A DNA stretch of 64,000 nt from Allorhodopirellula solitaria (lineage in GTDB: Bacteria; Planctomycetota; Planctomycetia; Pirellulales; Pirellulaceae), in NCBI RefSeq assembly GCF_007859855.1, contig NZ_SJPK01000001.1, positions 676,091-740,090 of the forward strand, written 5' to 3'. How positions within the stretch are numbered: the stretch's first letter is position 1; the number at the start of each line of letters is the position of its first letter. The notes under the pieces were generated by a model. It was not told the origin of the DNA, made no database searches, and saw only the letters and a program-made list of their open reading frames with translations. Below, one piece after another: positions 1-64,000 of the stretch. The position numbers and the translations under genes were made by a program.

Positions 1-1027
1 TCAGGCGCTCCTTCCATCGCTCACGTGCCAACTTCTGCATGTCGACGGTTTCGTCCTGCTCGTCGACAATCTCCAACCCCAACAACGTTTCCAGCACGTC
101 TTCGAGCGTGACGATTCCTTCGACGCCACCAAACTTATCCATCACGATCGCGATGTGGGCACGGGCATCGAGAAGCGCATCGAAAACGCTCGTGAGGCTA
201 TCGTCTTCATGAACAGCAAGGAGCTCACGGGAGAATGATTCCAGCGTCCGATCGAGATCACCTGCCGCAACCGCTGTGAGCAGATCGCTTCGCAGAGCAA
301 ATCCGGACACCGCGTCACGACGATTATGATAGAGCGGAATCCGAGAGACCGGCAGCGCCGAGACCTCATCGACCACGTCGGAAAGTGTGTTGGATTGCTC
401 CATCGAGATGACGACCGTTGCTGGGGTCATGACATCTTCGACGGTAATCGACTCGAGCCGCAGCAGATTTTCGATAATGCGAGACTCGCTCTCCTTCAGC
501 AGGCCCTCGTTTGTTCCCAGCTCCGCCACCGCCCTGATCTCGGCCCGGGTAACCAGTTTCTGTTTCTCGTTGCCGGCGAGCCAGCGTGTGAGAATCTCAG
601 AGAGCCACACCAACGGGAACATCAGCACGATCAACCAACGCACAAATATCGCTACGACGCCAGCGAGTTTTCGCCAATGCAGTGCCCCGATCGTCTTGGG
701 AATGATCTCACTGAGCACGAGTATCAGCAGCGTCAACACCGCACTGATGACACCAACGTACTTATCGCCGAACATATTGGCAGCTTGAGCCCCCACTCCT
801 GCTGCACCGACCGTGTGGGCAATCGTATTGAGGCTCAGGATCGCCGCGAGCGGCCGATCGATATTCTCCTTCAACGCAATGATTCGCTGGGCCGATTGCG
901 ACTTATCCTTGCGGCGTTCGGCGATGTAACTCGGCGTGATCGATAGTAATACCGCTTCCGCAATGGAGCAGAGAAAGGAGAAACCAATGGCAATGGAAAG
1001 GTAAGTAAAAAGGAGAACATAATCCAT
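1..1027 (-). CDS. CNNM/CBS-domain membrane protein (HlyC/CorC type), 3' end beyond the window
   Basis: Reading the minus strand from an ATG at 1027 gives an open frame of 342 codons that continues past base 1. Residues 1-150 form a DUF21/CNNM membrane domain with about four hydrophobic segments and the family motifs NTIAHT (about 67-72) and SEIIPKT (106-112). Residues about 195-325 form a CBS pair (VEDVMTP near 197-202, then LEDVLETLLG near 308-317 followed by EIVDEQDE). Proteins of this family are inner-membrane divalent-cation (Mg/Co) transport or efflux factors; the substrate cannot be read here. The C-terminal CorC_HlyC domain, if present, would lie outside the window. No stop codon is seen in frame, so the gene is partial only because of the window edge. 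Confidence 0.9.
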   Translation of the reverse strand, partial: MDYVLLFTYLSIAIGFSFLCSIAEAVLLSITPSYIAERRKDKSQSAQRIIALKENIDRPLAAILSLNTIAHTVGAAGVGAQAANMFGDKYVGVISAVLTLLILVLSEIIPKTIGALHWRKLAGVVAIFVRWLIVLMFPLVWLSEILTRWLAGNEKQKLVTRAEIRAVAELGTNEGLLKESESRIIENLLRLESITVEDVMTPATVVISMEQSNTLSDVVDEVSALPVSRIPLYHNRRDAVSGFALRSDLLTAVAAGDLDRTLESFSRELLAVHEDDSLTSVFDALLDARAHIAIVMDKFGGVEGIVTLEDVLETLLGLEIVDEQDETVDMQKLARERWKERL

Positions 1028-1216
1028 ATTGCTGTTCCAAAAAGGAGCGCGCTTGGTGTGGAGTCAGGCTTGAGCGCCGTCTACGTTGGCCACCACCGAT
1101 CGGCGAGGGTGCTTGATCATATACGATCAAGCACTTGAGCAAAGTCCGGTTCGCAGCGAATGCGATGCTCACATCCGAACAGCATCAAAGTCGACATGCA
1201 ATTGCGGAAACCGTCA

Positions 1217-4200
1217 TCAGTTACCGAAGAGGTTGTCGAAGCGAAGCTTTTCCAATCCCTTATTGATCCCCTGTTCGAGTTGTTGCTGGCCGCGACCGAA
1301 CTGCTGCTGCAGATAGTTGCCGGCTGCATCTTGAGCCGCCTTGACTCCGAAATCGGCCGCCACGCGGCGAATGCCGTCTGAATCGAGACTCGGTCGATTG
1401 AGCGTCCCGTCGATTGGCAACGTCAAGGTTTGCCCGGCGAGCCCACGCAGATCGCTGCCGAGCCATTTCGCGTCGAGTGGAATCTGGGCGATCAAGTCGA
1501 GGCGTCCGTCAAAATCAACTTGCCCGCTCGTCACCACGCGTGCGCGGTCGATATCGAGCAGCATGGCGCGATGTGTCACAGCGCCCTGGGAAACATGAAA
1601 TTCGACGCTCTGCGCGGGCAGGGTAATCAGTGTCCGTCCCGTCTGCGGTGGCTGGGTGGTGTTCCCGAGCGCCGCCAAGGCCTGCAGCTGCCGCGCTCCT
1701 GCAATGACTTGATCGGCCAAGGGTCCGGCATTCATCTGCACGCGTTCAATATCCAATCGGCCCCGCACCTCGCTGCGCCGTGGATCGTCGATCCAGACCA
1801 CCGCGTGCTCAATATCGGCGTGGAACGTACCCTCGACTCGGGCCGCGTCCGCAGCGATCGGTGCCATGTACTTCAGCCATTGGCTCGTCATCTCGGGGGT
1901 GAGCTGCACATCTCGAGCGATCGGCCCGGGGCGAAGCTCTACACACAACTCTGGGCGGTAATGCACATCGCCAGCAATCAGGATCTCGCCACTCGGCGAG
2001 GGAGAAGGCGTGTCCGTCAACGGCGGCACCTGGGGACCGATCATCGGCGTGGACAGTCGACTCGCTCCCAACACCGGAATACGACTCGGGGCGATCGACA
2101 CGACATCCTCGGTCATCCGAAACGGAACTTCGCTGGGCCCGAAAAGCATGCCTGCAGTGTCCACGGTCTCCCATCCCAGCGTTCCCTGAATCGAAAAGGC
2201 GTACTCGTCGGGAGCGTGCTGAGCGTAGAGCAACTCCAGCTGCGTTTCGTGCAGTCCCTCGGCCTGAATCGGGACACCGCTCAGACGGCTGAGATGGCTC
2301 GCGACCTCGTCCATTTTGAAACGCGCCGGCCCACGCAGTTGCACGTCCGTGGCGGCATCCTGCCACGAAACAGCACCCGCCAAGGTGGCGGCGCACCAAT
2401 CGCTGGAAATCTGCAGCGACTCGGTCGCAAGCTTTTGAGCCGGTGGCTGAAATTCAAACTGGCCCTCGATCTTCAACGCTGGCTCACTCCATATCAGCGA
2501 AGTTTGCGGAGGGTTCGCCCCCGCGACTCGCTCGTGAAGCTTCAAGTCACGGCCTGTGATCCGGGTTTGGCAGTGCAGCGTTTGCCGGTCACCGACAATG
2601 ATCGTGTTCCCTGCGATCTTGCCTCCCACGCTCCATGGACCACTCGCCGTTGACAGGTTCTGAGTAAAACCAACGGTTTGTATGTGGCTGCCGGTCTCCC
2701 GGTTGCTGAGCGGATGCTCGTAGCCGGCGCCGTGGGCCGCATGATGTTCCTGCGGCTGACGAGCGATACGCTGCGTCGCTGTGGCTTGCAGGCGGTCGAG
2801 ATCAACATCCCAAACGACGTCCAAATCGGTCATGTCATTGATCCACTGCCCCTTCACCGCTGCGGAGATCGCATCCCCGTTGATCGAAAGCGCACGAATC
2901 GTCAACTCCTGGCGAGGCCAAAGAGCTTTCCCCTGGAACTCAACCTTGACAACATCTTGACTGATCAACTGATCATCGAGCGGAACTTGCAGCCCCCGGA
3001 GCTGGCCTTCCATGCTCTGCAGGAGCACGTCGCCCGCCCCATTGATTTGGACGCTCGCCGAGGTATCAAAACCGCCTTGAATGTCGGCTGGCAGATCTGG
3101 AACCCATGGATGGAGCATCTCGTGGATCGATTCGACTCGTCCCTCGGCGTGAATCTGCAGCGGCAGCATCCGCTCACGGTTGGGTGCCTGCACGGCCTGC
3201 ACCAATTGGACATCGGTCTGAACCCCATCGGATTGAACTCGCAGACTTCCGCGTGAGAGTTCATCGAGCGACCAGCTCCCGGCCGAGCTGGACCAGCGCC
3301 CCTCGATATCGAGCGTGGAGGTGAGTTGTGACTGTCGCAATCGGCGGTCGGCATCGAATTGAACCATCAAGTGATCGATGCGACTGTTCCCCCGCAACCT
3401 CCACAGACCGCCGGGCTCGGCGTCCCACCGCACTGTTGTCGTGACGTCACCCTGCAAGTCCTGTTGGTCAAGTTCGAACAGAGGTTGCAGCATCTGCACG
3501 AGTTTCCCGAAATCGACATTCAGCTCCGCGGCACCTGACGCGAGACTGCCCTGACCATCAACCCGAGCAAATGGACTATTGAGTTCAAAGCGTTCCGCCG
3601 CGAGAGTGGCCGCGTCGCTAGCGACAATCGCGGTCGCGTCCATGGGTGCAATCGCAACCGCTTTGCCCTGCGCGGTTGCTTCGATCGTGTCGGTATGGAT
3701 CACCAAGCGACGCCGTCTCGACCGAGCCTGGCCGGCAGCAACATCGTGGTCGGGCAGCGGCTCGATCGTCGCATGGATCGTCCCCCGGTGCAACGTCGCG
3801 CTGCGACGAAGCGGCAGCACGCTGGGCATCGCCGCTTGCAGTCGTGGCAGGTCAATTGCCACATCCGCTGTCGCGTCCACTTGATCGAGCCACGCCAGCG
3901 GATTTGATCCAGCACCGGCGAGCGAGATTGAATCGGAGAAGGTCCCATTGATCGACACAGTCGCGAAGTCTGTTTTCGCCGAGACGTGCCGGGCCACGAT
4001 GCGGCCAGGCTGCCAGGTCCACTCGCCATCGAGCAATGTCAGCTCGTTGCTCCACAACCGTGTCTCGGTCGCCGGATCATAGGCAGCCAATCCGCGCAGC
4101 TCAATTTGATGCAGCGATACGCGAGGGTACCCCGACGGAGGCAGGTCCACGAACGCACTGCCGGTCAAATCTCCCGTGATCTCAGCAGGCAATTTACTGT

Positions 4201-4990
4201 CGGGCAACCGCCGCGCAACCAGACTGAGGACAGAGAGCGGCAGAGAATCGGCTTCCATCTGCAACGACGTTGCCGCGTTTTCACCCGGCGTCCCGCTCAC
4301 AACGGCCTCACCTTGGAGTGAGCCCTCTCCTCCGCCCGGTTGGCTGAGCACTCCCTGCCACGTTGTGGTCCAAGCTTCGGCATCGATCTCGATCGACGCG
4401 TTGGACTGCTTGAGAGACCACGTGGATACTGTGGCGAGGTCGGTCACGTCCACTCGCAAACCCTGGATTTGAAGCGAGCCTTCCGGCTGGATCTCTTGCG
4501 GTGGATCCGATGGTTCTAGCAGGTCGGTGAGGTCTCTCTCGATGGTGCTGCTGCCGCTCTCGACGCCACAGGTCACCTGGACGTCACGCAGAAAGATCTC
4601 GCCGAAGCGGCCGCGGGCAAGCTGGCTGGATAGCAAACCGGGCAGTGTCAGCGTCGTCTGCACTTCGCCCACCGCGATCGTCGAGCCAGCCCGCTCTCCC
4701 GTCAATTCAAGGTTGGTGAGATGAAGGGCCGTCACCCAGCCGAGTTGGACTCGTTCGACTTCTGCAACCCAGCCGTATTGTGCCAAGTTTTCGGCGATGA
4801 GCGAGCGGCCGATCGGCGAATGGCTCACCAAACTCGGTGCTGCCGCGATCAGCAGCACGACGAACATTGCCGCGCACAGGGCAATCTTTTTGCGACGTCG
4901 AGACCGGTCGGCGCGGCGGTGCGTGGTCTGCTCGGTTTGCCTACGCGTGCGAACCTGGAGATCGTATCTGCTAACCGCTCTGCGTCGCAT
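1217..4990 (-). CDS. Very large AsmA/TamB-like envelope protein
   Basis: About 1257 residues from the ATG at 4990. The frame stays open to a TTG at 5086, but the ATG is a more usual start. A very basic N-terminus is followed by one hydrophobic segment (AAMFVVLLIAAAP), which suggests a single membrane anchor with a long periplasmic part. The rest is beta-rich and repetitive, with many GxL and DLDL-type stretches. Near the C-terminus come DGRLDLIAQIPL and LTLPIDGTLNRPSLD, typical of AsmA-like proteins that span the periplasm and are linked to outer-membrane lipid traffic. The tail is polar and helical. I base the family on architecture and the C-terminal signature; the precise role is not known. 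It stands alone, with a strong hairpin and a 13-bp tandem repeat 180-275 bp upstream. Confidence 0.75.
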   Translation of the reverse strand: MRRRAVSRYDLQVRTRRQTEQTTHRRADRSRRRKKIALCAAMFVVLLIAAAPSLVSHSPIGRSLIAENLAQYGWVAEVERVQLGWVTALHLTNLELTGERAGSTIAVGEVQTTLTLPGLLSSQLARGRFGEIFLRDVQVTCGVESGSSTIERDLTDLLEPSDPPQEIQPEGSLQIQGLRVDVTDLATVSTWSLKQSNASIEIDAEAWTTTWQGVLSQPGGGEGSLQGEAVVSGTPGENAATSLQMEADSLPLSVLSLVARRLPDSKLPAEITGDLTGSAFVDLPPSGYPRVSLHQIELRGLAAYDPATETRLWSNELTLLDGEWTWQPGRIVARHVSAKTDFATVSINGTFSDSISLAGAGSNPLAWLDQVDATADVAIDLPRLQAAMPSVLPLRRSATLHRGTIHATIEPLPDHDVAAGQARSRRRRLVIHTDTIEATAQGKAVAIAPMDATAIVASDAATLAAERFELNSPFARVDGQGSLASGAAELNVDFGKLVQMLQPLFELDQQDLQGDVTTTVRWDAEPGGLWRLRGNSRIDHLMVQFDADRRLRQSQLTSTLDIEGRWSSSAGSWSLDELSRGSLRVQSDGVQTDVQLVQAVQAPNRERMLPLQIHAEGRVESIHEMLHPWVPDLPADIQGGFDTSASVQINGAGDVLLQSMEGQLRGLQVPLDDQLISQDVVKVEFQGKALWPRQELTIRALSINGDAISAAVKGQWINDMTDLDVVWDVDLDRLQATATQRIARQPQEHHAAHGAGYEHPLSNRETGSHIQTVGFTQNLSTASGPWSVGGKIAGNTIIVGDRQTLHCQTRITGRDLKLHERVAGANPPQTSLIWSEPALKIEGQFEFQPPAQKLATESLQISSDWCAATLAGAVSWQDAATDVQLRGPARFKMDEVASHLSRLSGVPIQAEGLHETQLELLYAQHAPDEYAFSIQGTLGWETVDTAGMLFGPSEVPFRMTEDVVSIAPSRIPVLGASRLSTPMIGPQVPPLTDTPSPSPSGEILIAGDVHYRPELCVELRPGPIARDVQLTPEMTSQWLKYMAPIAADAARVEGTFHADIEHAVVWIDDPRRSEVRGRLDIERVQMNAGPLADQVIAGARQLQALAALGNTTQPPQTGRTLITLPAQSVEFHVSQGAVTHRAMLLDIDRARVVTSGQVDFDGRLDLIAQIPLDAKWLGSDLRGLAGQTLTLPIDGTLNRPSLDSDGIRRVAADFGVKAAQDAAGNYLQQQFGRGQQQLEQGINKGLEKLRFDNLFGN

Positions 4991-5168
4991 CCGTGCGTCT
5001 CGCTGAAAAGGGAGTGGCGAATCTCTACGCAGTGACCATGTGCGAACACGGGCCGCGTTTTGGGGAGGGACACCGCCACTTCGCAAAAGCTTTCCACTTC
5101 AAGTAACGCCGTCCCGTTAGGGTCACTTATAGCGAGACGCGATGGTCCAGCGCAAGAGAGGATGCTCA

Positions 5169-5194
5169 GTTTCGAGAGCGCGTTTCGAGAGCGC
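5169..5194. repeat. Perfect 13-bp tandem direct repeat upstream of the AsmA-like gene
   Basis: GTTTCGAGAGCGC occurs twice with no gap (5169-5181 and 5182-5194). It lies between the hairpin at 5197-5263 and the start of the AsmA-like gene. A directly repeated 13-mer in this position could be a protein-binding site, but nothing shows which protein. Confidence 0.6.
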
Positions 5195-5196
5195 AT

Positions 5197-5263
5197 AAAA
5201 AAAGCTCCCGGAAAGTACGAGGTCCTAGGGGGGCGGAGGACAACGCGCTTCTGTTCCGGGAGC
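5197..5263 (-). terminator. Intrinsic terminator or attenuator reading leftward
   Basis: On the minus strand a perfect 10-bp stem (GCTCCCGGAA at 5263-5254 with TTCCGGGAGC at 5213-5204) is followed at once by seven T (5203-5197). The 40-nt loop contains a second 5-bp stem (AGGAC/GTCCT in the plus strand, 5222-5241). It could end a short transcript from 5.6 kb, or act as an attenuator in the leader of the AsmA-like gene, whose start is about 200 bp further on. Confidence 0.7.
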
Positions 5264-5372
5264 CGGTGGTCGCTTCTGAATGGTTGCTAACGATGCAATC
5301 GATTGCCAGCCTAGGCCGGAGCGTATCGCTGCAGTTGCGGAGTGCCTCAGAGGGCTTCCCTGAGGATCTCGA

Positions 5373-5570
5373 TTATCGCTGAAAGCCTCGCGGGTTGCAA
5401 GTCGCTGATACCGCGATGCAAAAATGTTCGAGTGAGTGCATCGCATCCATGCTAGCACCGCTCGAACTACCTGAACACAGTGAAACTCGATGATGAGATG
5501 GTGCCATCCGTGACCCCATGCTCTTCACTCTCTTCGCAGCCATGCCAGCAATCATGCCAACGTGACCCAT
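5373..5570 (-). CDS. Possible short gene, 65 residues, unrecognised
   Basis: From the ATG at 5570 the frame encodes 65 residues beginning MGHVGMIAGMAAKRVKSMG, ending 110 bp before the leftward terminator. An AAAGGA lies about 12 nt before the ATG. About 100 bp upstream is a TTGACC (5672-5677, minus strand) 17 bp from CTAAGT, a weak promoter match. I do not recognise the peptide, and its composition (Ser, Met, His rich) is not convincing. The transcript could equally be a non-coding RNA. The stretch 5087-5820 holds no other gene that I can support. Confidence 0.2.
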   Translation of the reverse strand: MGHVGMIAGMAAKRVKSMGSRMAPSHHRVSLCSGSSSGASMDAMHSLEHFCIAVSATCNPRGFQR

Positions 5571-5680
5571 GCGAAAAACGTTCCTTTCTATGAACATCTT
5601 CTGCCGCGAGCGACTTGCCGAAACAACCCGCTTGCGACGATGGGGGAAACTTAGCCGGGATCGCTTTCGCGGGTCAAGCC

Positions 5681-5704
5681 AAGTTTAAAAAGATTTTTGA
5701 ACTT
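5681..5704. promoter_or_regulatory. 24-bp near-perfect AT-rich palindrome upstream of the sugar-binding lipoprotein gene
   Basis: AAGTTTAAAAA (5681-5691) and TTTTTGAACTT (5694-5704) form an inverted repeat with one mismatch and a 2-bp centre, about 117 bp before the start at 5821. A short related AT-rich sequence (GTTTTAAAACTTACC) lies at about 5762-5776. The site could be an operator for the lipoprotein gene or part of a divergent control region; no regulator gene is adjacent. Confidence 0.4.
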
Positions 5705-5820
5705 GTCTTCTTTCCTGGCCGCTGCCAGACAATTGCCAGCAAAAAATGCGGTAAGCTGTTCGTTTTAAAACTTACCTTTTTACTGTTTAACGACTCGTTC
5801 GCCGTCTGGATTGCACTCCC

Positions 5821-6831
5821 ATGGTCTTGGTTAACTTCCCGAAACTTTCGCTCGGAATTCATTCGCTCGCACTGTTGCTTTTGGTGTGCGGTTGTCGACC
5901 ACCCCAAGCGGAGACGACGCCGACAACGGCTGAGCAAGGCGAACTGCACTTCGCTGTGATCCCTAAAGGAGAGAACCATATTTTTTGGCAGTCCATACGC
6001 AGTGGCGCTGAACAGGCTGGCGAAGAAACCGGTGTTCGGATCACGTTCAAAGGGCCTTCCAAAGAGAGCGATCGCAGTGCGCAGATCAGTGTCTTTGAGA
6101 GTTTCTTGAACTCGGGCGTCGATGGGATTTGCTTGGCACCGCTGGACGCCGATGCGTTGGTACGACCGGTCGAGGAAGCCGGCCGAGCGGGCGTGCCCGT
6201 CGTGATCATGGATAGTGGATTGAACGCCGATGCAGCAGATTTTGTTTCCTATGTGGCGACGGACAATTTTCGTGGCGGCCAGATGGCAGCCGACGCAATG
6301 GCAGACAGCTTGGGCGACGATGGTGGCAAGGTGATCTGTCTACGGTACCAACAAGGCAGCGAGAGCACGCATCAACGAGAACAAGGATTTCTCGAAGGCA
6401 TCGCGAAGTATCCCAACATCGAGGTCATCAGCAGCGATCAATACGCGGGCACGACGACCGAGTCGGCTGTCGATAAATCCCAATCGCTCCTGAATCGTTT
6501 TGGCGACGAGGTCGACGGCGTCTTCACCACGTGCGAGCCGAATGCCGAAGGCATGCTGCGAGCCATCCGGGATCGTGACCTGGCCGGGAAAGTCAAATTA
6601 ATCGCCTTTGATAGCAGCGATTCGCTGCGGGAGGGAATGAAGGTCGGACACGTTTCAGCAATCGTATTGCAGGATCCTGTCCGGATCGGCTACCTCGCCG
6701 TGAAAACCCTCGCCGCCTCCATCCGTGGCGAGCAGGTCGAGCCCTTCGTCGATACGGGAATTTTCGTCGCCACTTCCGAAAATCAGGATGAGGAAAACAT
6801 CGCTCGACTGCTCGACCCGCCACGGACCTGA
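5821..6831 (+). CDS. Periplasmic sugar-binding lipoprotein (RbsB/LacI-type fold)
   Basis: 336 residues. The N-terminus is a lipoprotein signal peptide (hydrophobic LALLLLV, then CGC with the likely lipidated cysteine at 25). The remainder follows the two-lobe Peripla_BP_4 pattern: FAVIPKGENHIFWQSI at the start of lobe 1, then GVDGICLAPLDADALVRPVEEA, GVPVVIMDSG, YVATDNFRGGQMAADAM, GVFTTCEPNAEGMLRAI and VKLIAFDSSDSLREGM. Members capture ribose or other sugars for ABC import, or act as sensor subunits. No ABC permease or ATPase gene lies nearby, so the partner is elsewhere or the protein has a sensing role. The ligand cannot be told from sequence. Confidence 0.88.
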   Translation: MVLVNFPKLSLGIHSLALLLLVCGCRPPQAETTPTTAEQGELHFAVIPKGENHIFWQSIRSGAEQAGEETGVRITFKGPSKESDRSAQISVFESFLNSGVDGICLAPLDADALVRPVEEAGRAGVPVVIMDSGLNADAADFVSYVATDNFRGGQMAADAMADSLGDDGGKVICLRYQQGSESTHQREQGFLEGIAKYPNIEVISSDQYAGTTTESAVDKSQSLLNRFGDEVDGVFTTCEPNAEGMLRAIRDRDLAGKVKLIAFDSSDSLREGMKVGHVSAIVLQDPVRIGYLAVKTLAASIRGEQVEPFVDTGIFVATSENQDEENIARLLDPPRT

Positions 6832-6929
6832 GGTCCGCTCACGGCGGCGGCTCGCCTGCGAGCAACAAATCGTGATTTCCCTATACACAGGGAGTGTCGC
6901 AAACCGCACTGACAGGATAAACTTTCGGG

Positions 6930-8285
6930 ATGAGCTATACCAAGAGTCCCAGAAACGCCCGCAACAGTCGCCGTGGAAAACCACAGCGATTCGAAGACAA
7001 CGACGATGCCATCGAGCTTCTAGAGTCGGTCGGGCCTGTCGTTTTGCCGCCCGAAACCGAATCCTTTGATGAGTTGGACCTCTCGCCGGTCATGCGAGAA
7101 GCGGTCGCCGAGGCCGGATTCACCAAACCGTCACCGATCCAAGCCGCGTTGATCCCCTACGCCCTCGACGGCTGCGATGTGATCGGCCAAGCCCGAACGG
7201 GAACGGGAAAAACCGCAGCATTCGCCATCCCCATTCTCGAGCAGCTCGATTCGCTGGAAGATTGCCGCGACCCGCAAGCGATCATCATCGTGCCCACGCG
7301 TGAACTCGCCGACCAGGTCGCCAGTGAAACGGCGAGATTGGCTCACGGCGTGCCCACCGAGATCGCCGTGCTCTCGGGTGGCAAGAACATGAACCGCCAA
7401 CTGCGACAACTCGAGAACGGTGTTCAGATCGTCGTCGGTACGCCCGGCCGCGTTCACGACCACCTGCAACGCGGCACACTGCGGCTCGACAAGGCCTGGT
7501 GCGTGGTCCTCGATGAAGCCGACCGGATGCTCGATATCGGATTCCGGCCGCAGATCGAACGAATCATGCGCAAGTGCCCGCGTAATCGTCAAACCCTGCT
7601 GCTCTCAGCAACCCTGCCACCCGTCGTTCGCCGACTCGCAGAAAGCTACATGTCCGATCCGACAGTGATCGACTGCTGCCAGAACGAGATGGCTGTCGAT
7701 ACGATCGAACAGCGGTACTTTACTGTTGAGAACAACCGCAAAGTCGAATTGCTTGAACAATTGCTCGAACGCGAAGATCCCGAGCAAGCGATCGTGTTCT
7801 GTCGCACCAAACGCGGCACGGACCGATTGAGCCGGCAATTGTCTCGGATCTACCACGGCGCCTGTGCTTGCATTCACGGTGACCTGCAACAGCGAGAGCG
7901 TGACCGCGTGCTGCAAAGCCTCCGCGACCGTAAACTTAAACTGCTGATCGCAACCGACGTCGTGGGACGTGGTATCGACATCACAACCATTTCGCACATC
8001 GTTAATTTCGATGTCCCTCAAGATTGCGATGACTACGTGCACCGCGTCGGCCGCACCGGACGAATGGGCCGCGACGGGATCGCGTTTACCTTTGTCGTCC
8101 CCGGCGAAGGCGAAATGCTGACCAGCATCGAGCGGCGGATCAACAAAGAACTGATTCGCGATTCACTCGATGGCTTCGAGCCGCCTCCGACCGCTGCCGA
8201 GCAACAACCTGAACCAGAAGAACCTGTCGTCGAAGTGCGGCGCAGTCTCAATCCGATGACGCGTAAGAAGAAACGACGACGCTAA
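6930..8285 (+). CDS. DEAD-box ATP-dependent RNA helicase (RhlE/DeaD type)
   Basis: 451 residues with all core motifs in order: Q motif (FTKPSPIQ, 64-71), motif I ARTGTGKT (88-95), PTRELA, TPGR, motif II VLDEADRMLD (DEAD at 195-198), motif III SAT (226-228), then in the second RecA lobe IVFCRTKR, ATDVVGRGID and HRVGRTGRMGRDG. The N-terminal 45 residues are basic and polar, and the C-terminus ends in a lysine/arginine tail (TRKKKRRR) likely to contact RNA. Such helicases remodel ribosomal or mRNA structure, often at low temperature. The gene stands alone, 98 bp after the lipoprotein gene. Confidence 0.95.
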   Translation: MSYTKSPRNARNSRRGKPQRFEDNDDAIELLESVGPVVLPPETESFDELDLSPVMREAVAEAGFTKPSPIQAALIPYALDGCDVIGQARTGTGKTAAFAIPILEQLDSLEDCRDPQAIIIVPTRELADQVASETARLAHGVPTEIAVLSGGKNMNRQLRQLENGVQIVVGTPGRVHDHLQRGTLRLDKAWCVVLDEADRMLDIGFRPQIERIMRKCPRNRQTLLLSATLPPVVRRLAESYMSDPTVIDCCQNEMAVDTIEQRYFTVENNRKVELLEQLLEREDPEQAIVFCRTKRGTDRLSRQLSRIYHGACACIHGDLQQRERDRVLQSLRDRKLKLLIATDVVGRGIDITTISHIVNFDVPQDCDDYVHRVGRTGRMGRDGIAFTFVVPGEGEMLTSIERRINKELIRDSLDGFEPPPTAAEQQPEPEEPVVEVRRSLNPMTRKKKRRR

Positions 8286-8311
8286 GCAACGCACGATCAA
8301 TTTCTGTCGCA

Positions 8312-8630
8312 GTGGACGAGGCGACGAGCCCAAAGCCGCAGGACTCGTCGACTCCTGGTCATTACCCACAAGTATCCCGTTAGGGATTAGAGAGAATAGC
8401 CGCAGGTCAGCGCAGCGCCACCTACGGTGATTCGTTAGTCGTGGAACGTCGACCCCGAAGTGGGTCGCAGACCTCGTCATTCATGATCTTCAACCCCATT
8501 CGGGGTTGGCTCTTGCGTTTCGCGTCGTATCCGGTGGTGTTCGCTTGCGCTCAAACCACCGGCTATTTTCTAAAACGCCTTCGGCGTACGAAGACTCGTG
8601 GGTAATCAACAGCTCGTCGACTCGTGCACT
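8312..8630 (+). repeat. Composite palindromic intergenic repeat, copy 1, with inserted module
   Basis: The 376-bp gap after the helicase gene holds no gene. Its left part (8312-8401: GTGGACGAGGC, ACTCGTCGACT, ATTACCCACAAGTA, AGAGAATAGCC) and right part (8561-8630: GGCTATTTTCTAAAACGCC, AGCTCGTCGACTCGTGCAC) match, in the opposite orientation, the two halves of the repeat at 22963-23100. Between the halves about 155 bp are inserted here, carrying further palindromes: CAACCCCATTCGGGGTTG (8490-8507) and a CGGTGGT/ACCACCG pair (about 8532-8561). So one repeat seems to have been invaded by another. Confidence 0.7.
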
Positions 8631-8661
8631 ACTTAAACCGACACTTAATCAGCGTGTGTTG

Positions 8662-10635
8662 CTAAGTAACCGCCAACATCACGACGGCCAGCGGTGGGAT
8701 GTTCAGCTGCAGGCTTTGTTCGCGGCCGTGAGCGGCGACATCTTCGCTGGCAATCTTGCCAAGGTTGCGGACGTTGCTGCCACCATAGAGTTCCGAGTCA
8801 CTGTTAAGGATCTCGGTGTACGATCCGGCTTGCGGCACCCCGATTCGGTACCCCACATGCGGGGCGGGCGTGAAATTGAGCACAATGACGACCGCGCTCC
8901 CGTCACTGGCAAATCGACAGAACGTAAAGATGCTTTTGTCCGCATCGTCCGCCGCGATCCACGAGAACCCGGCTTCTTCACAGTCCAACTCATGCAGGGC
9001 TGGATAATCTTTGTAGATTCGATTGAGGTCGCCGATGAAACGCTTCACCCCGTCGTGAACATCGAACTGCAACAACGACCAATCCAGTTGGCTCTCGGCG
9101 TTCCATTCCGAGGACTGGCCAAATTCGCAGCCCATGAACAGAAGCTTCTTGCCCGGTGATGCGTACTGGTAGCCATAGAGCAGCCGCAGGTTAGCAAACT
9201 TCTGCCACTGGTCACCTGGCATTCTCGACAGCAACGAGCCTTTCCCGTGGACCACCTCGTCATGCGAAAGTGGCAGCATGAAGTTCTCGGTGAACTGATA
9301 AACGGAGCGGAACGAGAGTTCATCCTGGTGATACTTGCGGTAGATTGGATCGCGTTTGACATACTCGAGCGTGTCGTGCATCCAACCCATGTCCCACTTC
9401 ATCCCGAATCCCAGACCGCCGGTGTAGACCGGCCGCGAGACACCGCCAAAGGAAGTGGATTCCTCGGCGATGGTTAACACACCCGGAAAGTCCGCGTGCA
9501 AATGCGTGTTGAACTGCTTCAGGAATTCGATCGCCTCGAGATTCTCATTGCCACCGAACTGGTTCGGGACCCACTCACCCTCCTCGCGCGAATAGTCCAG
9601 GTACAACATCGATGCGACCGCGTCGACGCGGAGCCCATCGATATGGTACTCCTGGCACCAAAAACGAGCGCTCGCATGCAGGAAGTCACGAACTTCCTGG
9701 CGACCGTAATTGAAAATATGAGTGTTCCAATCCGGATGGAATCCCTGGCGTGGATCGCTGTGTTCGTACAACCCCGTGCCGTCGAAATGGGCCAGCCCGT
9801 GATCGTCCGCTGGGTAGTGTGCGGGAACCCAATCAACGATCACGCCGATGCCGTTGCGGTGGCAGTGATCGACAAAGTAGCGGAACTCATCCGGGCCGCC
9901 AAAGCGACTCGTCGGGGCAAAGAAACTCGTGACCTGGTAGCCCCACGATCCGTCAAACGGGAACTCCGTGATCGGCATCAACTCAATATGCGTGTAGCCA
10001 AGCTCCTTGACGTAGTCGACGAGCATCGTGGCGAGTTCGCGATAGGTGTGATAGCGACGACCGTCCCAAGGTCGCTTCCATGAGGAGAGCTGCACTTCGT
10101 AAACAGAGACCGGCTGCTGCAGCCAATTGACTTGACCGCGGCGATTCATCCAATCGCTGTCATTCCATTGGTACTGATCCAAGCCGTGAATGATCGATGC
10201 GGTTGCCGGTGGATGCTCAGCAGAAAATGCAAACGGGTCAGCTTTATCAAGAACCTCGCCCGATTTCGTTTTGATCGCGTACTTATAGCGCGTGCCCTCA
10301 CCCGCACCGCTGATGAAACCGCTCCAAACACCTGAATCGCTGCCATGCAGCACATCGCGTCCGGGCTGCCAGCCATTTCCATCGGTCAGGACACTGACTT
10401 CGGTTGCGTTGGGTGCCCAAACCGCAAAGCGTGTTCCTGCGGTGCCGTCACGCGACTCGAGATGAGCGCCCAACCAATCGTAGCGTTCGCTACGTGGCTG
10501 CGATTCCGAGACAGTCCTCGGCGATTGAGCCTGACGTCGGTGACCTGCTTCGGCCGGAGTTGTCTCCGCTCGGGCCTCCGCCGTTTTCTCGGTTTTGGAT
10601 TGAGAATTCGATGCTCGGGAGTCGGGTGATTTCAT
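8662..10635 (-). CDS. glgB: 1,4-alpha-glucan branching enzyme
   Basis: 657 residues from the ATG at 10635. A longer frame to 10815 would run into the upstream cytochrome gene, so I use the internal ATG. A Ser/Glu-rich linker is followed by a CBM48 domain ([20 protein letters not shown], then [12 protein letters not shown]) and the GH13 barrel. The barrel has the branching-enzyme signatures [46 protein letters not shown] (nucleophile Asp), LTIAEEST (acid/base Glu) and [14 protein letters not shown] (transition-state Asp). It makes alpha-1,6 branches in glycogen. It lies 37 bp downstream of the cytochrome gene on the same strand. A second glucan enzyme, GH57, is 13 kb away. Confidence 0.96.
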
Positions 10636-10672
10636 CGCGCGGGTTACCGTTAGAGTAATAGGCTCGAGAATC

Positions 10673-12130
10673 TCAAGCAGTTTGCTTTTCGGGGGCTTGT
10701 CCCTCGGAAACTTCGTCTTCGGAGACATTCTCGTCTGCCTCCTGCCCTTCGGGGGCCTTCTGCAGCGAGCGAATGAAGTTGATGAGGTGCCAAACGTCAT
10801 CTTCCTCAAATTCATCGGGAACGAATGTCACCGCAGGCATCGGCGTGCCCTCGATCCCCTCGATGATCCGCATATAGAGATCTTTGGCAGTCGATCCGCC
10901 ATGGAAGGCTCCGAGTTCAAAGTTGCGAGGCGTTGCATTGATCGGGGGCAGGGCACCACGGGCGAGCAGTTTAATGAGCTCCTCGCGATTCTCTGGTTTG
11001 ATCCCGATACCGAGAGTCCATTCTTTCGTCCAGTCGTCGTAGTCGGTGTTCTGGCCGTCACCGCGGCCCTGTTCACCGTGGCACTTGCTGCATGAAGCGA
11101 TCTTACCCCGGAACAGATTGCCACCGCGTTCTACCGACGCCGCTAGGGTCTCTGCCCGATCGTCCTGCATGGCAGCGACAAACTCTTCGTGCGAATTGGG
11201 GACGACAAAGTCTTCTGGCGGGTCGGGAATCTCAACGACCTCGTCGGGTGCTTCGAGCCAACCCTCACCGATATCGAGTGCGAAGTCTTCGGCGAGCTCC
11301 CAAGATTCATCATAGATCTCTTTGGCTTCGCCGGTCCCGTCTTGAGCCGCGGGGTCAATGATGCGGTCGCCCGCTTCCAAATCCAGTTCGTATACCGCGT
11401 CATCGATCAACTGCCGCTCAAGTTCACCCCGCCAGGACAAATAGATGACATAGTCCACGAGCGACTGCACCTCTTCATCACTGATATTCGGGATCGCCAC
11501 CATGCGGGTCCCATCGATACCGTTCTTGATCAGCCCGGTCAGGTCCTCTCGAGTCGGTTTGGCGCCGCGGGACGTCGATTTGTACTTGAAGACGCCTTTA
11601 CGGTAATCGCGTGGGTAGGGCGACATCGTCGAGGAAAGCTCACCGCGACCGTTGCCCGTGGTCCCATGGCAGGTCACGCAGTGCGTTTGATAGAGGCCAC
11701 GTCCCTCTTGGCCGATGCGCCCCGATGCGCGAACGAGGTTTTCTTGCGAGAGCAAGGACGCGAACTCTTCGTCCTCGGTAACGATCGTCGGTAGTTTCGG
11801 ATTCTCAGGCGTCCCAAACATTTTGGTGACAACCCAAAACGCATCCTCACCGGCCTGTTCCATCGGGATGCCTTCCTTCATTTGGTACTTCATCGCATGC
11901 ACCAAATTCGGCTCAAACTCGAGCGGAGGCGGTTCACGATGGCAACCGGCGAACAGGCACATCGCTAGCGAGAGACCACCGGCCGCAGCAGGAAACCCGA
12001 AGGACGACTGCACGTTCGCCCACACCCGGCGGCCGAACGACTGATCATCTCGATCGGCAGGTCTCGACTGAGCCGCAGCCGAGCGAATCGGTGTGGAGAG
12101 AACACGGTGGGCGAGAGTGGAAAAAAGCAT
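10673..12130 (-). CDS. Diheme c-type cytochrome lipoprotein
   Basis: 485 residues from an ATG. A long N-terminal stretch leads to a lipoprotein signal ([11 protein letters not shown]), so the mature protein is probably lipid-anchored outside the inner membrane. Two heme c sites are visible: CVTCH within a first cytochrome domain (ends with [18 protein letters not shown]) and CSKCH in a second (ends with [14 protein letters not shown]). Methionines such as in [11 protein letters not shown] and GTPMPAV could be axial ligands. The C-terminus is highly acidic. The role is periplasmic electron transfer; the partner oxidase or dehydrogenase is not in the window. glgB follows 37 bp later, probably on the same transcript. 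Confidence 0.88.
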
Positions 12131-12245
12131 GGTCTGTCCTGCATTCTAGCAGTGGGGAAATCAATTGGAGTAAGGAACTGTCGAGACGTTTTCAGTTTCT
12201 CGCATCGCCGTCGCAGGCGTCCGAACGACATTTCGAGCCGCGAAG

Positions 12246-13508
12246 CTACTGAACAGGTGCTGACCCTTGCTCAAAATCGCGTGCTTCACTCGATAACGCT
12301 TTCAACATTGTACGCAATCTCTCGTCGAGTTGGCAGAGTAGCGGATCGGGTTCGCCCCGTGGGCCCCGTTGCGGCGAAACTTCGATTGCCGAGTCTACTT
12401 CGATAACCGCCTTGGTCGGCATCGATTCACAGGCCTTGCCATAAATGGCCTCCTGAATCCGCTGGATCGTCTCCACCACCCGGGTGTCGGTGACCTGGCC
12501 AGGCATCAAATATTCATCGGGAAACGCGAGTAGGAACTGAGCCAAATCCGCTGCTTCGGCATCCTGCGAAAAAGGTGCTGGATCGCGTTGGGGCAGTTCG
12601 CCCGTCGCGCGATCACCCGAAAAATAAGCCGACGCAACCGCAGCCCGCACCTTGCGAACGCGTTCACGCACGCTCTCTTCAGGTTTTCGAACGAGCCCGT
12701 ATCGCCGCTCGCAACGCCCCAATAAAGACTCGATCAGGGCGTCGCGTCGGGGCCGGAGATCACCCGCGGAAGCCTGCCCGACGTGTTCGATCTCTTTCAA
12801 CGCCAAGTAGGCCTCGGAGACGCGCAGCAACCGCGGCATCAGCTCGGCGGAATCACGCGTCGCCGGCGCAGCCCGCCAGCTCAATGCCTTTTCGAGCTCC
12901 CGGAGTTGTTCGTCAGCCCACTGCCAGGCATCGCCGATGCACAAATATTTGATCGCGACCGGGTGCACGACAACCTTTCCTTGCCCTGATTTCAATCGTT
13001 TTTTTGCTGCCGTCCGGGCCACGAACGAGACACCGTCGAGCAATGGTTTGAGCAGATCGTTGGTACGGTTCGTCGTGCCTTCGGGGAACAGCACGAGGGG
13101 ACGCTCCGCGGTCGCTAGAATATCGACGGCCGTTTCGATCGCTTGCCGGTCATTGCCTTCGCGGTAGATACTGAACGCGCCCATCCTCCGCAATGCGAAG
13201 GATTCGAATGAACTGGTATTGAAGAGGTGCCACGACGCCATGGCGTACAAATGCGTGTTGACTTCACGGGCCAACCAACCGAGCACAATGGGATCGGCAT
13301 AGCGGCAATGATTCGGAGCCAGCAGGATGCCGTGGCCTGATTTCAAGGAATCGGCCAAGCGGTCGGCATGCCGCAATTCGTAGTCGAGTACGCTTTCGCG
13401 TTTTCGCAAATGGCGATCGGTCAGCCTCAGCGACTGAATTGCCGTTGGCCATAGATTGCCACGGTGCGGCGGCACGAAGGTGTAGGGGCGGGAGAGGATG
13501 ACGCTCAC
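12246..13508 (-). CDS. PlsC-type phospholipid/glycerol acyltransferase
   Basis: 420 residues from a GTG at 13508, only 5 bp after the stop of the preceding coiled-coil gene. Residues about 60-190 carry the LPLAT acyltransferase motifs: block I NHCRYADP (H-x4-D, catalytic His and Asp) and block III LFPEGTTNRTND. This family moves acyl chains from acyl-ACP or acyl-CoA to lysophosphatidate or similar acceptors. The C-terminal 200 residues are charged and helical, without a recognised domain, and make the protein longer than the roughly 240 residues usual for PlsC. The acceptor is not known. Confidence 0.8.
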   Translation of the reverse strand: MSVILSRPYTFVPPHRGNLWPTAIQSLRLTDRHLRKRESVLDYELRHADRLADSLKSGHGILLAPNHCRYADPIVLGWLAREVNTHLYAMASWHLFNTSSFESFALRRMGAFSIYREGNDRQAIETAVDILATAERPLVLFPEGTTNRTNDLLKPLLDGVSFVARTAAKKRLKSGQGKVVVHPVAIKYLCIGDAWQWADEQLRELEKALSWRAAPATRDSAELMPRLLRVSEAYLALKEIEHVGQASAGDLRPRRDALIESLLGRCERRYGLVRKPEESVRERVRKVRAAVASAYFSGDRATGELPQRDPAPFSQDAEAADLAQFLLAFPDEYLMPGQVTDTRVVETIQRIQEAIYGKACESMPTKAVIEVDSAIEVSPQRGPRGEPDPLLCQLDERLRTMLKALSSEARDFEQGSAPVQ

Positions 13509-13513
13509 TGTGT

Positions 13514-14935
13514 CTATCTCCGCCGCCGCGAATTACGTTGGCCTGCTCGTCGAGCGTGTTCACTCATCGCGCCGGCCGCAGCGTGAGCCATCGCATTGAC
13601 CAGAATCTGCGTCATCGGGCTAGTCGCCACTCCGGTCACGTGCCCCCTCGACGTATGCCCCCAATTCTGAGCCCGGCGGAGCGAATCCCATAGCGCATCG
13701 ACGTCGCTCGTACGGCTAACCTGACCGAGCGCCGCGGAGAGATCGAAGCGATCCGAGAACTGGCTTCGCTGCCGATCGAACCCCGAGGCTCGGAACCGCT
13801 GAATCAACCTCCCCAATGCTCGGTAGACTTCCGTACCCTGCTCGAGGTCCTCCTGGTGACGCTGGCAGGACTGTTCGGAATGATCCATTTGATTCTCGAT
13901 CCCACGCAGCGACGCGACAATCTGATCATCGGTCAACTCCGGTGTTTGCCGCGCCTCCTGTCGCAGTTCGCTCGACTGCTTGCCAGCGAGCACCTGCCGA
14001 AATAAATCGATCGCCTCGCGATAGAATTCACAGCGGGGGCTCTCGACCTCAGTCAGCGCGGACTGGATCGATTCACACTCAGCGGATTGAGTCCCCAGGT
14101 GATCCACGGCCGCTTTGCGTTCCACGACGAGCGACTCGACCGCAGCAATCTGGTCGATCAGTCCAAATTTGTTTGCCGCGCGATCACGCTCGCTCTGGAC
14201 CTCATTCATCACCGTCTCGAGCGCCGCACTGTCTTCGGCGATGATCTTCTGCATCGCCGTCGGCGTGTTGGTGAGGTAGTCGTAGTCGTGCTTGGCCTGG
14301 GTGTAGTCGACGAGCTTGGCGACGAATCGATCCATCCGCCGTGTGAAGCCGCGATGCGTGTATGCGGGTGTGCCAAATTGTCGCTCCTTCAGGTACACGA
14401 ACAGACTGTCTTCATCGAAGGCGGGCAGCTTGCGGGCGGCGTCCTGGCTGACCTCGTCAAGATTATCCTGGGCACGCTGCAAGGCGACTTCGGCCATTCC
14501 CGCGCTCGTCGATAGGTCGACAAACTCCGGTTGCTCGGCAAGAAACGTTTCCACCTGAGCGGACAACTCCTCCTGACGGTTTTCTGCGGCGTCGAGTCGC
14601 TCGTTGATATCCTGCAATCCCGCTTCAAGTTTCTCACGGAATTCGTTCTCGTTAGCGAGCTGCGTCTGCAGTTCACGGATCCGCCCCTCTTTGCGAAGCA
14701 AGATCTCTCGCATCGGCGGACGGATCTCCGCCCACGTTTTCTGCACGGATTCGGGTGTGAGATCCGGTAAATAGTGCTCGGCCAACTTCCGCAACGTATC
14801 CTCCCGATCGTCCTCGAGTTGGTAGCGTTGTTTTTCAATTTCTCCCATCTGGCCACGCAGTTGCTCGAGCTTGGCGGCGGCTTGGTTATAGGCTGCGATG
14901 AGCTGGTGGTGAGCTTGGGGGCCAGAGATCGGCAT
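13514..14935 (-). CDS. Coiled-coil protein of unknown function
   Basis: 473 residues, start ATG at 14935. Almost the whole chain is heptad-rich, with long runs of Glu, Gln, Lys and Leu (for example LEQLRGQMGEIEKQRYQLED). No signal peptide or membrane segment is visible. The C-terminus is small-residue rich and ends in a basic tail (GQRNSRRRR). I do not recognise a named domain. It lies between a C-terminally anchored membrane protein gene (63 bp upstream) and the PlsC-like gene (5 bp downstream), and opposite the TelA-like gene, which hints at a membrane-associated complex. Confidence 0.6.
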   Translation of the reverse strand: MPISGPQAHHQLIAAYNQAAAKLEQLRGQMGEIEKQRYQLEDDREDTLRKLAEHYLPDLTPESVQKTWAEIRPPMREILLRKEGRIRELQTQLANENEFREKLEAGLQDINERLDAAENRQEELSAQVETFLAEQPEFVDLSTSAGMAEVALQRAQDNLDEVSQDAARKLPAFDEDSLFVYLKERQFGTPAYTHRGFTRRMDRFVAKLVDYTQAKHDYDYLTNTPTAMQKIIAEDSAALETVMNEVQSERDRAANKFGLIDQIAAVESLVVERKAAVDHLGTQSAECESIQSALTEVESPRCEFYREAIDLFRQVLAGKQSSELRQEARQTPELTDDQIVASLRGIENQMDHSEQSCQRHQEDLEQGTEVYRALGRLIQRFRASGFDRQRSQFSDRFDLSAALGQVSRTSDVDALWDSLRRAQNWGHTSRGHVTGVATSPMTQILVNAMAHAAAGAMSEHARRAGQRNSRRRR

Positions 14936-14998
14936 GGGAACGCGGCAGTGTGGAAAGAGGAAGGCGATTAACAGGTGAAGGAAGAAGGTCGGATCGAC

Positions 14999-15430
14999 CT
15001 ACAAAAGAAACCAAGCGCCCGTCGCAGCCACCGCGGCCGCCGCCGCTGCGATTCGATACCGCCAAATCCAACAATAGGCGATGAACTTCTTCATGCCCGG
15101 CTCGGGGGCCTCATAGGTATGCAGGTTCGCCAGATACTGGTCAATCGCGGCATCGATTTCGGCTTCGGTGACCCGGTCCCCTGATAACTCCGCAGTCCGC
15201 AGGAGCTTTTTCCGCAACCGCACGCGAACCTCGTCGCGGCGAAACATCTCCTCGGCGCTCTCACGCTGCTGCCGCATCTCGCGGGCGACATCCATCACAC
15301 GCAGTGTTTCGGCAATCGTCATATCTTCGCCAGGCATCTTCGTTTCGGCGCGGCGGCGGCTCAGTTCCGCTGGGGATGCGGCGGCGGGAGGGGCGGGAGC
15401 CTGCGCCTGAGCGTTGGCATTCGAGTTCAT
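14999..15430 (-). CDS. Small C-terminally membrane-anchored protein of unknown function
   Basis: 143 residues from an ATG at 15430. The N-terminus is Ala/Pro/Gln rich, the middle is charged and helical (VARE, RQQRESAEEM, RVRLRKKLLR), and the end is an Ala-rich hydrophobic segment (AAAAAAVAATGAWFLL), so it is probably tail-anchored in the membrane. I think it belongs to one of the DUF families of tail-anchored helical proteins but cannot name it safely. It is first in a leftward operon with the coiled-coil and PlsC-like genes and divergent from the TelA-like gene, whose start is 307 bp away. The intergenic stretch 15431-15737 holds no further gene that I can see. Confidence 0.6.
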   Translation of the reverse strand: MNSNANAQAQAPAPPAAASPAELSRRRAETKMPGEDMTIAETLRVMDVAREMRQQRESAEEMFRRDEVRVRLRKKLLRTAELSGDRVTEAEIDAAIDQYLANLHTYEAPEPGMKKFIAYCWIWRYRIAAAAAAVAATGAWFLL

Positions 15431-15737
15431 CGATCAGTTCCAACAACGTGGAGTCCCTGCGGAGAAGAATCTCAGGGAGAAATCGGCATGGATTGTCAGC
15501 GACCGGCACAACGACACGCGGGTCCAGCCTCTCATTCTACGCAGACACCCAGGCTCTCTGGGAGTACAGGGAAAATCGCTCAGTGGAAGCATCAATGAAA
15601 CAAACCCGAGAATGATTGACGCGTTTCACCGCCAACCTTTTCCCGAAATCTCGCAGACTGATTGCCGCTCGGTTGCGGGAAGTATAGCCTAATGGGCAGT
15701 CTTCTGTTCACTCCCGCTTTTCACGAGTTTCCAGGTC

Positions 15738-16988
15738 ATGAGTCAACAAGCACGAGCCCAAGCGCCTGCCGCATCGAAGAACGAATCGCAGTCAACGGCG
15801 AGTTCGGACCAGCACCTTGATACTCGCTCGACGTCCATGCGGGACTATCTCGACCGAGCCATGAAAACTCTCAAAAAGTATGGCACGACCGAGAACGAGG
15901 CTCCGCAGGAATTGCTCACCCTGCTCGAAGAAGTCAAGCACCTCGATGAATCCAAGGTGCTCGCGATTGCAGAGGTGATTAAGCACATGGGGTCCTTCAA
16001 CGCACTCGTTCGCGAAAACGTCGAGAGCGTCCAGGTCGGCGACCGCTATCTGGGTATCGCGCAGATGTTCGATTCGGTGCGGGAGGACAGCAAGCGACTG
16101 ATCGCTCAGCTCGATGACGGCAAAATCTCCGGTACCGAAAAGGTCTCGAACTGGTGGATGAAGATGCGGCGTGGGACACCAAGTGACCGCTTCGAAGAGA
16201 TCGTGCAGGTCTACGCGGACGTCGCCAAAGATACCAAGGTGGCGTTGAAGTCCGAAGAAGAAATCATGGACGCCTACATCGACTTCCGCTTCGCTCTCAA
16301 GGAAGCCGAAGTGCTCTCGCGAGAACTACTCGACCAAGATTTGCCCCATCTCGAAGCCGCCAAAGACGAACTCGGCGCTGCCCAGAAAGCTCTCGATGAA
16401 TACACCGGGACCGACGAGGGCGGCAAAAGCAAACTGCAACTTCGCCGCGACGAAGCCAGACAACGCTTCGAGGAAGAAGACAAAACTTATCAACTGCTCA
16501 AAGACATCGCGGAGAATCTGCAGATTGGCTACGATGTCGGCGAAACGTTGATCACCAAGCTGAAGCAAACCCACGATGTCAAAGAACGCGTGTTCCGACG
16601 AGCCGTGACGTTCTTCACCACCAATGAACATGTCTTCACGATTCTCGGCACCGTCTACACCAGCCAACATGGCCTCCACGAGGTCACCCAAGCCACCGAG
16701 GCAATGAAGGATGGTGTCAACAAAGGTCTCGAAGATGTCGCAAGCCTGGGACGGAATCTCGAACGCGCCGCTTTGAAAGCAGGCTACGGCAGCACCATCA
16801 ATCCGGAATCCGTTCAGAAGCTGGTAGACTCCATCAGCGGATTCCAGATTGAATCGCTCGAAATGGTTGCCGAACTCCGCAAGGAAAGCGAAGAGAGTAC
16901 CAAGGCGATCCGGAAGAGCGTTGAAGAAGGCAAACGCAAATACCAGGAAACCCTGGGCAAGTACGCCCGGGGCGAAAACCTGCGTTAA
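15738..16988 (+). CDS. TelA-like (toxic-anion-resistance-like) helical protein
   Basis: 416 residues from an ATG. It is all-helical and soluble. The C-terminal third has the layout of TelA proteins: a helical hairpin ending ATEAMKDGVNKGLEDVA, then NPESVQKLVDSISGFQIESL and a long charged helix (ELRKESEESTKAIRKSVEEG) closing the protein, comparable to the TelA segment in which a residue run for peptide-like 'SS..TIPLW' is followed by IETL...LIETLEE helices. The match is distant and made by eye, so the family is tentative. TelA relatives are linked to tellurite and antibiotic stress. The divergent coiled-coil and tail-anchored genes are the likely partners. Confidence 0.5.
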   Translation: MSQQARAQAPAASKNESQSTASSDQHLDTRSTSMRDYLDRAMKTLKKYGTTENEAPQELLTLLEEVKHLDESKVLAIAEVIKHMGSFNALVRENVESVQVGDRYLGIAQMFDSVREDSKRLIAQLDDGKISGTEKVSNWWMKMRRGTPSDRFEEIVQVYADVAKDTKVALKSEEEIMDAYIDFRFALKEAEVLSRELLDQDLPHLEAAKDELGAAQKALDEYTGTDEGGKSKLQLRRDEARQRFEEEDKTYQLLKDIAENLQIGYDVGETLITKLKQTHDVKERVFRRAVTFFTTNEHVFTILGTVYTSQHGLHEVTQATEAMKDGVNKGLEDVASLGRNLERAALKAGYGSTINPESVQKLVDSISGFQIESLEMVAELRKESEESTKAIRKSVEEGKRKYQETLGKYARGENLR

Positions 16989-17006
16989 CCGATCAACCAC
17001 CGGCGA

Positions 17007-17816
17007 TCAGTCACCGATGACCAAAGTCCGCTGCTTGGGAACGTGCAGGGTGATCGTTGACCCGTAGCTCGTGAAGGCGTATTCGTCACTGCTCTCATCC
17101 TCAGCCGTGTAGTGAGCCACGATCAAGTGACGATTGGCATCCTGGGCGGTGAATGTCGCCATGCCCTCTGCATCAGTGCGGAATTCATACTCGGGATCAA
17201 ACTCGCCATCGAGCTCCGCACCCTCGGGGATGAAGCTGACGACGACATCGGAAATCGGCTTCCCCTGATGCAATACCTGAACGGTGATGGGCGCCCCCAC
17301 CTTCACCTCGCTCATCGGGCAGGTCTGCAGTACCAACTCGAAGGGCAGGTCCAATGGCTCCTCATGGCTGTGGCTTCGAAGCGCCGGGTTGTCGAGTGAA
17401 TCGGCAACCAAGAAATAGGTCTTGGCGGTGCGAATCCCTCGCACGGACGCTCCGTGCTGCATGACGCGATCGAGTTGCTCGACCACGCAGTGCACCCCCG
17501 GCTGGGAAACGCTCAGCGGTGTCGTCCAGTACCCTTCTTTCTCAGCGGAGGCCGTTGTGAACATCGCGTCCTTGATGTCCGCGCGAGCGCCATCGGGAGT
17601 GATGTGATCAACCGTGACCCAATCCAGATTGATCCGGCCGGCAAGCTTGAAATCGCGGTGATGGTTGCCGTGATTGCCCAACCGCAGATCCACATGCGCA
17701 ACTTCGCCGGTGCGGATGAGCGGTGAGTTCGTTTGCAACCAGACATCATGCGCTGCGGCGGACTGGCAAGCCTGGAGGGTGATCGCGAGAGCGATCAGGA
17801 GTGTATGACGTAACAT
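17007..17816 (-). CDS. DUF4198-type secreted protein
   Basis: About 269 residues from the ATG at 17816. The frame continues upstream to 17978 but would overlap the previous gene, and the ATG gives a clean signal peptide (MLRHTLLIALAITLQACQ then AAA-HDVWL). AGAGAGA lies 4-5 nt before the ATG. The mature N-terminus HDVWLQT and the C-terminal Ig-like part (GKPISDVVVSFIPEG, TDAEGMATFTAQDANRHLIVAHY) fit the DUF4198 family, secreted proteins often linked with cobalt/nickel uptake or metal binding. Several His residues lie near the mature N-terminus and a central His cluster (HSHEE). It is the last gene of an operon that begins at 21713, 140 bp after the cytochrome gene. Confidence 0.72.
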   Translation of the reverse strand: MLRHTLLIALAITLQACQSAAAHDVWLQTNSPLIRTGEVAHVDLRLGNHGNHHRDFKLAGRINLDWVTVDHITPDGARADIKDAMFTTASAEKEGYWTTPLSVSQPGVHCVVEQLDRVMQHGASVRGIRTAKTYFLVADSLDNPALRSHSHEEPLDLPFELVLQTCPMSEVKVGAPITVQVLHQGKPISDVVVSFIPEGAELDGEFDPEYEFRTDAEGMATFTAQDANRHLIVAHYTAEDESSDEYAFTSYGSTITLHVPKQRTLVIGD

Positions 17817-17956
17817 CGTCTCTCTCTTTGGTAAAAAAATGGTGAAACAGCTTCCTGCTCTGACATTCAATAGTCGACAGGCATCCGGCCTGCCGTAGAT
17901 TCGTGACATCGTTTTTCGCGCTGTGCTGTGCGACCACCACAACCCAGAAGATTGTC

Positions 17957-19186
17957 CTATCGGTTTTCGGTGAGCCAACGCGGGCCGGACTGCGAGATCA
18001 GGTCCGCCAGCCCGCTCGTCTCATCGATACGATCCCAGATTGCCGTCGCGATCGCGGACTGCAAAACAGGATTCAAGTTCGTGAATGTTTCCGAGGCCAC
18101 CAAGTAGCTCAGTGGATACTGAAACAATCGTGTTCGCAGTTCAAATTGGCGTAAGATGCGAGGAGAGTTCGCGTGACCGACGCGACTGAAATCGCTGGTG
18201 TAGTTTCCTACGCCACCGATCGGAGCGATCAACGGCACTTCATCGCGGAAGCACAAGTACTCCGCTAACGGTTCGATCGCCTTCGAAATTCTCTGCCGCT
18301 GAGCTGGATCCAACGCTTCGCCATCAGCCTGCCAGAGGGCATGTTGAGTGACGAAGTTTGCCTGCGTGAGCAAGTTATAAGCTTCGACCTGATGCTCCAT
18401 GACCATCAACGCTGTGATGTCGCTGGTGACTTCCAAGTACGCGGTCACATCGACGCTGGAAGGGAGCGCCAATTGGTTTTCTCCCTCGTCATTGATCAAC
18501 TTTGCTGGGCGGCGGTTGCCATCGAGAAGATAGCCGCCGCGATGGTGTTGCGACCCGTGGGTTCCAGTCACATACCACCCGCCCCAGCGTTCAGCGATCG
18601 GGCTGCGATGATTCGACAGCGAACTGCCAGCCCGCAGGACTGGCTTCCCCTCGGTATCAGGAAACACCGAACGAACCTGGAATCCCGGTATACCTGCGGT
18701 CCGCGCTCCGCCGTGACAGCCCAGACAACGGTTTGCCTGTCGCAGTAACTGCGGTGGCTCCTCATCGTGAGGGTCGAGCGTATAAAACACAGTCCCCAAA
18801 TCAGGATCGGCAGTAGCGATCTCGATCAAACCGTTCTGCACATAACCAACGAACACGTCGTCATTGAAATAGATCGCGCGAGGCGTGTCGGGCGAGACCT
18901 CTGGCTTCTGAAGACTCGTTTTCGAAAACACCATAACCTGTGAAGACGATGGCACCTGCAATTGCTCGAGCAACCACCGCAGCCTAGCAAGCGGATCGTC
19001 TCCTTCGACATGGACGTCATCGGATTCTATCGCGTGCTGAAGCCGCGCAACTGGGTTTCGCGTCGCCGGCGTCTCGCTGTAGCAAATCGGCTCCGCCTCC
19101 CAATTGACAACCTGGGCCTGGCTCCGATTCTCGCACCAAATCTCCAACGAGACCAGGACCGTTGCTAAGATAAGAATGCGGGTCAT
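17957..19186 (-). CDS. Monoheme cytochrome-like exported protein
   Basis: 409 residues from an ATG that overlaps the stop of the PQQ-propeller gene by four bases (ATGA), so translation is probably coupled. A signal peptide is followed by a domain with a single heme-binding motif CLGCH (context LLRQANRCLGCHGGARTAG). The C-terminal half is helical (MEHQVEAYNLLTQANFVTQHAL). I know proteins of this shape from planctomycete genomes only as unnamed cytochrome-like proteins. The natural inference is that it accepts electrons from, or works with, the neighbouring propeller protein. The substrate is unknown. Confidence 0.75.
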   Translation of the reverse strand: MTRILILATVLVSLEIWCENRSQAQVVNWEAEPICYSETPATRNPVARLQHAIESDDVHVEGDDPLARLRWLLEQLQVPSSSQVMVFSKTSLQKPEVSPDTPRAIYFNDDVFVGYVQNGLIEIATADPDLGTVFYTLDPHDEEPPQLLRQANRCLGCHGGARTAGIPGFQVRSVFPDTEGKPVLRAGSSLSNHRSPIAERWGGWYVTGTHGSQHHRGGYLLDGNRRPAKLINDEGENQLALPSSVDVTAYLEVTSDITALMVMEHQVEAYNLLTQANFVTQHALWQADGEALDPAQRQRISKAIEPLAEYLCFRDEVPLIAPIGGVGNYTSDFSRVGHANSPRILRQFELRTRLFQYPLSYLVASETFTNLNPVLQSAIATAIWDRIDETSGLADLISQSGPRWLTENR

Positions 19187-20628
19187 GGCGACTCCCCACT
19201 CGCAAGACAGTGAATTTCGCTTCCGGTACGAACCAAGATCGCATCCTTGGTGAAGGCAACACCGTACTGAACTGGATCGGCGAATTGGTTTTCACCGCCG
19301 GCTCGTGCGGACTCCAGGTCCTCTGCACTCATGGGTGGACGCCCGCCACCGGAGACTATGTCGCTGCCGCCCGGTCGGCCTCGCGATTGAGCTTGACTGG
19401 AGAACGCCCCCGGATCCGTACTCGGGATCGAATCGAGGTCCCACAGTTCGTTTTCCGCAAGCACTTTGAACTCGGGGCCCGAGGCAATGACGGTCGTGGT
19501 GCCGCCTTTGCCAAATAGGTACACACGATCGTCAACCGCAACGGGCGTGACCCAACACTGCTCGCCTGCTCGCTTGCGATACACCCTCGTGCCCGTTTCC
19601 AATTCATAGCAATAGAGCACACCGACATTGGTGAGCCAGTAGGCGTATCCTTCGTGAGCCATCGGCGAGGCGAAGGTTGTGGTCGCCTTCTGAGTCTTCC
19701 AGCAAACGTGCGGTTCAAACCCATCTCCTGCCGGATCGATCCGCAGGCACAGGTTGGATTCCACAGCATCGCGCAGATTCGCGCCCTGCATGCCCGCCGA
19801 CGCTCCAATCAGAACAGTGTTCTCGCCGGCCTGGAGCGGCGTGTTGGACGAGTTGGCCCCGATATCTTCAAACGTCCAGAGCTGTTCTCCAGTCTCGGGA
19901 TCGTAGCCGTCAACCGAACCGTCGCTACTGCAAACAATCTGATCGCAATCACCAATCCGGATGATCGCAGGAGACGCATAGCTTCTGCGACTAAAACGTG
20001 GGGTTCTCCACACGGTTTCGCCAGACGCTTTATCGATGGCCAACAAATACGATTCGCCTTCATGATCAATCATCAGGAATGCATGCTCGCCCAATCCGAC
20101 CGGCGAGGTAGCCAAACCGATAGTCGATTCAAACGGACCATAATCCTTCACCAGAGACCGTTGCCATTGAACTTCGCCGGTTGTTGAGTCCAGCCCGACC
20201 AGGGTTCCAGTTTCAAAGAAAGCCACGAGATGCTGGCCATCAGCTAGCGGTGTCGGCGCGGACCGACTCTGGAAATAGTTGGCCCGCAGCGGCATGGCGG
20301 AATCAAAGGTTTTCCGCCATTTCTCGTCTCCGGTTTTTAGATCCAGGGCCGTGACGATGCATGTTTCCTTCATGTCACCATCAATGCTCGTGACGTAAAT
20401 GGTGTCACCCCATACGATCGGACTGGACTGTCCTTTCCCAGTAATCTTGGCCTTCCATCGCCTCCCATCATCCGGGCCCCACGTCAATGGGAGTGAGGAA
20501 ACATCGAGTGCCTCAGTCCGACCTTGCCCTAAAAAGGATGGCCAGACGGCCTGCGCTTCGACCCGATGGCCGATGACCGAAGCGGTCACGGCGATCGTCA
20601 GCAAAAATGTGAATTCGAGCTTCTTCAT
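19183..20628 (-). CDS. Secreted PQQ-like beta-propeller protein
   Basis: 481 residues with a signal peptide (FTFLLTIAVTASVIGHRVEA). Propeller blades recur through the chain, each with a short hydrophobic strand and a Gly-Trp or Gly-Glu turn: LKTGDEKWRKTF, DSTTGEVQWQRSL, DKASGETVWRTP, PETGEQLWTFED, ELETGTRVYRK. This matches PQQ_2/BamB-like propellers. True quinoprotein dehydrogenases carry extra catalytic residues that I cannot identify, so enzyme activity is uncertain. It sits 2 bp after the DUF1559 gene and overlaps the cytochrome gene by 4 bp. Confidence 0.85.
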   Translation of the reverse strand: MKKLEFTFLLTIAVTASVIGHRVEAQAVWPSFLGQGRTEALDVSSLPLTWGPDDGRRWKAKITGKGQSSPIVWGDTIYVTSIDGDMKETCIVTALDLKTGDEKWRKTFDSAMPLRANYFQSRSAPTPLADGQHLVAFFETGTLVGLDSTTGEVQWQRSLVKDYGPFESTIGLATSPVGLGEHAFLMIDHEGESYLLAIDKASGETVWRTPRFSRRSYASPAIIRIGDCDQIVCSSDGSVDGYDPETGEQLWTFEDIGANSSNTPLQAGENTVLIGASAGMQGANLRDAVESNLCLRIDPAGDGFEPHVCWKTQKATTTFASPMAHEGYAYWLTNVGVLYCYELETGTRVYRKRAGEQCWVTPVAVDDRVYLFGKGGTTTVIASGPEFKVLAENELWDLDSIPSTDPGAFSSQAQSRGRPGGSDIVSGGGRPPMSAEDLESARAGGENQFADPVQYGVAFTKDAILVRTGSEIHCLASGESP

Positions 20629-20630
20629 CT

Positions 20631-21713
20631 CTAGAGTCCCTCCATGACTTCGTGGCCGTTGCGGGTCGACAGAGCTCGCCAGACATTCAGGTCAATGCTC
20701 TCACTAACAAACCCAACGCTGCCATCGCAGCGGGCGACATGCACGCCGCCGGGGTGATTGCTGCGGGCACCGAAGACGCCCCATCCACAACTCGTCATGT
20801 CCGGGGTCCCACTCTGCGGTTCGTGATAATGGTTGTACCCGGTCCAGTATTCCCGGCCGCTAATCCACCCCGCTCCACGTTGCCCGGACCACCCGCGGTG
20901 CAGGCTACTCGCTCGCGTGTAGGCTTCCATCTGGTTCGGATCCTCTGGCAGCACGTAACCCGTGAACCCGGGGGTGGTTGGCGGCATCGTGCGACTGGTG
21001 AATGCACAGGTGAGATTGAACATCGTGCGTCGACGCAGGGCATCATTGAGCGGCTCACTCGGTGACTGCTCAGCCACGCCGAGCAGGTGCTCCGAGAACG
21101 CCGCTGTGTTGCTCAATCCATCGATGACCGCTTCGAACCCAACGTGGGCGTTGATCCAATTGATTCCATCGGTTGCCGCCCGTGTGTCGTAGAACGTGCC
21201 GACGCCGGTCCCATTGTTCATCGCATAGTTCGTGGCGGAATAGGCCTGCGTCGGTCCCGCCCCAGCCAGGGCGGTCACGTAAAACGTGCGAGAGTAGTCT
21301 TCGCTGGGGCACCCCAGTGTCGGTATGGGCGTGGCCGCTGCCGCGTCATGTGGCGCAACCAATTCACCGGGGCAGCACCCGATGTTGAGCGGTCGATCGA
21401 AATGGATCAGGTCCAGCACATTGCCCTGCTCGTAGAACGGAGCCATTTGTGCGAACACGGAAAAGTTTCCTGACGTGCCGGCCCCGGTGGTGAAGTTGGC
21501 TGGCATTTTGCGGTGAGTGCTTTCATAGTTGTGCATCGCCAGCGTGATCTGCTTCAGATTGTTGCTGCACTGCATCCGACGAGCGGCCTCGCGAGCGGAC
21601 TGCACTGCTGGCAGCAACAGACCGACGAGCACGCCGATGATCGCGATGACGACCAGGAGCTCGACAAGCGTAAACGCCCGTCGCCGGAGAGAGGGAGGAT
21701 TGAGAGTTTTCAT
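20631..21713 (-). CDS. DUF1559 pseudopilin-like protein
   Basis: 360 residues from an ATG. The N-terminus is a type IV pilin/pseudopilin leader: [19 protein letters not shown], with prepilin cleavage before FTLVE and a hydrophobic helix. The following [17 protein letters not shown] and the closing [14 protein letters not shown]-type motif ([16 protein letters not shown]) are the marks of the DUF1559 family (SBP_bac_10), which is hugely expanded in planctomycetes and whose role is unknown. It heads an operon with the PQQ-propeller, cytochrome and DUF4198 genes. Confidence 0.93.
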
Positions 21714-22104
21714 CTTGATGTCTTGTTGATTTTGAAAGGTGAGGGCCTGAGTTCGATTTGGCGGTGGGCGGCGAACTTTCTGTGGGCGCGCAGCGATTCC
21801 GCGAAACGCGCGTTCTGTTTTCGTGCGCAGCTTCCTGGGTGTTTAGCTCGCATGCACAATGAAAGGACGCTACCGCGCCGGCGGCGAAGACCACGCTGGT
21901 GTGAGGAGCGAGACCTCGAACACCCACGCGGCAGCGGCGATCCAGCTGCATGAAACCATGCAGCAGTTCTGTGCGATTGCGATCAGCATCAACTTGGGCG
22001 AACAGCTCATCAGGCCACACCAACACCCACGACCGGTAACCACACGAGGTGATACGGCATCACAGGATTCAGCGGAGTGAGAGCGAGTTCGCGATACCAG
22101 GCCG
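21714..22104 (-). other. 391-bp leader or intergenic region with no supported gene
   Basis: Frames here on the minus strand overlap the DUF1559 start and show no convincing composition or domain. It may hold the promoter and leader of the DUF1559 operon. I see no clear hairpin with a T run and no tRNA. Confidence 0.5.
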
Positions 22105-22779
22105 CTAGGGAACAGGCGGGTCGGGGCAAGACGCCCTACCAAGAGCACGATCATTCTCGATCGCGAGACAGAAGAGCAGCCGGGGCTGCGGGGCGGTGAT
22201 CAGCACGTCCGATCGCGCCACAACCACCTCTGCAAATAAGGACCACAACCATGTGATGCCACGGCATTTCGCAGCATCTTCAAGTCTCACGATGCGGATG
22301 CCGGTGGCGGAGGAGGCGGATGCCGGTTCAGCAGGCAATCCGCATGTCGCGGGCAGCTCGCACTCTGCGGGCAGCTCGCAGGATGCAGCTTCTGGAGCCT
22401 GATCGGCGGCCGCTTTGGGGCCGCTGCAACATCCGCAGGCAGTCATCGTTGGCTGCGAAGACTCTCGTCCGGACGCGACCGTGCGTTTCTCCGCAGCAGA
22501 AGCGCGGGCGACGAGGAAAGCGGGAGGCGTGACATCGTTCTCAGCCGCCCACTCCAGCTTTTCAGCATCCGAGTGGCAGCAGCATTTGTCCCAACAGAAA
22601 GCAGCTGTGGAACAACCACAGGGGCAATCCTCGCAGGGAAAACGTCCGTGTTTCGCCGCGGTTGGCGCCGTCAGCGGCAAGCCGACGATGCTACACGCAA
22701 CCACCGCCAGCAGCAAAATGCTGATGGGTTGGCGTAGCGGTCCAGACCGCAATCGGTGAAACGATAGAACAGACAACAA
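22105..22779 (-). CDS. Exported cysteine-rich protein with CPCGC and CCCHS motifs
   Basis: 224 residues; the only in-frame start is TTG at 22779, so the exact start is open. A hydrophobic segment (ISILLLAVVACSIVGLPL) looks like a signal peptide. It is followed by FPCEDCPCGCSTAAFCWDKCCCHS, a dense cysteine motif, then a KLEWAA helix. A second cysteine cluster (TACGCCS) precedes a low-complexity part with CELPAECELP repeats. I believe a family with this CPCGC/CCCHS motif occurs in many bacteria, where its role is unknown and may be metal binding. The C-terminal segment is hydrophobic. Confidence 0.55.
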   Translation of the reverse strand: MLSVLSFHRLRSGPLRQPISILLLAVVACSIVGLPLTAPTAAKHGRFPCEDCPCGCSTAAFCWDKCCCHSDAEKLEWAAENDVTPPAFLVARASAAEKRTVASGRESSQPTMTACGCCSGPKAAADQAPEAASCELPAECELPATCGLPAEPASASSATGIRIVRLEDAAKCRGITWLWSLFAEVVVARSDVLITAPQPRLLFCLAIENDRALGRASCPDPPVP

Positions 22780-22962
22780 ATTGGGGACAAAGCCTCAATA
22801 CGGGCCCAAAAAAGGCTCGCTCCTCACAGTAGAAAACTCTAGTCGACTGTGGAGGATTTGTAAATTCACGCTCGCCGAAAATCGCTGTGGTCTTGCGTCG
22901 CATGCAAACCATGGCCAGCTCGGCAGCGGGTGATCAACAAGTGGCGAATCTATCGAAAGCTA

Positions 22963-23100
22963 TTCTATCGTGGACGAGGCCACTAGCTGTTGAGCCCCGC
23001 ACGTTTTCCTACGCCGGATGCGTTCTAGAAAATAGCCGGCTATTCTCTCAAATCCCTGACGGGCTACTTCTGGGTATCCAGCAGCTCGTTGCTTCGTCCA
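22963..23100 (-). repeat. Composite palindromic intergenic repeat, copy 2, uninterrupted
   Basis: The gap 22780-23126 contains no gene. Read on the minus strand, 23100-22963 matches copy 1: GACGAAGCAACGAGCTG, then TACCCAGAAGTAGCCCGTCA, then GAGAATAGCCGGCTATTTTC across a central palindrome, ending AGTGGCCTCGTCCAC. Here the two halves touch at AATAGCCGGCTATT, whereas in copy 1 about 155 bp separate them. Confidence 0.7.
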
Positions 23101-23126
23101 ATGCGACACTTATCACTCCCGCGTTC

Positions 23127-24002
23127 TTACGCGGCTCGCCGCACCGACTGCCGCTTGGATTTGCTGGCGGCGGGTTTGTCGGTGATGACTTGACGGATAC
23201 GCTCGAGAGCATTGTGCATGGCAACGCCGTCGCGAAATCGCTTCGACGGGGTGGGGTCGAGCGCTTTACGAGTCCAATCGACAAAGTCTTGGTGCAGCCC
23301 CTTGCGGAATCGTGAATACGACGGCAGTGGCGGTTCAAAGGGATACTCCGGCAAACAGCCCGAGAGCATCCGGTAGACAATCAGCCCCAATGAAAACACG
23401 TCACTGCGATAGGTAGGCTTACCCATCGCCTGCTCCGGAGCGATGTAGCCGAGCGTGCCGGAGGCAGAGATCTGATGCCGCCGAGTCTGATTTCGCGCCA
23501 ACCCGAAATCGGTCAAACAGATTTGGTTGTCGGGAAACAGAATAAAATTCTCGGGTTTGATGTCCCGGTGCAGCACCCGACTGGCGTGAGCATGGGCAAC
23601 CGCCGCTGTCATCTGGCGGACGTAGGCCACTGCGGTGCTCCGCGCCAACCGCCGACTCAGGCGATCGTTCAGGCTCTCCTCGCCAAGTGGGAACACCATG
23701 ACGAATTGTTCGTCGATATAGCGGGCGTCCTTCAGCGGCAAAATGTTCGGGTGGGTCAACCCTGCCATGATGCGAACTTCACGCTGCACGTCTTCATAGG
23801 ACTGGTACAGCGTTTCGGTTGCCAAATCCGGAAGCTTGAGCGCTACCGATCGATCCTCGATCGTATCGTGGGCCTGAAACACGACCGCGAAACCGCCTTC
23901 GCCCAAGCGACGGACCAGACGATACTTGTCCAGTCTCGCGCCAACGCGCAGACGCCGGGTCGGCTCGGATTCGGCCATCACCAATCTTAGCTTTGCGGTC
24001 AC
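23127..24002 (-). CDS. Ser/Thr protein kinase, soluble
   Basis: 291 residues from GTG at 24002; an ATG at 23981 would give 284 and is equally possible. Complete kinase core: Gly loop RLGEGGFAVVF, ATP-anchoring Lys in VALKLPD, HRDIKPENFI (catalytic Asp), DFGLARN, APEQAMGK (substrate lobe) and SDVFSLGLIVYRML. The C-terminus is short and basic, with no transmembrane or sensor domain, unlike many planctomycete kinases. The substrate and trigger are unknown; the neighbours do not form an operon with it (GH57 stops 47 bp upstream). Confidence 0.9.
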   Translation of the reverse strand: MTAKLRLVMAESEPTRRLRVGARLDKYRLVRRLGEGGFAVVFQAHDTIEDRSVALKLPDLATETLYQSYEDVQREVRIMAGLTHPNILPLKDARYIDEQFVMVFPLGEESLNDRLSRRLARSTAVAYVRQMTAAVAHAHASRVLHRDIKPENFILFPDNQICLTDFGLARNQTRRHQISASGTLGYIAPEQAMGKPTYRSDVFSLGLIVYRMLSGCLPEYPFEPPLPSYSRFRKGLHQDFVDWTRKALDPTPSKRFRDGVAMHNALERIRQVITDKPAASKSKRQSVRRAA

Positions 24003-24049
24003 TCGCTGTTTCTCATTTTCTACAAAGGACGAGGCATCGATCCGGTTGC

Positions 24050-26230
24050 CTAGCTCGGGCTGGGGCTCAACGCATCAGATAACATTCGATTCTCAGCGGC
24101 GACAGCGTTCGCGCCACACCGCGTGCGGACGTCAAGGCGGACCGACCACCGACCGTCAGCATCGGCTTGGACGATCCAGTGAGGCATCACACAGACGCTT
24201 TGATGAACCAGTTCAAACCCGGCTTCGCTCTGACTCACCGTTGCCACGGGAAACGCCCAGATACCGCTGGGACGATCACACTTCAGTTCCACATCGACGT
24301 CGAGCCAGCGATCCGAAAGCGAAAGATAATCAGCTTCATCGAGATTCACTGTCTCGCCGAGTTGCCCGAGTCGGTTGCCTTCGGCGTCGCTGAAGTAGCG
24401 GTCATCGGCGCCAGCAGGCAGGCCTGCGAAGTTCCACTCAACGGCGAAATGCAATGGCCGGCCCGGCGGTAAATTCTCGAGTAGATAGACGACCGACATC
24501 GTGTCACTGCCCTGGTCAATCGTGACCGCTTTGGTCAACGTGATCGGGATCCCCCATGCGTTCCCGTCGCGACGCATCTGGGCTTGAACCCGATCGCCGC
24601 CACGGCGCAGTTTCGCTTCAAAGGGTAGATCGACAAAGTCGCCGCGCTCGAGTGATTCTCCCGCCATCACAGACTCGAGCGTCGCTTCGTTATCGAAGAA
24701 ATGATCCATCATGCTCTTGCGAGCGAACGGGTCGTACTGCACGCATTCATCGAGCCCTTCTTGCTTGAAGACAATCCGGTCATGGATGCTAGCAACATCC
24801 CCGTCGCCCGCTCCGGGGCCCGCTAAAACCTTGCGGTGGTAGGCTTCCGGACGTCGCTGCAAGGTCGCTAATAGGTTGTGTTCGATTCCACGAATGTCCC
24901 ATTCGTACATGCGACCGCCGTGGGCTGGATCAATCCAGAGCACCATGTGCTCGTTGGATAGACGCAGTTCCTGTTGGCCGTCGAAGTCGTAATCCGCAGC
25001 CGAGGCTTGGGCGCTCGACAGCGTGCCGTCGAGTTGGCTGAGCAGCGTATCGGCGGCGATCAGGTGTTGGTAAATCGCGTTTCGCAAATGCGGCAGATAG
25101 ATACCGCCGAAGGCACCGTGCCAATACGGGCAATTGCACTGGCCTCGATACAAGTGATCGCGGACTTCGGCGAGCACACCGGCATCTCGGCCGCCCGCTT
25201 CGGCGCCCGCCAGCCGTTTGCTGATGTCCATCATCCGCGCGTACATCTCGTTGGTTTCCTCGTACTTCGTTTTGAAGTTACGCCAAAAACCACCGCGGAG
25301 GAAATTTTGCAGACGAGGCCACTCCGTGCTCTTTTGCAACGCATGGCTGACGTCTTCGAGCGTCTCTTGCGCCTCGATGGGCAGCGACCATTCGGTCATC
25401 TCCCGGTAACTGCCGTCGGGCAGGTAGGTTTTGCCCGCTGCCGGGGCGCGGCGGACCGCCTCGGCCATCGTGATCGTGTGCAGCCATTCCCGGTTCTCTG
25501 AGAGAGCCTCAAAGAACGACCGCAGCCAGCCCTCGTCGTAGACGTGTACCTTCGTATCGGGCCAGGTCCCGAACTTTTCACCATCATCGCCGAAGGTCAT
25601 CACCGCTCCCGGGTGCCGCTCGGCAATCTGACGCAGGTAGGAAACCGTCTCGCCCGCCGGGCGGAAGGGAATCGTGTAGCGCAGATGCTCGCTGCCGGGA
25701 AAAACACGCAGCAAGCGACCCTGGTCTTCGACGAGGTAGTAACTCGTCAGGTCTTCGTCGGTCAGTCCTGCGGCCTTGAAGTGATAGTCGTCGAGCACAG
25801 TGTAGTGCATGCCCGCGTCGACAACATCAGTCGTCAGACTCGACTCCCAAACCCGCTCGGGCGTCCACATCCCGCCTGGGGTGACCCCCAGATTGCGTTT
25901 GAGCCAGCGGCTGTAGGATTGAATCTGCCCGATCCGATCACGGCTCGGCAGCATCGTCAGAATGGGCTCGTACTGTGGTCCACCGACAATCTCAACGCGT
26001 CCGGCGTCGACGAGCAATCGCAAACGGTCGAGGTATTCCGGATGCCGCTCGGCCAGCCACATCATCAGGGGCCCCGACGTGTGCAGCGAGATCTGCAGAT
26101 CTTCGTAGGGTTCGAACACTTCCAAGAACGGTAGGTAGCTGTCCTGGTAGGCTTGCTCGAAGACACCGTCGAAATTGCCGATCGGTTGGTGGTTGTGCAG
26201 TACCAAGCAGAGGTGAACGTGCGGCATCAT
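24050..26230 (-). CDS. GH57 glucanotransferase or amylase
   Basis: About 726 residues from the ATG at 26230; a longer frame to 26320 begins with sequence that does not match the family. GH57 motifs are clear: HNHQPIGNF at the N-terminus, GGPQYEPIL, WTPERVWESSL (catalytic nucleophile Glu) and FGDDGEKFG (acid/base Asp). Downstream come the DUF1925/DUF1926-type beta domains that characterise the 4-alpha-glucanotransferase subfamily known from Thermococcus. The likely reaction is transfer or hydrolysis on alpha-1,4-glucans in the cytoplasm, and together with glgB it points to glycogen turnover. I cannot tell amylase from transferase by eye. Confidence 0.88.
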   Translation of the reverse strand: MMPHVHLCLVLHNHQPIGNFDGVFEQAYQDSYLPFLEVFEPYEDLQISLHTSGPLMMWLAERHPEYLDRLRLLVDAGRVEIVGGPQYEPILTMLPSRDRIGQIQSYSRWLKRNLGVTPGGMWTPERVWESSLTTDVVDAGMHYTVLDDYHFKAAGLTDEDLTSYYLVEDQGRLLRVFPGSEHLRYTIPFRPAGETVSYLRQIAERHPGAVMTFGDDGEKFGTWPDTKVHVYDEGWLRSFFEALSENREWLHTITMAEAVRRAPAAGKTYLPDGSYREMTEWSLPIEAQETLEDVSHALQKSTEWPRLQNFLRGGFWRNFKTKYEETNEMYARMMDISKRLAGAEAGGRDAGVLAEVRDHLYRGQCNCPYWHGAFGGIYLPHLRNAIYQHLIAADTLLSQLDGTLSSAQASAADYDFDGQQELRLSNEHMVLWIDPAHGGRMYEWDIRGIEHNLLATLQRRPEAYHRKVLAGPGAGDGDVASIHDRIVFKQEGLDECVQYDPFARKSMMDHFFDNEATLESVMAGESLERGDFVDLPFEAKLRRGGDRVQAQMRRDGNAWGIPITLTKAVTIDQGSDTMSVVYLLENLPPGRPLHFAVEWNFAGLPAGADDRYFSDAEGNRLGQLGETVNLDEADYLSLSDRWLDVDVELKCDRPSGIWAFPVATVSQSEAGFELVHQSVCVMPHWIVQADADGRWSVRLDVRTRCGANAVAAENRMLSDALSPSPS

Positions 26231-26486
26231 GGTGTTGGGCCGATGGGTGGGAAGGTGTGGGAAGTGAGTCCGAGACGCCCCTATTGTATGGCTCGTCGCG
26301 ACGATTCCGAATACCGGCACAATCGCTATTCTCGTTAGCCCTAAGCATGATTATCGACGTTCGTGCCTGATATATTGAACAATTGCGCAAAATGCGACGG
26401 GGAGCTCGAATTCGTCTCGTTTGACATTTTTTTGGAGTTTTCGCGCGCCGTCGGCCAAGCTCGGCTCCCTATCTCTATGAGACGCC

Positions 26487-28883
26487 ATGAATAAAACTTC
26501 CCACCAATCGCCGCGCAGCTCGCTGTCGACATCGACGGGATCGCTCGCATCCGCCCAAGTCGCTGGCCTGAGTGACCGCGATCTGCTCGACGGATGGCGG
26601 CGTGATCAAAGTCGGGCCGCCTTCGATGAACTCGTCCGGCGCTATCGAGTCATGGTGCTAAGCGTCTGCAGGCGGCATTGCAACCAAGACCAAGACGCCG
26701 ACGACGCCTTCCAGATGACCTGGGTCTGCTTGGCTCAAACCGCCTCGCAGATCCGGCACCCCGAACGCCTCGCCGGTTGGCTGCACCGCGTCGCCACCCG
26801 GGCGGCGCAAGTAACCCTGAAACAGCGACGGCGACTGGACACCCAACCCAGTGCCGACCATGCCAACGACCGGATCGAAATGAACGAACTACCTGGCGGC
26901 GACGAGGATGCCTTTGTGGCGCTCTCGCGTCGCCACGAAGCCATTGTGCTCGATGAGGAATTGTCCGAACTGCCCGATCACTACCGCACCGCCATCGTCA
27001 TGCACTTGATCGAAGGCGACAGCTATCAAAACATCGCCGAACGGCTCGAGTCCTCGGTCGGCGCCGTCCGCGGCCACGTGCAGCGAGGCAAGCGAGCGCT
27101 GGCAGCCCGGCTTCGCCACCGCGGCATCGTGCCCGTGCTCGCCTACGCAGCAGTGCAGGTCTTGCAGGTCAGCGAAAGCGTGGCAGCCGACGTTTCCAAC
27201 GACGTGCTCCCGAGCGACCTCGATCTCTCGACCGCCCCGCCAGCCCCTTCCTCCGAACCGACCGGACCGCCGGTCAACCTCTCTTCTCTTTCCAAGTCAG
27301 GAAGTTCCATGTTACGCGTTTCCTCATGGGTTGCCGGTGCTTGCCTCACCTCCGCAGCCGTCGCGAGTCTATGCCTGTCTCAGGTCCCCGCTTCGGGCGA
27401 CACCGACCAACGCCCCCTGAGCGTTGAAATCGCGGGCGCCGCCAGCGGCATGCCGACCAGCGACGTCCCGATGATCATGGGTCAGTTTGGATCCGCACCC
27501 GCACGAACACCCGCACCCGCACCGGTGACTGCCCCCGTACCGGCGCATGTCCCCGCACCGACAAAGACACCCAGGCCCCCACAGCCGGTTGCTCCGACAC
27601 GTCCTGTCGCGCCACAACAAACTGCTCAGCCAGCCGCGGAGGAGCCCACCAAGCATCGCACCGAAATCGCCCGCAGGGTCGCCGCAATGATGGATACCGA
27701 CGTCAGCATCGAACTCGAGTCGAAACTGCATTCGCTCGCCGATCTACTCTCCCAACAACTCGGCGTGCCGGTGCTCGCCGATGCGCGAGCCATCGATCAA
27801 GCGGGTCTCGATCCAGCGAAAACCGACGTTGCCTTTCACAGCGATCATCAACCCCTCCGCAGCACACTACGTAAATCCCTGCAACCGCTCGCCCTGCGGG
27901 CCGAAGTGCAAGACGAGGGGCTTGTTATCACAGCCGATTTCACGGAACTGACTCGGCAAGGAATCTCAACCGATAAATGGGTGGGACTTTCCGAGGAGTT
28001 CCTTGAGCGTGTCGGCGAAGTGCTCGAGCAGGACGTGGAACTGCCGTTGACCTCGATGCCGCTCGATCAAACCATTGCCCGGTTTTCGCAAGCAGTCAAT
28101 TTCCCCATCGTGATCGAGCGAACAGCACTCGAAGCGATTGGATTGACTGCCGATACACCCGTCCGAGGCTTCGGACAACCCGATTTCTCCATGTCGGATG
28201 ATCAAACGGTTGTCGATTCTGAGCAACCGCAGCAGGCTGAACAGCCCGATGCCTCGGAGCGAGACCCCAGTCAAAAGGCGACGCCCAAAGACAATCCGGT
28301 TTCGCAAGTAGGGAGATCCAAGCCCAAACACGGCAGGCCTTCCGTGACGCAGGAATTGCCCCTCGGCGCAGCTCTCGACCTCATACTGCGTAACTTGGAA
28401 CTCACCTACACCTACCGCGATGGCGTGATTGCCGTAACGACCCGCGACGACGAGGACACCCGCTTGCTTACCCGGCTGTACTTCCTCGAAGGTACCGGAT
28501 TGCCCCGCGGTGACATGGGCTCACCGATGTCCATGATCCAATCGACGATCGAACCCGATAGCTGGGAGGCGCTCGGTGGAGTCGGGACGATGGGCGCTGT
28601 TGGCAACGGCGAATACGCCCGGCCCGCCCTGCTGGTCAGCACCTCGCGGAGTGTTCACGAGCAAATTGCCGACCTGATGCTGTCGCTTCGAGAATCCCAC
28701 GTCGGCCCAGACCCAATTTGGAGCGGCCGCGCTCCCGTCTCATTCGGACAGCCTGCTGGCATGGGAGGCATGGGCGGAGGCATGGGCGGAGGCATGGGCG
28801 GAGGCATGGGAGGCGGTATGGGTGGAGGCATGGGAGGAGGCATGGGAGGCATGGGAGGCGGTGGAGGCGGCGGATTCTTTTAA
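26487..28883 (+). CDS. ECF sigma factor fused to a membrane-anchored C-terminal domain
   Basis: 798 residues from an ATG. Residues 35-115 form sigma-70 region 2 (FDELVRRYRVMVLSVC, then DADDAFQMTWVCLAQ, and HPERLAGWLHRVATRAA). Residues about 150-210 form region 4 (LPDHYRTAIVMHLIEGDSYQ and VGAVRGHVQRGKRAL). A hydrophobic segment near 272-293 (VAGACLTSAAVASLCL) is a candidate membrane helix, followed by a Pro/Ala-rich linker of about 50 residues. The distal part contains two similar modules (SLADLLSQQLGVPVLADARA ... RAEVQDEGLVITA and TIARFSQAVNFPIVIERTAL ... TYTYRDGVIAVTT), comparable to STN/secretin short domains. The tail is a GGM repeat. It is likely a sigma factor with a built-in extracytoplasmic sensor, a layout reported for planctomycetes. 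Confidence 0.85.
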   Translation: MNKTSHQSPRSSLSTSTGSLASAQVAGLSDRDLLDGWRRDQSRAAFDELVRRYRVMVLSVCRRHCNQDQDADDAFQMTWVCLAQTASQIRHPERLAGWLHRVATRAAQVTLKQRRRLDTQPSADHANDRIEMNELPGGDEDAFVALSRRHEAIVLDEELSELPDHYRTAIVMHLIEGDSYQNIAERLESSVGAVRGHVQRGKRALAARLRHRGIVPVLAYAAVQVLQVSESVAADVSNDVLPSDLDLSTAPPAPSSEPTGPPVNLSSLSKSGSSMLRVSSWVAGACLTSAAVASLCLSQVPASGDTDQRPLSVEIAGAASGMPTSDVPMIMGQFGSAPARTPAPAPVTAPVPAHVPAPTKTPRPPQPVAPTRPVAPQQTAQPAAEEPTKHRTEIARRVAAMMDTDVSIELESKLHSLADLLSQQLGVPVLADARAIDQAGLDPAKTDVAFHSDHQPLRSTLRKSLQPLALRAEVQDEGLVITADFTELTRQGISTDKWVGLSEEFLERVGEVLEQDVELPLTSMPLDQTIARFSQAVNFPIVIERTALEAIGLTADTPVRGFGQPDFSMSDDQTVVDSEQPQQAEQPDASERDPSQKATPKDNPVSQVGRSKPKHGRPSVTQELPLGAALDLILRNLELTYTYRDGVIAVTTRDDEDTRLLTRLYFLEGTGLPRGDMGSPMSMIQSTIEPDSWEALGGVGTMGAVGNGEYARPALLVSTSRSVHEQIADLMLSLRESHVGPDPIWSGRAPVSFGQPAGMGGMGGGMGGGMGGGMGGGMGGGMGGGMGGMGGGGGGGFF
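28761..28872 (+). repeat. In-frame Gly/Met tandem repeat at the end of the sigma-factor gene
   Basis: Units of the type ATGGGAGGC / GGCATGGGCGGA recur about nine times and encode (GGGM)n. This is a simple coding repeat prone to length change. A nearly continuous run of Gly and Met could aid oligomerisation or metal binding, but no function is shown. Confidence 0.8.
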
Positions 28884-28963
28884 TCGCACCGCATGTCGGC
28901 CCGAAAGCCATGTCGGCCGCGTTGGACTCGAGCCCCCGCGTCGTAGGCTGCCCAGCGTTTGGC

Positions 28964-31459
28964 TCAGAACTCGAACTCCACCTTCCCCGCTGCGAGTTTG
29001 AGTTTCGCGTCAAACCGTTTACCTGCCTTGGATCGGAATCCTTTCAGCTTGGCGGTCTCGCCATCGCGCAAGAGTTTCCTGGCCATCGACGCGGTGATGC
29101 GTTTTCCCGCGATCGTTTTCCAAATCGTCAGCGAACATCCATCCCGCCACCGGCTGCAGCTATACGCTTTGGGCGTCTCGGTCACCGGGCTGCCGCATAG
29201 TGGGCAATCACCGAGGTCGCTGGAGGACTTCGCACCCGAGGCCGAGACCTTCCCGGCGTTTGATGCCTTGGCAGAGGATGGTTGGGCCCGATCGCGATTG
29301 GCGGGAGCTGACTTGCTACTCGCTTTCCGCTTCGCAGGCTTTTTCTTTCGAGCACCTCCCTGGGACTGCTCGTTGCCCTGCGGAACCGGGATCTCCATCA
29401 GCGTTCCCGACGTCGCCAGCCCCAACAGAAACGGCTGTTGAACGTTAACCTCGAGCGGATTCCTGGTTACCCCGAACTGCAACAGTTCCCGAATCTGCCG
29501 CATCGACAAATCTTGTCCTCGATAGCTTGGCTCGAGCACGAAATCGCAACCCGCCTTCCATCCCGAACAGCCAAAAGCCCGCTTGCCCGCAATGATCGGC
29601 TGGCCGCAGCGTGGACAGGGACCGTAGACCTCATGGTCGAGAGAGTCTGCGTCACTCGATTGGACGATCTCGCGGGTGTACTCAGCAATCTCCTGCATGA
29701 AGAGATCCGCTGACAATCGACCTGCTTCAATCTGTTTTAGCTTCGCTTCCCACTCGCCAGTCAGCTCGGGGGACGTCAGGTTGCGATCCCGGACGATGGC
29801 GACGAGGTAGCGACCGAGATCGGTGGCGAGAAGATTCTTCTTAGCACGCTCGATGTAGTTTCGGCGCAGTAGCGTCTCAATCGTCGCAGCCCGGGTTGCC
29901 GGTGTCCCCAGCCCTTTCTCCTTGAGCGCCTCCCGCAGTTCCTCTTCATCGACGAGTTTGCCCGCCGTATCCATCGCACCGAGCAGCGTGTTCTCAGTGA
30001 AATGCTTCGGCGGCGACGTCTCGCCCGCTTTCACAAACGGCTCGTGCGGTCCGCGCTCGCCTAGTTCGAATGCCGGCAGTGTTTGTTGCTCGCCCGATTC
30101 TTCGCGTTTCGGTTTTCGCGGGTACAACGCCGTCCATCCAGCCACCACCACACGCACTCCCCGCGCGCGAAACGGTACCTTTCCTGCAGCCGCATCGACG
30201 ACTGTTAACTCCTTCTCGCAATCGGGATAGAAGGCGGCGATGAAGCGCGTCACGATGGCCTCGTAGACCTTACCGGTGCGGTCGTGGAGGCTGCTCGGTG
30301 AGGCTCCGGTCGGAATGATGGCGTGGTGGTCGGCCACCTTGGCATCGTTGATGATCCTGCTCGAGAAACGCAGCGAGCTGAGATCGAGTCGCGAAATCTC
30401 CTGCGGCTTGAAATGGCTGAGTTTCTGAAAAACACCCGGGATGTCCTTCCGCATGTCGCGGGTCAGATACCGAGAGTCCGTCCGCGGATAAGTGATGCAC
30501 TTGGCTTCGTAGAGTGACTGGGCCGCTGCCAGTGTGTCGGCAGCGGAGATTCCATACCGACGGTTCATGTCCCGTTGCAGCTCGGTGAGATCATAGAGCT
30601 GAGGCGGCAGCGATTTCTCCGCTCGCCGGTTCACTTTCTTGATCTGCAGCGGATTCTTTTCAGCCTGCTTCATCAACGCGTCCGCTTCGCTCTGCTGCTG
30701 AAAACGGTCTCCCGTGAATCGGAAAATCGTTTCGCGATACTTGGTTGAGAGTTCGAAGAAGGGTTCCGGGCGGAAGGTCCGAATCTCATCATCGCGGCGG
30801 ACGATCATCGCCAGCACCGGGGTTTGCACACGCCCCAAACTCCACAGCAATCCCTGCTTGGTCTGCTTGCTGCCTTTGCGCGAAGGGGACGCGATGTCGC
30901 TGCCGCCCTTTGAGCGATAGCGAACGGTGTAGTTTCGCGTGGCGTTGAGCCCGACGACCCAGTCCGCTTGGCTACGGCATTTCGCTGCCGCGTAGAGATC
31001 GTCGTAATCGGCGAGCGGGCGGATGGAGCGGAATGCGGCGCCGATCGCACTCGGCGTGAGCGACGATAACCACAATCGCTGCGCCGGTTTGTCGCCGCAG
31101 CGCGCGAGCGTCAAGATGTAGCGGAAAATCAGCTCACCCTCGCGGCCGGCGTCGGTCGCGCAGATGATCGAGTCGGCTGCTCGGAAGAGCCGCTTGATGA
31201 TCGCAAACTGTTTTTTGGCCCCGTCATCGCCGCGGACGCGCAGCTCAAAGTTGTCAGGAATGAAGGGCAGTGAATCGAGCGTCCAGCGTTTCAGAGCCGG
31301 GTCGTAGTCACCCGGTTCGACCAGTTCGACCAAGTGCCCGAACGCCCACGTGACCTGGTATCCGCCGCCCTCGAGATACCCATCCCGCCGGCTCGAGGCC
31401 TTCAGGAACGACGCCAAATCCCGAGCCACGGACGGCTTTTCGGCAAGAATCACCTTCAC
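28964..31459 (-). CDS. topB: DNA topoisomerase III with two C-terminal zinc-ribbon modules
   Basis: 831 residues from the GTG at 31459, which has AAGGGA five bases upstream; the frame continues upstream but without family sequence. TOPRIM motifs: LAEKPSVARDLA at the N-terminus and ATDAGREGELIFRYIL. The active-site segment CITYPRTDSRYLT contains the nucleophilic Tyr. The end carries two cysteine modules: CPRCGQPIIAGKRAFGC and CPLCGSPVTETPKAYSC, each followed by a WxxGC motif, with a low-complexity Lys/Ser linker between them. Type IA enzymes of this group decatenate and relax negatively supercoiled DNA. Standard bacterial TopB is about 650 residues, so the tail is an extension. It converges on the sigma gene with only 80 bp between stops. 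Confidence 0.93.
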   Translation of the reverse strand: MKVILAEKPSVARDLASFLKASSRRDGYLEGGGYQVTWAFGHLVELVEPGDYDPALKRWTLDSLPFIPDNFELRVRGDDGAKKQFAIIKRLFRAADSIICATDAGREGELIFRYILTLARCGDKPAQRLWLSSLTPSAIGAAFRSIRPLADYDDLYAAAKCRSQADWVVGLNATRNYTVRYRSKGGSDIASPSRKGSKQTKQGLLWSLGRVQTPVLAMIVRRDDEIRTFRPEPFFELSTKYRETIFRFTGDRFQQQSEADALMKQAEKNPLQIKKVNRRAEKSLPPQLYDLTELQRDMNRRYGISAADTLAAAQSLYEAKCITYPRTDSRYLTRDMRKDIPGVFQKLSHFKPQEISRLDLSSLRFSSRIINDAKVADHHAIIPTGASPSSLHDRTGKVYEAIVTRFIAAFYPDCEKELTVVDAAAGKVPFRARGVRVVVAGWTALYPRKPKREESGEQQTLPAFELGERGPHEPFVKAGETSPPKHFTENTLLGAMDTAGKLVDEEELREALKEKGLGTPATRAATIETLLRRNYIERAKKNLLATDLGRYLVAIVRDRNLTSPELTGEWEAKLKQIEAGRLSADLFMQEIAEYTREIVQSSDADSLDHEVYGPCPRCGQPIIAGKRAFGCSGWKAGCDFVLEPSYRGQDLSMRQIRELLQFGVTRNPLEVNVQQPFLLGLATSGTLMEIPVPQGNEQSQGGARKKKPAKRKASSKSAPANRDRAQPSSAKASNAGKVSASGAKSSSDLGDCPLCGSPVTETPKAYSCSRWRDGCSLTIWKTIAGKRITASMARKLLRDGETAKLKGFRSKAGKRFDAKLKLAAGKVEFEF

Positions 31460-31701
31460 AACAATCCCTTTGCATTCACTTCCCGCACCAACGCCCAATC
31501 CGAAAAAGGGTCCGCCTACGGTGTTCACAGCGACCAGCGAGCGCAGGCGAGACCGCCGAGCGTACCAGATCGCAGTGGAGGAAATCTCTAAGAAGCCGCG
31601 AAATTGAGCCCAGTGGACTTGTCGAACCCAGTCATTATCGCCATGATACCCGTCTGGCAGCGATGACGTCACCGAGATCGTTCATCCCGCCAATTCCACA
31701 T

Positions 31702-31775
31702 GCACCCGTGGCGCAACTGGATAGCGCATCGGTCTTCGGAACCGAGGGTTGGGGGTTCGAATCCCTCCGGGTGTA
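31702..31775 (+). tRNA. tRNA-Arg, anticodon TCG
   Basis: 74 nt folding into a full cloverleaf: acceptor GCACCCG with CGGGTGT (one G-U), D arm GCGC...GCGC, anticodon stem TCGGT/ACCGA with loop CTTCGGA (anticodon TCG, reads CGA), variable loop, T arm GGGGG/CCCTC with loop TTCGAAT. CCA is not encoded. The 3' 43 nt are repeated at 34699-34741, so a mobile element integrated here and rebuilt the gene's 3' end. The usual downstream terminator now lies beyond that second copy. Confidence 0.95.
31733..31775 (+). other. Left attachment site, 43-bp core (within tRNA-Arg)
   Basis: Identical for 43 bases to 34699-34741. It runs from the anticodon stem through the discriminator base of the tRNA, the usual target for tyrosine recombinases. 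Confidence 0.85.
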
Positions 31776-31894
31776 TTGAAGAAAAACATCGTGATTTGCG
31801 GGTTCAAACCCCTACCGGCAGGCGTCTGCCGAGCACACTTTTAAGCCGAGCCAAACGGGAACTTTCCCGCTTGGCGATTTGGAAAGTTGCTCAG

Positions 31895-32089
31895 ATGCCG
31901 AAACTCACGAACGCGATCCCGAAATATCGCAAGCACTCTTCTGGAGCCGCGCGGGTCACCATCAATGGCCGCGACTATTTGCTTGGCCCCTGGCGATCAA
32001 AGACATCCATCGGTGAATACGATCGGATAATTGCCGAGGTTCTAGCTCGTGGTGTGCCAGGATCAAGAATTAGGGTTGGTCTGACTTGA
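31895..32089 (+). pseudogene. Tyrosine integrase, N-terminal fragment
   Basis: An ATG at 31895 starts MPKLTNAIPKYRKHSSGAA..., then GRDYLLGPWRSKTSIGEYDRIIAEVLARG. I recognise this as the arm-binding N-terminus of planctomycete-type site-specific integrases that read 'GRDFYLGPHGTKASKLEYDRLIAEWLANG'. Family similarity ends at about residue 53, where IS630 sequence begins, and the frame stops 65 codons from the start. The catalytic C-terminal domain is absent from the island. Its place just inside the tRNA-side attachment site is standard for an integrase gene. Confidence 0.7.
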
Positions 32090-32846
32090 GAAAACCGCGA
32101 TGCTCTTGGCAGCACGGAGGGTTTCCCCGTGCACAAGAAGTATATCGTTCGGTTGAACGAAGATGAACGTCGCCAGCTTGAAGCGGTCATTAAAAAGCTC
32201 AGCGGTTCGAGCCAGAAGGTGCGCCGGGCTCACATCTTGCTTAAAGCGGATGCCGATGGACCCGCTTGGACCGATGCATCGATCGCCGATGTATTTTGCA
32301 GTCGCACCAAGGCGGTCGAAAACATCCGACAACGGTTTGTCGAATTCGGGTTCGATCAGACTCTCGATGGGAAGAAGCGTGCCGAACCGGCGGTTCCCAA
32401 ATGCCTCACCGGCGAGGAAGAAGCAAGGATCATTGCGACACGACTCGGTGAGCCGCCGGAGGGTTGTGCGAATTGGTCGCTTCGGTTGCTCGCCGAGAAG
32501 GTCGTCACGCTGGGGATCTTTGCGACAATCTCAACACGCACACACGCGGCGCGTTTTACGAAGTGTTCGAGGCTCCGCGAGCTCGATCGTTGCTTAAGAT
32601 CAACTGGTGCTACACGCCCAAGCATGGCAGTTGGCTGAACATCGCCGAGAATGAGCTCAGCAGCATCACCCGCCAGTGCGTTGCCGGTCGTCGTATCGGA
32701 TCGATCGAGAAGTTGGCCAGGGAGATCAAAGCTTGGTCGACCGACATCAACAACAAACAAAGGTGTGTCGACTGGCAAATGAAAATTGACGACGCGCGTT
32801 TCAAACTGAAATCCGCCTACCCTAAGCTTAGGCTCTGACGGACCAC
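32049..32846 (+). mobile_element. IS630-family insertion sequence, internally deleted
   Basis: The transposase remnant is enclosed by imperfect terminal repeats: GTGGTGTGCCAG at the left (from 32049) and, on the opposite strand at the right, GTGGTCCGTCAG (ending 32846). Nine of the first twelve bases agree. The ends are my estimate. The element cuts the integrase gene and is about 0.8 kb, against roughly 1.1-1.2 kb expected, in line with the missing middle of the transposase. Confidence 0.6.
32129..32838 (+). pseudogene. IS630 transposase with internal deletion and frame change
   Basis: The first part, from GTG 32129 to about 32519, gives the N-terminal helix-turn-helix region (LNEDERRQLEAVIKKLSGSS, KTAV-type ENIRQRFVEFGFDQTL, PPEGCANWSLRLLAEKV). 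The second part is in another frame to 32838 and gives the C-terminal DDE region (CDNLNTHTRGAFYEVFEA, INWCYTPKHGSWLNIAENEL). Between them the first catalytic Asp region and about 130-150 residues are missing, and the frame shifts by one base at the junction near 32519. It cannot make an active transposase. Confidence 0.85.
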
Positions 32847-32855
32847 TAGCAGGAG

Positions 32856-32947
32856 GAATGCCGGTTGATGCGATTAAACTGTCCCGCGAATTTTCTTGGC
32901 GTCAGTCGGGCGTCCCAAAGATCGAAAACCTAGGAAAACCGGCATTC
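32856..32947. repeat. 92-bp element with 11-bp perfect inverted ends
   Basis: GAATGCCGGTT (32856-32866) and AACCGGCATTC (32937-32947) are exact inverted repeats 70 bp apart, just after the IS630. It has the size and form of a MITE-like fragment or of the ends of a deleted insertion sequence. From 32948 to 33119 I see no gene. Confidence 0.5.
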
Positions 32948-33119
32948 TGAGCCTTACCAGGGAACAGAAGTGACAGAAATTTCCAAAACCCAGTTGATTT
33001 TTGACGGGCAAGTGACGATACTAGTTAGTGGAATTGACTCGGCAGCCGAACAGTCACCCTAAGGTGTGCGTGTCCGAAAAGGACTAGGCGTCGGGTTTTT
33101 TTATGCGCCGAACCTGGCC

Positions 33120-33764
33120 TCAGGGGGACGGCGGGTCTGGCCATACCCGAATCTGCATTTCGTTGTGCCTGATCAGTTCATGGTACCGCCGTTTGTCGCG
33201 GCGGTTGCTAGCATAGCACCGGGCAACCGCACCACAGATCATGTCTGCCAACTGGATCAGATTGTTGGTGTGGGAATTCTCTTGCTTGATTTTCTTGATG
33301 GCGTTTGGCCCGCCTGCCGTGACTCCATGCTGCTGAAGATATTTCTTCAATTGGTTGCAGAACGTTCGGTTGCCGCATTTGTCGAGCACGATTGTCGCGT
33401 CTGTCAGATGCGGGGCCAAGTTCTCCAGAAGTAGCCGAGTCGGATACTTGTAGCAAGAAGCTTTGTCGCGAAAACCCGGTCCAGTGACATTGCGCTTGTT
33501 CAGAACAAATGCGGAGTAAACAAACTCCACGCCGGCGATCGCCTCGAAAAACCTTACTCGAATCCCATCATCAACTTTCGCGAAATGGAACTCTCCGCGA
33601 TTCCTGGTGATATTCAGTTCCCGGCGTAGGTCACTGATGATTTCATCACAGCGATTCGCTTCGTTGCGGTCTCGAAAGAATACTGCGGCGACAATGAAGT
33701 GATCCGACGATCCCTGACCGAACTTCATCCCGGTGTCGCCGGATTCATCAAAAAACAAAAGCAA
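33120..33764 (-). CDS. DUF3800-family protein
   Basis: 214 residues from the start at 33764. The N-terminus MLLFFDESGDTGMKFGQG is the family hallmark (acidic DESGD). Further conserved parts are FIVAAVFFRD, a central ATIVLDKCGN, and a C-terminal HTNNLIQLADMICGAVARCY, where QLADMICGAV is typical. The fold is related to RNase H-type nucleases, and these genes are common on mobile elements and near defence genes. Their role is not settled. It is the only intact gene I can support in the tRNA island and is the likely cargo. Confidence 0.8.
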   Translation of the reverse strand: MLLFFDESGDTGMKFGQGSSDHFIVAAVFFRDRNEANRCDEIISDLRRELNITRNRGEFHFAKVDDGIRVRFFEAIAGVEFVYSAFVLNKRNVTGPGFRDKASCYKYPTRLLLENLAPHLTDATIVLDKCGNRTFCNQLKKYLQQHGVTAGGPNAIKKIKQENSHTNNLIQLADMICGAVARCYASNRRDKRRYHELIRHNEMQIRVWPDPPSP

Positions 33765-34009
33765 GCCGCATTCCTAAACCGCGTTGTTGGATCACATGGG
33801 TTAAATCTACTGACAGCCCTTGCCCGATGCACCCCCTCCATTTCGCTCTTCTCGCGACTCTTGACTGGAAGTTGGCGCTGCGCTCCCCATCTCGTTCTGT
33901 TGAAAATTTGCTTAGACGCTGAAAGCGGTATAGACTCTCCCGTCGCGGGACTCGCCGCACACAGCGAGGAGTGATCAAACGTGCCCACGTCCCAAGCAAC
34001 CGTGCGAGC

Positions 34010-34258
34010 ATGAGCCGACATAGACGCAGGCGCAGGAAACTCACCAAAAGCGATCGCAATCCCTCCATGGAAGCGATGCGAGCGGCGATCGCAGGAAAGC
34101 TGGACATCGAACCCAGTCAATTGCGAGATGGCCCGCTCCGGGGGCGGAAAGCCGGACCGGATGAACACCAATGGCGATCACTGACAGCGCGGTTGGCTGG
34201 TTTTGAACTCATTAAGGAACCGGTTGTCTTGGTCAGGACGCGGCGGCGGCTCACGTAA
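34010..34258 (+). CDS. Possible small basic protein, unrecognised
   Basis: 82 residues from the ATG at 34010: a highly basic start (MSRHRRRRRKLTKSD) followed by a more ordinary sequence (MEAMRAAIAGKLDIEPSQLRD, WRSLTARLAGFELIKEPVV). It does not match a family that I know. The frame lies in an otherwise gene-poor part of the island (33765-34698) and no clear ribosome site precedes it. Confidence 0.3.
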   Translation: MSRHRRRRRKLTKSDRNPSMEAMRAAIAGKLDIEPSQLRDGPLRGRKAGPDEHQWRSLTARLAGFELIKEPVVLVRTRRRLT

Positions 34259-34698
34259 TGTTGGGTAGCCGCGATTTGGATCGGACGGTTGCAGCCGAAG
34301 CGGTGGCTGGGGCGATTGTAACCAATCATCACAACCAGCAATCACGATAACCAGCAAGACGCCAGCAACATGGTGTTTTTTCAATGGTGCACTTACGAAA
34401 AATCAGATGGAACACGAGTGTGATCAGATCCCAGATCAGGCAACAGGGATCAGAGGGCGTTTGACGGCGGGTCACAGCGAGGCGATCACTCGACCGACTG
34501 AATAGCGGACCGGTCACCCCCCGGTGCAACGGCTGTTGAATTTTAGCTCTCGCCCAAACGGGAATCTTCCAGTTTGCGAAATCCCGAAAGCATCGCATTC
34601 TACCACGCCAAACCGCAAGCGATTGCAACCAGCTAATTTTGCCGATATAGTGCGTGAAACCATTGGAAAAGTGTGTTTTGCGGGTGGCCCAAGGCCTA

Positions 34699-34741
34699 TC
34701 TTCGGAACCGAGGGTTGGGGGTTCGAATCCCTCCGGGTGTA
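34699..34741 (+). other. Right attachment site: duplicated 3' part of tRNA-Arg
   Basis: 43 bases identical to the 3' part of the tRNA gene at 31733-31775. The 5' half of a tRNA is absent here, so it is not a functional tRNA. Reverse-strand translation of this tRNA copy gives the peptide GFEPPTLGSEDR, well known as a false protein. Confidence 0.85.
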
Positions 34742-34769
34742 CTCGACTTACGTCGATTCCTCTTTTGAG

Positions 34770-34800
34770 GTGTACCCAGAATTTTTGGGTACACTTCTTT
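34770..34800 (+). terminator. Intrinsic terminator, probably the original tRNA-Arg terminator
   Basis: GTGTACCCA (34770-34778) pairs perfectly with TGGGTACAC (34786-34794) across a 7-nt loop, followed by TTCTTTT. It lies 28 bp after the duplicated tRNA end, where the terminator of the uninterrupted tRNA gene would be. Confidence 0.75.
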
Positions 34801-34901
34801 TCTGCCTGAGCAGTTTCGCGACTCTTGGTTGCCAGTCTGGAGTCAGTCGCCAGCCGACCCAAAGGTTTACGCCTGAGTCTCGCTTGCCGACAGTTTGAAG
34901 T

Positions 34902-35337
34902 GCGGATAGGTTACGCGGTGATCCGCAGCGGCGCGGTGGTCTACTACCACAGTATCTTCGACGTAGTGCGAGACTTCTTGCACGACGAAGCGATGGGCGG
35001 CGAGGAGAAAGTGCTGACGCGTTATCTCAAACCGGACCTGCTAATCATCGACGACATGCGCATGAAGCATCTTCCCAAGCGTTCGGGAGAATACTTGTTC
35101 GAGATCAGCATGCGTCGCCACGAGGTTCGCAGCACGATGATGACGACGAACCGTCCGCTGGAGGACTGGGGCAAGCTGATTGGTGACGTGCCGAGCGCCA
35201 GTGCGATCCTGGATCGATTCTTGCAGTCGGCTGAGATCATGAAGATTGCCGGTCGCAGCTACCGTCTGAAAAATGCCGATGATAATTCAAAAGGGGCCAA
35301 AACGCCCCCCGGCACCGATGCCGAAGAAACACCGTAG
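34902..35337 (+). pseudogene. IS21-type IstB ATPase, 3' fragment
   Basis: The frame gives IGYAVIRSGAVVYYHSIFDV, then YLKPDLLIIDDMRMKHLPKR, SGEYLFEISMRRHEVRSTMM, TTNRPLEDWGKLIGDVPSAS and AILDRFLQSAE, which is the C-terminal two thirds of an IS21 helper ATPase (Walker B LLIIDD; family text DDMGMK). The homology begins just past where the Walker A (GVGKSHLA) should be. The upstream codons of the open frame are unrelated, and no istA gene is present. It is a remnant adjacent to the island. Confidence 0.8.
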
Positions 35338-35374
35338 ATCAGGCGAAACCGCCTGATTTCAAACCACCAACTTC

Positions 35375-35408
35375 AAAAGGGACCAGGCGCCCACAGGTGG
35401 TCCCTTTT
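35375..35408. terminator. Bidirectional hairpin after the IstB remnant
   Basis: AAAAGGGACCA (35375-35385) and TGGTCCCTTTT (35398-35408) form a perfect 11-bp stem with a 12-nt loop, A-rich on one side and T-rich on the other. A second hairpin, ATCAGGCG/CGCCTGAT (35338-35357), touches the stop codon. Both presumably belong to the old IS21 end. Confidence 0.6.
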
Positions 35409-35486
35409 CAAGCGCCCCGTGACAGTTGAACGCGAAGACGGGCAATACTTAATTCGTCTCGCGGACCGCCCACGCAAGCCTGGCTC

Positions 35487-36434
35487 TCAAGTTTCAAAGT
35501 ACTGGTTTTCGCAGGCGGAATTCGTGCGGCTGGTGCCGCTATCGAAAGCAGACGATGAATCCAGCACAAAGTAAAGTGCGATTGCAATGGCAGCGAGTAG
35601 TAGCTTCACAAAGCTGAAGGCAAGACCGACTAAAATCCCCGACGGAGCCAGCGTGGTCGTGGCCGTGACCACTAGAGCGTACATCCAATCCAAAGTGACT
35701 TCGAAGACTCCAATTCCTCCGGGTGAAATGGGCACCGCGGCGACTAGCAACGCGATTGGAACCAGAATGAAATGATCAAGAATGGATGGCAGAGCTTCAG
35801 TTCGGTGAACGCCAATTGCAATCCAGTAGACGCTTGCGACAATCAGCGACTGAGAAAGCAGGCTGAGTGCCAAGGCACGGACGCGACATAGGAAGATAAT
35901 GGGGCTGCCGATCACCACCCCGACGATTGCCAGCCATCCAAATACGAGCAATTCGGAGTGCAACCTACCGCTGAAGAAGACTTCCTTGCTAGCGAACCAA
36001 ATTCCGACCAAAACGCAGAGCGAATAGAGGCCGACGAGGCGGTCCATCGCGGTCGCAATAAAGATGGGCTTTGCTTGCCCACGAAGCGTCTTTGCCAAAA
36101 AGGTGGCTTTCAAGACGTCCCCGCCGAGAGTTCCAATTGAAAAGAAGGCACTGGCATATCCGAGGCATCCAAATCGCATTGCCGATCTAAATCCGATCAA
36201 GACGCCGGCATTCTTGAGTAGCCCTTTCCAGCGAACGATGTTGATCGTAAGTGCCGTACCCATCAAAAGGGCCGGCGCAATGAACAGGCCGATGCTGAAA
36301 CGATCGCGGAAGAGCATCCACTGCTCGGGCGTGACGCTGCGGACGAGCCATACCAACAAGGCACAGGCGACGAAGTATCGGCCCGGTCCTAGTATTGTTC
36401 GAACCGCAGTGCGAAGGTGCTTGAATCGCCACAC
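35487..36434 (-). CDS. Lysylphosphatidylglycerol-synthetase-like (UPF0104/AglD) membrane protein
   Basis: 315 residues from a GTG. About eight hydrophobic segments are visible. Family landmarks are NIVRWKGLLKNAG, SIGTLGGDVLKATFLAK (the GGDxxK motif), AMDRLVGLYSL and PISPGGIGVFEVTL (the PGGIG-E motif). Such proteins are thought to move lipid-linked molecules across the membrane or belong to lipid/glycan export. The gene follows the sulfotransferase gene by 6 bp and is the last of the leftward operon starting at 43.7 kb. Confidence 0.82.
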   Translation of the reverse strand: MWRFKHLRTAVRTILGPGRYFVACALLVWLVRSVTPEQWMLFRDRFSIGLFIAPALLMGTALTINIVRWKGLLKNAGVLIGFRSAMRFGCLGYASAFFSIGTLGGDVLKATFLAKTLRGQAKPIFIATAMDRLVGLYSLCVLVGIWFASKEVFFSGRLHSELLVFGWLAIVGVVIGSPIIFLCRVRALALSLLSQSLIVASVYWIAIGVHRTEALPSILDHFILVPIALLVAAVPISPGGIGVFEVTLDWMYALVVTATTTLAPSGILVGLAFSFVKLLLAAIAIALYFVLDSSSAFDSGTSRTNSACENQYFET

Positions 36435-36440
36435 TGCGGT

Positions 36441-37430
36441 TCAGTCCCCGTATCCGTATCGCTGCTGCATGGCCCCGCACACAACGTTGATGATAGATCG
36501 CTCCCAGCGTGAAAGATTCTTCCGCCATCGATCGTCGCCGGTGACTTTTAGAGGACCGCTTTTAAAGCGGCATGGGTTCCCCGAGACACTGTGATCTTTC
36601 GAAGCGATTTCAGGTTTGCGGACGGGATCGGCAACGCCGATCCACTGGAGCAATTGCTCATGGTGCTTGGTAGGGTCCGTGATCAAATCTTCATAGCGGA
36701 GGACGCGATAAGTTTCGCTGCTGGACAAGCATAAGTTTTCGATCAGTGAGTTGAACGCTCGCCACGCAATCGCGGTTTGAACGGGACCGTATCGCGGCAT
36801 ATCCTCATCCTTCCAGTGAATCTCGGGGCGTCGTTTACTCGTTCTCCATGAATAGACCACAGCGCGGCAGTCACGGATCAGATGAATCACTTGCAGAGGA
36901 ACGCCACCCTGTATCAGAGCCCCCATGTCCGTCGGATACTTCGAACTGTCAACGATGGTTTGACAACCGGACACGCGGGCGATGGATTTGAGCAATTCGC
37001 TGTAGGTCCGACAATACCGATCAACGGAATCAGCCCGAAAAGCTGCACCAACTTTTAGCCTGGGAAGGTTGCGAAAGGAGCTAATTCCTTCGCCGATTCG
37101 GGCTGCCTCGGCAACCTTTGCATCGCAATCGTCACCGAAACAATCCTTCACCACCGCCCGCCAGAACTCGCAGCACAGGAACGGTTGTCCGCAGCTACAC
37201 AATTGGTTTTGCTGAAATCCACGCTTCCAAATATGCGTCAACTCGCCTGCGAAGAAAACGCTCGGATCGCTCGAAAGCAGCATGCCTAACAAGGTCGAAC
37301 CATTGCGGCCCGTTCCAGCAATGTAGACGCAGTGGGCAACGTCCGTCGAAGAAGTCTTCTCAAGACTCGAAGTTGGGCAGAATTGATTCACTGAAGTTCG
37401 GCCAGTGGGTCGGTCCAAAGTCTCGCCCAC
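36441..37430 (-). CDS. Sulfotransferase family protein
   Basis: 329 residues from GTG at 37430, overlapping the end of the WD40 gene by 43 bp. The 5'-phosphosulfate loop of PAPS-binding is IAGTGRNGSTLLGMLL, and the 3'-phosphate contact is in VIHLIRDCRAVVYSW. DSSKYPTDMGAL and RVLRYEDLITDP also fit. It should transfer sulfate from PAPS to a glycan, lipid or peptide. Four extra cysteines sit in a CSCGQPFLCC segment. The surrounding membrane and glycosyltransferase genes suggest a cell-surface acceptor, but a peptide acceptor cannot be excluded. Confidence 0.85.
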   Translation of the reverse strand: MGETLDRPTGRTSVNQFCPTSSLEKTSSTDVAHCVYIAGTGRNGSTLLGMLLSSDPSVFFAGELTHIWKRGFQQNQLCSCGQPFLCCEFWRAVVKDCFGDDCDAKVAEAARIGEGISSFRNLPRLKVGAAFRADSVDRYCRTYSELLKSIARVSGCQTIVDSSKYPTDMGALIQGGVPLQVIHLIRDCRAVVYSWRTSKRRPEIHWKDEDMPRYGPVQTAIAWRAFNSLIENLCLSSSETYRVLRYEDLITDPTKHHEQLLQWIGVADPVRKPEIASKDHSVSGNPCRFKSGPLKVTGDDRWRKNLSRWERSIINVVCGAMQQRYGYGD

Positions 37431-38392
37431 GGACCGTAGCCTGCCGATGCGATCGAGCCGCTCGGGGATGTGGCGACCGAGAGCACCTTTTTTGGATGAC
37501 CTTTGATCACACCTAAGAAAAGCTGGTTGTCCAAGTCATAAACGCCAATCTTGCGGTCGCCCGATGCAGTGAACATCTTTCGACTGTCCGCCGAGAACGT
37601 CACATCGTTGATGCCGGCACCATGGTCTTGCCACTTCTGCTGGCGTTGCCATGTGCCAGTGTTCCACAATTCCACGACACCACTATCGCGACCAACGGCC
37701 AGAAGCGTTCCGTCGGAACAAAAGCAAGCCGACGTCGCCGCCGCGTCACCCGAGAGCCGCTTCAGCTCGCGTCCCGTCTTGACCGTCCAAATTACTAGAT
37801 CTTCGCCAAAGCCGCCTGCCGCGACGAGACTGCCGCTCATATTCATTGCTAAACACTCATTCGGTTTGCCAGTCGAGATTTCGGTCACCATTTCACCGTT
37901 AGCCGCGTCCCATACACGGATTGTCTTGTCCTTGCCGACACTGGCCAGCACCGAACCGTCGTGACTGTAACGAACCGACAGAACACCGCCTTGATGGGCC
38001 ATGATCGACCGTTCTTCGATTCCGCGAGGCAAAGACCAGATCTTGACCTGGCCATCGGCCGAGCCGGTGGCAACAACGTCAGCGTCTTGATAGGTCGAAA
38101 TCGATGTCAATCGTTTCGTATGGCCTCCAATTCGACGGATTGGCGAGCCATCGGTCGCCGAGAATAGGTACAGATGCAGATCCGCGCAAGCGGTGGCGAC
38201 CAGGTCATGTTGATCGACGAAGACGATACCGTGTGGAGCAGCCCGATGGCCGGCCAGGTCATACTCCGTCGTGAACCAGCGGTTGAGCATCCAACCGGTC
38301 AGCCCAAGGAAGACAGCTCCAATCGTCACGGCCACCACCTGCCGTCGAGATGGCAAGGGCGGCAGATATTTTAGAAACTTCCAATTCTTCAT
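37388..38392 (-). CDS. Membrane-anchored WD40 beta-propeller protein
   Basis: 334 residues from the ATG at 38392 (the frame continues upstream into the DUF1559 gene). One transmembrane helix (VVAVTIGAVFLGLTGWML) is followed by seven WD40-type blades, for example ATGSADGQVKIWSL, LASVGKDKTIRVWD, VAAGGFGEDLVIW and FTASGDRKIGVYDL. WD40 propellers are protein scaffolds; no enzyme motif is seen. The propeller would lie outside the cytoplasm if the anchor is a type II helix. The stop overlaps the sulfotransferase start. Confidence 0.85.
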   Translation of the reverse strand: MKNWKFLKYLPPLPSRRQVVAVTIGAVFLGLTGWMLNRWFTTEYDLAGHRAAPHGIVFVDQHDLVATACADLHLYLFSATDGSPIRRIGGHTKRLTSISTYQDADVVATGSADGQVKIWSLPRGIEERSIMAHQGGVLSVRYSHDGSVLASVGKDKTIRVWDAANGEMVTEISTGKPNECLAMNMSGSLVAAGGFGEDLVIWTVKTGRELKRLSGDAAATSACFCSDGTLLAVGRDSGVVELWNTGTWQRQQKWQDHGAGINDVTFSADSRKMFTASGDRKIGVYDLDNQLFLGVIKGHPKKVLSVATSPSGSIASAGYGPWARLWTDPLAELQ

Positions 38393-38438
38393 AGGGCGAT
38401 TGCACACCCTACGGGAAGACAACGGGAAATGGAATTCA

Positions 38439-39461
38439 TCACTGAGCCTCAATTACTTCCTGGTTCATGCTGGTAAATTCTGCTGCCAAAACTTCGACAC
38501 TAATTTGTTCACTGGCAAACCGAACCGACCCGTCACAGAATAGCAAAAACGCACCGCCGGGATGCAGGCTGCGCGGCCCCGCGTTGGACTCTTCGGTGTT
38601 CTGCGAATGACATTCTAGGTTATTTCCGATCATTGACGTGCAGTAGGGAATCCAGTCCGAATGAGATTCGTCGTTGATCCCTCGGCACTGCTTGTCGCAA
38701 TCGAGCCCCACGCTCGACGCACCAGCGGCCGGGTGTGCCCAGACGCCGCGATTGTCGCCATAGTCGGCTTGCGTGCGAATTTCCGCGACCGCCACCGTCT
38801 GCGACGTTCCATCGCGGATGTCGGTGAGTCGCAAGCCAACGTTTTGCCCCATCACGCCGCGATACGCAGTGTCTTCCCAAAACCGCTGTCCCCAACTTGC
38901 ACTACCGAAGTTGGCAGCGTAATTGCTGCGTGAAAACCGGGCACCCGAGCGGGGCTCGAACAACACGTCGCCATTAGGATCACTCGGGCAGCGGTACGAG
39001 GCCACGCTGGTTTCGCGAAACTGTCGATTAGCGTCCGCTGTGGTGTCGAATCTCGCGTCGTACAAGTCATACAGCGGCCCCTGTTCGATCATCGGCAGGA
39101 TTGCGATCGCCCATGTCGCCCGAGGCCGATCCCTCGCGTTATCGACAAACCCCTGGGGCCGAATCGCCGCCGCGGGCAACCGTCCGAACGCACTGTGATA
39201 GTTCGCCAACGCCAGCCCGACTTGTTTCAGGTGATTCTGGCACTGCGTCTTGCGAGCCGCCTCCCGCACCGCTTGCACTGCAGGCAAACTGATCGCCAGC
39301 AAGATGCCGATGATCCCGATCACGACCAGGAGTTCGATCAGGGTAAAACCAAAACGCTGAACGACAGAAGAGGAAGGATATTTGTCAAATGATCTCTTGA
39401 AGGAGTCGGGCATCGGTAACACATCGGTACTATGGGGCTTTAAAACTGTAGGTAATTCCAT
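38439..39461 (-). CDS. DUF1559 pseudopilin-like protein, second copy
   Basis: 340 residues from the ATG at 39461 (a TTG at 39467 is the alternative). Prepilin-like leader QRFGFTLIELLVVIGIIGIL with a hydrophobic helix, then AVREAARKTQCQNHLKQVGLA and a closing LHPGGAFLLFCDGSVRF motif. It resembles the copy at 20631-21713 in architecture. It is part of the leftward operon, 32 bp after the HYGLPE protein, so a pseudopilin-type protein accompanies the cysteine-peptide system here. Confidence 0.92.
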   Translation of the reverse strand: MELPTVLKPHSTDVLPMPDSFKRSFDKYPSSSVVQRFGFTLIELLVVIGIIGILLAISLPAVQAVREAARKTQCQNHLKQVGLALANYHSAFGRLPAAAIRPQGFVDNARDRPRATWAIAILPMIEQGPLYDLYDARFDTTADANRQFRETSVASYRCPSDPNGDVLFEPRSGARFSRSNYAANFGSASWGQRFWEDTAYRGVMGQNVGLRLTDIRDGTSQTVAVAEIRTQADYGDNRGVWAHPAAGASSVGLDCDKQCRGINDESHSDWIPYCTSMIGNNLECHSQNTEESNAGPRSLHPGGAFLLFCDGSVRFASEQISVEVLAAEFTSMNQEVIEAQ

Positions 39462-39492
39462 CTTCAAGCCTGCCTAGCTTAAGATTGTGCGT

Positions 39493-40560
39493 TCAAGGCA
39501 AGTTTTTATAATTCTTAAGAATAAGTACAGCAGCACACGCTACAGCGAGGACACCACTCACCCAGAACAACCAGTTTGCGGTCCAGGCCCTTCCACCAGG
39601 CTCGGGCAGCCCATAATGCGATAGCGTAAATTCTTGGCGAGGTATTGCATCATAGTCGTAGCGTATTCTCCGCTCCATTTTATAGACCTTGTCAGCCGAA
39701 TCAGGTCGCTGAATCGTCAGCATGTGGATCTCATTCTTTCCGATAATCCTCTTGTCTGCAATTTGATAGTCGATGTCGGTTACTGCTTCATACTGCCCCG
39801 ATTCGTGAGCAAAGCTAACGAAAAGCTGTGTTGGTAGACACGTGTCTCTGTCAAGTCGCAGGACCGCTGCTACGTCCTCTGGAACTGTTATTTGGTTACC
39901 ACCCCGCCGAAAAGGCTTCAGCGGCAATTGAAAATCAAACTGCTTAGACGATTCATCTTCTTTATATCGCACTTTTGTCAAATGGTCGCCGTCAACTATG
40001 TCTCTAAGGTTTACCTTAAGCTTTAGATAGTAGGTGCGTACGACCTCGTGGCTATCAATATCTGGAGTTGCCTGTTTAAAAGAACCCAGATAGCCGATCT
40101 CTGCTAAATCGAAGTCGCCAGGGTCTTCGAGGTCGAGCTGCAGTCTATTTATGAGCCAGCGTTCGGGGGCTTTCGTGGCTGCCTTCAGCATGAACGCATA
40201 AGAGTCGTTTACGACGCTTACAGTTTGCTCGACTGATGATGCCGACCCAATCTGCGGCAAAACTTCGATCACGTGTCCTCCGTGCTCAAATCCCAATTTC
40301 TCGCGAACCATCACTTGAGAAAACGGTGCGCTGGAATTGAAGTATCGCGACTCATCCGTCGAGATCGTCACGTCCGGATAGCCGTTTCGTAATGCATCTG
40401 ACTGCAGGAACCGCTGTTGGATTTTGAGGCAAGCAACTGCCTGGCTTTGGACACGGCGGTCATCCTCCGACCCCAAAACCAGCGATCGGGGGTGCAATTG
40501 CCAGGCAAAAAACACGACAACAACTATTGAACGGCAAGTCTGTGCCTGAGGGACTAGCAT
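39493..40560 (-). CDS. HYGLPE-motif membrane protein A (exported, C-terminal helix)
   Basis: 355 residues from the ATG at 40560; a frame to 40632 is possible but adds a less signal-like start. A signal peptide (CRSIVVVVFFAWQLHP) precedes a large exported domain with alternating strands. Near the C-terminus come DYDAIPRQEFTLSHYGLPEP, then a membrane helix (VSGVLAVACAAVLIL) and a short cytoplasmic end. The protein at 46958-48247 ends in the same way (EFTLTHYGLPEV plus helix). I do not recognise the family. It is placed 360 bp after the cysteine-rich peptide gene, beyond a perfect hairpin. Confidence 0.7.
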   Translation of the reverse strand: MLVPQAQTCRSIVVVVFFAWQLHPRSLVLGSEDDRRVQSQAVACLKIQQRFLQSDALRNGYPDVTISTDESRYFNSSAPFSQVMVREKLGFEHGGHVIEVLPQIGSASSVEQTVSVVNDSYAFMLKAATKAPERWLINRLQLDLEDPGDFDLAEIGYLGSFKQATPDIDSHEVVRTYYLKLKVNLRDIVDGDHLTKVRYKEDESSKQFDFQLPLKPFRRGGNQITVPEDVAAVLRLDRDTCLPTQLFVSFAHESGQYEAVTDIDYQIADKRIIGKNEIHMLTIQRPDSADKVYKMERRIRYDYDAIPRQEFTLSHYGLPEPGGRAWTANWLFWVSGVLAVACAAVLILKNYKNLP

Positions 40561-40821
40561 GACACCACCATTAAGCCAAGACGAAACGTGGACAAATCCG
40601 AACCAAAACTGCGGCGAAAATGCAAATCTCAACCGCTGCGTAGCTATGGTATACTGAGCAACCGGTATCGCAATGACTCAATAAATCGGTGATCCAAGCT
40701 TCGAGCGGGAACCAAAGCATCACATCGGAACCAGCGTTGATCTCAAGTGAGTTGCACCATGTGACGCAGGAGTTTTCGCCAAGCATCATGTGAACAACTA
40801 CTGACGCATTCTTCTTCTATT

Positions 40822-40867
40822 ACAGGCTTTCAGCATGTCAATCCGACGCGACAGACTGAAAGCCTGT
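40822..40867 (-). promoter_or_regulatory. 12-bp perfect hairpin between peptide gene A and HYGLPE gene A
   Basis: ACAGGCTTTCAG (40822-40833) and CTGAAAGCCTGT (40856-40867) pair perfectly with a 22-nt loop, 55 bp after the peptide stop. No T run follows on the minus strand. It may stabilise or partly terminate the message so that the peptide is made in excess. A hairpin occupies the same place in the right arm. Confidence 0.65.
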
Positions 40868-40921
40868 CGTACTTGTTGTTCACGCGATGCTAAGCAGCGA
40901 ACGTAAGAGGTTCGATCCGGG

Positions 40922-41188
40922 TTAGTCGTCAACCGTTCCGCACTCACAACCACAGACATACTCACTAAATCCATCAGGATTTGTAATACGCACTTCTTTT
41001 GAGAAGCACCCGTCATAAACGAGGCCACCGGACTTGCAATCGCCTCCGCAAGCACAGCTATCTTCGTCGGGATCACCCGACGGATCGCACCTGTTTTCGA
41101 CTTCGTCCGATGCATGACAGATGGGCGGAAGAGTTCCACCGACCATTACCGTTACCAACCCCGCCATTAAGACATCTTTCAACTTCAC
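40922..41188 (-). CDS. Secreted 8-cysteine peptide A
   Basis: 88 residues from the GTG at 41188, chosen because GGAG lies nine bases upstream; a TTG at 41203 is the alternative. Residues 1-26 are a signal peptide ending ICHA. The predicted mature chain of 62 residues is acidic and has exactly eight cysteines (mature positions 8, 19, 21, 25, 35, 53, 55, 57), ending in a VCGCECG motif. I know no family. It lies between the DUF1573-like gene (35 bp before its start) and the HYGLPE gene, exactly as the other 8-cysteine peptide does in the right arm. Likely a disulfide-rich exported peptide; function unknown. Confidence 0.65.
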   Translation of the reverse strand: MKLKDVLMAGLVTVMVGGTLPPICHASDEVENRCDPSGDPDEDSCACGGDCKSGGLVYDGCFSKEVRITNPDGFSEYVCGCECGTVDD

Positions 41189-41223
41189 AACCAAACACTC
41201 CAACTCAATTAGATTCTCGAAAA

Positions 41224-41694
41224 CTAATGCGCGGGAAACGTTCCCACGACTTGAATCTTAACCGATATTTGCTCAGGGTGATCGAGGTAAAAATAAACTG
41301 GTTTAGTTGTCGACTCGAACGCTCGACCAATTTTTGATTTGAACGGAACGCACAGCACTTGCCCCGATGGAAGCTTTGCAGGCAACGCGATGCCGAGATG
41401 GCAGTTGCATTCAAGGCTGGAACCGATGATATTGATGTCCCGATTTGATGTGTTTCGCAACGTTACAGACAGGTCGGTCAGTTCTCCACTCGTTGCGGCT
41501 GTAAGATCGCTCGATGACGTGATTACTACAACAGGCTTTTGTAGAAACATGAAAGCACCTCCGACAGCACAGGTAATCGCTAGTGCCGCGAAAGCAAATA
41601 CGGTCCCGGTAGACAATCTGCAAGGCTTTTTCAATTTTGGCCAGTATGTAGGGTGTGAAGTTTTTACTGTTGCTGTCTTGAGAGGCACCCGCAT
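41224..41694 (-). CDS. Membrane-anchored DUF1573-like protein A
   Basis: 156 residues from the ATG at 41694, 11 bp after the MauE-thioredoxin stop; a longer frame runs into that gene. A short basic N-terminus, one transmembrane helix (VFAFAALAITCAVGGAFMF), then an Ig-like domain of DUF1573 type: SVTLRNTSNRDINIIGSSLE, CNCHLGIALPAKLPSGQ, VLCVPFKS. The CxC motif (ECNCH) stands where DUF1573 proteins usually have CGC. The protein at 46164-46637 has the same layout. The role of DUF1573 proteins is unknown; the CxC could be redox-active or bind metal. Its neighbours are the redox protein and the cysteine peptide. Confidence 0.72.
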   Translation of the reverse strand: MRVPLKTATVKTSHPTYWPKLKKPCRLSTGTVFAFAALAITCAVGGAFMFLQKPVVVITSSSDLTAATSGELTDLSVTLRNTSNRDINIIGSSLECNCHLGIALPAKLPSGQVLCVPFKSKIGRAFESTTKPVYFYLDHPEQISVKIQVVGTFPAH

Positions 41695-41705
41695 GATCGA
41701 TACTA

Positions 41706-42872
41706 TCACGCAGCGTAGTTGTTGATGTACTTTTGAATTAAATTTCTTTTCAGCGAGCGAACTGCTGGCGATACCTGCCATCGATAGTCTTGGTGATGAT
41801 CTGACACTCCCTGTACGCCGAAATTCTTAAGTGTCGGTTGAACATCAGTGACTATTCGATTTTTTAGAGCAACGACACGAGGCGAAGCGACGAACGGTTC
41901 GGTGTCTTTCCAAGTAATCACGGTGTCAGCCGATTTATTCGTTGGCACCGCCGCTATCAAATCGGGCATCACCGTCCAGCGACCGGGCGAAACTGAGATT
42001 CCGATGACCTTCGTCGTTGACCGTAATTCTTGCCGAGTAGTCGACCACTGCTCCACCAGTTCCCGGCAATGCTCGCAGTCAGGACGAAGCATGACAATCA
42101 ATACCTCGCCCTGCTCGGGAACGAGAGCAGCGAATCGCGGATCTGCAAGCAGCGGAAACTCCTTTCCGATCAAGTTTTCCCCGAACCATGAGGGCATCGC
42201 TTTTGCGGTGGCTTGATGATTGATATTCCACGCCGTGAAGCCACCGCTTAGTGCGGCCAGCATCGATCCGGCGACGAGTGATGCCCGCAACGACTGAAAG
42301 GCGGGCCCTGCGACCCTCGCTGACTTGCGTTGGCTCCGCACCGACCAAGCCACCAGCAGCAATGCCGCCGTGTCGATCAACAGCGGGACGCCCTTGGGTG
42401 TTTGCGGGCCGAAACAGCCACAATCTTGATCGGTCCACCACGCCCATGTGGCCACAAGCGTGAATACGGAGAACAAAACGAACGCAAACCGCTGAGCGAG
42501 CCTAACCGGGCCGATGGCGATGAAGGCGGCGGCAAACCATTCAAGGCCGACGGCCGATGCGATCGCGGCGGGCGAGCCCAACAAACCCCCGGAAGCGAGC
42601 AGTTCCGCTGAATGCGTCGCTTTCAGCACTCCGGTCACTAGAAGCAATGCAGCAAGGAGCATGCGGACGACCGGCCAAGGCTGCAGCGTTCCGTTTACCG
42701 CCTGCCAGAGACCAATCATGCGTTTGCACGGTCCATCGTCGGCGAGCTTGTCCGTGGTAGGCGACGCAATGACTCCTTCAGTTGTAGGATTCGTTGCCTC
42801 ATCCACGACGGCGGATTGATGAAAGCGATCCCGGTGCGCGATTCGGTCGTTTGCCGCTGCGATGTGGCTCAT
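41706..42872 (-). CDS. MauE/DoxX-type membrane protein fused to a thioredoxin domain
   Basis: 388 residues. The ATG at 42872 overlaps the upstream stop by four bases. Residues about 65-200 form a MauE-like four-helix membrane domain (VVRMLLAALLLVTGVLKATH, then SAVGLEWFAAAFIAIGPV, DQDCGCFGPQTPKG with its CGCFG motif). The C-terminal part, residues about 245-345, is thioredoxin-like: EVLIVMLRPDCEHCRELVEQ with a CEHC active site. MauE is known for maturation of disulfide-rich methylamine dehydrogenase, and this family is generally linked to thiol oxidation. Here it is well placed to oxidise the cysteine-rich peptides. This is inference from motifs and context. Confidence 0.82.
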   Translation of the reverse strand: MSHIAAANDRIAHRDRFHQSAVVDEATNPTTEGVIASPTTDKLADDGPCKRMIGLWQAVNGTLQPWPVVRMLLAALLLVTGVLKATHSAELLASGGLLGSPAAIASAVGLEWFAAAFIAIGPVRLAQRFAFVLFSVFTLVATWAWWTDQDCGCFGPQTPKGVPLLIDTAALLLVAWSVRSQRKSARVAGPAFQSLRASLVAGSMLAALSGGFTAWNINHQATAKAMPSWFGENLIGKEFPLLADPRFAALVPEQGEVLIVMLRPDCEHCRELVEQWSTTRQELRSTTKVIGISVSPGRWTVMPDLIAAVPTNKSADTVITWKDTEPFVASPRVVALKNRIVTDVQPTLKNFGVQGVSDHHQDYRWQVSPAVRSLKRNLIQKYINNYAA

Positions 42873-43717
42873 GCGTCTTCCGCCTTGGAGACATGGCCGA
42901 GGGCGTCCTGCAATTGACGCAGGTATCGTGGGATTTGCTTCACGCCGGTGCAGCGGTCGTCTGCCTCGCGCTCAAGGTACCTAAGCATGGCGTCAATAAT
43001 GGCGTCACCAAGTAAACGCGACAGCATTTCGGCACTCCCGTGAAGTTCCTCGAAGTCCTCTTCGCGAATCAGTCGATATCCGATGGGCGTCGGACCGGCA
43101 TGGACCACTGGGGAAACGATAACGCCGGTAAGAGACACCAGGCTGTTTGCTGAGTCGACCGGGGGATCGGGATCGTCAGTCTCGGGACCCGATTCCCTTC
43201 GTTTTTGCGCTTCGGCCAAGCGGTAGAACAACACGGCGGTCAACTCATGCTCGGATTCGATGGCGGCTTCGATGGCCGTACTGAAAATTCGATCGTCCAG
43301 GGACGCAATTTTCCGGCAGCGGGAAGCGAAGTCTTTCTTCAAATTGAGGTCCTCTAATTTCAAACTCGCAGCGTGCGAGTTTGATCTGCGGTCGCCGCCC
43401 CGCAGGTTCAACTCCCTGAGCAGAAGACCGATCTTCCGCATGATGCGAAGGCGCAGCGAGGCGGCCTCATTGAGCTTGGTCAATGAGGCGGAGGACTGCC
43501 GCAGCAAATCCTTCAAATAGGCGGCAGCGGGCAACCCGCGCTGCAGTTCATCGATATCGTCGCAATGATCGATCGCCACGCTCATCGCTTCGACTACCGC
43601 AATGGTGCAGTCGGTTGAGCCTCCCGACGCGACCGTCTGCTCCTCTGCCATCCGGTTGATGATCGCCAGTTTTCCTCCCGACACGGAATCGTCTGCTAAA
43701 ATTGCTGCGTCGTGCAT
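42869..43717 (-). CDS. Uncharacterised protein with a possible DNA-binding middle
   Basis: 282 residues from the ATG at 43717; the longer frame to 43789 would begin inside the promoter. A mid-section (ASLRLRIMRKIGLLLRELNL, GGDRRSN, LEDLNLKKDFASRCRKIASL, DDRIFSTAIEAAI) resembles the helix-rich block found in phage- and plasmid-type proteins that read GGDRRS...LEDLGISKRQSSRWQKIA. This suggests DNA binding but is a distant match. The C-terminal half is acidic. A 25-bp palindrome (43360-43384), also found twice in the adjacent intergenic DNA, is inside the coding sequence and encodes SNSHAASLKLE. First gene of the left operon, so possibly its regulator. Confidence 0.5.
   Translation of the reverse strand: MHDAAILADDSVSGGKLAIINRMAEEQTVASGGSTDCTIAVVEAMSVAIDHCDDIDELQRGLPAAAYLKDLLRQSSASLTKLNEAASLRLRIMRKIGLLLRELNLRGGDRRSNSHAASLKLEDLNLKKDFASRCRKIASLDDRIFSTAIEAAIESEHELTAVLFYRLAEAQKRRESGPETDDPDPPVDSANSLVSLTGVIVSPVVHAGPTPIGYRLIREEDFEELHGSAEMLSRLLGDAIIDAMLRYLEREADDRCTGVKQIPRYLRQLQDALGHVSKAEDA
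43360..43384. repeat. 25-bp palindrome, copy 1 (inside the coding sequence)
   Basis: TCAAACTCGCA, loop GCG, TGCGAGTTTGA. Identical in arms and loop to copy 2 at 44019-44043 and identical in arms to copy 3. Here it sits within the gene at 42869-43717, in frame. Confidence 0.85.
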
Positions 43718-43760
43718 GGAGTCGCCCCGCGGCCAATGAGAAAGATTTTTACATTGCCCT

Positions 43761-43789
43761 GTTATAGCGGTCTCGTGAGAAAAAGGCAA
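43761..43789 (-). promoter_or_regulatory. Sigma-70-like promoter for the left operon
   Basis: On the minus strand TTGCCT (43789-43784) and TATAAC (43766-43761) are exactly 17 bp apart, about 43 bp before the ATG at 43717. Good match to -35 and -10 consensus elements. It reads toward the 42869-43717 gene and all genes down to 35487, whose overlaps and short gaps support a single transcript. Confidence 0.6.
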
Positions 43790-43797
43790 GCATTTTC

Positions 43798-43808
43798 GGG
43801 GGGGGGGG
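43798..43808. repeat. G11 homopolymer tract beside the promoter
   Basis: Eleven consecutive G, starting nine bases upstream of the -35 element of the left-operon promoter and immediately before TTGACA on the plus strand. Such a tract can change length during replication. Confidence 0.8.
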
Positions 43809-44016
43809 TTGACAAGCGAATCGCCCTAGCGACGGCGCGTCGTGTCGTCACTCGCATCCGATCTCGACGCAGAATTTCGGCGAGCATGATCATGGGATGA
43901 AGGCAGTCTGTATCCAGGGAGTGGGATTCAATGGCGACAAGCCACCGGTCGATGGGCTGAGAGAATGCACGACATGACCGGCAAAACCGAGTGGTGCGAC
44001 CGAGATCGGAGCCGAT

Positions 44017-44043
44017 TTTCAAACTCGCAGCGTGCGAGTTTGA
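44017..44043. repeat. Palindrome copy 2, upstream of the 44111 gene
   Basis: TCAAACTCGCA (44019-44029), loop GCG, TGCGAGTTTGA (44033-44043); pairing extends two bases outward on each side. It ends 67 bp before the ATG of the PMT-like gene. From 43810 to 44110 I see no further gene. Confidence 0.85.
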
Positions 44044-44110
44044 AACTGCCTCTACCCGGCGTGGCGGTCGCGATCGACCATGGTTGATCCGGTGACGCTA
44101 AGCTTTGGCA

Positions 44111-45910
44111 ATGCGAAGAACGATCGACTTTCTTGGATACAGCGCGGTGAGGCCACTTGCCTTAGTGGCTCTTGGGTTAGCCGCACTGACCCTTTGGGGA
44201 CTCCAGGTGGTTCGCTCGGGATGGTGCAACGACGAAGCCGCACACATTCCCGCCGGGCTTTACCATCTCGAAACGGGCCGGATGGATGCCTACCGGGTCA
44301 ATCCGCCGTTGCCGCGAATGATCGCGGCGATTCCGCTGCTGCTGGACCGGCCCGAGATCGATTGGCATTACTCGGAGTCTCGCTACGTCCGAAACGAGTA
44401 TCAGTTCGCCCACCAGTGGGTGCGCGACAATCACGAGCATCTCCGCCGCTATCTGTTGTGGACACGCGGCACCATGGCGGGGTTCTTTTTGCTGGGGCTC
44501 TGGGTGGTCTCGAAATGGTCGAGTCAGCTTTATGGCGGATGTGCCGGCTGGGTCGCCGCGATGCTGTGGACCTTCAATCCGGACATCATTGCCAACTCAG
44601 CCGTCGTTGCGCCGGACCTGCCGGCGACGGCCAGCGGACTGCTCGCCGGCTACGTGTTCTGGAGTTGGCTGATCCAACGAGAGCGACCGTTTCCATGGGC
44701 TGTCGCCGCCGCGGTCGCCTTTGCGGTGCTTTGCAAGTTTTCGTGGTTGTTTCTGTTAGTGGGATTGCCGCTGCTCACCTTGGTCCACGACGCCTTCTTC
44801 AAACGTGAGTCAGCCGGTGAGCGGCTTCGATGGCTCGGCAGCGCTCCCATCGCGCGCCGGGTTGCTGTGGCAGCGTTTGATTCGCTTCGGCTCCTGCTCT
44901 CGTTTTCGCTGACGGTGCTGTTGATCAATTGGTGCTATGGCTTTGACGGCTCTGGGACGCGGCTGGGGCATTTTGAGTTCATTAGCGAGTCATTAAGCGG
45001 AAGGGATATCGTTTCCGGTCAAACGGCCAATCGATTCGCAGGCGGCTGGTTTGCTTGGGTTCCGGTTCCTTTGCCCGCGGAGATGGTTTATGGGCTGGAC
45101 TATTTAAAATGGGAATTCGAGCAAGGCATGCCCTGTTACCTTCGAGGCAAGTGGCAGCACGGTGGTTGGTGGTATTTCCATCTGTACGCGATGGCGGTGA
45201 AGATGCCGATTGGTTACTGGCTGTTGATCACGGCTGGACTGGGCAGCCTGGCTCTCGATTGGCTCCGCCGCGGGAAACGTTTTTCGCTGGAATGGCTACC
45301 GCTTTTGATCGCAATCGTCTTCGTCGCCTTGGTCAGCTTCCAGACAGGCTTCACGCACCACGTTCGCTACGTGCTTCCCGCGTACGGGTTTCTGTTCATC
45401 GTCGCATCGCGTGTGGCGGTAGTTTTGCCGGGGCGATTCGCGATCGGATTGGCAGCGATTTGCCTATCCGGCACGCTCTGGTTCCACGCGACGCACCTGG
45501 GACTGGCTCACACCTTTTTCAATCCATTGGCTGGCGGCCCGGACAACGGCTGGCGTCATCTTAGTCACAGCAACGTCGACTGGGGGCAGAGCACCTACCG
45601 GATGGTTGACTGGGTAAAGAAGCATCCTGAACAGCGACCGATGACGGTGCTGTTCCGTTCATCTCTGGGGAACCCCGAAGCGTTGCTAAAGGACGAACCC
45701 GACGTGTTCACGTCGGTGGGTTGGCATTATCCGCCGGGAATCCGCAATCCGGTGCCACGGCAACCCGGCTGGTACCTGATCTCTGGATTTCCGGTGACGC
45801 TGCAGAGCAATCGCTTCTTTTGGGACAAGACACCGGCTCAGCAGCCCGATCCAGACTCCCTGCTGTATCGCGTAGAGTCGACGCTGGACACGCCGCATTC
45901 GCAGGACTAG
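44111..45910 (+). CDS. PMT/ArnT-like integral membrane glycosyltransferase
   Basis: About 599 residues from the ATG at 44111; a TTG two codons earlier also fits. A first membrane helix is followed by the acidic external loop motif GWCNDEAAHIPAGLYHLETG, then NPPLPRMIAAIPLL, and about ten further hydrophobic segments. This order (D-E in the first loop, then NPPL) is typical of GT39/PMT-type enzymes that transfer sugars from a lipid carrier. The C-terminal quarter is soluble. The sugar and acceptor are unknown. It precedes the right arm by 250 bp that contains palindrome copy 3 and a promoter. Confidence 0.75.
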   Translation: MRRTIDFLGYSAVRPLALVALGLAALTLWGLQVVRSGWCNDEAAHIPAGLYHLETGRMDAYRVNPPLPRMIAAIPLLLDRPEIDWHYSESRYVRNEYQFAHQWVRDNHEHLRRYLLWTRGTMAGFFLLGLWVVSKWSSQLYGGCAGWVAAMLWTFNPDIIANSAVVAPDLPATASGLLAGYVFWSWLIQRERPFPWAVAAAVAFAVLCKFSWLFLLVGLPLLTLVHDAFFKRESAGERLRWLGSAPIARRVAVAAFDSLRLLLSFSLTVLLINWCYGFDGSGTRLGHFEFISESLSGRDIVSGQTANRFAGGWFAWVPVPLPAEMVYGLDYLKWEFEQGMPCYLRGKWQHGGWWYFHLYAMAVKMPIGYWLLITAGLGSLALDWLRRGKRFSLEWLPLLIAIVFVALVSFQTGFTHHVRYVLPAYGFLFIVASRVAVVLPGRFAIGLAAICLSGTLWFHATHLGLAHTFFNPLAGGPDNGWRHLSHSNVDWGQSTYRMVDWVKKHPEQRPMTVLFRSSLGNPEALLKDEPDVFTSVGWHYPPGIRNPVPRQPGWYLISGFPVTLQSNRFFWDKTPAQQPDPDSLLYRVESTLDTPHSQD

Positions 45911-45991
45911 AGCCCAACCGTCGCGCGCAACAACGCATTTTCCAGGCTTGAGGCGGACGGAGTCCGGTGACCCGGTGTGGCAACCATCAAG

Positions 45992-46018
45992 ATCAAACTC
46001 GCACGATGCGAGTTTGAT
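45992..46018. repeat. Palindrome copy 3, overlapping the right-arm promoter
   Basis: ATCAAACTCGCA, loop CGA, TGCGAGTTTGAT. The last bases of its right arm are the first bases of the -35 element TTGATT of the promoter at 46014-46042, so a protein bound here would compete with RNA polymerase. Confidence 0.85.
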
Positions 46019-46042
46019 TAAAGTCGATTGAATAAATATAAA
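46014..46042 (+). promoter_or_regulatory. Sigma-70-like promoter for the right-arm operon
   Basis: TTGATT (46014-46019) and TATAAA (46037-46042) with a 17-bp spacer, about 120 bp before the ATG at 46164. The -35 overlaps palindrome copy 3. Confidence 0.55.
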
Positions 46043-46163
46043 CGGTGGTACAGGCACGCATCGACATCTTGGTCGTTACGTACGTCGCGGAAGGTGAACG
46101 ATAGCTTTGCTGTGATGACGAAACATCGATCAATACCGAAGGCCCGATAAATGGAAGTTCAAA

Positions 46164-46637
46164 ATGCTAAATAGACGAGTTATCGATCGGGTATCTCAGG
46201 GGCTCAGAGCAGTCCTGAAGCATTCTTCACTTGCCGCCTTGTCATTTGCGTTTTCGGCATTGGCGGTGACCGCCGTTGCAGTATTTCGATACGGCTCCAT
46301 TTCGCAGGCCATTGAGAACGTCCGCGGTCCAGCCGTGCGGGTTTCAGATTCATCGATTGAACTCGGTCGTCTTACAGTCGGCAGACACAGGGCTAATGTG
46401 ACAATTGCAAACTCAACAGCAGAGCAAATTCAAGTGGTTGGCGGTCGTGGTAGTTGCCAATGCCTGTCTTTTCCAAAGCTGCCAGTATCTGTTCCCCCCG
46501 GCGAACGAACGGCGGTCCAACTGCTCGTTACCACCTATCCCTCAGGTGAAGGCCAGTCCCACGAGCACGAATTCGTGTTGTTTACAAATCATGTCGGTAG
46601 CGAACGCATCGGAGGCGACGTTCGTTGGCGGCAGTAA
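46164..46637 (+). CDS. Membrane-anchored DUF1573-like protein B
   Basis: 157 residues from an ATG with TGGAAG about nine bases upstream. A basic N-terminus, one transmembrane helix (SLAALSFAFSALAVTAVAVF), then an Ig-like domain: ANVTIANSTAEQIQVVGGRG, SCQCLSFPKLPVSVPPGER and TAVQLLVTTYPSGEG. It parallels protein A at 41224 in length, topology and CxC motif (SCQCL). The pairing with the cysteine peptide gene 34 bp downstream is the same as in the left arm. Confidence 0.75.
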   Translation: MLNRRVIDRVSQGLRAVLKHSSLAALSFAFSALAVTAVAVFRYGSISQAIENVRGPAVRVSDSSIELGRLTVGRHRANVTIANSTAEQIQVVGGRGSCQCLSFPKLPVSVPPGERTAVQLLVTTYPSGEGQSHEHEFVLFTNHVGSERIGGDVRWRQ

Positions 46638-46671
46638 CTCCAATTTCGCCTCCTTGTCGCAAGGTTGTCAC

Positions 46672-46875
46672 ATGTCAAAGTTGTTAATTCGCAGTGCAAA
46701 ATGTTCACTCGGCCTATCGATGACGCTATTGTTGCTCGGCGCATCGCTTGTCGTAACGTCTAAGCCAGCTTATGCCTACAATCCGCTTGATTGTTGGAAT
46801 CGACAGTGCCTCGACTGCACCTCGTGCGGTGATTGTTTTTGTACTTGGGGAGTCTTTGCCTGTGGATGCACCTGA
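46672..46875 (+). CDS. Secreted 8-cysteine peptide B
   Basis: 67 residues from the ATG at 46672, with AAGG about 9 bases upstream; an overlapping longer frame starting earlier lies in the previous gene and is not used. Residues 1-35 are a signal peptide ending PAYA. The predicted mature peptide is 32 residues and one quarter cysteine: positions 6, 11, 14, 17, 20, 22, 29 and 31, with two tryptophans and an ACGCT end. Peptide A also has eight cysteines and a CGC near its end, but the spacing differs. It resembles disulfide-rich toxins or metal-binding peptides in size, though I match it to no family. Confidence 0.7.
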   Translation: MSKLLIRSAKCSLGLSMTLLLLGASLVVTSKPAYAYNPLDCWNRQCLDCTSCGDCFCTWGVFACGCT

Positions 46876-46924
46876 TCTCCCGACCGCTCCCGTGCAGTGC
46901 TGACGGACCTCAGGCCAAGATTTT

Positions 46925-46957
46925 CGCAAGCTCAGGGCAGTTCGCCCTGAGCTTGCG
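46925..46957 (+). promoter_or_regulatory. 14-bp perfect hairpin after peptide gene B
   Basis: CGCAAGCTCAGGGC (46925-46938) pairs with GCCCTGAGCTTGCG (46944-46957), loop AGTTC, 49 bp after the peptide stop. No T run follows, so it is not a standard terminator. Equivalent in place to the left-arm hairpin. Confidence 0.7.
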
Positions 46958-48247
46958 GTGTCGATGCTTTTCAGCCAATCCAGGCTCTATCACATACATA
47001 TGATTGAATATATGCTTCCATCACTTAACGCACGGTGGCCGTTGAACATACGATCGTTCATCATTCAACGTCAACGCGAGAGCCGACGAGGCAACGTAGC
47101 GTCATGGGATGCGACTTGGGATCGAACCGGTCTGCCAGGTGGTTTACGTAGCCACCGGGCTCCCACCGGCGGTTCGACCCATCCGAGACATTTGTCGTGT
47201 TGGTTTGGTATCGCGATCGCCTGTTTTTTGGCGGTTGCGGCTCAGGAGAGTCTCGCCGACGACCCACTCGCCCGACTCCGCGAAGCAACCGCCACCGCCT
47301 GGTCGCAGGTCGCGGCCAGGACGGAGACGATGCGAGCCGAGGCAACTTCGATCAAAACCATCAACAGTGGGGGCAAGAAAACCGTTCTAACTCATGGACT
47401 GATCTACAAGCGAAAGGGCAGCCAACAATCGCTGGAAGTTCGAAACCTGACTGAAAACGGGGGCCACTCGGATCGTGTCTTTGCCATCAATCCGCGATAT
47501 GGCTTCCAGTTGACGTCGGCTTCCAATCAAGCATCAGCCGGTGGTTGGGTCATCCGCGATGCCGGCCCGAATTACGGCATCTCCGCAAATTTACCGGCGG
47601 TCATCGATGAGATGACGCACTCGGTGTTCTCAGTGCCAGGAAAAATCGCGACGCTACCGCTTGACATGCTCATCAATTCCGAGGGTCTGACACTAGTCCG
47701 TTCTACCAAAAAAAACGGAATGACAAATCGACCGGAAGCCCTTTTAGTCGAATTTGACTACACCCCTACGGCTGAAGACTTGAAACAATGGTCGGCCGAA
47801 GGATTCGGACAAGCGACTCCTCCGGCGATGAGCGGAACGATGACGCTGGTTCCAAATTGGCATTACGCGCTCGCAAATTACAGCGTCACCGCGCGACCCA
47901 ACGTCATCGGCCGGGGAAAATCGTCTCCGGTGCGGATCTCGGCATCGATCGATTACCGTAGCCGAAATATTGCGACGATCCCTTCACGCGTCGAACAAAC
48001 CATTTCAAGCGATGGTATGACGCGGGAGGTTAAGTGCGACATCGCCGAGGTGGCGTTTGACGGCGTCGACGATTCGGAGTTTACGTTGACGCACTATGGG
48101 CTTCCCGAGGTGGCCGTCGAGCCGGTCCGTCTGTCTACAGGTTGGAAGTTGATCCTCCTGTCCAATGCAATCCTTGCTATCGGCTTGTTGGTGTTGCTAT
48201 ACCACAGATTTTACGCGAAGAGCAAAGGCGGGCACTCTACAAACTAG
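46958..48247 (+). CDS. HYGLPE-motif membrane protein B (exported, C-terminal helix)
   Basis: Up to 429 residues; the first in-frame start is a GTG just after the hairpin, an ATG follows at 46964, and the true start may be up to 80 codons later because the sequence before the signal-like segment (WFGIAIACFLAVAAQESLA) has an odd composition. The mature domain includes LRSTKKNG-like strands and a DYTPTAEDLKQW loop. The end, DSEFTLTHYGLPEV, is followed by a membrane helix (LILLSNAILAIGLLVLLYH), as in protein A. Family unknown. Confidence 0.68.
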   Translation: MSMLFSQSRLYHIHMIEYMLPSLNARWPLNIRSFIIQRQRESRRGNVASWDATWDRTGLPGGLRSHRAPTGGSTHPRHLSCWFGIAIACFLAVAAQESLADDPLARLREATATAWSQVAARTETMRAEATSIKTINSGGKKTVLTHGLIYKRKGSQQSLEVRNLTENGGHSDRVFAINPRYGFQLTSASNQASAGGWVIRDAGPNYGISANLPAVIDEMTHSVFSVPGKIATLPLDMLINSEGLTLVRSTKKNGMTNRPEALLVEFDYTPTAEDLKQWSAEGFGQATPPAMSGTMTLVPNWHYALANYSVTARPNVIGRGKSSPVRISASIDYRSRNIATIPSRVEQTISSDGMTREVKCDIAEVAFDGVDDSEFTLTHYGLPEVAVEPVRLSTGWKLILLSNAILAIGLLVLLYHRFYAKSKGGHSTN

Positions 48248-48302
48248 AGTCGAATTCGTGCCCTGTTTTATTTCATTCACCTCCGCAAAACGAGCATGAC
48301 CG

Positions 48303-49220
48303 ATGGCAAGTTCGGTGTCAGCCCTTCAATCCATCGAGTTGAGTAAACGATTCCGGTCGAATCTGGCACTCGATTCGGTGACGATCCGGATTGACCAAGG
48401 TAAGACAGTTGGCCTGCTGGGAATCAACGGGGCGGGAAAAAGCACGCTGTTGAAATTGGCGGTCGGTAACCTCCGCCCCTCCGGCGGGGAGCTGAAAATC
48501 CTGGGTCTCGATCCGCAAACGATGTCGCATGAGATACGCGCTCGGGTAGGGTTCGTCCCAGAGGCATCCCAGTTTTACAAGTGGATGACGGTCGGCCAAA
48601 TCCTGAATTTTGTCAGGCCGATGTATTCGGCGTGGGATGAACCGTTCGTTGGCCGGCTTTCGAATCGGTTCAACCTCGACCTTAAACGAAGGGTCTCACA
48701 TTTGTCATCCGGAATGCTCGCCAAACTGTCATTGTTGGTGGCGTTGGGTCATCAACCCGAATTGTTGATACTGGATGAACCGTTGACCGGAATGGATCCC
48801 CTCGCACGGCAGGATTTCACGGAGTGCGTCGCCGAATCGGTTTTTCGAGACTCACAAACCGTACTTTTTTCCAGTCATCAACTCGATGAGGTGAGCGAAC
48901 TTGCAGACGAGGTTATTATCATCCACGAGGGCAGAGTTCTCGTTCATCGGGCTGTGGCGGACCTAGTCAATACCACACGCCGCATCAGGGTGATCGGAGA
49001 AAACCTGGGGTCTATCCCTATTCAGGCCGACCACGTGGTGTGTCGACGCAAGGTGCAATCGGATTGGATCATCACGGTTTCAGATTTCGATCCGGCCATC
49101 GTTGCCTCCATGGCCGAAGACGGCCGCCATCGGGTGAGCGATGTGTCGACGGTGTCGCTAAGCGAGTTGTTCAAGGACTACGTTCGCGGGGTCAGTCCAT
49201 CGGAGGGTTCGGGGAAATGA
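48303..49220 (+). CDS. ABC-2-type exporter ATP-binding subunit
   Basis: 305 residues. Walker A GINGAGKSTLL, ABC signature LSSGMLAKLSLL (LSSGM in place of LSGGQ), Walker B LLILDEPLTGMDPLA and the switch His region SSHQLDEVSELADEV. This is a transporter ATPase of the drug/antibiotic export class. Its permease follows at 49228. In the right arm only; probably exports a product of the cluster or acts in envelope assembly. Confidence 0.88.
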   Translation: MASSVSALQSIELSKRFRSNLALDSVTIRIDQGKTVGLLGINGAGKSTLLKLAVGNLRPSGGELKILGLDPQTMSHEIRARVGFVPEASQFYKWMTVGQILNFVRPMYSAWDEPFVGRLSNRFNLDLKRRVSHLSSGMLAKLSLLVALGHQPELLILDEPLTGMDPLARQDFTECVAESVFRDSQTVLFSSHQLDEVSELADEVIIIHEGRVLVHRAVADLVNTTRRIRVIGENLGSIPIQADHVVCRRKVQSDWIITVSDFDPAIVASMAEDGRHRVSDVSTVSLSELFKDYVRGVSPSEGSGK

Positions 49221-49227
49221 GTCGAAA

Positions 49228-49989
49228 ATGAGTCGATCAAATAGAGTTGGACGGGGTCATTCAAGTTCGAAGGGGATGAAGGTTGCGGTACGCACCCTGG
49301 TTTCGTTGACCAAAAAGGACTTCCGTGTCAGTTCATTTCCCATCGCCTTGCTCGTCGTTGGGGTCGTCGCGTCGTATGCGTTGGCTTTCGCTGTGTTCTC
49401 AGATGAGAACCTGCGGGGCTCGCAACCCGAAGCCTCAGGGGCTTCGGTGGCGATGGTTGCGGGCGGGTATTTTTCCATGTTCATGGCGTTGCCCATGTTG
49501 GCGGTCCTTTCCGGGACCATCATGGCCGGTGAACGAGCCGATGAATCAATTCGTTTTCTGTCGATCCTTCCGCCGACCCGTACCCAGATCTTCGCGAGCA
49601 AACTGGTGGTGATGATCGGCGTAACATTTGTCTTGGGATGGATCGTTCTCTCCACCATTGCGGCGGGACACTTCATGGGACGCGGCTCGCAGTTGCCCTC
49701 TGAAGTCGCCGAACGATTCCCCTCACTTCTGTGGTTCGCCGCCGCCGCATTCCTTACGATCGCTACCGGCTATTCGATTTCGTTCTTTTCGACCAGTTCG
49801 GGCGTGTGCACGCTGGCCGCGTTCATCATCCCGGTTGGGATGCAGGTGGCGATCGCTTTTGCGCAGCGCAAATCTTCGTCGCTGTACGAAATTGATTCGG
49901 TTCACCTCTATTCCGGTGTTTCGATCGCCACGGGGCTGATCATGATCGTGTCGAGCTGGGTGTGTTTCCGCAGTCGCGAAATACTTTGA
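49228..49989 (+). CDS. ABC-2-type transporter permease
   Basis: 253 residues, start ATG at 49228 (an internal ATG at 49276 is possible), 7 bp after the ATPase gene. About six hydrophobic segments (PIALLVVGVVASYALAFAVF, MFMALPMLAVLSGTIMAG, VVMIGVTFVLGWIVLST and more) and the ABC-2 marker GERADESIRFLSILPPTRTQ between helices 2 and 3. It forms the channel for the neighbouring ATPase; the substrate is unknown. Confidence 0.8.
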   Translation: MSRSNRVGRGHSSSKGMKVAVRTLVSLTKKDFRVSSFPIALLVVGVVASYALAFAVFSDENLRGSQPEASGASVAMVAGGYFSMFMALPMLAVLSGTIMAGERADESIRFLSILPPTRTQIFASKLVVMIGVTFVLGWIVLSTIAAGHFMGRGSQLPSEVAERFPSLLWFAAAAFLTIATGYSISFFSTSSGVCTLAAFIIPVGMQVAIAFAQRKSSSLYEIDSVHLYSGVSIATGLIMIVSSWVCFRSREIL

Positions 49990-50034
49990 GTCGCCTCGGG
50001 TTGTCTTGTTGGGTTTATTTTAGATGAAGAAGTC

Positions 50035-51342
50035 ATGCAGCGTCCTTTGAAGTCGCCGGAAGCGCAGAATCGCGAGGGTTTGAAGGAAGGGCTTTCGACG
50101 CTGCCCGGTGTTCGTGGCATGCGTGCTGGCGAACTATCCATCGTCATGCCGTGCCTGAATGAGATCCGTACACTTGGTGGGTGTATCAAGGAGGCGATGC
50201 AAGCGATGATGGATGCAGGCATCCATGGTGAGGTGGTGATCGCCGACAATGGCAGCGCCGACGGGTCGCAGGAACTCGCCGCTTCGCTTGGCGCGCGGGT
50301 GGTGGACGTTGCCCAGCGAGGTTACGGCAGCGCGCTGCGGGGTGGGATTGCCGCGAGTCGCGGTGAATTTGTGGTGATGGGCGATTGTGACGGGAGCTAT
50401 GACTTTGGCCACGCACCTCGCATCGTCGAGAAGTTGCAGGAAGGGTACGACTTGGTGATGGGGAACCGGTTTCTTGGCGGTATTCAACCGGGGGCGATGC
50501 CTTGGAAACATCGTTACATCGGCAATCCGGTGCTGTCGGGCATTGGACGACTGTTGTTCCGGTGCCCGGCGGGTGATTTTCATTGCGGGCTGCGTGGGTT
50601 TCGTCGTGACGTTTACGACCAATTGGGGCTGAATACGACGGGGATGGAGTTCGCCAGCGAGATGGTGATCAAGGCCCAGCTAGGCGGTTTCAAAATCGCC
50701 GAGGTGCCGACGGTGCTGCGACCCGATGGGCGTGATCGCGCGCCACATTTGCGGAGTTTTCGCGATGGCTGGCGTCACTTGCGGTTCATGCTGCTCTTTT
50801 CGCCACGTTGGTTGTTTTTCGTGCCAGGCTGTGTCTTGGCGTTGATTGGATTGTTGCTCATGGCGATCGTTGCCATCGGCAGCCCGGCTCGGATCGGCGG
50901 GGTCTCATTGAGTGTGAACACGTCGATCGCCGCGAGTTTGCTGACGCTACTTGGATCGCAATTAGCTTTCACCGGGTTGTTTGCCCGCAGACTGGCGACA
51001 CGATTGGGTGCATTGCCGCCGAGTCGTTCTCTTGGTGGATGGGCGTCGCGGGGCTCGCTCGAATGGGGTGTCGTGGCGGGTTTAATGGCTGTTTCTGTTG
51101 GTTTATCGCTGCTTGCTTACGCGACGCTTCGTTGGAGAGAGACGGGATTTGCGAAACTGGATCCGCTGTTAACGATGCGATTCGTTGTGCCGGCCATGAC
51201 ATTGATGGTGCTCGGAACAGGACTCTCGTTTCTCAGCTTCCTGTTCGGACTGGTCGGACTGAAAGTGGGCTCGGTCGATGCCGAAAGCATCGACGATTCT
51301 GGTTCCGTGCTTGAGAGTGTTCGCGAGGCCTCTCAGGCATGA
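50035..51342 (+). CDS. GT2 family glycosyltransferase (dolichyl-phosphate-sugar synthase type)
   Basis: 435 residues. The GT-A core has LSIVMPCLNEIRTLGGCI, VVIADNGSADGSQELAASLG, GYGSALRGGIAAS and the metal-site DCDGSYDF (DxD). A GNRFLGGIQPGAMPWKHRYI segment matches the polyprenyl-phosphate glycosyltransferase branch. The C-terminal third has about four membrane helices. It should charge a lipid carrier with a sugar that a PMT/GT39-type membrane enzyme can use; two such enzymes are encoded at 44111 and 51339. It overlaps the next gene by 4 bp. Confidence 0.88.
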   Translation: MQRPLKSPEAQNREGLKEGLSTLPGVRGMRAGELSIVMPCLNEIRTLGGCIKEAMQAMMDAGIHGEVVIADNGSADGSQELAASLGARVVDVAQRGYGSALRGGIAASRGEFVVMGDCDGSYDFGHAPRIVEKLQEGYDLVMGNRFLGGIQPGAMPWKHRYIGNPVLSGIGRLLFRCPAGDFHCGLRGFRRDVYDQLGLNTTGMEFASEMVIKAQLGGFKIAEVPTVLRPDGRDRAPHLRSFRDGWRHLRFMLLFSPRWLFFVPGCVLALIGLLLMAIVAIGSPARIGGVSLSVNTSIAASLLTLLGSQLAFTGLFARRLATRLGALPPSRSLGGWASRGSLEWGVVAGLMAVSVGLSLLAYATLRWRETGFAKLDPLLTMRFVVPAMTLMVLGTGLSFLSFLFGLVGLKVGSVDAESIDDSGSVLESVREASQA

Positions 51343-53561
51343 CGTTGGCCTTGCAGGATGCAGCAATGGCCGGACTTTGGTTGATGGTCACTTGGTTGGT
51401 TGCGTGGTCCGCATTGAGGTTGTGCAAGCAAGCTTTTCCTGACCACAGTCTCTCGGCGGATATTCTGGTGACGACGGTGCTGACCGTCGGGATTATCCAC
51501 CTCTCGTTGGTGTTGATGGGGGCCGCGGGTTTGTTGAACGCTTGGGCTGTTTGGCCTGTGGCAGTTCTGTTTGCGGGGCTCTCGAGGATTGTTGTTCGAA
51601 GAGTTCGCGAGCGACCGGCTGACACTCGCCGCCGGGGACAATGCGACAGGTCCGATGAGCTGGGATTCGTCGCCTCATCCACTACCGGCCAGATCGCAAA
51701 ACCCGACGGGTATGCCGTTTGGACGATGGTGATTTGGTGGATTGCGACATCAGCTTACGCAGGGCATGTGATTGGCAACGGTCTGCTAGCGTTTCCAGAG
51801 GACTGGGATACGTTGATGTATCATCTGCCGTTCATCGACTTTTGGATTCAATCGGGTTCGCTAACGACGATGCAATCGGCTCGGTGGTCAACCCCGGCGA
51901 CCGGTGAATTGATCGGTGCTTGGTTCGTGTTGCCGTTTAGCGGTGATTTTCTAGCTCCGCTCACGAACGTTCCCATCTTCATTCTTCTAGCAAGTGGAGT
52001 CGTCGAACTGACGCGTCGATTGGGGCTATCGGGATTATGGCCGCATCTGGTGGCAATCGCTTGTTTGGCGACGCACGTGACGTTTCGCCAGAGTGTCGAT
52101 GTGTCCAACGACGTTGCAGTCGCCGCTTTCTTTCTGGGTGGGCTCGCTTTCACGCTGCGGTATCTCCAAAGCGGTCGAGTTGCGGACGCGTGTCTGTTTG
52201 GAATTTGCTTCGGTCTTTTGTGCGGAGTCAAATATTTCGCGCTGGGCTATGCGGCGGTCTTGCTCGGTATGTGGGGCTTGCTGTGCCTGTTCAGGTTGTC
52301 ACAGATCTGGTTTAGACGCTCGACCGAGAGTGGCGAGCACCGAATTGCTGATCGATGGCGAGAAGCTTTGGTTCCCCAAGTGATGGCAGCGGCTTTAGCC
52401 CTCCTGTTTGGAGGCTATTGGTACCTTCGCAATTGGTGGATGACCGGCTATCCGCTCTACCCAAAGGGTTCGCCGGACATGAGTGAGCGAATCCTCTACG
52501 AGGACCTATCCAACACCACGATCCTTGGCAATGGAGACCCCGCCGTGCCCGATCTTTTGATTGAGGCCGTTTGGAAGATGGCTGGACCGCTGCACCTTGC
52601 CGCGATGGCGGCGATCCCGGCGGTGATGATTTCAGCCAGTCTGATGCTGTTATTCGCTTTCCGCCATCGCAAGATCGATGAACAGCGAGCAACCGATTTT
52701 CGAAGTCGCTCCGCGCAGTTCGTCTTGATCGTGGGTGTCATTGGGTGCGGATGCGTGTGGGTGATTACTCCCATGCTGGTCGAAGACCAGCCGGGCACGC
52801 TGAATCATTTGCGTTGGGGCTACGGACCGGTGCGGTACGGTTTGACGTTCCTATCGATGTCACTGATCACGATGTTCGTCGTTGGTCAAGGTCTGGTGCG
52901 GAAGCTTCCGGTGCGAGCCAACACGATCATCGCGTTGGTCGTTGGCGGAGTCGTCGTTCTTCAAGTCGGCATGCTGGCGACGCGTGTGGTTCGATTCGAC
53001 TTGATCGCTGCGGGGCTCATTGGTGCAAACTTTGGGTTGGCATCGCTAATGATTCGTGTCGTAAGTTCACGGTTTCGGCGATTCGAGGTCGCCAAGAATG
53101 TTCTTGCCCTCTTTCTGGTGCCAGGTGCTGTGTTTCTATTCTCTCAGCATTGGCATGAAGGGTTCGACGAGCATTTTAATCGATATGACAACACGAACGC
53201 GCATTCGCAGCTGAATGATAAATCGCACCGCATCATTGTGCTTTCAAACCGCGTGTATCCATTCTTTGGCTCGCAAAGGCAAAATCACGTCTTGCAGCCG
53301 ATGTTATATTACGGAAAAGATGCCGTCGCCGCATCGTGTGAAGCATTTGGTGCCGATTTGGTCGTCACCCGCGTTGACAACCACAAAAGCCTTGCGAGAT
53401 ATCGTGCTAGCTGGGACGATTTGGCGGCGGATCCAAGATTTGACGAAATTGAGACTGGTTCCGAGCGACTCAAACTGTTTCGGTACTACGCCGATTTTAA
53501 CGTCGCCAAATCGGCTGAATTCAGCCAAACGATCTCGTCGGAGCAAAAGCGTGCCAATTGA
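51339..53561 (+). CDS. Large polytopic membrane protein, GT39/GT-C-like
   Basis: 740 residues whose ATG overlaps the previous stop (ATGA). About 13 hydrophobic segments. An external loop carries FPEDWDTLMYHLPFIDFWIQ, then ARWSTPATGELIGAWFVLPF, the kind of acidic first-loop motif seen in GT-C enzymes. Conserved His/Asp residues in QSVDVSNDVAVAAFFLGGL follow. It is best read as a lipid-carrier-dependent glycosyltransferase, though I cannot show the acceptor. It is the last gene of the right transcription unit. Confidence 0.72.
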   Translation: MTLALQDAAMAGLWLMVTWLVAWSALRLCKQAFPDHSLSADILVTTVLTVGIIHLSLVLMGAAGLLNAWAVWPVAVLFAGLSRIVVRRVRERPADTRRRGQCDRSDELGFVASSTTGQIAKPDGYAVWTMVIWWIATSAYAGHVIGNGLLAFPEDWDTLMYHLPFIDFWIQSGSLTTMQSARWSTPATGELIGAWFVLPFSGDFLAPLTNVPIFILLASGVVELTRRLGLSGLWPHLVAIACLATHVTFRQSVDVSNDVAVAAFFLGGLAFTLRYLQSGRVADACLFGICFGLLCGVKYFALGYAAVLLGMWGLLCLFRLSQIWFRRSTESGEHRIADRWREALVPQVMAAALALLFGGYWYLRNWWMTGYPLYPKGSPDMSERILYEDLSNTTILGNGDPAVPDLLIEAVWKMAGPLHLAAMAAIPAVMISASLMLLFAFRHRKIDEQRATDFRSRSAQFVLIVGVIGCGCVWVITPMLVEDQPGTLNHLRWGYGPVRYGLTFLSMSLITMFVVGQGLVRKLPVRANTIIALVVGGVVVLQVGMLATRVVRFDLIAAGLIGANFGLASLMIRVVSSRFRRFEVAKNVLALFLVPGAVFLFSQHWHEGFDEHFNRYDNTNAHSQLNDKSHRIIVLSNRVYPFFGSQRQNHVLQPMLYYGKDAVAASCEAFGADLVVTRVDNHKSLARYRASWDDLAADPRFDEIETGSERLKLFRYYADFNVAKSAEFSQTISSEQKRAN

Positions 53562-54025
53562 ATTGCTAGCCAGTCTTCGCTTCGGGGTGATCTCTCACAA
53601 ATCATAACAATGCCAGCAGTTCCCGGTGAGGCTGCCGTGGCATGTGGGAGCTTCGTTGGTAATGAGGGTTGGGAGACTTTCTCAAGACCCGCGTGATATC
53701 TCAGAAGGTTCTTCTCGAAGAGAACGGCGTCGCGATGGAAAGAGGCGTTCTATGCAAACACCGACGCAAGCCGAAGGAATTGTACGGGGAATCTTTCGTG
53801 GAGGCGTGGACGCTCCGGTGGCCGACACCGGGTGCAGTTGGAGCGTCCTGACACTGGCCCGGCCCAGGTCGATGCGAAGGCGAGGCGGGAGGGGCGGTTC
53901 CATTACTGCTGCGCCCGAGCCGAGTTCGACGAACGGCCCCCGATTCAACCAGGTCTCAAGACGTTTCCCCCCACCGTTTCGGCGGAAGAGCCAAAAATCA
54001 TGCTTCAAACCACTACTGACTCGCA
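53562..54025. other. 464-bp stretch without a supported gene
   Basis: The long plus-strand frame here (53626-54243) has many Arg and Gly residues and no recognised motif. I see no tRNA, no clear terminator after the 53561 stop and no terminal repeats. It lies where the surface cluster ends and the accessory island begins. Confidence 0.4.
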
Positions 54026-54395
54026 TTAGCTGCCCGAATCGATTTCTTGATCCGTTGGATCAGGTTTTGGCGTTTCGTCGCCCATTAAAGTCCGCTTCAG
54101 AATTTCGGCTTCCCGCTGGATATCGCCCGGTGCGTAGTGTCTCCGAGTCGTTTCCCAGGACGAGTGCCCATGTCCGACAGATCACGAAAGGTGGCACGCC
54201 AGCGTTTCGCAGCCTCTGGCCGCAGGAGCGGCGTAGATCGTGAGCAGATGCGAATTTGGCGGGCAATCCCGTCCTCTTGTCCTCGGATGCAACAACAATG
54301 TTGGCCTTTTTGCCGATCTTGCCAATGACTTTGCCTCCCCAGCCTGACTCCAGTCTCGGGCAATTTGGTTTGGAGTTTCTACGGGCCGCTCCCAT
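54026..54395 (-). pseudogene. Frameshifted C-terminal fragment of a tyrosine integrase
   Basis: The minus-strand frame gives GGKVIGKIGKKANIVV, then LPAKFASAHDLRRSCGQRL (catalytic H-x-x-R) and NAGVPPFVICR. The next residues are out of frame, but in another frame the expected continuation HSSWETTRRHYAPGDIQREA... runs to a stop at 54028-54026. So the catalytic His/Arg and the Tyr segment (HYAPG) are both present but two bases appear lost between them (near 54160-54170). The 5' half of the gene is missing or mutated in 54396-54560. Confidence 0.7.
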
Positions 54396-54780
54396 GCGGG
54401 AGGAGTTGGCTCATCCTTCCGAGGCGTGTGCTGGCACGCAACGCAGGGCGTTTGGAGAGTTCTTGCTTTATTCCCCAATGGCGTTCTGAAAACGTGCTCT
54501 TGGCGATCGAAGGATTCGCCGAGGACGATTGGCGTCCAGTTTGTGCGGGACATCGCAAAAGAATGAGGTATGCCGTGTCAAGGCAGCACCTCTACAACGT
54601 TTCACTTGGCTACCCAAGGCTTTATCAACCGGTCGCCTGAAACCAGCGGTGCACAGCACTATCCTGAGCACTTGAGCTATGCCTTCATAGCCTCCAGTGC
54701 CACGAGTCGCTGAACAAACTGAGCCATTGAAATGTTTGCTAAACTTGGCGTCCGTAGAGCATGTTCTTCAGTCGTTGCGT
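54396..54780. other. Degraded integrase upstream part and gene-free DNA
   Basis: No intact gene is seen. Minus-strand translation around 54400-54560 shows fragments that could be an old integrase N-terminal region. There is no recognisable product in 54560-54780. Confidence 0.35.
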
Positions 54781-55149
54781 CTAGCCATCCCGCAGAGCCA
54801 CGACGACATTCCACGCTGTCGCGTCCTCGATCCTTAGCGATGGTCCGATGCCATAGGGCTTAGAACAGCCTCGCGACTCGTGCTGGAGTACCGCGCCCGC
54901 TCCGAACTTGATCGCAAAAGTGCAACGACTGACGCCTTCCTCGTACACCGGTGCCACAAAAAACATCGGGTACCCGCGGCGCGACAAGGCTGGCGCTCCG
55001 GTCATCCGCAAAGCGCGCCGTCCCGAATCCAAAACGATCGCGATGCGCTCGAGCGTCACGGACAGGCGATCTTCGGCACGACTGCGAATGAGTTGGTACT
55101 TGAGGGACTTGGCAACGATAATTTTTGGGGAAGCAGATGGTCGGGACAT
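54781..55149 (-). CDS. Hypothetical protein, 122 residues
   Basis: The ATG at 55149 opens a frame that begins MSRPSASPKIIVAKSLKYQL and continues with ERIAIVLDSGRRALRMTGAP and GYPMFFVAPVYEEGVSRCTF, FAIKFGAGAVLQ. The alternation of charged and hydrophobic residues looks like a real folded protein, but I do not recognise it. No neighbour points to a role. A TTG at 55155 is the alternative start. Confidence 0.45.
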   Translation of the reverse strand: MSRPSASPKIIVAKSLKYQLIRSRAEDRLSVTLERIAIVLDSGRRALRMTGAPALSRRGYPMFFVAPVYEEGVSRCTFAIKFGAGAVLQHESRGCSKPYGIGPSLRIEDATAWNVVVALRDG

Positions 55150-55365
55150 TCGCAATTCGTGACACCGGCCCTACGTATAGTAGACTCGCCACAAACTTGA
55201 GCAATTCGTGCATGAGAGCGTTGCAACCGCAAACCTGCGCTGCAGAGGTACCTTGGCACCCCCTGTTCTTTTTTCGAGGATTTTAGAAAAACAGGAAACT
55301 AACTATCGGGACGATTGCCACAAGGTCGCCCGTTCCCATCCTAGAAGCGGATGAAAATTGTACTT

Positions 55366-55532
55366 CCTGCGCTCTTCCTCTGCGACTCCCCGCCTCCCGC
55401 GACTCTGCGTCGAATTCGCGTCCGTACAGAAGATTGCCCCACTGGCAGATAATGACGCCGAATCAAAACGACGAGGCCGGTGTAGTGGTGAGTTGGAAGT
55501 TGACGCAGAGACGGGGAGGCGCAGCGACGCAG
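55366..55532 (+). repeat. MITE-like repeat R1
   Basis: Left end CTGCGCTCTTCCTCTGCGACT... and right end GACGCAGAGACGGGGAGGCG are imperfect inverted repeats. About 165 bp long, same orientation as R2 and R3, with internal segments CTGGCAGATAATGACGCCGAA and AACGACGAGGCCGGTG shared in diverged form. It ends 80 bp before the GxxExxY gene. The rest of 55150-55365 holds no gene. Confidence 0.75.
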
Positions 55533-55611
55533 GGGGACTCGGGTGAATTAGATGTAGACTAAGTGGTTGTTTAGTTCGTCTCTACTTCCCACGAATTTGT
55601 CCGGGCAAGCC

Positions 55612-55992
55612 ATGCACGAAAACGATCTTAGCAAAACGATTTTGAATGCATCGATTGAAGTACACCGAACGCTCGGAGGGCCCGGGTTGCTAGAAAGCGT
55701 TTATGAAGAGGCACTGGCCTGGGAACTGGGACAGGTTGGCTTGCTAGTCAGGCGGCAACAGTCCGTTCCGATCAGGTACAAAGGCAATGTGCTTTCGACT
55801 CCGCTGCGACTTGATCTGGTAGTGAATGATTTGGTCGTCGTGGAGTGCAAAGCGACGTCGAGGTACAATAACATCTTCGCCGTTCAGTGCCTGACCTATC
55901 TACGACTGATGAATTTGAAACTGGGGATTGTCGTCAACTTTGGCGAACGACTGGTGAAAGATGGTTTTCATCGAGTCGTGAATGATTTGTAG
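55612..55992 (+). CDS. GxxExxY family protein (PD-(D/E)XK-like)
   Basis: 126 residues from the ATG at 55612. Near the N-terminus is the defining GPGLLESVYEEAL (G-x-x-E-x-x-Y), followed by a nuclease-like fold: LDLVVNDLVVVECKATSRYN with a D...ECK signature. These small proteins are common as solitary genes in diverse bacteria and their job is not settled; a nuclease activity has been suggested from the fold. The gene is bracketed by repeats R1 and R2 in the same orientation, about 20-80 bp away. Confidence 0.85.
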   Translation: MHENDLSKTILNASIEVHRTLGGPGLLESVYEEALAWELGQVGLLVRRQQSVPIRYKGNVLSTPLRLDLVVNDLVVVECKATSRYNNIFAVQCLTYLRLMNLKLGIVVNFGERLVKDGFHRVVNDL

Positions 55993-56012
55993 CACTTCGA
56001 CAGGAACGAGTG

Positions 56013-56218
56013 AGACAGGAGGACTCGCAATAGCAACGTGCCAGGTCCCAACCCTGCGTTCTTCCTCTGCGACTCCCCGCCTCTCGCGACTCTGCGTCGA
56101 ATTCTCACGTACACAAGATTGCCTTCACTGGCATGTAACGACACCAACTTAGAACGACGGGGCGGGTGCAGTGATGAGCTGGAAGTTGACGCAGAGACGG
56201 GGAGGCGCCGAGACGCAA
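56013..56218 (+). repeat. MITE-like repeat R2
   Basis: Starts AGACAGGAGGACTCGCAATAG, as R3 does, followed by CCAACCCTGCGTTCTTCCTC, a central variable part, and GCTGGAAGTTGACGCAGAGA near the right end. About 205 bp. It lies just after the GxxExxY stop. Confidence 0.8.
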
Positions 56219-56287
56219 GGGAACTGCGGCGAACTAGCAACAGCGCGTCAGACGTCGCCTAGCGGGGCTCGTTTCATCCGCATCACG

Positions 56288-56551
56288 ATGTACGCTCATC
56301 TAGTGATCGTAGGGCTCACCGGGCTTGCGATCACTCACGACTCGCGGTCGGTGATTTGGTCTGCGCGGTGGGAACCCATTTTAGAATTGGCGCTATTTGT
56401 GGGGCTAATTGGCTTGTTCATTTTCCCTGCCATCATGCTGATCACAGTTTGGCGGTCGTCCCTTTCGCCTTCTCGGCGCATTGCAGCTTTGGCCGTTGAT
56501 GGTGGAATTACCTGCGTCCACTTCCTCGCCCTACTCCCCAGCGTCCAGTAG
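56288..56551 (+). CDS. Small membrane protein, unrecognised
   Basis: 87 residues from the ATG at 56288 (frame open upstream into R2). Three hydrophobic segments: VIVGLTGLAITH, LELALFVGLIGLFIFPAIM and GITCVHFLALLP, with a short basic loop. I know no family. It lies between R2 and the Wadjet operon. 56552-56728 is a short gene-free gap that holds the jet promoter, which I cannot place. Confidence 0.4.
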   Translation: MYAHLVIVGLTGLAITHDSRSVIWSARWEPILELALFVGLIGLFIFPAIMLITVWRSSLSPSRRIAALAVDGGITCVHFLALLPSVQ

Positions 56552-56728
56552 CTGAACGTCGCATATCTAGACAGGGTTGGCAGTCAGGTAGGTAGATACT
56601 CTGCGCCCACGCGGAGAGATTCCGATCCATGGAACCAGACCGGGTGTCCATCAGTTAGGACGTACGGGATTTTTAACTCGACACCGTCGGAGGACCAAAC
56701 GTGTCACCCGGGGAGTTAGAATGCCACC

Positions 56729-58258
56729 ATGGAAATCGAGAGACTGATAACCTTTCTGGAGTCGTCCCCCACGGTTCGCTTGCTGCGCGCCGATCAGGTC
56801 GCATTTGTGGTATGTTTTCTTCGCAGAACACTGAAGCTGACGAGCGAGGATTCAGCGATCTCATTGTCGCATGAGGAACTGCAGCACCAGCTGTCTGTAT
56901 TCCAAGAAGAACTTCGAGACGACGGCTATGATGTGTTTTCGGGATCACCGGACCGCTACCTTCGGGAATGGTCGGATGCGGGATGGCTGCGGCGATTCTT
57001 GCCGGCCGAAGCGTCCAGCCCGCACTACCAATTGACGCGTTACGCTGAGGACGCGATTGGATTTCTCGAGAATTCGATCTCACGCGAAAGCAGAATGGTC
57101 GGCACCGAGAGCCGATTGCGGTTGGTCATCGACACGCTAAGCGACCTGGTTCGGGGGTCCTCCTCGGATCGTGATTTGCGATTGCAAACCTTGCTAAATC
57201 AGCGAGATGACCTGAACCGCCAGATCGATGCGATCCGTGGCGGTGCTGAGATCGAGACCTATCATCCCGCGCAAGTTCGCGAGCGGTTCCATACCGCTGT
57301 CGATCTACTCAAGACGCTGCAGGGAGACTTTCGCGCCGTCGAAGATCGTTTCGAAGAGATCGCGCGCGAGGTCACTCGTGGCGCGTTGGACGTCGATCGC
57401 GGTCGCGGTGATATTTTGTCCGGGGCACTCGATGCCGAAGATTTGGTCAAACAGCAAGACGAGGGGGTCAGCTTCGATGCCTTCGTCGCGTTCTTGTTCT
57501 CACCACAAGCGCAAGCAAGACTTCGTGAGACGATTAACGAAGTGACGCGGTTGGAAGCGATCGCGGATCAACGTGGTGCGATCGACCATGTCCGCGCGAT
57601 GGTACCGTCCTTGCTCGCCGAAGCGGAGAACGTGCTGCGTCAGACGGGACGTTTATCGCAAACGCTGCGTCGGTTGCTCGACAGTCAATCGACCAGCCAC
57701 CGCAAACGCACCGCAGATGTATTGCAAGACATCCGAACGTTGGCTGCGAGGTTGAAGCAGTCGACGAGCCAAACGGAAACGCCCGTGCCGAGCGAGATCG
57801 GCTTGCAAGTCGACACGTCACTGGGCGTCAGTTCGCCATTTGCCCGACCGTTTTGGGCGCCTGCCGCGGTCTTTGACGTGTCCGTGGAAACCAACGAAAT
57901 CGATTGGGAAACGGCCAAGCGGCAGGCTCGAAAGTTGTCGGGTCTCAAACGCTTGCAATGGGATCGGATGCGAGAATTGGTTCATCAGGTCACTGATTTG
58001 CAAACCAACATCAAATTGTCAGAGCTTTTGGAACATCGCCCACCCAAGGTCGGCGTGATTGAATTGGTCGGATGGATGCAGATCGCTCACGAGGATGGCC
58101 ACGAGATCGACGCCGAGGCGACCGAACAAGTGACGGTGACGACGGATGATCCGTTGACGGGCACGTCGAACACGGTTCACATTCGCATCCCGCTGGTCAC
58201 TTTCTCTAAACTGCATCAACCTGAAAACGAAACAGTCCGCAAAGGCAAACCACGATGA
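56729..58258 (+). CDS. jetA: Wadjet JetA (DUF3375)
   Basis: 509 residues from an ATG; GGGGAG lies about 14 bases upstream. DUF3375 protein: winged-helix start (FLESSPTVRLLRADQVAFVV and DDGYDVFSGSPDRYLREWSD), a long coiled-coil middle (NQRDDLNRQIDAI), VTRGALDVDRGRGDILSGAL, then a C-terminal part with LQTNIKLSELLEHRPPKVGV. JetA is the kleisin-like subunit of the MukF-like Wadjet complex that detects and cuts plasmid DNA. Stop overlaps jetB start by four bases. Confidence 0.9.
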   Translation: MEIERLITFLESSPTVRLLRADQVAFVVCFLRRTLKLTSEDSAISLSHEELQHQLSVFQEELRDDGYDVFSGSPDRYLREWSDAGWLRRFLPAEASSPHYQLTRYAEDAIGFLENSISRESRMVGTESRLRLVIDTLSDLVRGSSSDRDLRLQTLLNQRDDLNRQIDAIRGGAEIETYHPAQVRERFHTAVDLLKTLQGDFRAVEDRFEEIAREVTRGALDVDRGRGDILSGALDAEDLVKQQDEGVSFDAFVAFLFSPQAQARLRETINEVTRLEAIADQRGAIDHVRAMVPSLLAEAENVLRQTGRLSQTLRRLLDSQSTSHRKRTADVLQDIRTLAARLKQSTSQTETPVPSEIGLQVDTSLGVSSPFARPFWAPAAVFDVSVETNEIDWETAKRQARKLSGLKRLQWDRMRELVHQVTDLQTNIKLSELLEHRPPKVGVIELVGWMQIAHEDGHEIDAEATEQVTVTTDDPLTGTSNTVHIRIPLVTFSKLHQPENETVRKGKPR

Positions 58259-58914
58259 ACGAATCCTCTTCGGAGCCGATCGAAATGGCCCAAGATACTT
58301 TGTCCGATACGATGCCGCCCCCAGTTCCCTGGGCACCTGCGGCGGTTCGTTTGCTACAAGGAATCGTTTATCACGATGACGCTGGCGATGCGTGGGAGCG
58401 GATTCTATCGGGCGTCACGCCGCTGACGGACTACTTCGCCCGAATCGGGTTGCAATTGATCGTCAACGAGGAAGACGGAATGGCCTATCTGCGTCAGATC
58501 GATCCAGAATCGTTGCCACCGGAGTATCCACCCATCCCCAAACTGTTTCGCAGCATGCGGTTGACCTTGGAAGCGTCGTTGCTCTGTGTCTTGCTCCGCG
58601 AAGAGTTGCGTCGGTTTGAAGAAGAAATTCATCGCGATAGTCGCTGCGTGGTGACACAGTCCGCACTTTTGGAAGTCTGGCAGTCGCTCGTTCCCGATGA
58701 GAAGGATGACGTGCGAGCGAATCGGAACTTGGGCGGGCAACTTCGCAAGTTAGAAGAACTCAAATTTGTTCGTCAGTTCGAGAAAGAGCCACCCAGTTGG
58801 GAGGTCCGCCGGATTTTGAAGGCGAGATTGCCGCTGCAGGAACTGGAGCGATTGCGAGGTGAACTCGACGCTGAATTGAAACGACGAGGCGATGGGATGG
58901 ATGCAACACGATGA
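58255..58914 (+). CDS. jetB: Wadjet JetB (DUF4194)
   Basis: 219 residues. Typical DUF4194 features: AAVRLLQGIVYHDDAGDAWE near the start, YFARIGLQLIVNEEDGMAYL, a central LTLEASLLCVLLREELRRFE and the winged-helix end LRKLEELKFVRQFEKEPPS. The MukE-like partner of JetA. Both ends overlap neighbours by 4 bp (ATGA), so the four Wadjet genes are translationally coupled. Confidence 0.92.
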   Translation: MNESSSEPIEMAQDTLSDTMPPPVPWAPAAVRLLQGIVYHDDAGDAWERILSGVTPLTDYFARIGLQLIVNEEDGMAYLRQIDPESLPPEYPPIPKLFRSMRLTLEASLLCVLLREELRRFEEEIHRDSRCVVTQSALLEVWQSLVPDEKDDVRANRNLGGQLRKLEELKFVRQFEKEPPSWEVRRILKARLPLQELERLRGELDAELKRRGDGMDATR

Positions 58915-61900
58915 CACAATCCTCCAAGCAAGATCGACCGCTCGAACTATTCGAGGACGACGATGATGCATCCAAAGACTTGAGGTTGGGATTCCGGCTG
59001 GCGACGTTCGAAGTCTTCAATTGGGGAACCTTCGACGGTCGAGTCCATTCCATCTCGCCCCTGGGCACGTCGTGTTTGTTGATCGGTGAAAATGGTGCGG
59101 GCAAGTCAACGCTCGTCGACGCGATGTTGACGTTGTTGGTTCGCCCCGGCGTGCGAAACTACAACGTCGCTGCGGGGGCGGGCAAGAAGGAACGCGACGA
59201 GCGAACGTACATTCGCGGTGCCTATGACCGGACCGCAGGTAGCGACGAGAAGCCGAGAATCCAGTATCTCCGCGAGGGCAACGGGTATTACACCGCTTTG
59301 TTGGCGACCTTCGCCAGCGCTCGATCCGGCAAGACGTTCACGGTTTGCCAAGTCATGTACTTGACTTCGAGCGGCGACAAGAAAATCTATTATGGCTTCG
59401 ACAAGAGGCCCCGCAGTATCGCGGGTGACCTTGGCGACTTGACGTCCGGCAGTGATATCAAGAGCCGGCTGGTCGATCGCGGTTTTGAAGTCACCGAGAG
59501 CTTCAAAACGTATCACGGTTGGATCAAGCGATTGGTCAAGTTCCGGTCCAAGGCGATGGATATCTTCAACCAGACCGTCGCGGTGAAGGATGTGCAGCGA
59601 CTCGACCAGTTTATCCGCGATCACATGCTGGAGAAGAAGTCTTGGAATGATAAAGTCAGCAAGCTGCTCGAGCATTTCGCCCAGTTGAGTGAAGCCCATC
59701 GAGTGCTCGTTCAGGTGCGTCAGCAATCCAGTTTGTTGGTGCCGATCCTGAAGACCGGTGATCGATTCCGTGAAACCAACGCCAAACTGCAATCTGTTCG
59801 CCACGAGCTCGCCACAGCAGGGCTCTACTTTGACATCGCGACTGGCGAATTATTGCGACCACTGTGCCAGCAATGGAGATTGCGGATCGAGCATCTGGAT
59901 GAGCAAATCACGCTGCTGGATCAGTCATTGAAATCGAAACGGGGCGAGGCCGCCTCGGTCGAGCATGAGATTCAACACAGCGGCGGGACAAGACTGCAAC
60001 AGCTTCCGTTCTTAATTGAAAAGCAGGAACAGCATGCGGCGTCCAAGAAAGAGAAACGTCTCGGGTTCGAGGGGAAGCTTAAGCAGGTTGGCATCGATCA
60101 AACGATCAGCAGCCCCGAACAGCTCGAAAAGGCTCACAGGCAGATCAGTCAACAACAGCAGCGCATCGCTGGGGAGAAGGAGACCGGCAACGAGCAGCTT
60201 GAGACGCTCAACTACGAACTCGGTGTCCTGCGTCAAGAACTCGCAGCGGACGAAAGCGAACTCGAGTCGCTTCGTCAGCGGAAAGGCAATCTGCCCGATG
60301 CGTTCATCGAAATTCGCAGCGACCTGTGTGCTGCATTTCAACTGTCGCCCACCGACCTGCCGTTTGCCGCCGAACTGATCGCTGTCGATCCAGACCACCG
60401 ACGCTGGGAAGGATCGATCGAACAGGTGCTTCATTCGTTCGCACGCACGCTGTTGGTTCCCGACGACCTGTACGCGAAAGTTTCCGGCTATGTCGATTCT
60501 CAGCGTTTGACGGATTCACGCGGTCGTGGCTTTCGATTGACCTACGACCGGGTCCGATCGCGTACGTCCGAGGTTTCTCAACAATGGACCGAGTTGAGTC
60601 TGCCGGACATGCTGCTCTACCGTGATGATCATCCCTTGGTTCCGTATGTTCGCGGCGAGATTCTGTCGCGGTTCGACCATTTGGCGTGCGAGTCCATCAA
60701 GAGCTTTCAGATGGCGGGTCGACGTGCGATGACGATTCACCGACACGTCAAGCAGAACCAGCGGCAACATGCCAAAGACGACCGCTTCGAACGGGACGAC
60801 CGAAGACATTTCGTTTTGGGGTGGGACAATCGAGCCAAACGCGAGGCACTCGAAGAATGGATTCGTGATCAAAAGGCAACAATCCAGAAAAAGGCATTAT
60901 CGGCCGACTCACTGCGCCGCAGCATCGATCAGGCCACACGTCTACTGAGCCTCCTTGACGAGCTATCAGCGGTGACTCAGTTCGACGCGATCGACGATAG
61001 CCGGCACGACTTTGAGGCGTCCCAGCTGAGGCTCGAGAAGCAGAAACTCGAAGCCTCGAACGATCAAGTGCGACAGCTCAAAACAAAACTGGCCTCGCTC
61101 AACGCGGAGGTCGAAGGTCTGGAGGCGGAACGGGATCGGTTTGTTGGGGAACGTTCTAACTTGCAGACCGAAGTCGGAAAGAGCGAAGCGGTTTTGAAAC
61201 GGGTCAATGCGAAAGTGGAGCAAGCTCGTGCCGACGATCGATTCGAGACCGCTCAAAAGTTCTTTGACGGGATTGCCGATCAGCTTGGCGAGAGAAAACT
61301 GACGTTGGAGAATCTCGGGATCTTGCCACGTGATGTTTCCGATGAATTGACGGCGAGAGTGACCGAACTGGAAGAGCGGCTCGACCCGATTCGTGACGAT
61401 CTGACCAAGGCGATGGGAAAGTTGTTGAATCGATTTCCTGTCTTTGAATCGGAGCTCGATCCGACGCCCCAGGCACTCTCCAGTTTCGAGAAGCTGGCCG
61501 AGCGAATCAACAAGGACGACCTGCCTCGACATGAACGCCGGTTCAAACAGCGACTCAAGGAAAAGGTGTTGCAAGAGATCGGCTTGCTCCACGGTTCGCT
61601 CGAAGACGAACGTGAAGAAATCCGCAGCAAGGTCGAGACGCTCAATGAAGCTCTGCGTCAACTCGATTGGAATCCGGGCACGTTCATGCGACGCGAACCG
61701 AGTGACACATCGGACGCGGAGATCCGTGATTTCCGCCGCGAGCTTGCCAGTTGCCTGGAAGGCACGCTCAGCGGCACGGACGACGCCAACGAAGCGACCT
61801 TCAAAAAGATTGAAAAACTCGTCGATCGACTTCGCGACGACGCGAACCTGCGTTGGCGAGAGAAAGTGATCGACGTCCGCAGTTGGTTCAAATTCGCGGC

Positions 61901-62306
61901 GCGTGAATACGACGCTGCTTCGGGCGAACCGGGCAGCTACTACGACGGAGGCACGGGACAATCCGGGGGCGAGAAAGGCAAACTGGCGTTCTTGGTTTTG
62001 GTGGCTGCGATCGCCTATCAATACGATTTGCAACCGGGCGATCCCGCAAGCGAGCGTTTTCAGTTCGTCATGGTTGACGAAATGTTTTCGCGGAGCGATG
62101 ACACGCGGGCCAAATACGCACTCGATCTGTTCGAACGATTCGGGTTACAACTGGCCATCGTCGCGCCGCTGGACGCGAAGGCTCGAATCACCGAAAGTTA
62201 TGTGGGGACCTATGGGCATATCATCAAGGACCCCGACACCCACCAGAGCCAATTGATCAGTCTGACAACGGAGCAATACCTCGCCGCAGCGGACGAAGAA
62301 GCATGA
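58911..62306 (+). CDS. jetC: Wadjet JetC SMC-like ATPase
   Basis: 1131 residues. Walker A LLIGENGAGKSTLVDAML near residue 65, then a head region with TFTVCQVMYLTSSGDKK, very long coiled coils (for example LEKQKLEASNDQVRQLKTKL) around a hinge with YVRGEILSRFDHLACESIK, and a C-terminal head: GTGQSGGEKGKLAFLVLVAA (signature) and FQFVMVDEMFSRSDDTRAKY (Walker B). Matches the MukB/SMC-like JetC that extrudes DNA loops and, with JetD, cuts small circular DNA. Confidence 0.95.
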   Translation: MTQSSKQDRPLELFEDDDDASKDLRLGFRLATFEVFNWGTFDGRVHSISPLGTSCLLIGENGAGKSTLVDAMLTLLVRPGVRNYNVAAGAGKKERDERTYIRGAYDRTAGSDEKPRIQYLREGNGYYTALLATFASARSGKTFTVCQVMYLTSSGDKKIYYGFDKRPRSIAGDLGDLTSGSDIKSRLVDRGFEVTESFKTYHGWIKRLVKFRSKAMDIFNQTVAVKDVQRLDQFIRDHMLEKKSWNDKVSKLLEHFAQLSEAHRVLVQVRQQSSLLVPILKTGDRFRETNAKLQSVRHELATAGLYFDIATGELLRPLCQQWRLRIEHLDEQITLLDQSLKSKRGEAASVEHEIQHSGGTRLQQLPFLIEKQEQHAASKKEKRLGFEGKLKQVGIDQTISSPEQLEKAHRQISQQQQRIAGEKETGNEQLETLNYELGVLRQELAADESELESLRQRKGNLPDAFIEIRSDLCAAFQLSPTDLPFAAELIAVDPDHRRWEGSIEQVLHSFARTLLVPDDLYAKVSGYVDSQRLTDSRGRGFRLTYDRVRSRTSEVSQQWTELSLPDMLLYRDDHPLVPYVRGEILSRFDHLACESIKSFQMAGRRAMTIHRHVKQNQRQHAKDDRFERDDRRHFVLGWDNRAKREALEEWIRDQKATIQKKALSADSLRRSIDQATRLLSLLDELSAVTQFDAIDDSRHDFEASQLRLEKQKLEASNDQVRQLKTKLASLNAEVEGLEAERDRFVGERSNLQTEVGKSEAVLKRVNAKVEQARADDRFETAQKFFDGIADQLGERKLTLENLGILPRDVSDELTARVTELEERLDPIRDDLTKAMGKLLNRFPVFESELDPTPQALSSFEKLAERINKDDLPRHERRFKQRLKEKVLQEIGLLHGSLEDEREEIRSKVETLNEALRQLDWNPGTFMRREPSDTSDAEIRDFRRELASCLEGTLSGTDDANEATFKKIEKLVDRLRDDANLRWREKVIDVRSWFKFAAREYDAASGEPGSYYDGGTGQSGGEKGKLAFLVLVAAIAYQYDLQPGDPASERFQFVMVDEMFSRSDDTRAKYALDLFERFGLQLAIVAPLDAKARITESYVGTYGHIIKDPDTHQSQLISLTTEQYLAAADEEA

Positions 62307-63457
62307 TCAGTCCAGAAGGGGTTCGCGAGAAAGCCAAGCGTTTGTTTGCGAAGGCGATCAAAGCCTGGTTGGACAACGAGATGGATTCGTTTTTTCCCTA
62401 CCGAATTCCGGCGAACCTGACACCGTCGAAGGATCAGGCGAAAGCGATCGCGGAAGTCGAAGCCCTCCGTGATCACAGCAAACAAGCAACGGGGGTTGGA
62501 TATCGCCTTGCGTGGGAAAGCCGCCGCAGTCGGACACACGGGTTGAACGATTTCCCCCAAGCGATATTCGTCGATACCATGGATGACCTGGCTCAGATGA
62601 GTGGCCGCGTCGGTGACTGGGAAACGCTTCAATCAGGAGTTCGGCTGTTGCAAACACGCCAGCCAGCGTTGGACAAATGGTTGGGCAAAGGAACGAACTG
62701 GAAAACGCTGCTGGAGTTATCCGATGTGCTTCCCGACCTGCTCAGCGTCCTGGATTACTTGGTGGAACATCCGCGACCGGACTGTTTCGCTCGCGAAATT
62801 CCAGTCGCCGTTTCAACGAAACTCATTGAACAGCACCATCGTCGACTTGCGAACTGGCTGGATCTTTTACTGCCGCCGCACGCGATTGATTTCCGTTTCG
62901 GGTATGACCAGTTTGAGCCACGCTACGGACTTCGCTACGCCCGTCCTCACTATCTATTGCGGGTTCTCGACCACGATCTGCAACTCGAACTCGGACTTCC
63001 GTTTGACGAACTCTCCTTGCCTGCCGAATCGATCGACAAACTACCGGCCACAGAACAACGCGTGATCATTGTCGAGAACAAGGTCAGCCTACTTTCGCTA
63101 CCCTCGATGCCGCGGACACTCGCCTTGGGCGGCCTTGGAAATGGAGTGACTCAACTTTCTGGCATCTCATGGCTGATGACATGCCAGGTGATCTATTGGG
63201 GCGACCTCGATGCCGATGGCTTTCGGATCCTTGACCGGCTGCGCAGGGTTCTTCCCCATGTTGAAAGTCGTCTGATGGAGCAAGCCGTTGTCGATCAATT
63301 TCGCAATTTGGCGACAGAGGGCAACGGTAGTCAGCCGGTCGATGCTGAAAATCTTTCTGAAAGCGAATTGGAATGCTACCACTTCCTCTGCCATCAAAAC
63401 CTACGAATCGAGCAGGAGCACTTGCCGAATGAGTTGATCCAGATAGCTCTGTCTTGA
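62303..63457 (+). CDS. jetD: Wadjet JetD nuclease (DUF3322/DUF2220)
   Basis: 384 residues. N-terminal DUF3322 part (SRRSRTHGLNDFPQAIFVDT, DLAQMSGRVGDWETLQSGV) and a C-terminal Toprim part: RVIIVENKVSLLSLPSMPRT (catalytic Glu in ENK) and VIYWGDLDADGFRILDRLRR (DxD). JetD is the topoisomerase VI-like nuclease that cleaves the plasmid after JetABC stalls. All residues expected in the active site are visible, so the system looks intact. Confidence 0.93.
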   Translation: MISPEGVREKAKRLFAKAIKAWLDNEMDSFFPYRIPANLTPSKDQAKAIAEVEALRDHSKQATGVGYRLAWESRRSRTHGLNDFPQAIFVDTMDDLAQMSGRVGDWETLQSGVRLLQTRQPALDKWLGKGTNWKTLLELSDVLPDLLSVLDYLVEHPRPDCFAREIPVAVSTKLIEQHHRRLANWLDLLLPPHAIDFRFGYDQFEPRYGLRYARPHYLLRVLDHDLQLELGLPFDELSLPAESIDKLPATEQRVIIVENKVSLLSLPSMPRTLALGGLGNGVTQLSGISWLMTCQVIYWGDLDADGFRILDRLRRVLPHVESRLMEQAVVDQFRNLATEGNGSQPVDAENLSESELECYHFLCHQNLRIEQEHLPNELIQIALS

Positions 63458-63700
63458 CGAGGTTTTCTAGGCTACTCGTTCACGCTGCCGACCCGCTCCT
63501 GACGCCCCCAGACATCCATCCTTGCAATCAACAGCCGAACTACCATGCTCGAATCGAACGCTCGACGCTTACCGATCAAGAAAAACCAAGTAGCATGGGG
63601 CAAAAACCCGAGCAATGCACAAGTAAAACCTTGCAACCGGTCACCCAAATCGCCAAAATAACGGCTCATCCGACGGAAGCGTGCGCTGGAGGTTTTCTAG

Positions 63701-63777
63701 GATCGCGGTAGGGACGGCTGTTTCCAGCCACCCCACACATAGATCCGTACGTGAGCCTTGACTCATATGGCTCCTCC
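63701..63777 (-). mobile_element. Possible remnant of a group II intron (or similar) 3' part
   Basis: On the minus strand GAGCCATATGAGTCAAGG, CTCACGTACGGATCTATGTG, GGGGTGGCTGG and CCGTCCCTACCGCGAT follow in the order I remember from the region after reverse-transcriptase genes in bacterial group II introns. I see no RT gene. The recognition is by recall and unverified. No gene is supported in 63458-63811. Confidence 0.35.
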
Positions 63778-63811
63778 GTTGGGTCAAACGATCGCGACAC
63801 ACCGTGTCGCT

Positions 63812-64000
63812 AGACAGGAGGACTCGCAATAGTGAAGCGCCAGGTACCAACCCTGCGTTCTTCCTCTGCGACTCCCCGCCTCTCGCGACTCTGCGTCAAA
63901 TTCTCACCCGTTCAGCAGAGTGCCCTCACTGGTATCGAACGACGCCGAATTGAAACGACGAGGCGGGTGAGCTGGAAGTTGACGCAAAGACGGGGAGGCG
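63812..64000 (+). repeat. MITE-like repeat R3, runs to the window end
   Basis: Starts AGACAGGAGGACTCGCAATAG like R2 and keeps the same order: CCAACCCTGCGTTCTTCCTC, CGCCTCTCGCGACTCTGCGTC, a variable middle and GAGCTGGAAGTTGACGCAAA at 63969-63988. Same strand as R1 and R2. The right end lies at or beyond base 64000. Confidence 0.8.

Follow-up and report, generated by a model that had tools for sequence, protein, structure and literature searches.

Organization of the Locus

The window, which is the whole 64 kb stretch of Allorhodopirellula solitaria DNA that was analysed, contains two gene sets arranged as mirror images of each other (Table 1). All genes listed in a preliminary description of this DNA were found where it had placed them, and the mirrored arms that it reported are real, the left arm comprising a MauE-thioredoxin-like gene, a DUF1573-like gene, a peptide gene, and a HYGLPE gene, and the right arm comprising a DUF1573-like gene, a peptide gene, and a HYGLPE gene. 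The redox protein regarded there as shared between the arms does exist in the form of the MauE-thioredoxin-like gene, but it belongs to the left arm alone, the right arm being without one. Both peptides, as read by eye from the translations, carry eight cysteines after a signal peptide, with CGCEC at the C-terminus of the left one, and they are the sole open reading frames (ORFs) of the window that pass a filter for a signal peptide and at least five cysteines. The two hairpins are likewise present, with a z of -3.26 on the left (fold 40790-40905) and of -2.68 on the right (46880-46960), and a stricter stem count gives 9 bp for the left gap between peptide and HYGLPE gene.

At the DNA level, the arms have in common short palindromes situated between the gene sets and two weak matches, one of 33 nt and one of 14 nt; the arm-to-arm comparison revealed no other DNA similarity. 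At the protein level, 70 of 313 aligned residues are identical between the HYGLPE proteins, 38 of 142 between the DUF1573-like proteins, and 18 of 61 between the peptides. Given such low protein identity and the lack of DNA similarity beyond short matches, the arms do not represent an inverted duplication of recent date; the earlier term of a duplicated module is appropriate for two diverged members of one family, but not for a recent event.

Table 1. Positions of the features of the two arms and their neighbours in the window
Feature	Position	Strand	Remarks
DUF1559 / H-X9-DG prepilin-like gene, immediately 3' of the left HYGLPE gene	38439..39467	-	TIGR04294
HYGLPE protein, left arm	39493..40632	-	LSHYGLPEP motif; true start may fall inside the ORF
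Hairpin, left arm, between peptide and HYGLPE gene	40822..40867	-	
Secreted Cys-rich peptide, left arm	40922..41203	-	TTG start in the ORF list; later start possible
DUF1573-like membrane-anchored protein, left arm	41224..41781	-	CxC (ECNC); start probably an internal ATG (MRVPLK)
MauE and thioredoxin-like fusion, left arm	41706..42872	-	CGCFG and CEHC
DUF1573-like membrane-anchored protein, right arm	46164..46637	+	CxC (SCQC)
Secreted Cys-rich peptide, right arm	46672..46875	+	67 aa, 8 Cys, C-terminus CFCTWGVFACGCT
Hairpin, right arm, between peptide and HYGLPE gene	46924..46958	+	15-bp stem
HYGLPE protein, right arm	46958..48247	+	GTG start; in-frame ATG near 47 kb likelier, since hairpin and GTG start overlap
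ABC ATPase (48303-49220) and permease (49228-49989)	48303..49989	+	Neighbours of the right arm

Recurrence of the Gene Set in Planctomycetota

The check for co-occurrence suggested in the preliminary description was carried out, and DUF1573, peptide, and HYGLPE genes recur together in other planctomycetes. Of 72 HYGLPE genes, 32 have a cysteine-rich ORF with a signal peptide no more than 700 nt upstream, compared with 2 of 211 other ORFs of at least 200 aa and 44 of 3000 random windows. The association also appears at loci unseen when the peptide filter was made (25 of 61 HYGLPE genes versus 2 of 139) and at the loci from across the phylum (5 of 26 versus 0 of 107). With at most eight candidates scored per genome, HYGLPE matches were obtained in 38 of 241 genomes of the family and none in the other 203, nor was there a match in the 12 other listed genomes of the window's genus.

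Redox genes and gene fusions accompany these loci. A MauE-type ORF, recognized by motif, is located up to 3.5 kb upstream of HYGLPE in 18 of 54 loci, and in 12 of the 54 a protein upstream of HYGLPE unites MauE with a CxC-bearing DUF1573 domain, the background rate of MauE being 0.64 matches per Mb in 13 genomes. In addition, locus L150 encodes a fusion of HYGLPE with DUF1573 that has no transmembrane helix in between, and L022 encodes HYGLPE fused to a DUF1559 prepilin. These fused proteins, MauE-DUF1573, HYGLPE-DUF1573, and HYGLPE-DUF1559, together with the hypervariability of the mature peptide, go beyond the preliminary description.

The ABC exporter, which had been counted as part of the module, does not recur at other loci at E 1e-8. 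The window ATPase exceeds the PF00005 cut-off and has a single distant match (L021, 26% identity) among the ORFs of the compared loci at this threshold, and the permease has none. The earlier reading of a module that makes, oxidizes, and displays or exports disulfide-rich peptides is thus retained for making, oxidizing, and handling, which co-occurrence supports, but not for the exporter.

Redox Proteins of the Module

The product of 41706-42872 matches MauE (PF07291) with E 2.7e-11, scoring 44.3 bits where the cut-off is 27. Its PDI/thioredoxin signals are weak, the thioredoxin-like region that holds CEHC reaching E 0.057 for PF00085, below the cut-off, and a protein similar to this fusion, with CSKC, is encoded at L025. 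The left DUF1573-like protein has no Pfam match and the right one remains below the PF07610 cut-off (12.5 versus 26.1 bits). A single profile takes in both of them together with MauE-DUF1573 fusions (left E 5e-19, right E 1e-24); these two proteins are among its four seeds. The fusions of L062, L064, and L067 exceed both the MauE and the DUF1573 cut-offs, and that of L092 exceeds the MauE cut-off alone. The window proteins are called DUF1573-like because they fall below the Pfam cut-off while joining a profile with members above it. Tables in two reports list DUF1573 as a selenoprotein family whose motif is UGC (PMC9312934, PMC13188914), which is in keeping with a redox role.

The HYGLPE Protein Family

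The left HYGLPE protein possesses a signal-peptide-like N terminus, a C-terminal transmembrane helix, and a basic tail. The core motif, helix, and basic tail are found in 94 of 108 ORFs, with a median distance of 11 from motif to helix. Substrates of the PEP-CTERM/exosortase type are characterized by a short C-terminal motif, a transmembrane helix, and a basic tail, and are cleaved by a sorting enzyme; no sortase was recognized by eye among the recurring neighbour clusters.

Neither window HYGLPE protein has a Pfam match or an NCBIfam match near any cut-off. When the window proteins are left out of the HYGLPE profile, it selects just these two among the window ORFs. LolA/LolB-type chains rank first among the structural matches of each model and come up repeatedly near the top for both, at modest model confidence. 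The ectodomains are therefore predicted to be LolA/LolB-like. No LolA-family sequence match was obtained for the two window proteins in Pfam and NCBIfam, for 21 A2 members in Pfam, or for the A2 profile against PDB sequences. In the preliminary description, unrelated structures of the two peptides or of the two HYGLPE proteins, together with a lack of co-occurrence, were to mark the arms as a coincidence; what was found is one HYGLPE profile family with LolA/LolB on top for both models of modest confidence, and recurrence elsewhere.

Confined Hypervariability of the Peptide

Across the loci, 36 of 38 module peptides have an even number of cysteines, and 33 of 38 carry CxC within the last 16 residues (shuffled sequences, mean 10.3, maximum 19). 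Between the congeneric genomes of L080 and L082, the DNA of the module is mostly 97-100% identical, whereas the segment of the mature peptide is 53-73% identical; dS and dN amount to 0.038 and 0.020 for HYGLPE and to 0.275 and 0.446 for the mature peptide, so that the peptide has diverged while its HYGLPE partner has not. Tandem diversification is found at L079, where four units form six pairs. In five of these, leaders are 96-100% and C-tails 84-92% identical, compared with 29-32% for mature peptides and 21-26% for ectodomains; the sixth pair shows 95% for the leader, 92% for the C-tail, 84% for the mature peptide, and 89% for the ectodomain.

Proposed Function and Alternative Explanations

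The sequences themselves show which genes make up the module and how they are ordered, along with the fusions, the even numbers of cysteines, the hypervariability confined to the mature peptide, and the diversification of tandem units. That the redox reaction runs toward oxidation, that HYGLPE binds the peptide, and that the module serves recognition or conflict is what we infer. A fast-changing exported peptide, probable folding genes, and an anchored partner suggest a surface recognition or conflict system. There is about an even chance that the module yields a Sec-exported, disulfide-locked miniprotein, oxidized by MauE/DUF1573 and provided with a LolA-like anchored partner, for recognition or conflict. 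The peptide would be exported through Sec, with a conserved cysteine scaffold and quickly changing loops. Membrane-embedded MauE and, outside the membrane, the CxC domain of DUF1573 would constitute a dedicated thiol-oxidation unit, sometimes assisted by a thioredoxin-like domain, that forms the disulfides of the peptide, usually 3 to 7 in number, and delivers the electrons to the membrane. HYGLPE, as a membrane protein of type I whose ectodomain is predicted to be LolA/LolB-like, would be the cognate partner of the peptide, binding its scaffold as carrier, holder, or protector, and the variable loops may meet a fast-changing outside partner, for example rival strains, kin, or phages. Somewhat short of an even chance is a variable-loop miniprotein system, in which loops on a conserved leader and cysteine scaffold would be swapped or diversified, comparable to venom peptides and self-recognition ligands, with a MauE-DUF1573 folding machine and a LolA-like partner that reads the scaffold, in the service of strain recognition or antagonism.

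Toxin-immunity pairs, with the peptide as a bacteriocin-like weapon, HYGLPE as a membrane-anchored immunity protein, and HYGLPE genes without a peptide as orphan immunity genes, are a possible but unlikely explanation. Rapid peptide change, tandem units, an array in which four HYGLPE ORFs accompany a single peptide (L155), and the patchy detection among family and genus genomes would all fit such pairs, as would the enrichment of hairpins between peptide and partner, stems of at least 10 bp occurring in 12 of 32 gaps versus 51 of 320 control windows (p 0.006). Typical pore formers and class II bacteriocins, however, have cationic mature peptides, whereas the 38 mature peptides here are acidic on average (mean net charge -2.1, range -12 to +5); no bacteriocin or defence family was matched among the window proteins scanned, and at L080/L082 the peptide changed without its presumed immunity partner.

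It is distinctly improbable that surface fibres or the protein-rich cell envelope contain the peptide as a disulfide-cross-linked building block, assembled with DUF1559 pseudopilins, with HYGLPE as an assembly anchor and peptide variation as escape from phages or grazers. DUF1559-type genes do lie within 6.5 kb of HYGLPE in 29 of 54 loci, against about 10% expected, the window example (38439..39467) exceeding the TIGR04294 cut-off, and the HYGLPE-DUF1559 fusion points the same way. One study describes cysteine-rich YTV proteins in planctomycete cell walls and notes that Tuwongella immobilis genes combining N_methyl and SBP_bac_10 domains often have signal-peptide genes at their flanks (PMC8567305). 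The peptides are short and hypervariable, however, and most family genomes gave no HYGLPE match within the candidates scored; a core wall part is therefore unlikely.

Metal or thiol buffering, in which the peptide would take up copper or zinc or act as an electron relay and would dock on HYGLPE, is very unlikely: CxC tails and a cysteine content of 15.5% would suit it, but a conserved function would not account for confined hypervariability, the even cysteine counts and the MauE neighbour point to disulfides, and no metal-transport family was recognized by eye among the recurring neighbour clusters. A coincidental likeness between unrelated genes, to which the very low single-sequence similarity and the absence of both HYGLPE proteins from database families might lend some appeal, is contradicted by the leave-window-out profile, the control counts, and the fusions, and has a negligible probability.

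Significance and Comparison with Known Systems

If the recognition or conflict reading is correct, planctomycetes, a phylum with unusual envelopes, would possess a diversifying extracellular peptide module of which no comparable account was found, and two poorly understood redox domains, MauE and DUF1573, would be tied to one substrate. The fusions predict that DUF1573 is an extracytoplasmic thiol-disulfide domain partnering MauE and that HYGLPE proteins bind disulfide peptides, and a fixed cysteine scaffold with varying loops would represent a natural scaffold for stable binders.

NVEALA-type peptides of Bacteroides are likewise small, exported, and cysteine-rich, with redox genes nearby. The LolA/LolB/LprG/RseB-MucB superfamily provides the best structural match of both HYGLPE models; unlike its members, HYGLPE proteins combine a C-terminal membrane anchor and HYGLPEP motif with a diversifying ectodomain, and lack a LolA-family sequence match. 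Methylamine dehydrogenase depends for its maturation on MauE and MauD, the membrane protein MauE and its thioredoxin-like partner acting on a small exported disulfide-rich protein. The planctomycete module would resemble this, but with a hypervariable peptide in place of an enzyme subunit as substrate, and its MauE is often fused to DUF1573. A Pfam scan of ten window proteins detected no methylamine dehydrogenase subunit.

For that system, the accessible sections of the decRiPPter study mention speculation that MauE takes part in disulfide formation in the beta-subunit (PMC7794033). The same sections present MauE/MauD-containing candidate RiPP families of Streptomyces, including a MauE homologue beside a precursor with at least eight cysteines, for which the authors suggest a role in precursor modification (PMC7794033). 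The window is similar in that its peptides have eight cysteines each and its left arm contains MauE. The Streptomyces families are candidates only, and those sections name no HYGLPE-like or DUF1573 partner, whereas the planctomycete module is distinguished by Sec-like leaders, peptides that mostly end in CxC, and a recurring membrane-anchored partner.

Organization of the two gene sets

All the genes named in the preliminary description were found in the window, which belongs to a 6.8 Mb genome. They form two opposite-facing arms, each with a HYGLPE protein, a membrane-anchored protein with a HYGLPEP motif, a C-terminal helix and a predicted LolA/LolB-like ectodomain. Between the arms, a PMT_2-like protein scored 18.1 bits, below the Pfam cut-off of 26.1. 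With up to three mismatches allowed, the whole genome contains just three copies of a near-perfect palindrome, CAAACTCGCA-NNN-TGCGAGTTTG, each of them between the gene sets; its exact form is present in 2 of 161 loci, L009 and L119, which are the same place of this genome. This element might act as the site of a regulator or of recombination.

Features of the window and Lnt-like genes (apolipoprotein N-acyltransferase-like) of related loci
Feature	Position	Strand	Remarks
MauE-thioredoxin-like gene	42872-41706	minus	left arm
DUF1573-like gene	41781-41224	minus	left arm
Cys-rich peptide gene	41203-40922	minus	left arm; hairpin between it and HYGLPE gene
HYGLPE gene	40632-39493	minus	left arm
DUF1559/H-X9-DG prepilin-like gene	39467-38439	minus	left arm, after HYGLPE; TIGR04294 over cut-off
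306-aa ORF	42869-43789		between arms; no Pfam match; contains one palindrome copy
Palindrome copies	43361-43383, 44020-44042, 45994-46016
DUF1573-like gene	46164-46637	plus	right arm
Cys-rich peptide gene	46672-46875	plus	right arm; hairpin between it and HYGLPE gene
HYGLPE gene	46958-48247	plus	right arm; then ABC ATPase and permease
Lnt-like gene	L074 4243-5835	same as HYGLPE
Lnt-like gene	L023 6179-7774	same as HYGLPE
Lnt-like gene	L025 8079-9881	same as HYGLPE
Lnt-like gene	L056 284-1939	same as HYGLPE
Lnt-like gene	L086 377-1753	same as HYGLPE
Lnt-like gene	L077 7018-8394	same as HYGLPE
Lnt-like gene	L066 8409-9344	same as HYGLPE

A HYGLPE profile from relatives outside the window, whose members had originally been collected with profiles containing the window proteins, matched the right (E 3.7e-30) and left (E 4.3e-24) HYGLPE proteins; nothing else among the window ORFs matched up to E 10. 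Because both match this profile, yet only 70 of 313 aligned residues are identical, blastn between the arms returned the palindromes and two weak matches (33 and 14 nt), and GC content differs (47-50% in the left peptide, HYGLPE and DUF1573-like genes, 49-55% in their right counterparts, 57% in the window), the arms are, judged by sequence comparison, distant members of one family. The earlier proposal of a duplicated module holds in the sense that both arms diverged within one family; low identity and the near absence of DNA similarity speak against a recent duplication.

Distribution among planctomycetes

When 149 family genomes were searched with single proteins, 3 and 4 of them matched, including the genome of the window, with cysteine-rich secreted ORFs upstream at several loci. 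Among HYGLPE alignments used as profiles, A1 matched at least 38 of 241 family genomes, and A2 (21 members) at least 13 in a sample of 392 genomes of the phylum, again counting the window's own; none of the 12 other genomes of the window's genus listed for A1 matched. A one-motif scan of a collection with a single genome for each of 84,980 species yielded 58 stretches, 18 of which encode a relative; the record titles of all 18 refer to planctomycetes or to planctomycete genera. Across 61 loci there are 83 HYGLPE ORFs, a count that includes incomplete ORFs and one place counted twice (L059 = L074).

The anticipated co-occurrence was observed: among 68 HYGLPE genes whose upstream sequence extends to 1300 nt, 28 are preceded by both a peptide and a MauE/DUF1573-type ORF, 5 by a peptide only, 16 by MauE/DUF1573 only and 19 by neither. 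At L147-L152 (one genus; f4, g73), HYGLPE genes, tandem in some, are followed by or fused to DUF1573, with no recognisable cysteine peptide. At L155, a single peptide precedes four consecutive HYGLPE ORFs with nearly identical C-terminal tails.

The cysteine-rich peptide

Peptides were sought as ORFs of 40-150 aa with a basic N terminus and a hydrophobic stretch, followed by at least five cysteines; this filter overlooks some real cases. Within 700 nt upstream, a passing peptide was found at 32 of 72 testable HYGLPE genes versus 2 of 211 other ORFs of at least 200 aa in the same loci (Fisher p 6e-20); random windows gave 44/3000. The figures were 25/61 versus 2/139 for loci unseen during filter design and 5/26 versus 0/107 for phylum loci, and 31 of 68 loci hold at least one peptide-HYGLPE pair. 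Because of tandem genes and related genomes, all these counts are non-independent.

Across 38 pairs, three of them with peptides added by hand, the peptides are on average net acidic (mean net charge -2.1), contain 15.5% cysteine and, in 36 cases, carry an even cysteine number after the guessed cleavage site, most commonly 10 or 8. The odd counts, in L077 and the left window peptide (8 past the signal by eye), probably reflect a cleavage site misplaced by one cysteine. A CxC lies within the final 16 residues of 33 peptides, including both window peptides (500 shuffles: mean 10.3, maximum 19).

Probable redox partners, fusions and neighbouring genes

A MauE-type ORF, recognised by motif, lies on the same strand within 3.5 kb upstream at 18 of 54 loci. 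At 12 of the 18, the same ORF also encodes a DUF1573-like domain bearing a CxC; both Pfam cut-offs were passed in L062, L064 and L067, MauE only in L092 and neither in L094. MauE is otherwise uncommon: 13 genomes totalling ~84 Mb contain 54 matches, module copies included. DUF1573 is listed, with the motif UGC, in the selenoprotein tables of two reports (PMC9312934, PMC13188914). L025 repeats the left-arm order: MauE with a CSKC region, DUF1573-like, peptide and HYGLPE, then Lnt-like and DUF1559 genes.

The HYGLPE-DUF1573 fusion of L150 has no membrane segment between its domains, so both should lie on the same, outer side. In L022, HYGLPE and its helix are joined to a DUF1559 prepilin that has an N-terminal signal of its own, an arrangement that, we infer, fits a cytoplasmic C terminus of HYGLPE. 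DUF1559-type genes occur within 6.5 kb at 29 of 54 loci, where a density of 7.9 per Mb predicts ~10%. In the HYGLPE locus L107 (53-1759), DUF1573 is fused to a C39-peptidase-like domain that scores under the cut-off. The Lnt-like genes, downstream of HYGLPE at seven loci, contain CN_hydrolase in 4/4 tested and fall below the lnt cut-off in 2/2 tested; they add a second lipoprotein-trafficking flavour to the predicted LolA-like fold of HYGLPE.

Hypervariability of the mature peptide

Between L080 and L082, from two genomes of one genus, 60-base windows from MauE through HYGLPE are mostly 97-100% identical. Identity over 5.2 kb of downstream flank is 89%. Three windows in the mature-peptide segment fall to 53-73%, with shoulders at 88-92%; lesser dips reach 88% elsewhere and 85-93% at the far end. 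The drop starts near the signal cleavage site and stops just past the stop codon. Since dS is raised along with dN (0.275 and 0.446 in the mature peptide; 0.038 and 0.020 in HYGLPE), the pattern suggests that a divergent allele was imported by recombination in the conserved flanks, rather than point mutation alone.

In L062, leader coding stretches differ by one synonymous change and the mature parts are dissimilar; one of the compared peptides appears truncated. The four tandem units of L079 share leaders and C-tails but neither mature peptides nor ectodomains, except for one pair alike in both. In L156/L157, from two genomes with flanks ~92% identical, identity breaks inside the peptide and HYGLPE region.

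Proposed role and relation to known systems

Across the few close pairs, the ectodomain seems to track the cysteine framework of the peptide rather than its loops: ectodomains are alike in L079 where the framework is alike, and in L080/L082 a ~95% identical ectodomain accompanies a kept framework and differing loops. For this reason, the preferred reading is that HYGLPE would read the scaffold and serve as the peptide's carrier, holder or protector, the loops facing outward; the peptide may serve recognition, killing or structure.

No Pfam model covers the window HYGLPE proteins or the 21 A2 members, nor does any NCBIfam model cover the three proteins scanned with that set. The literature searches returned no account of this gene set. 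The closest published idea is a Streptomyces precursor with at least 8 cysteines associated with MauE (PMC7794033).
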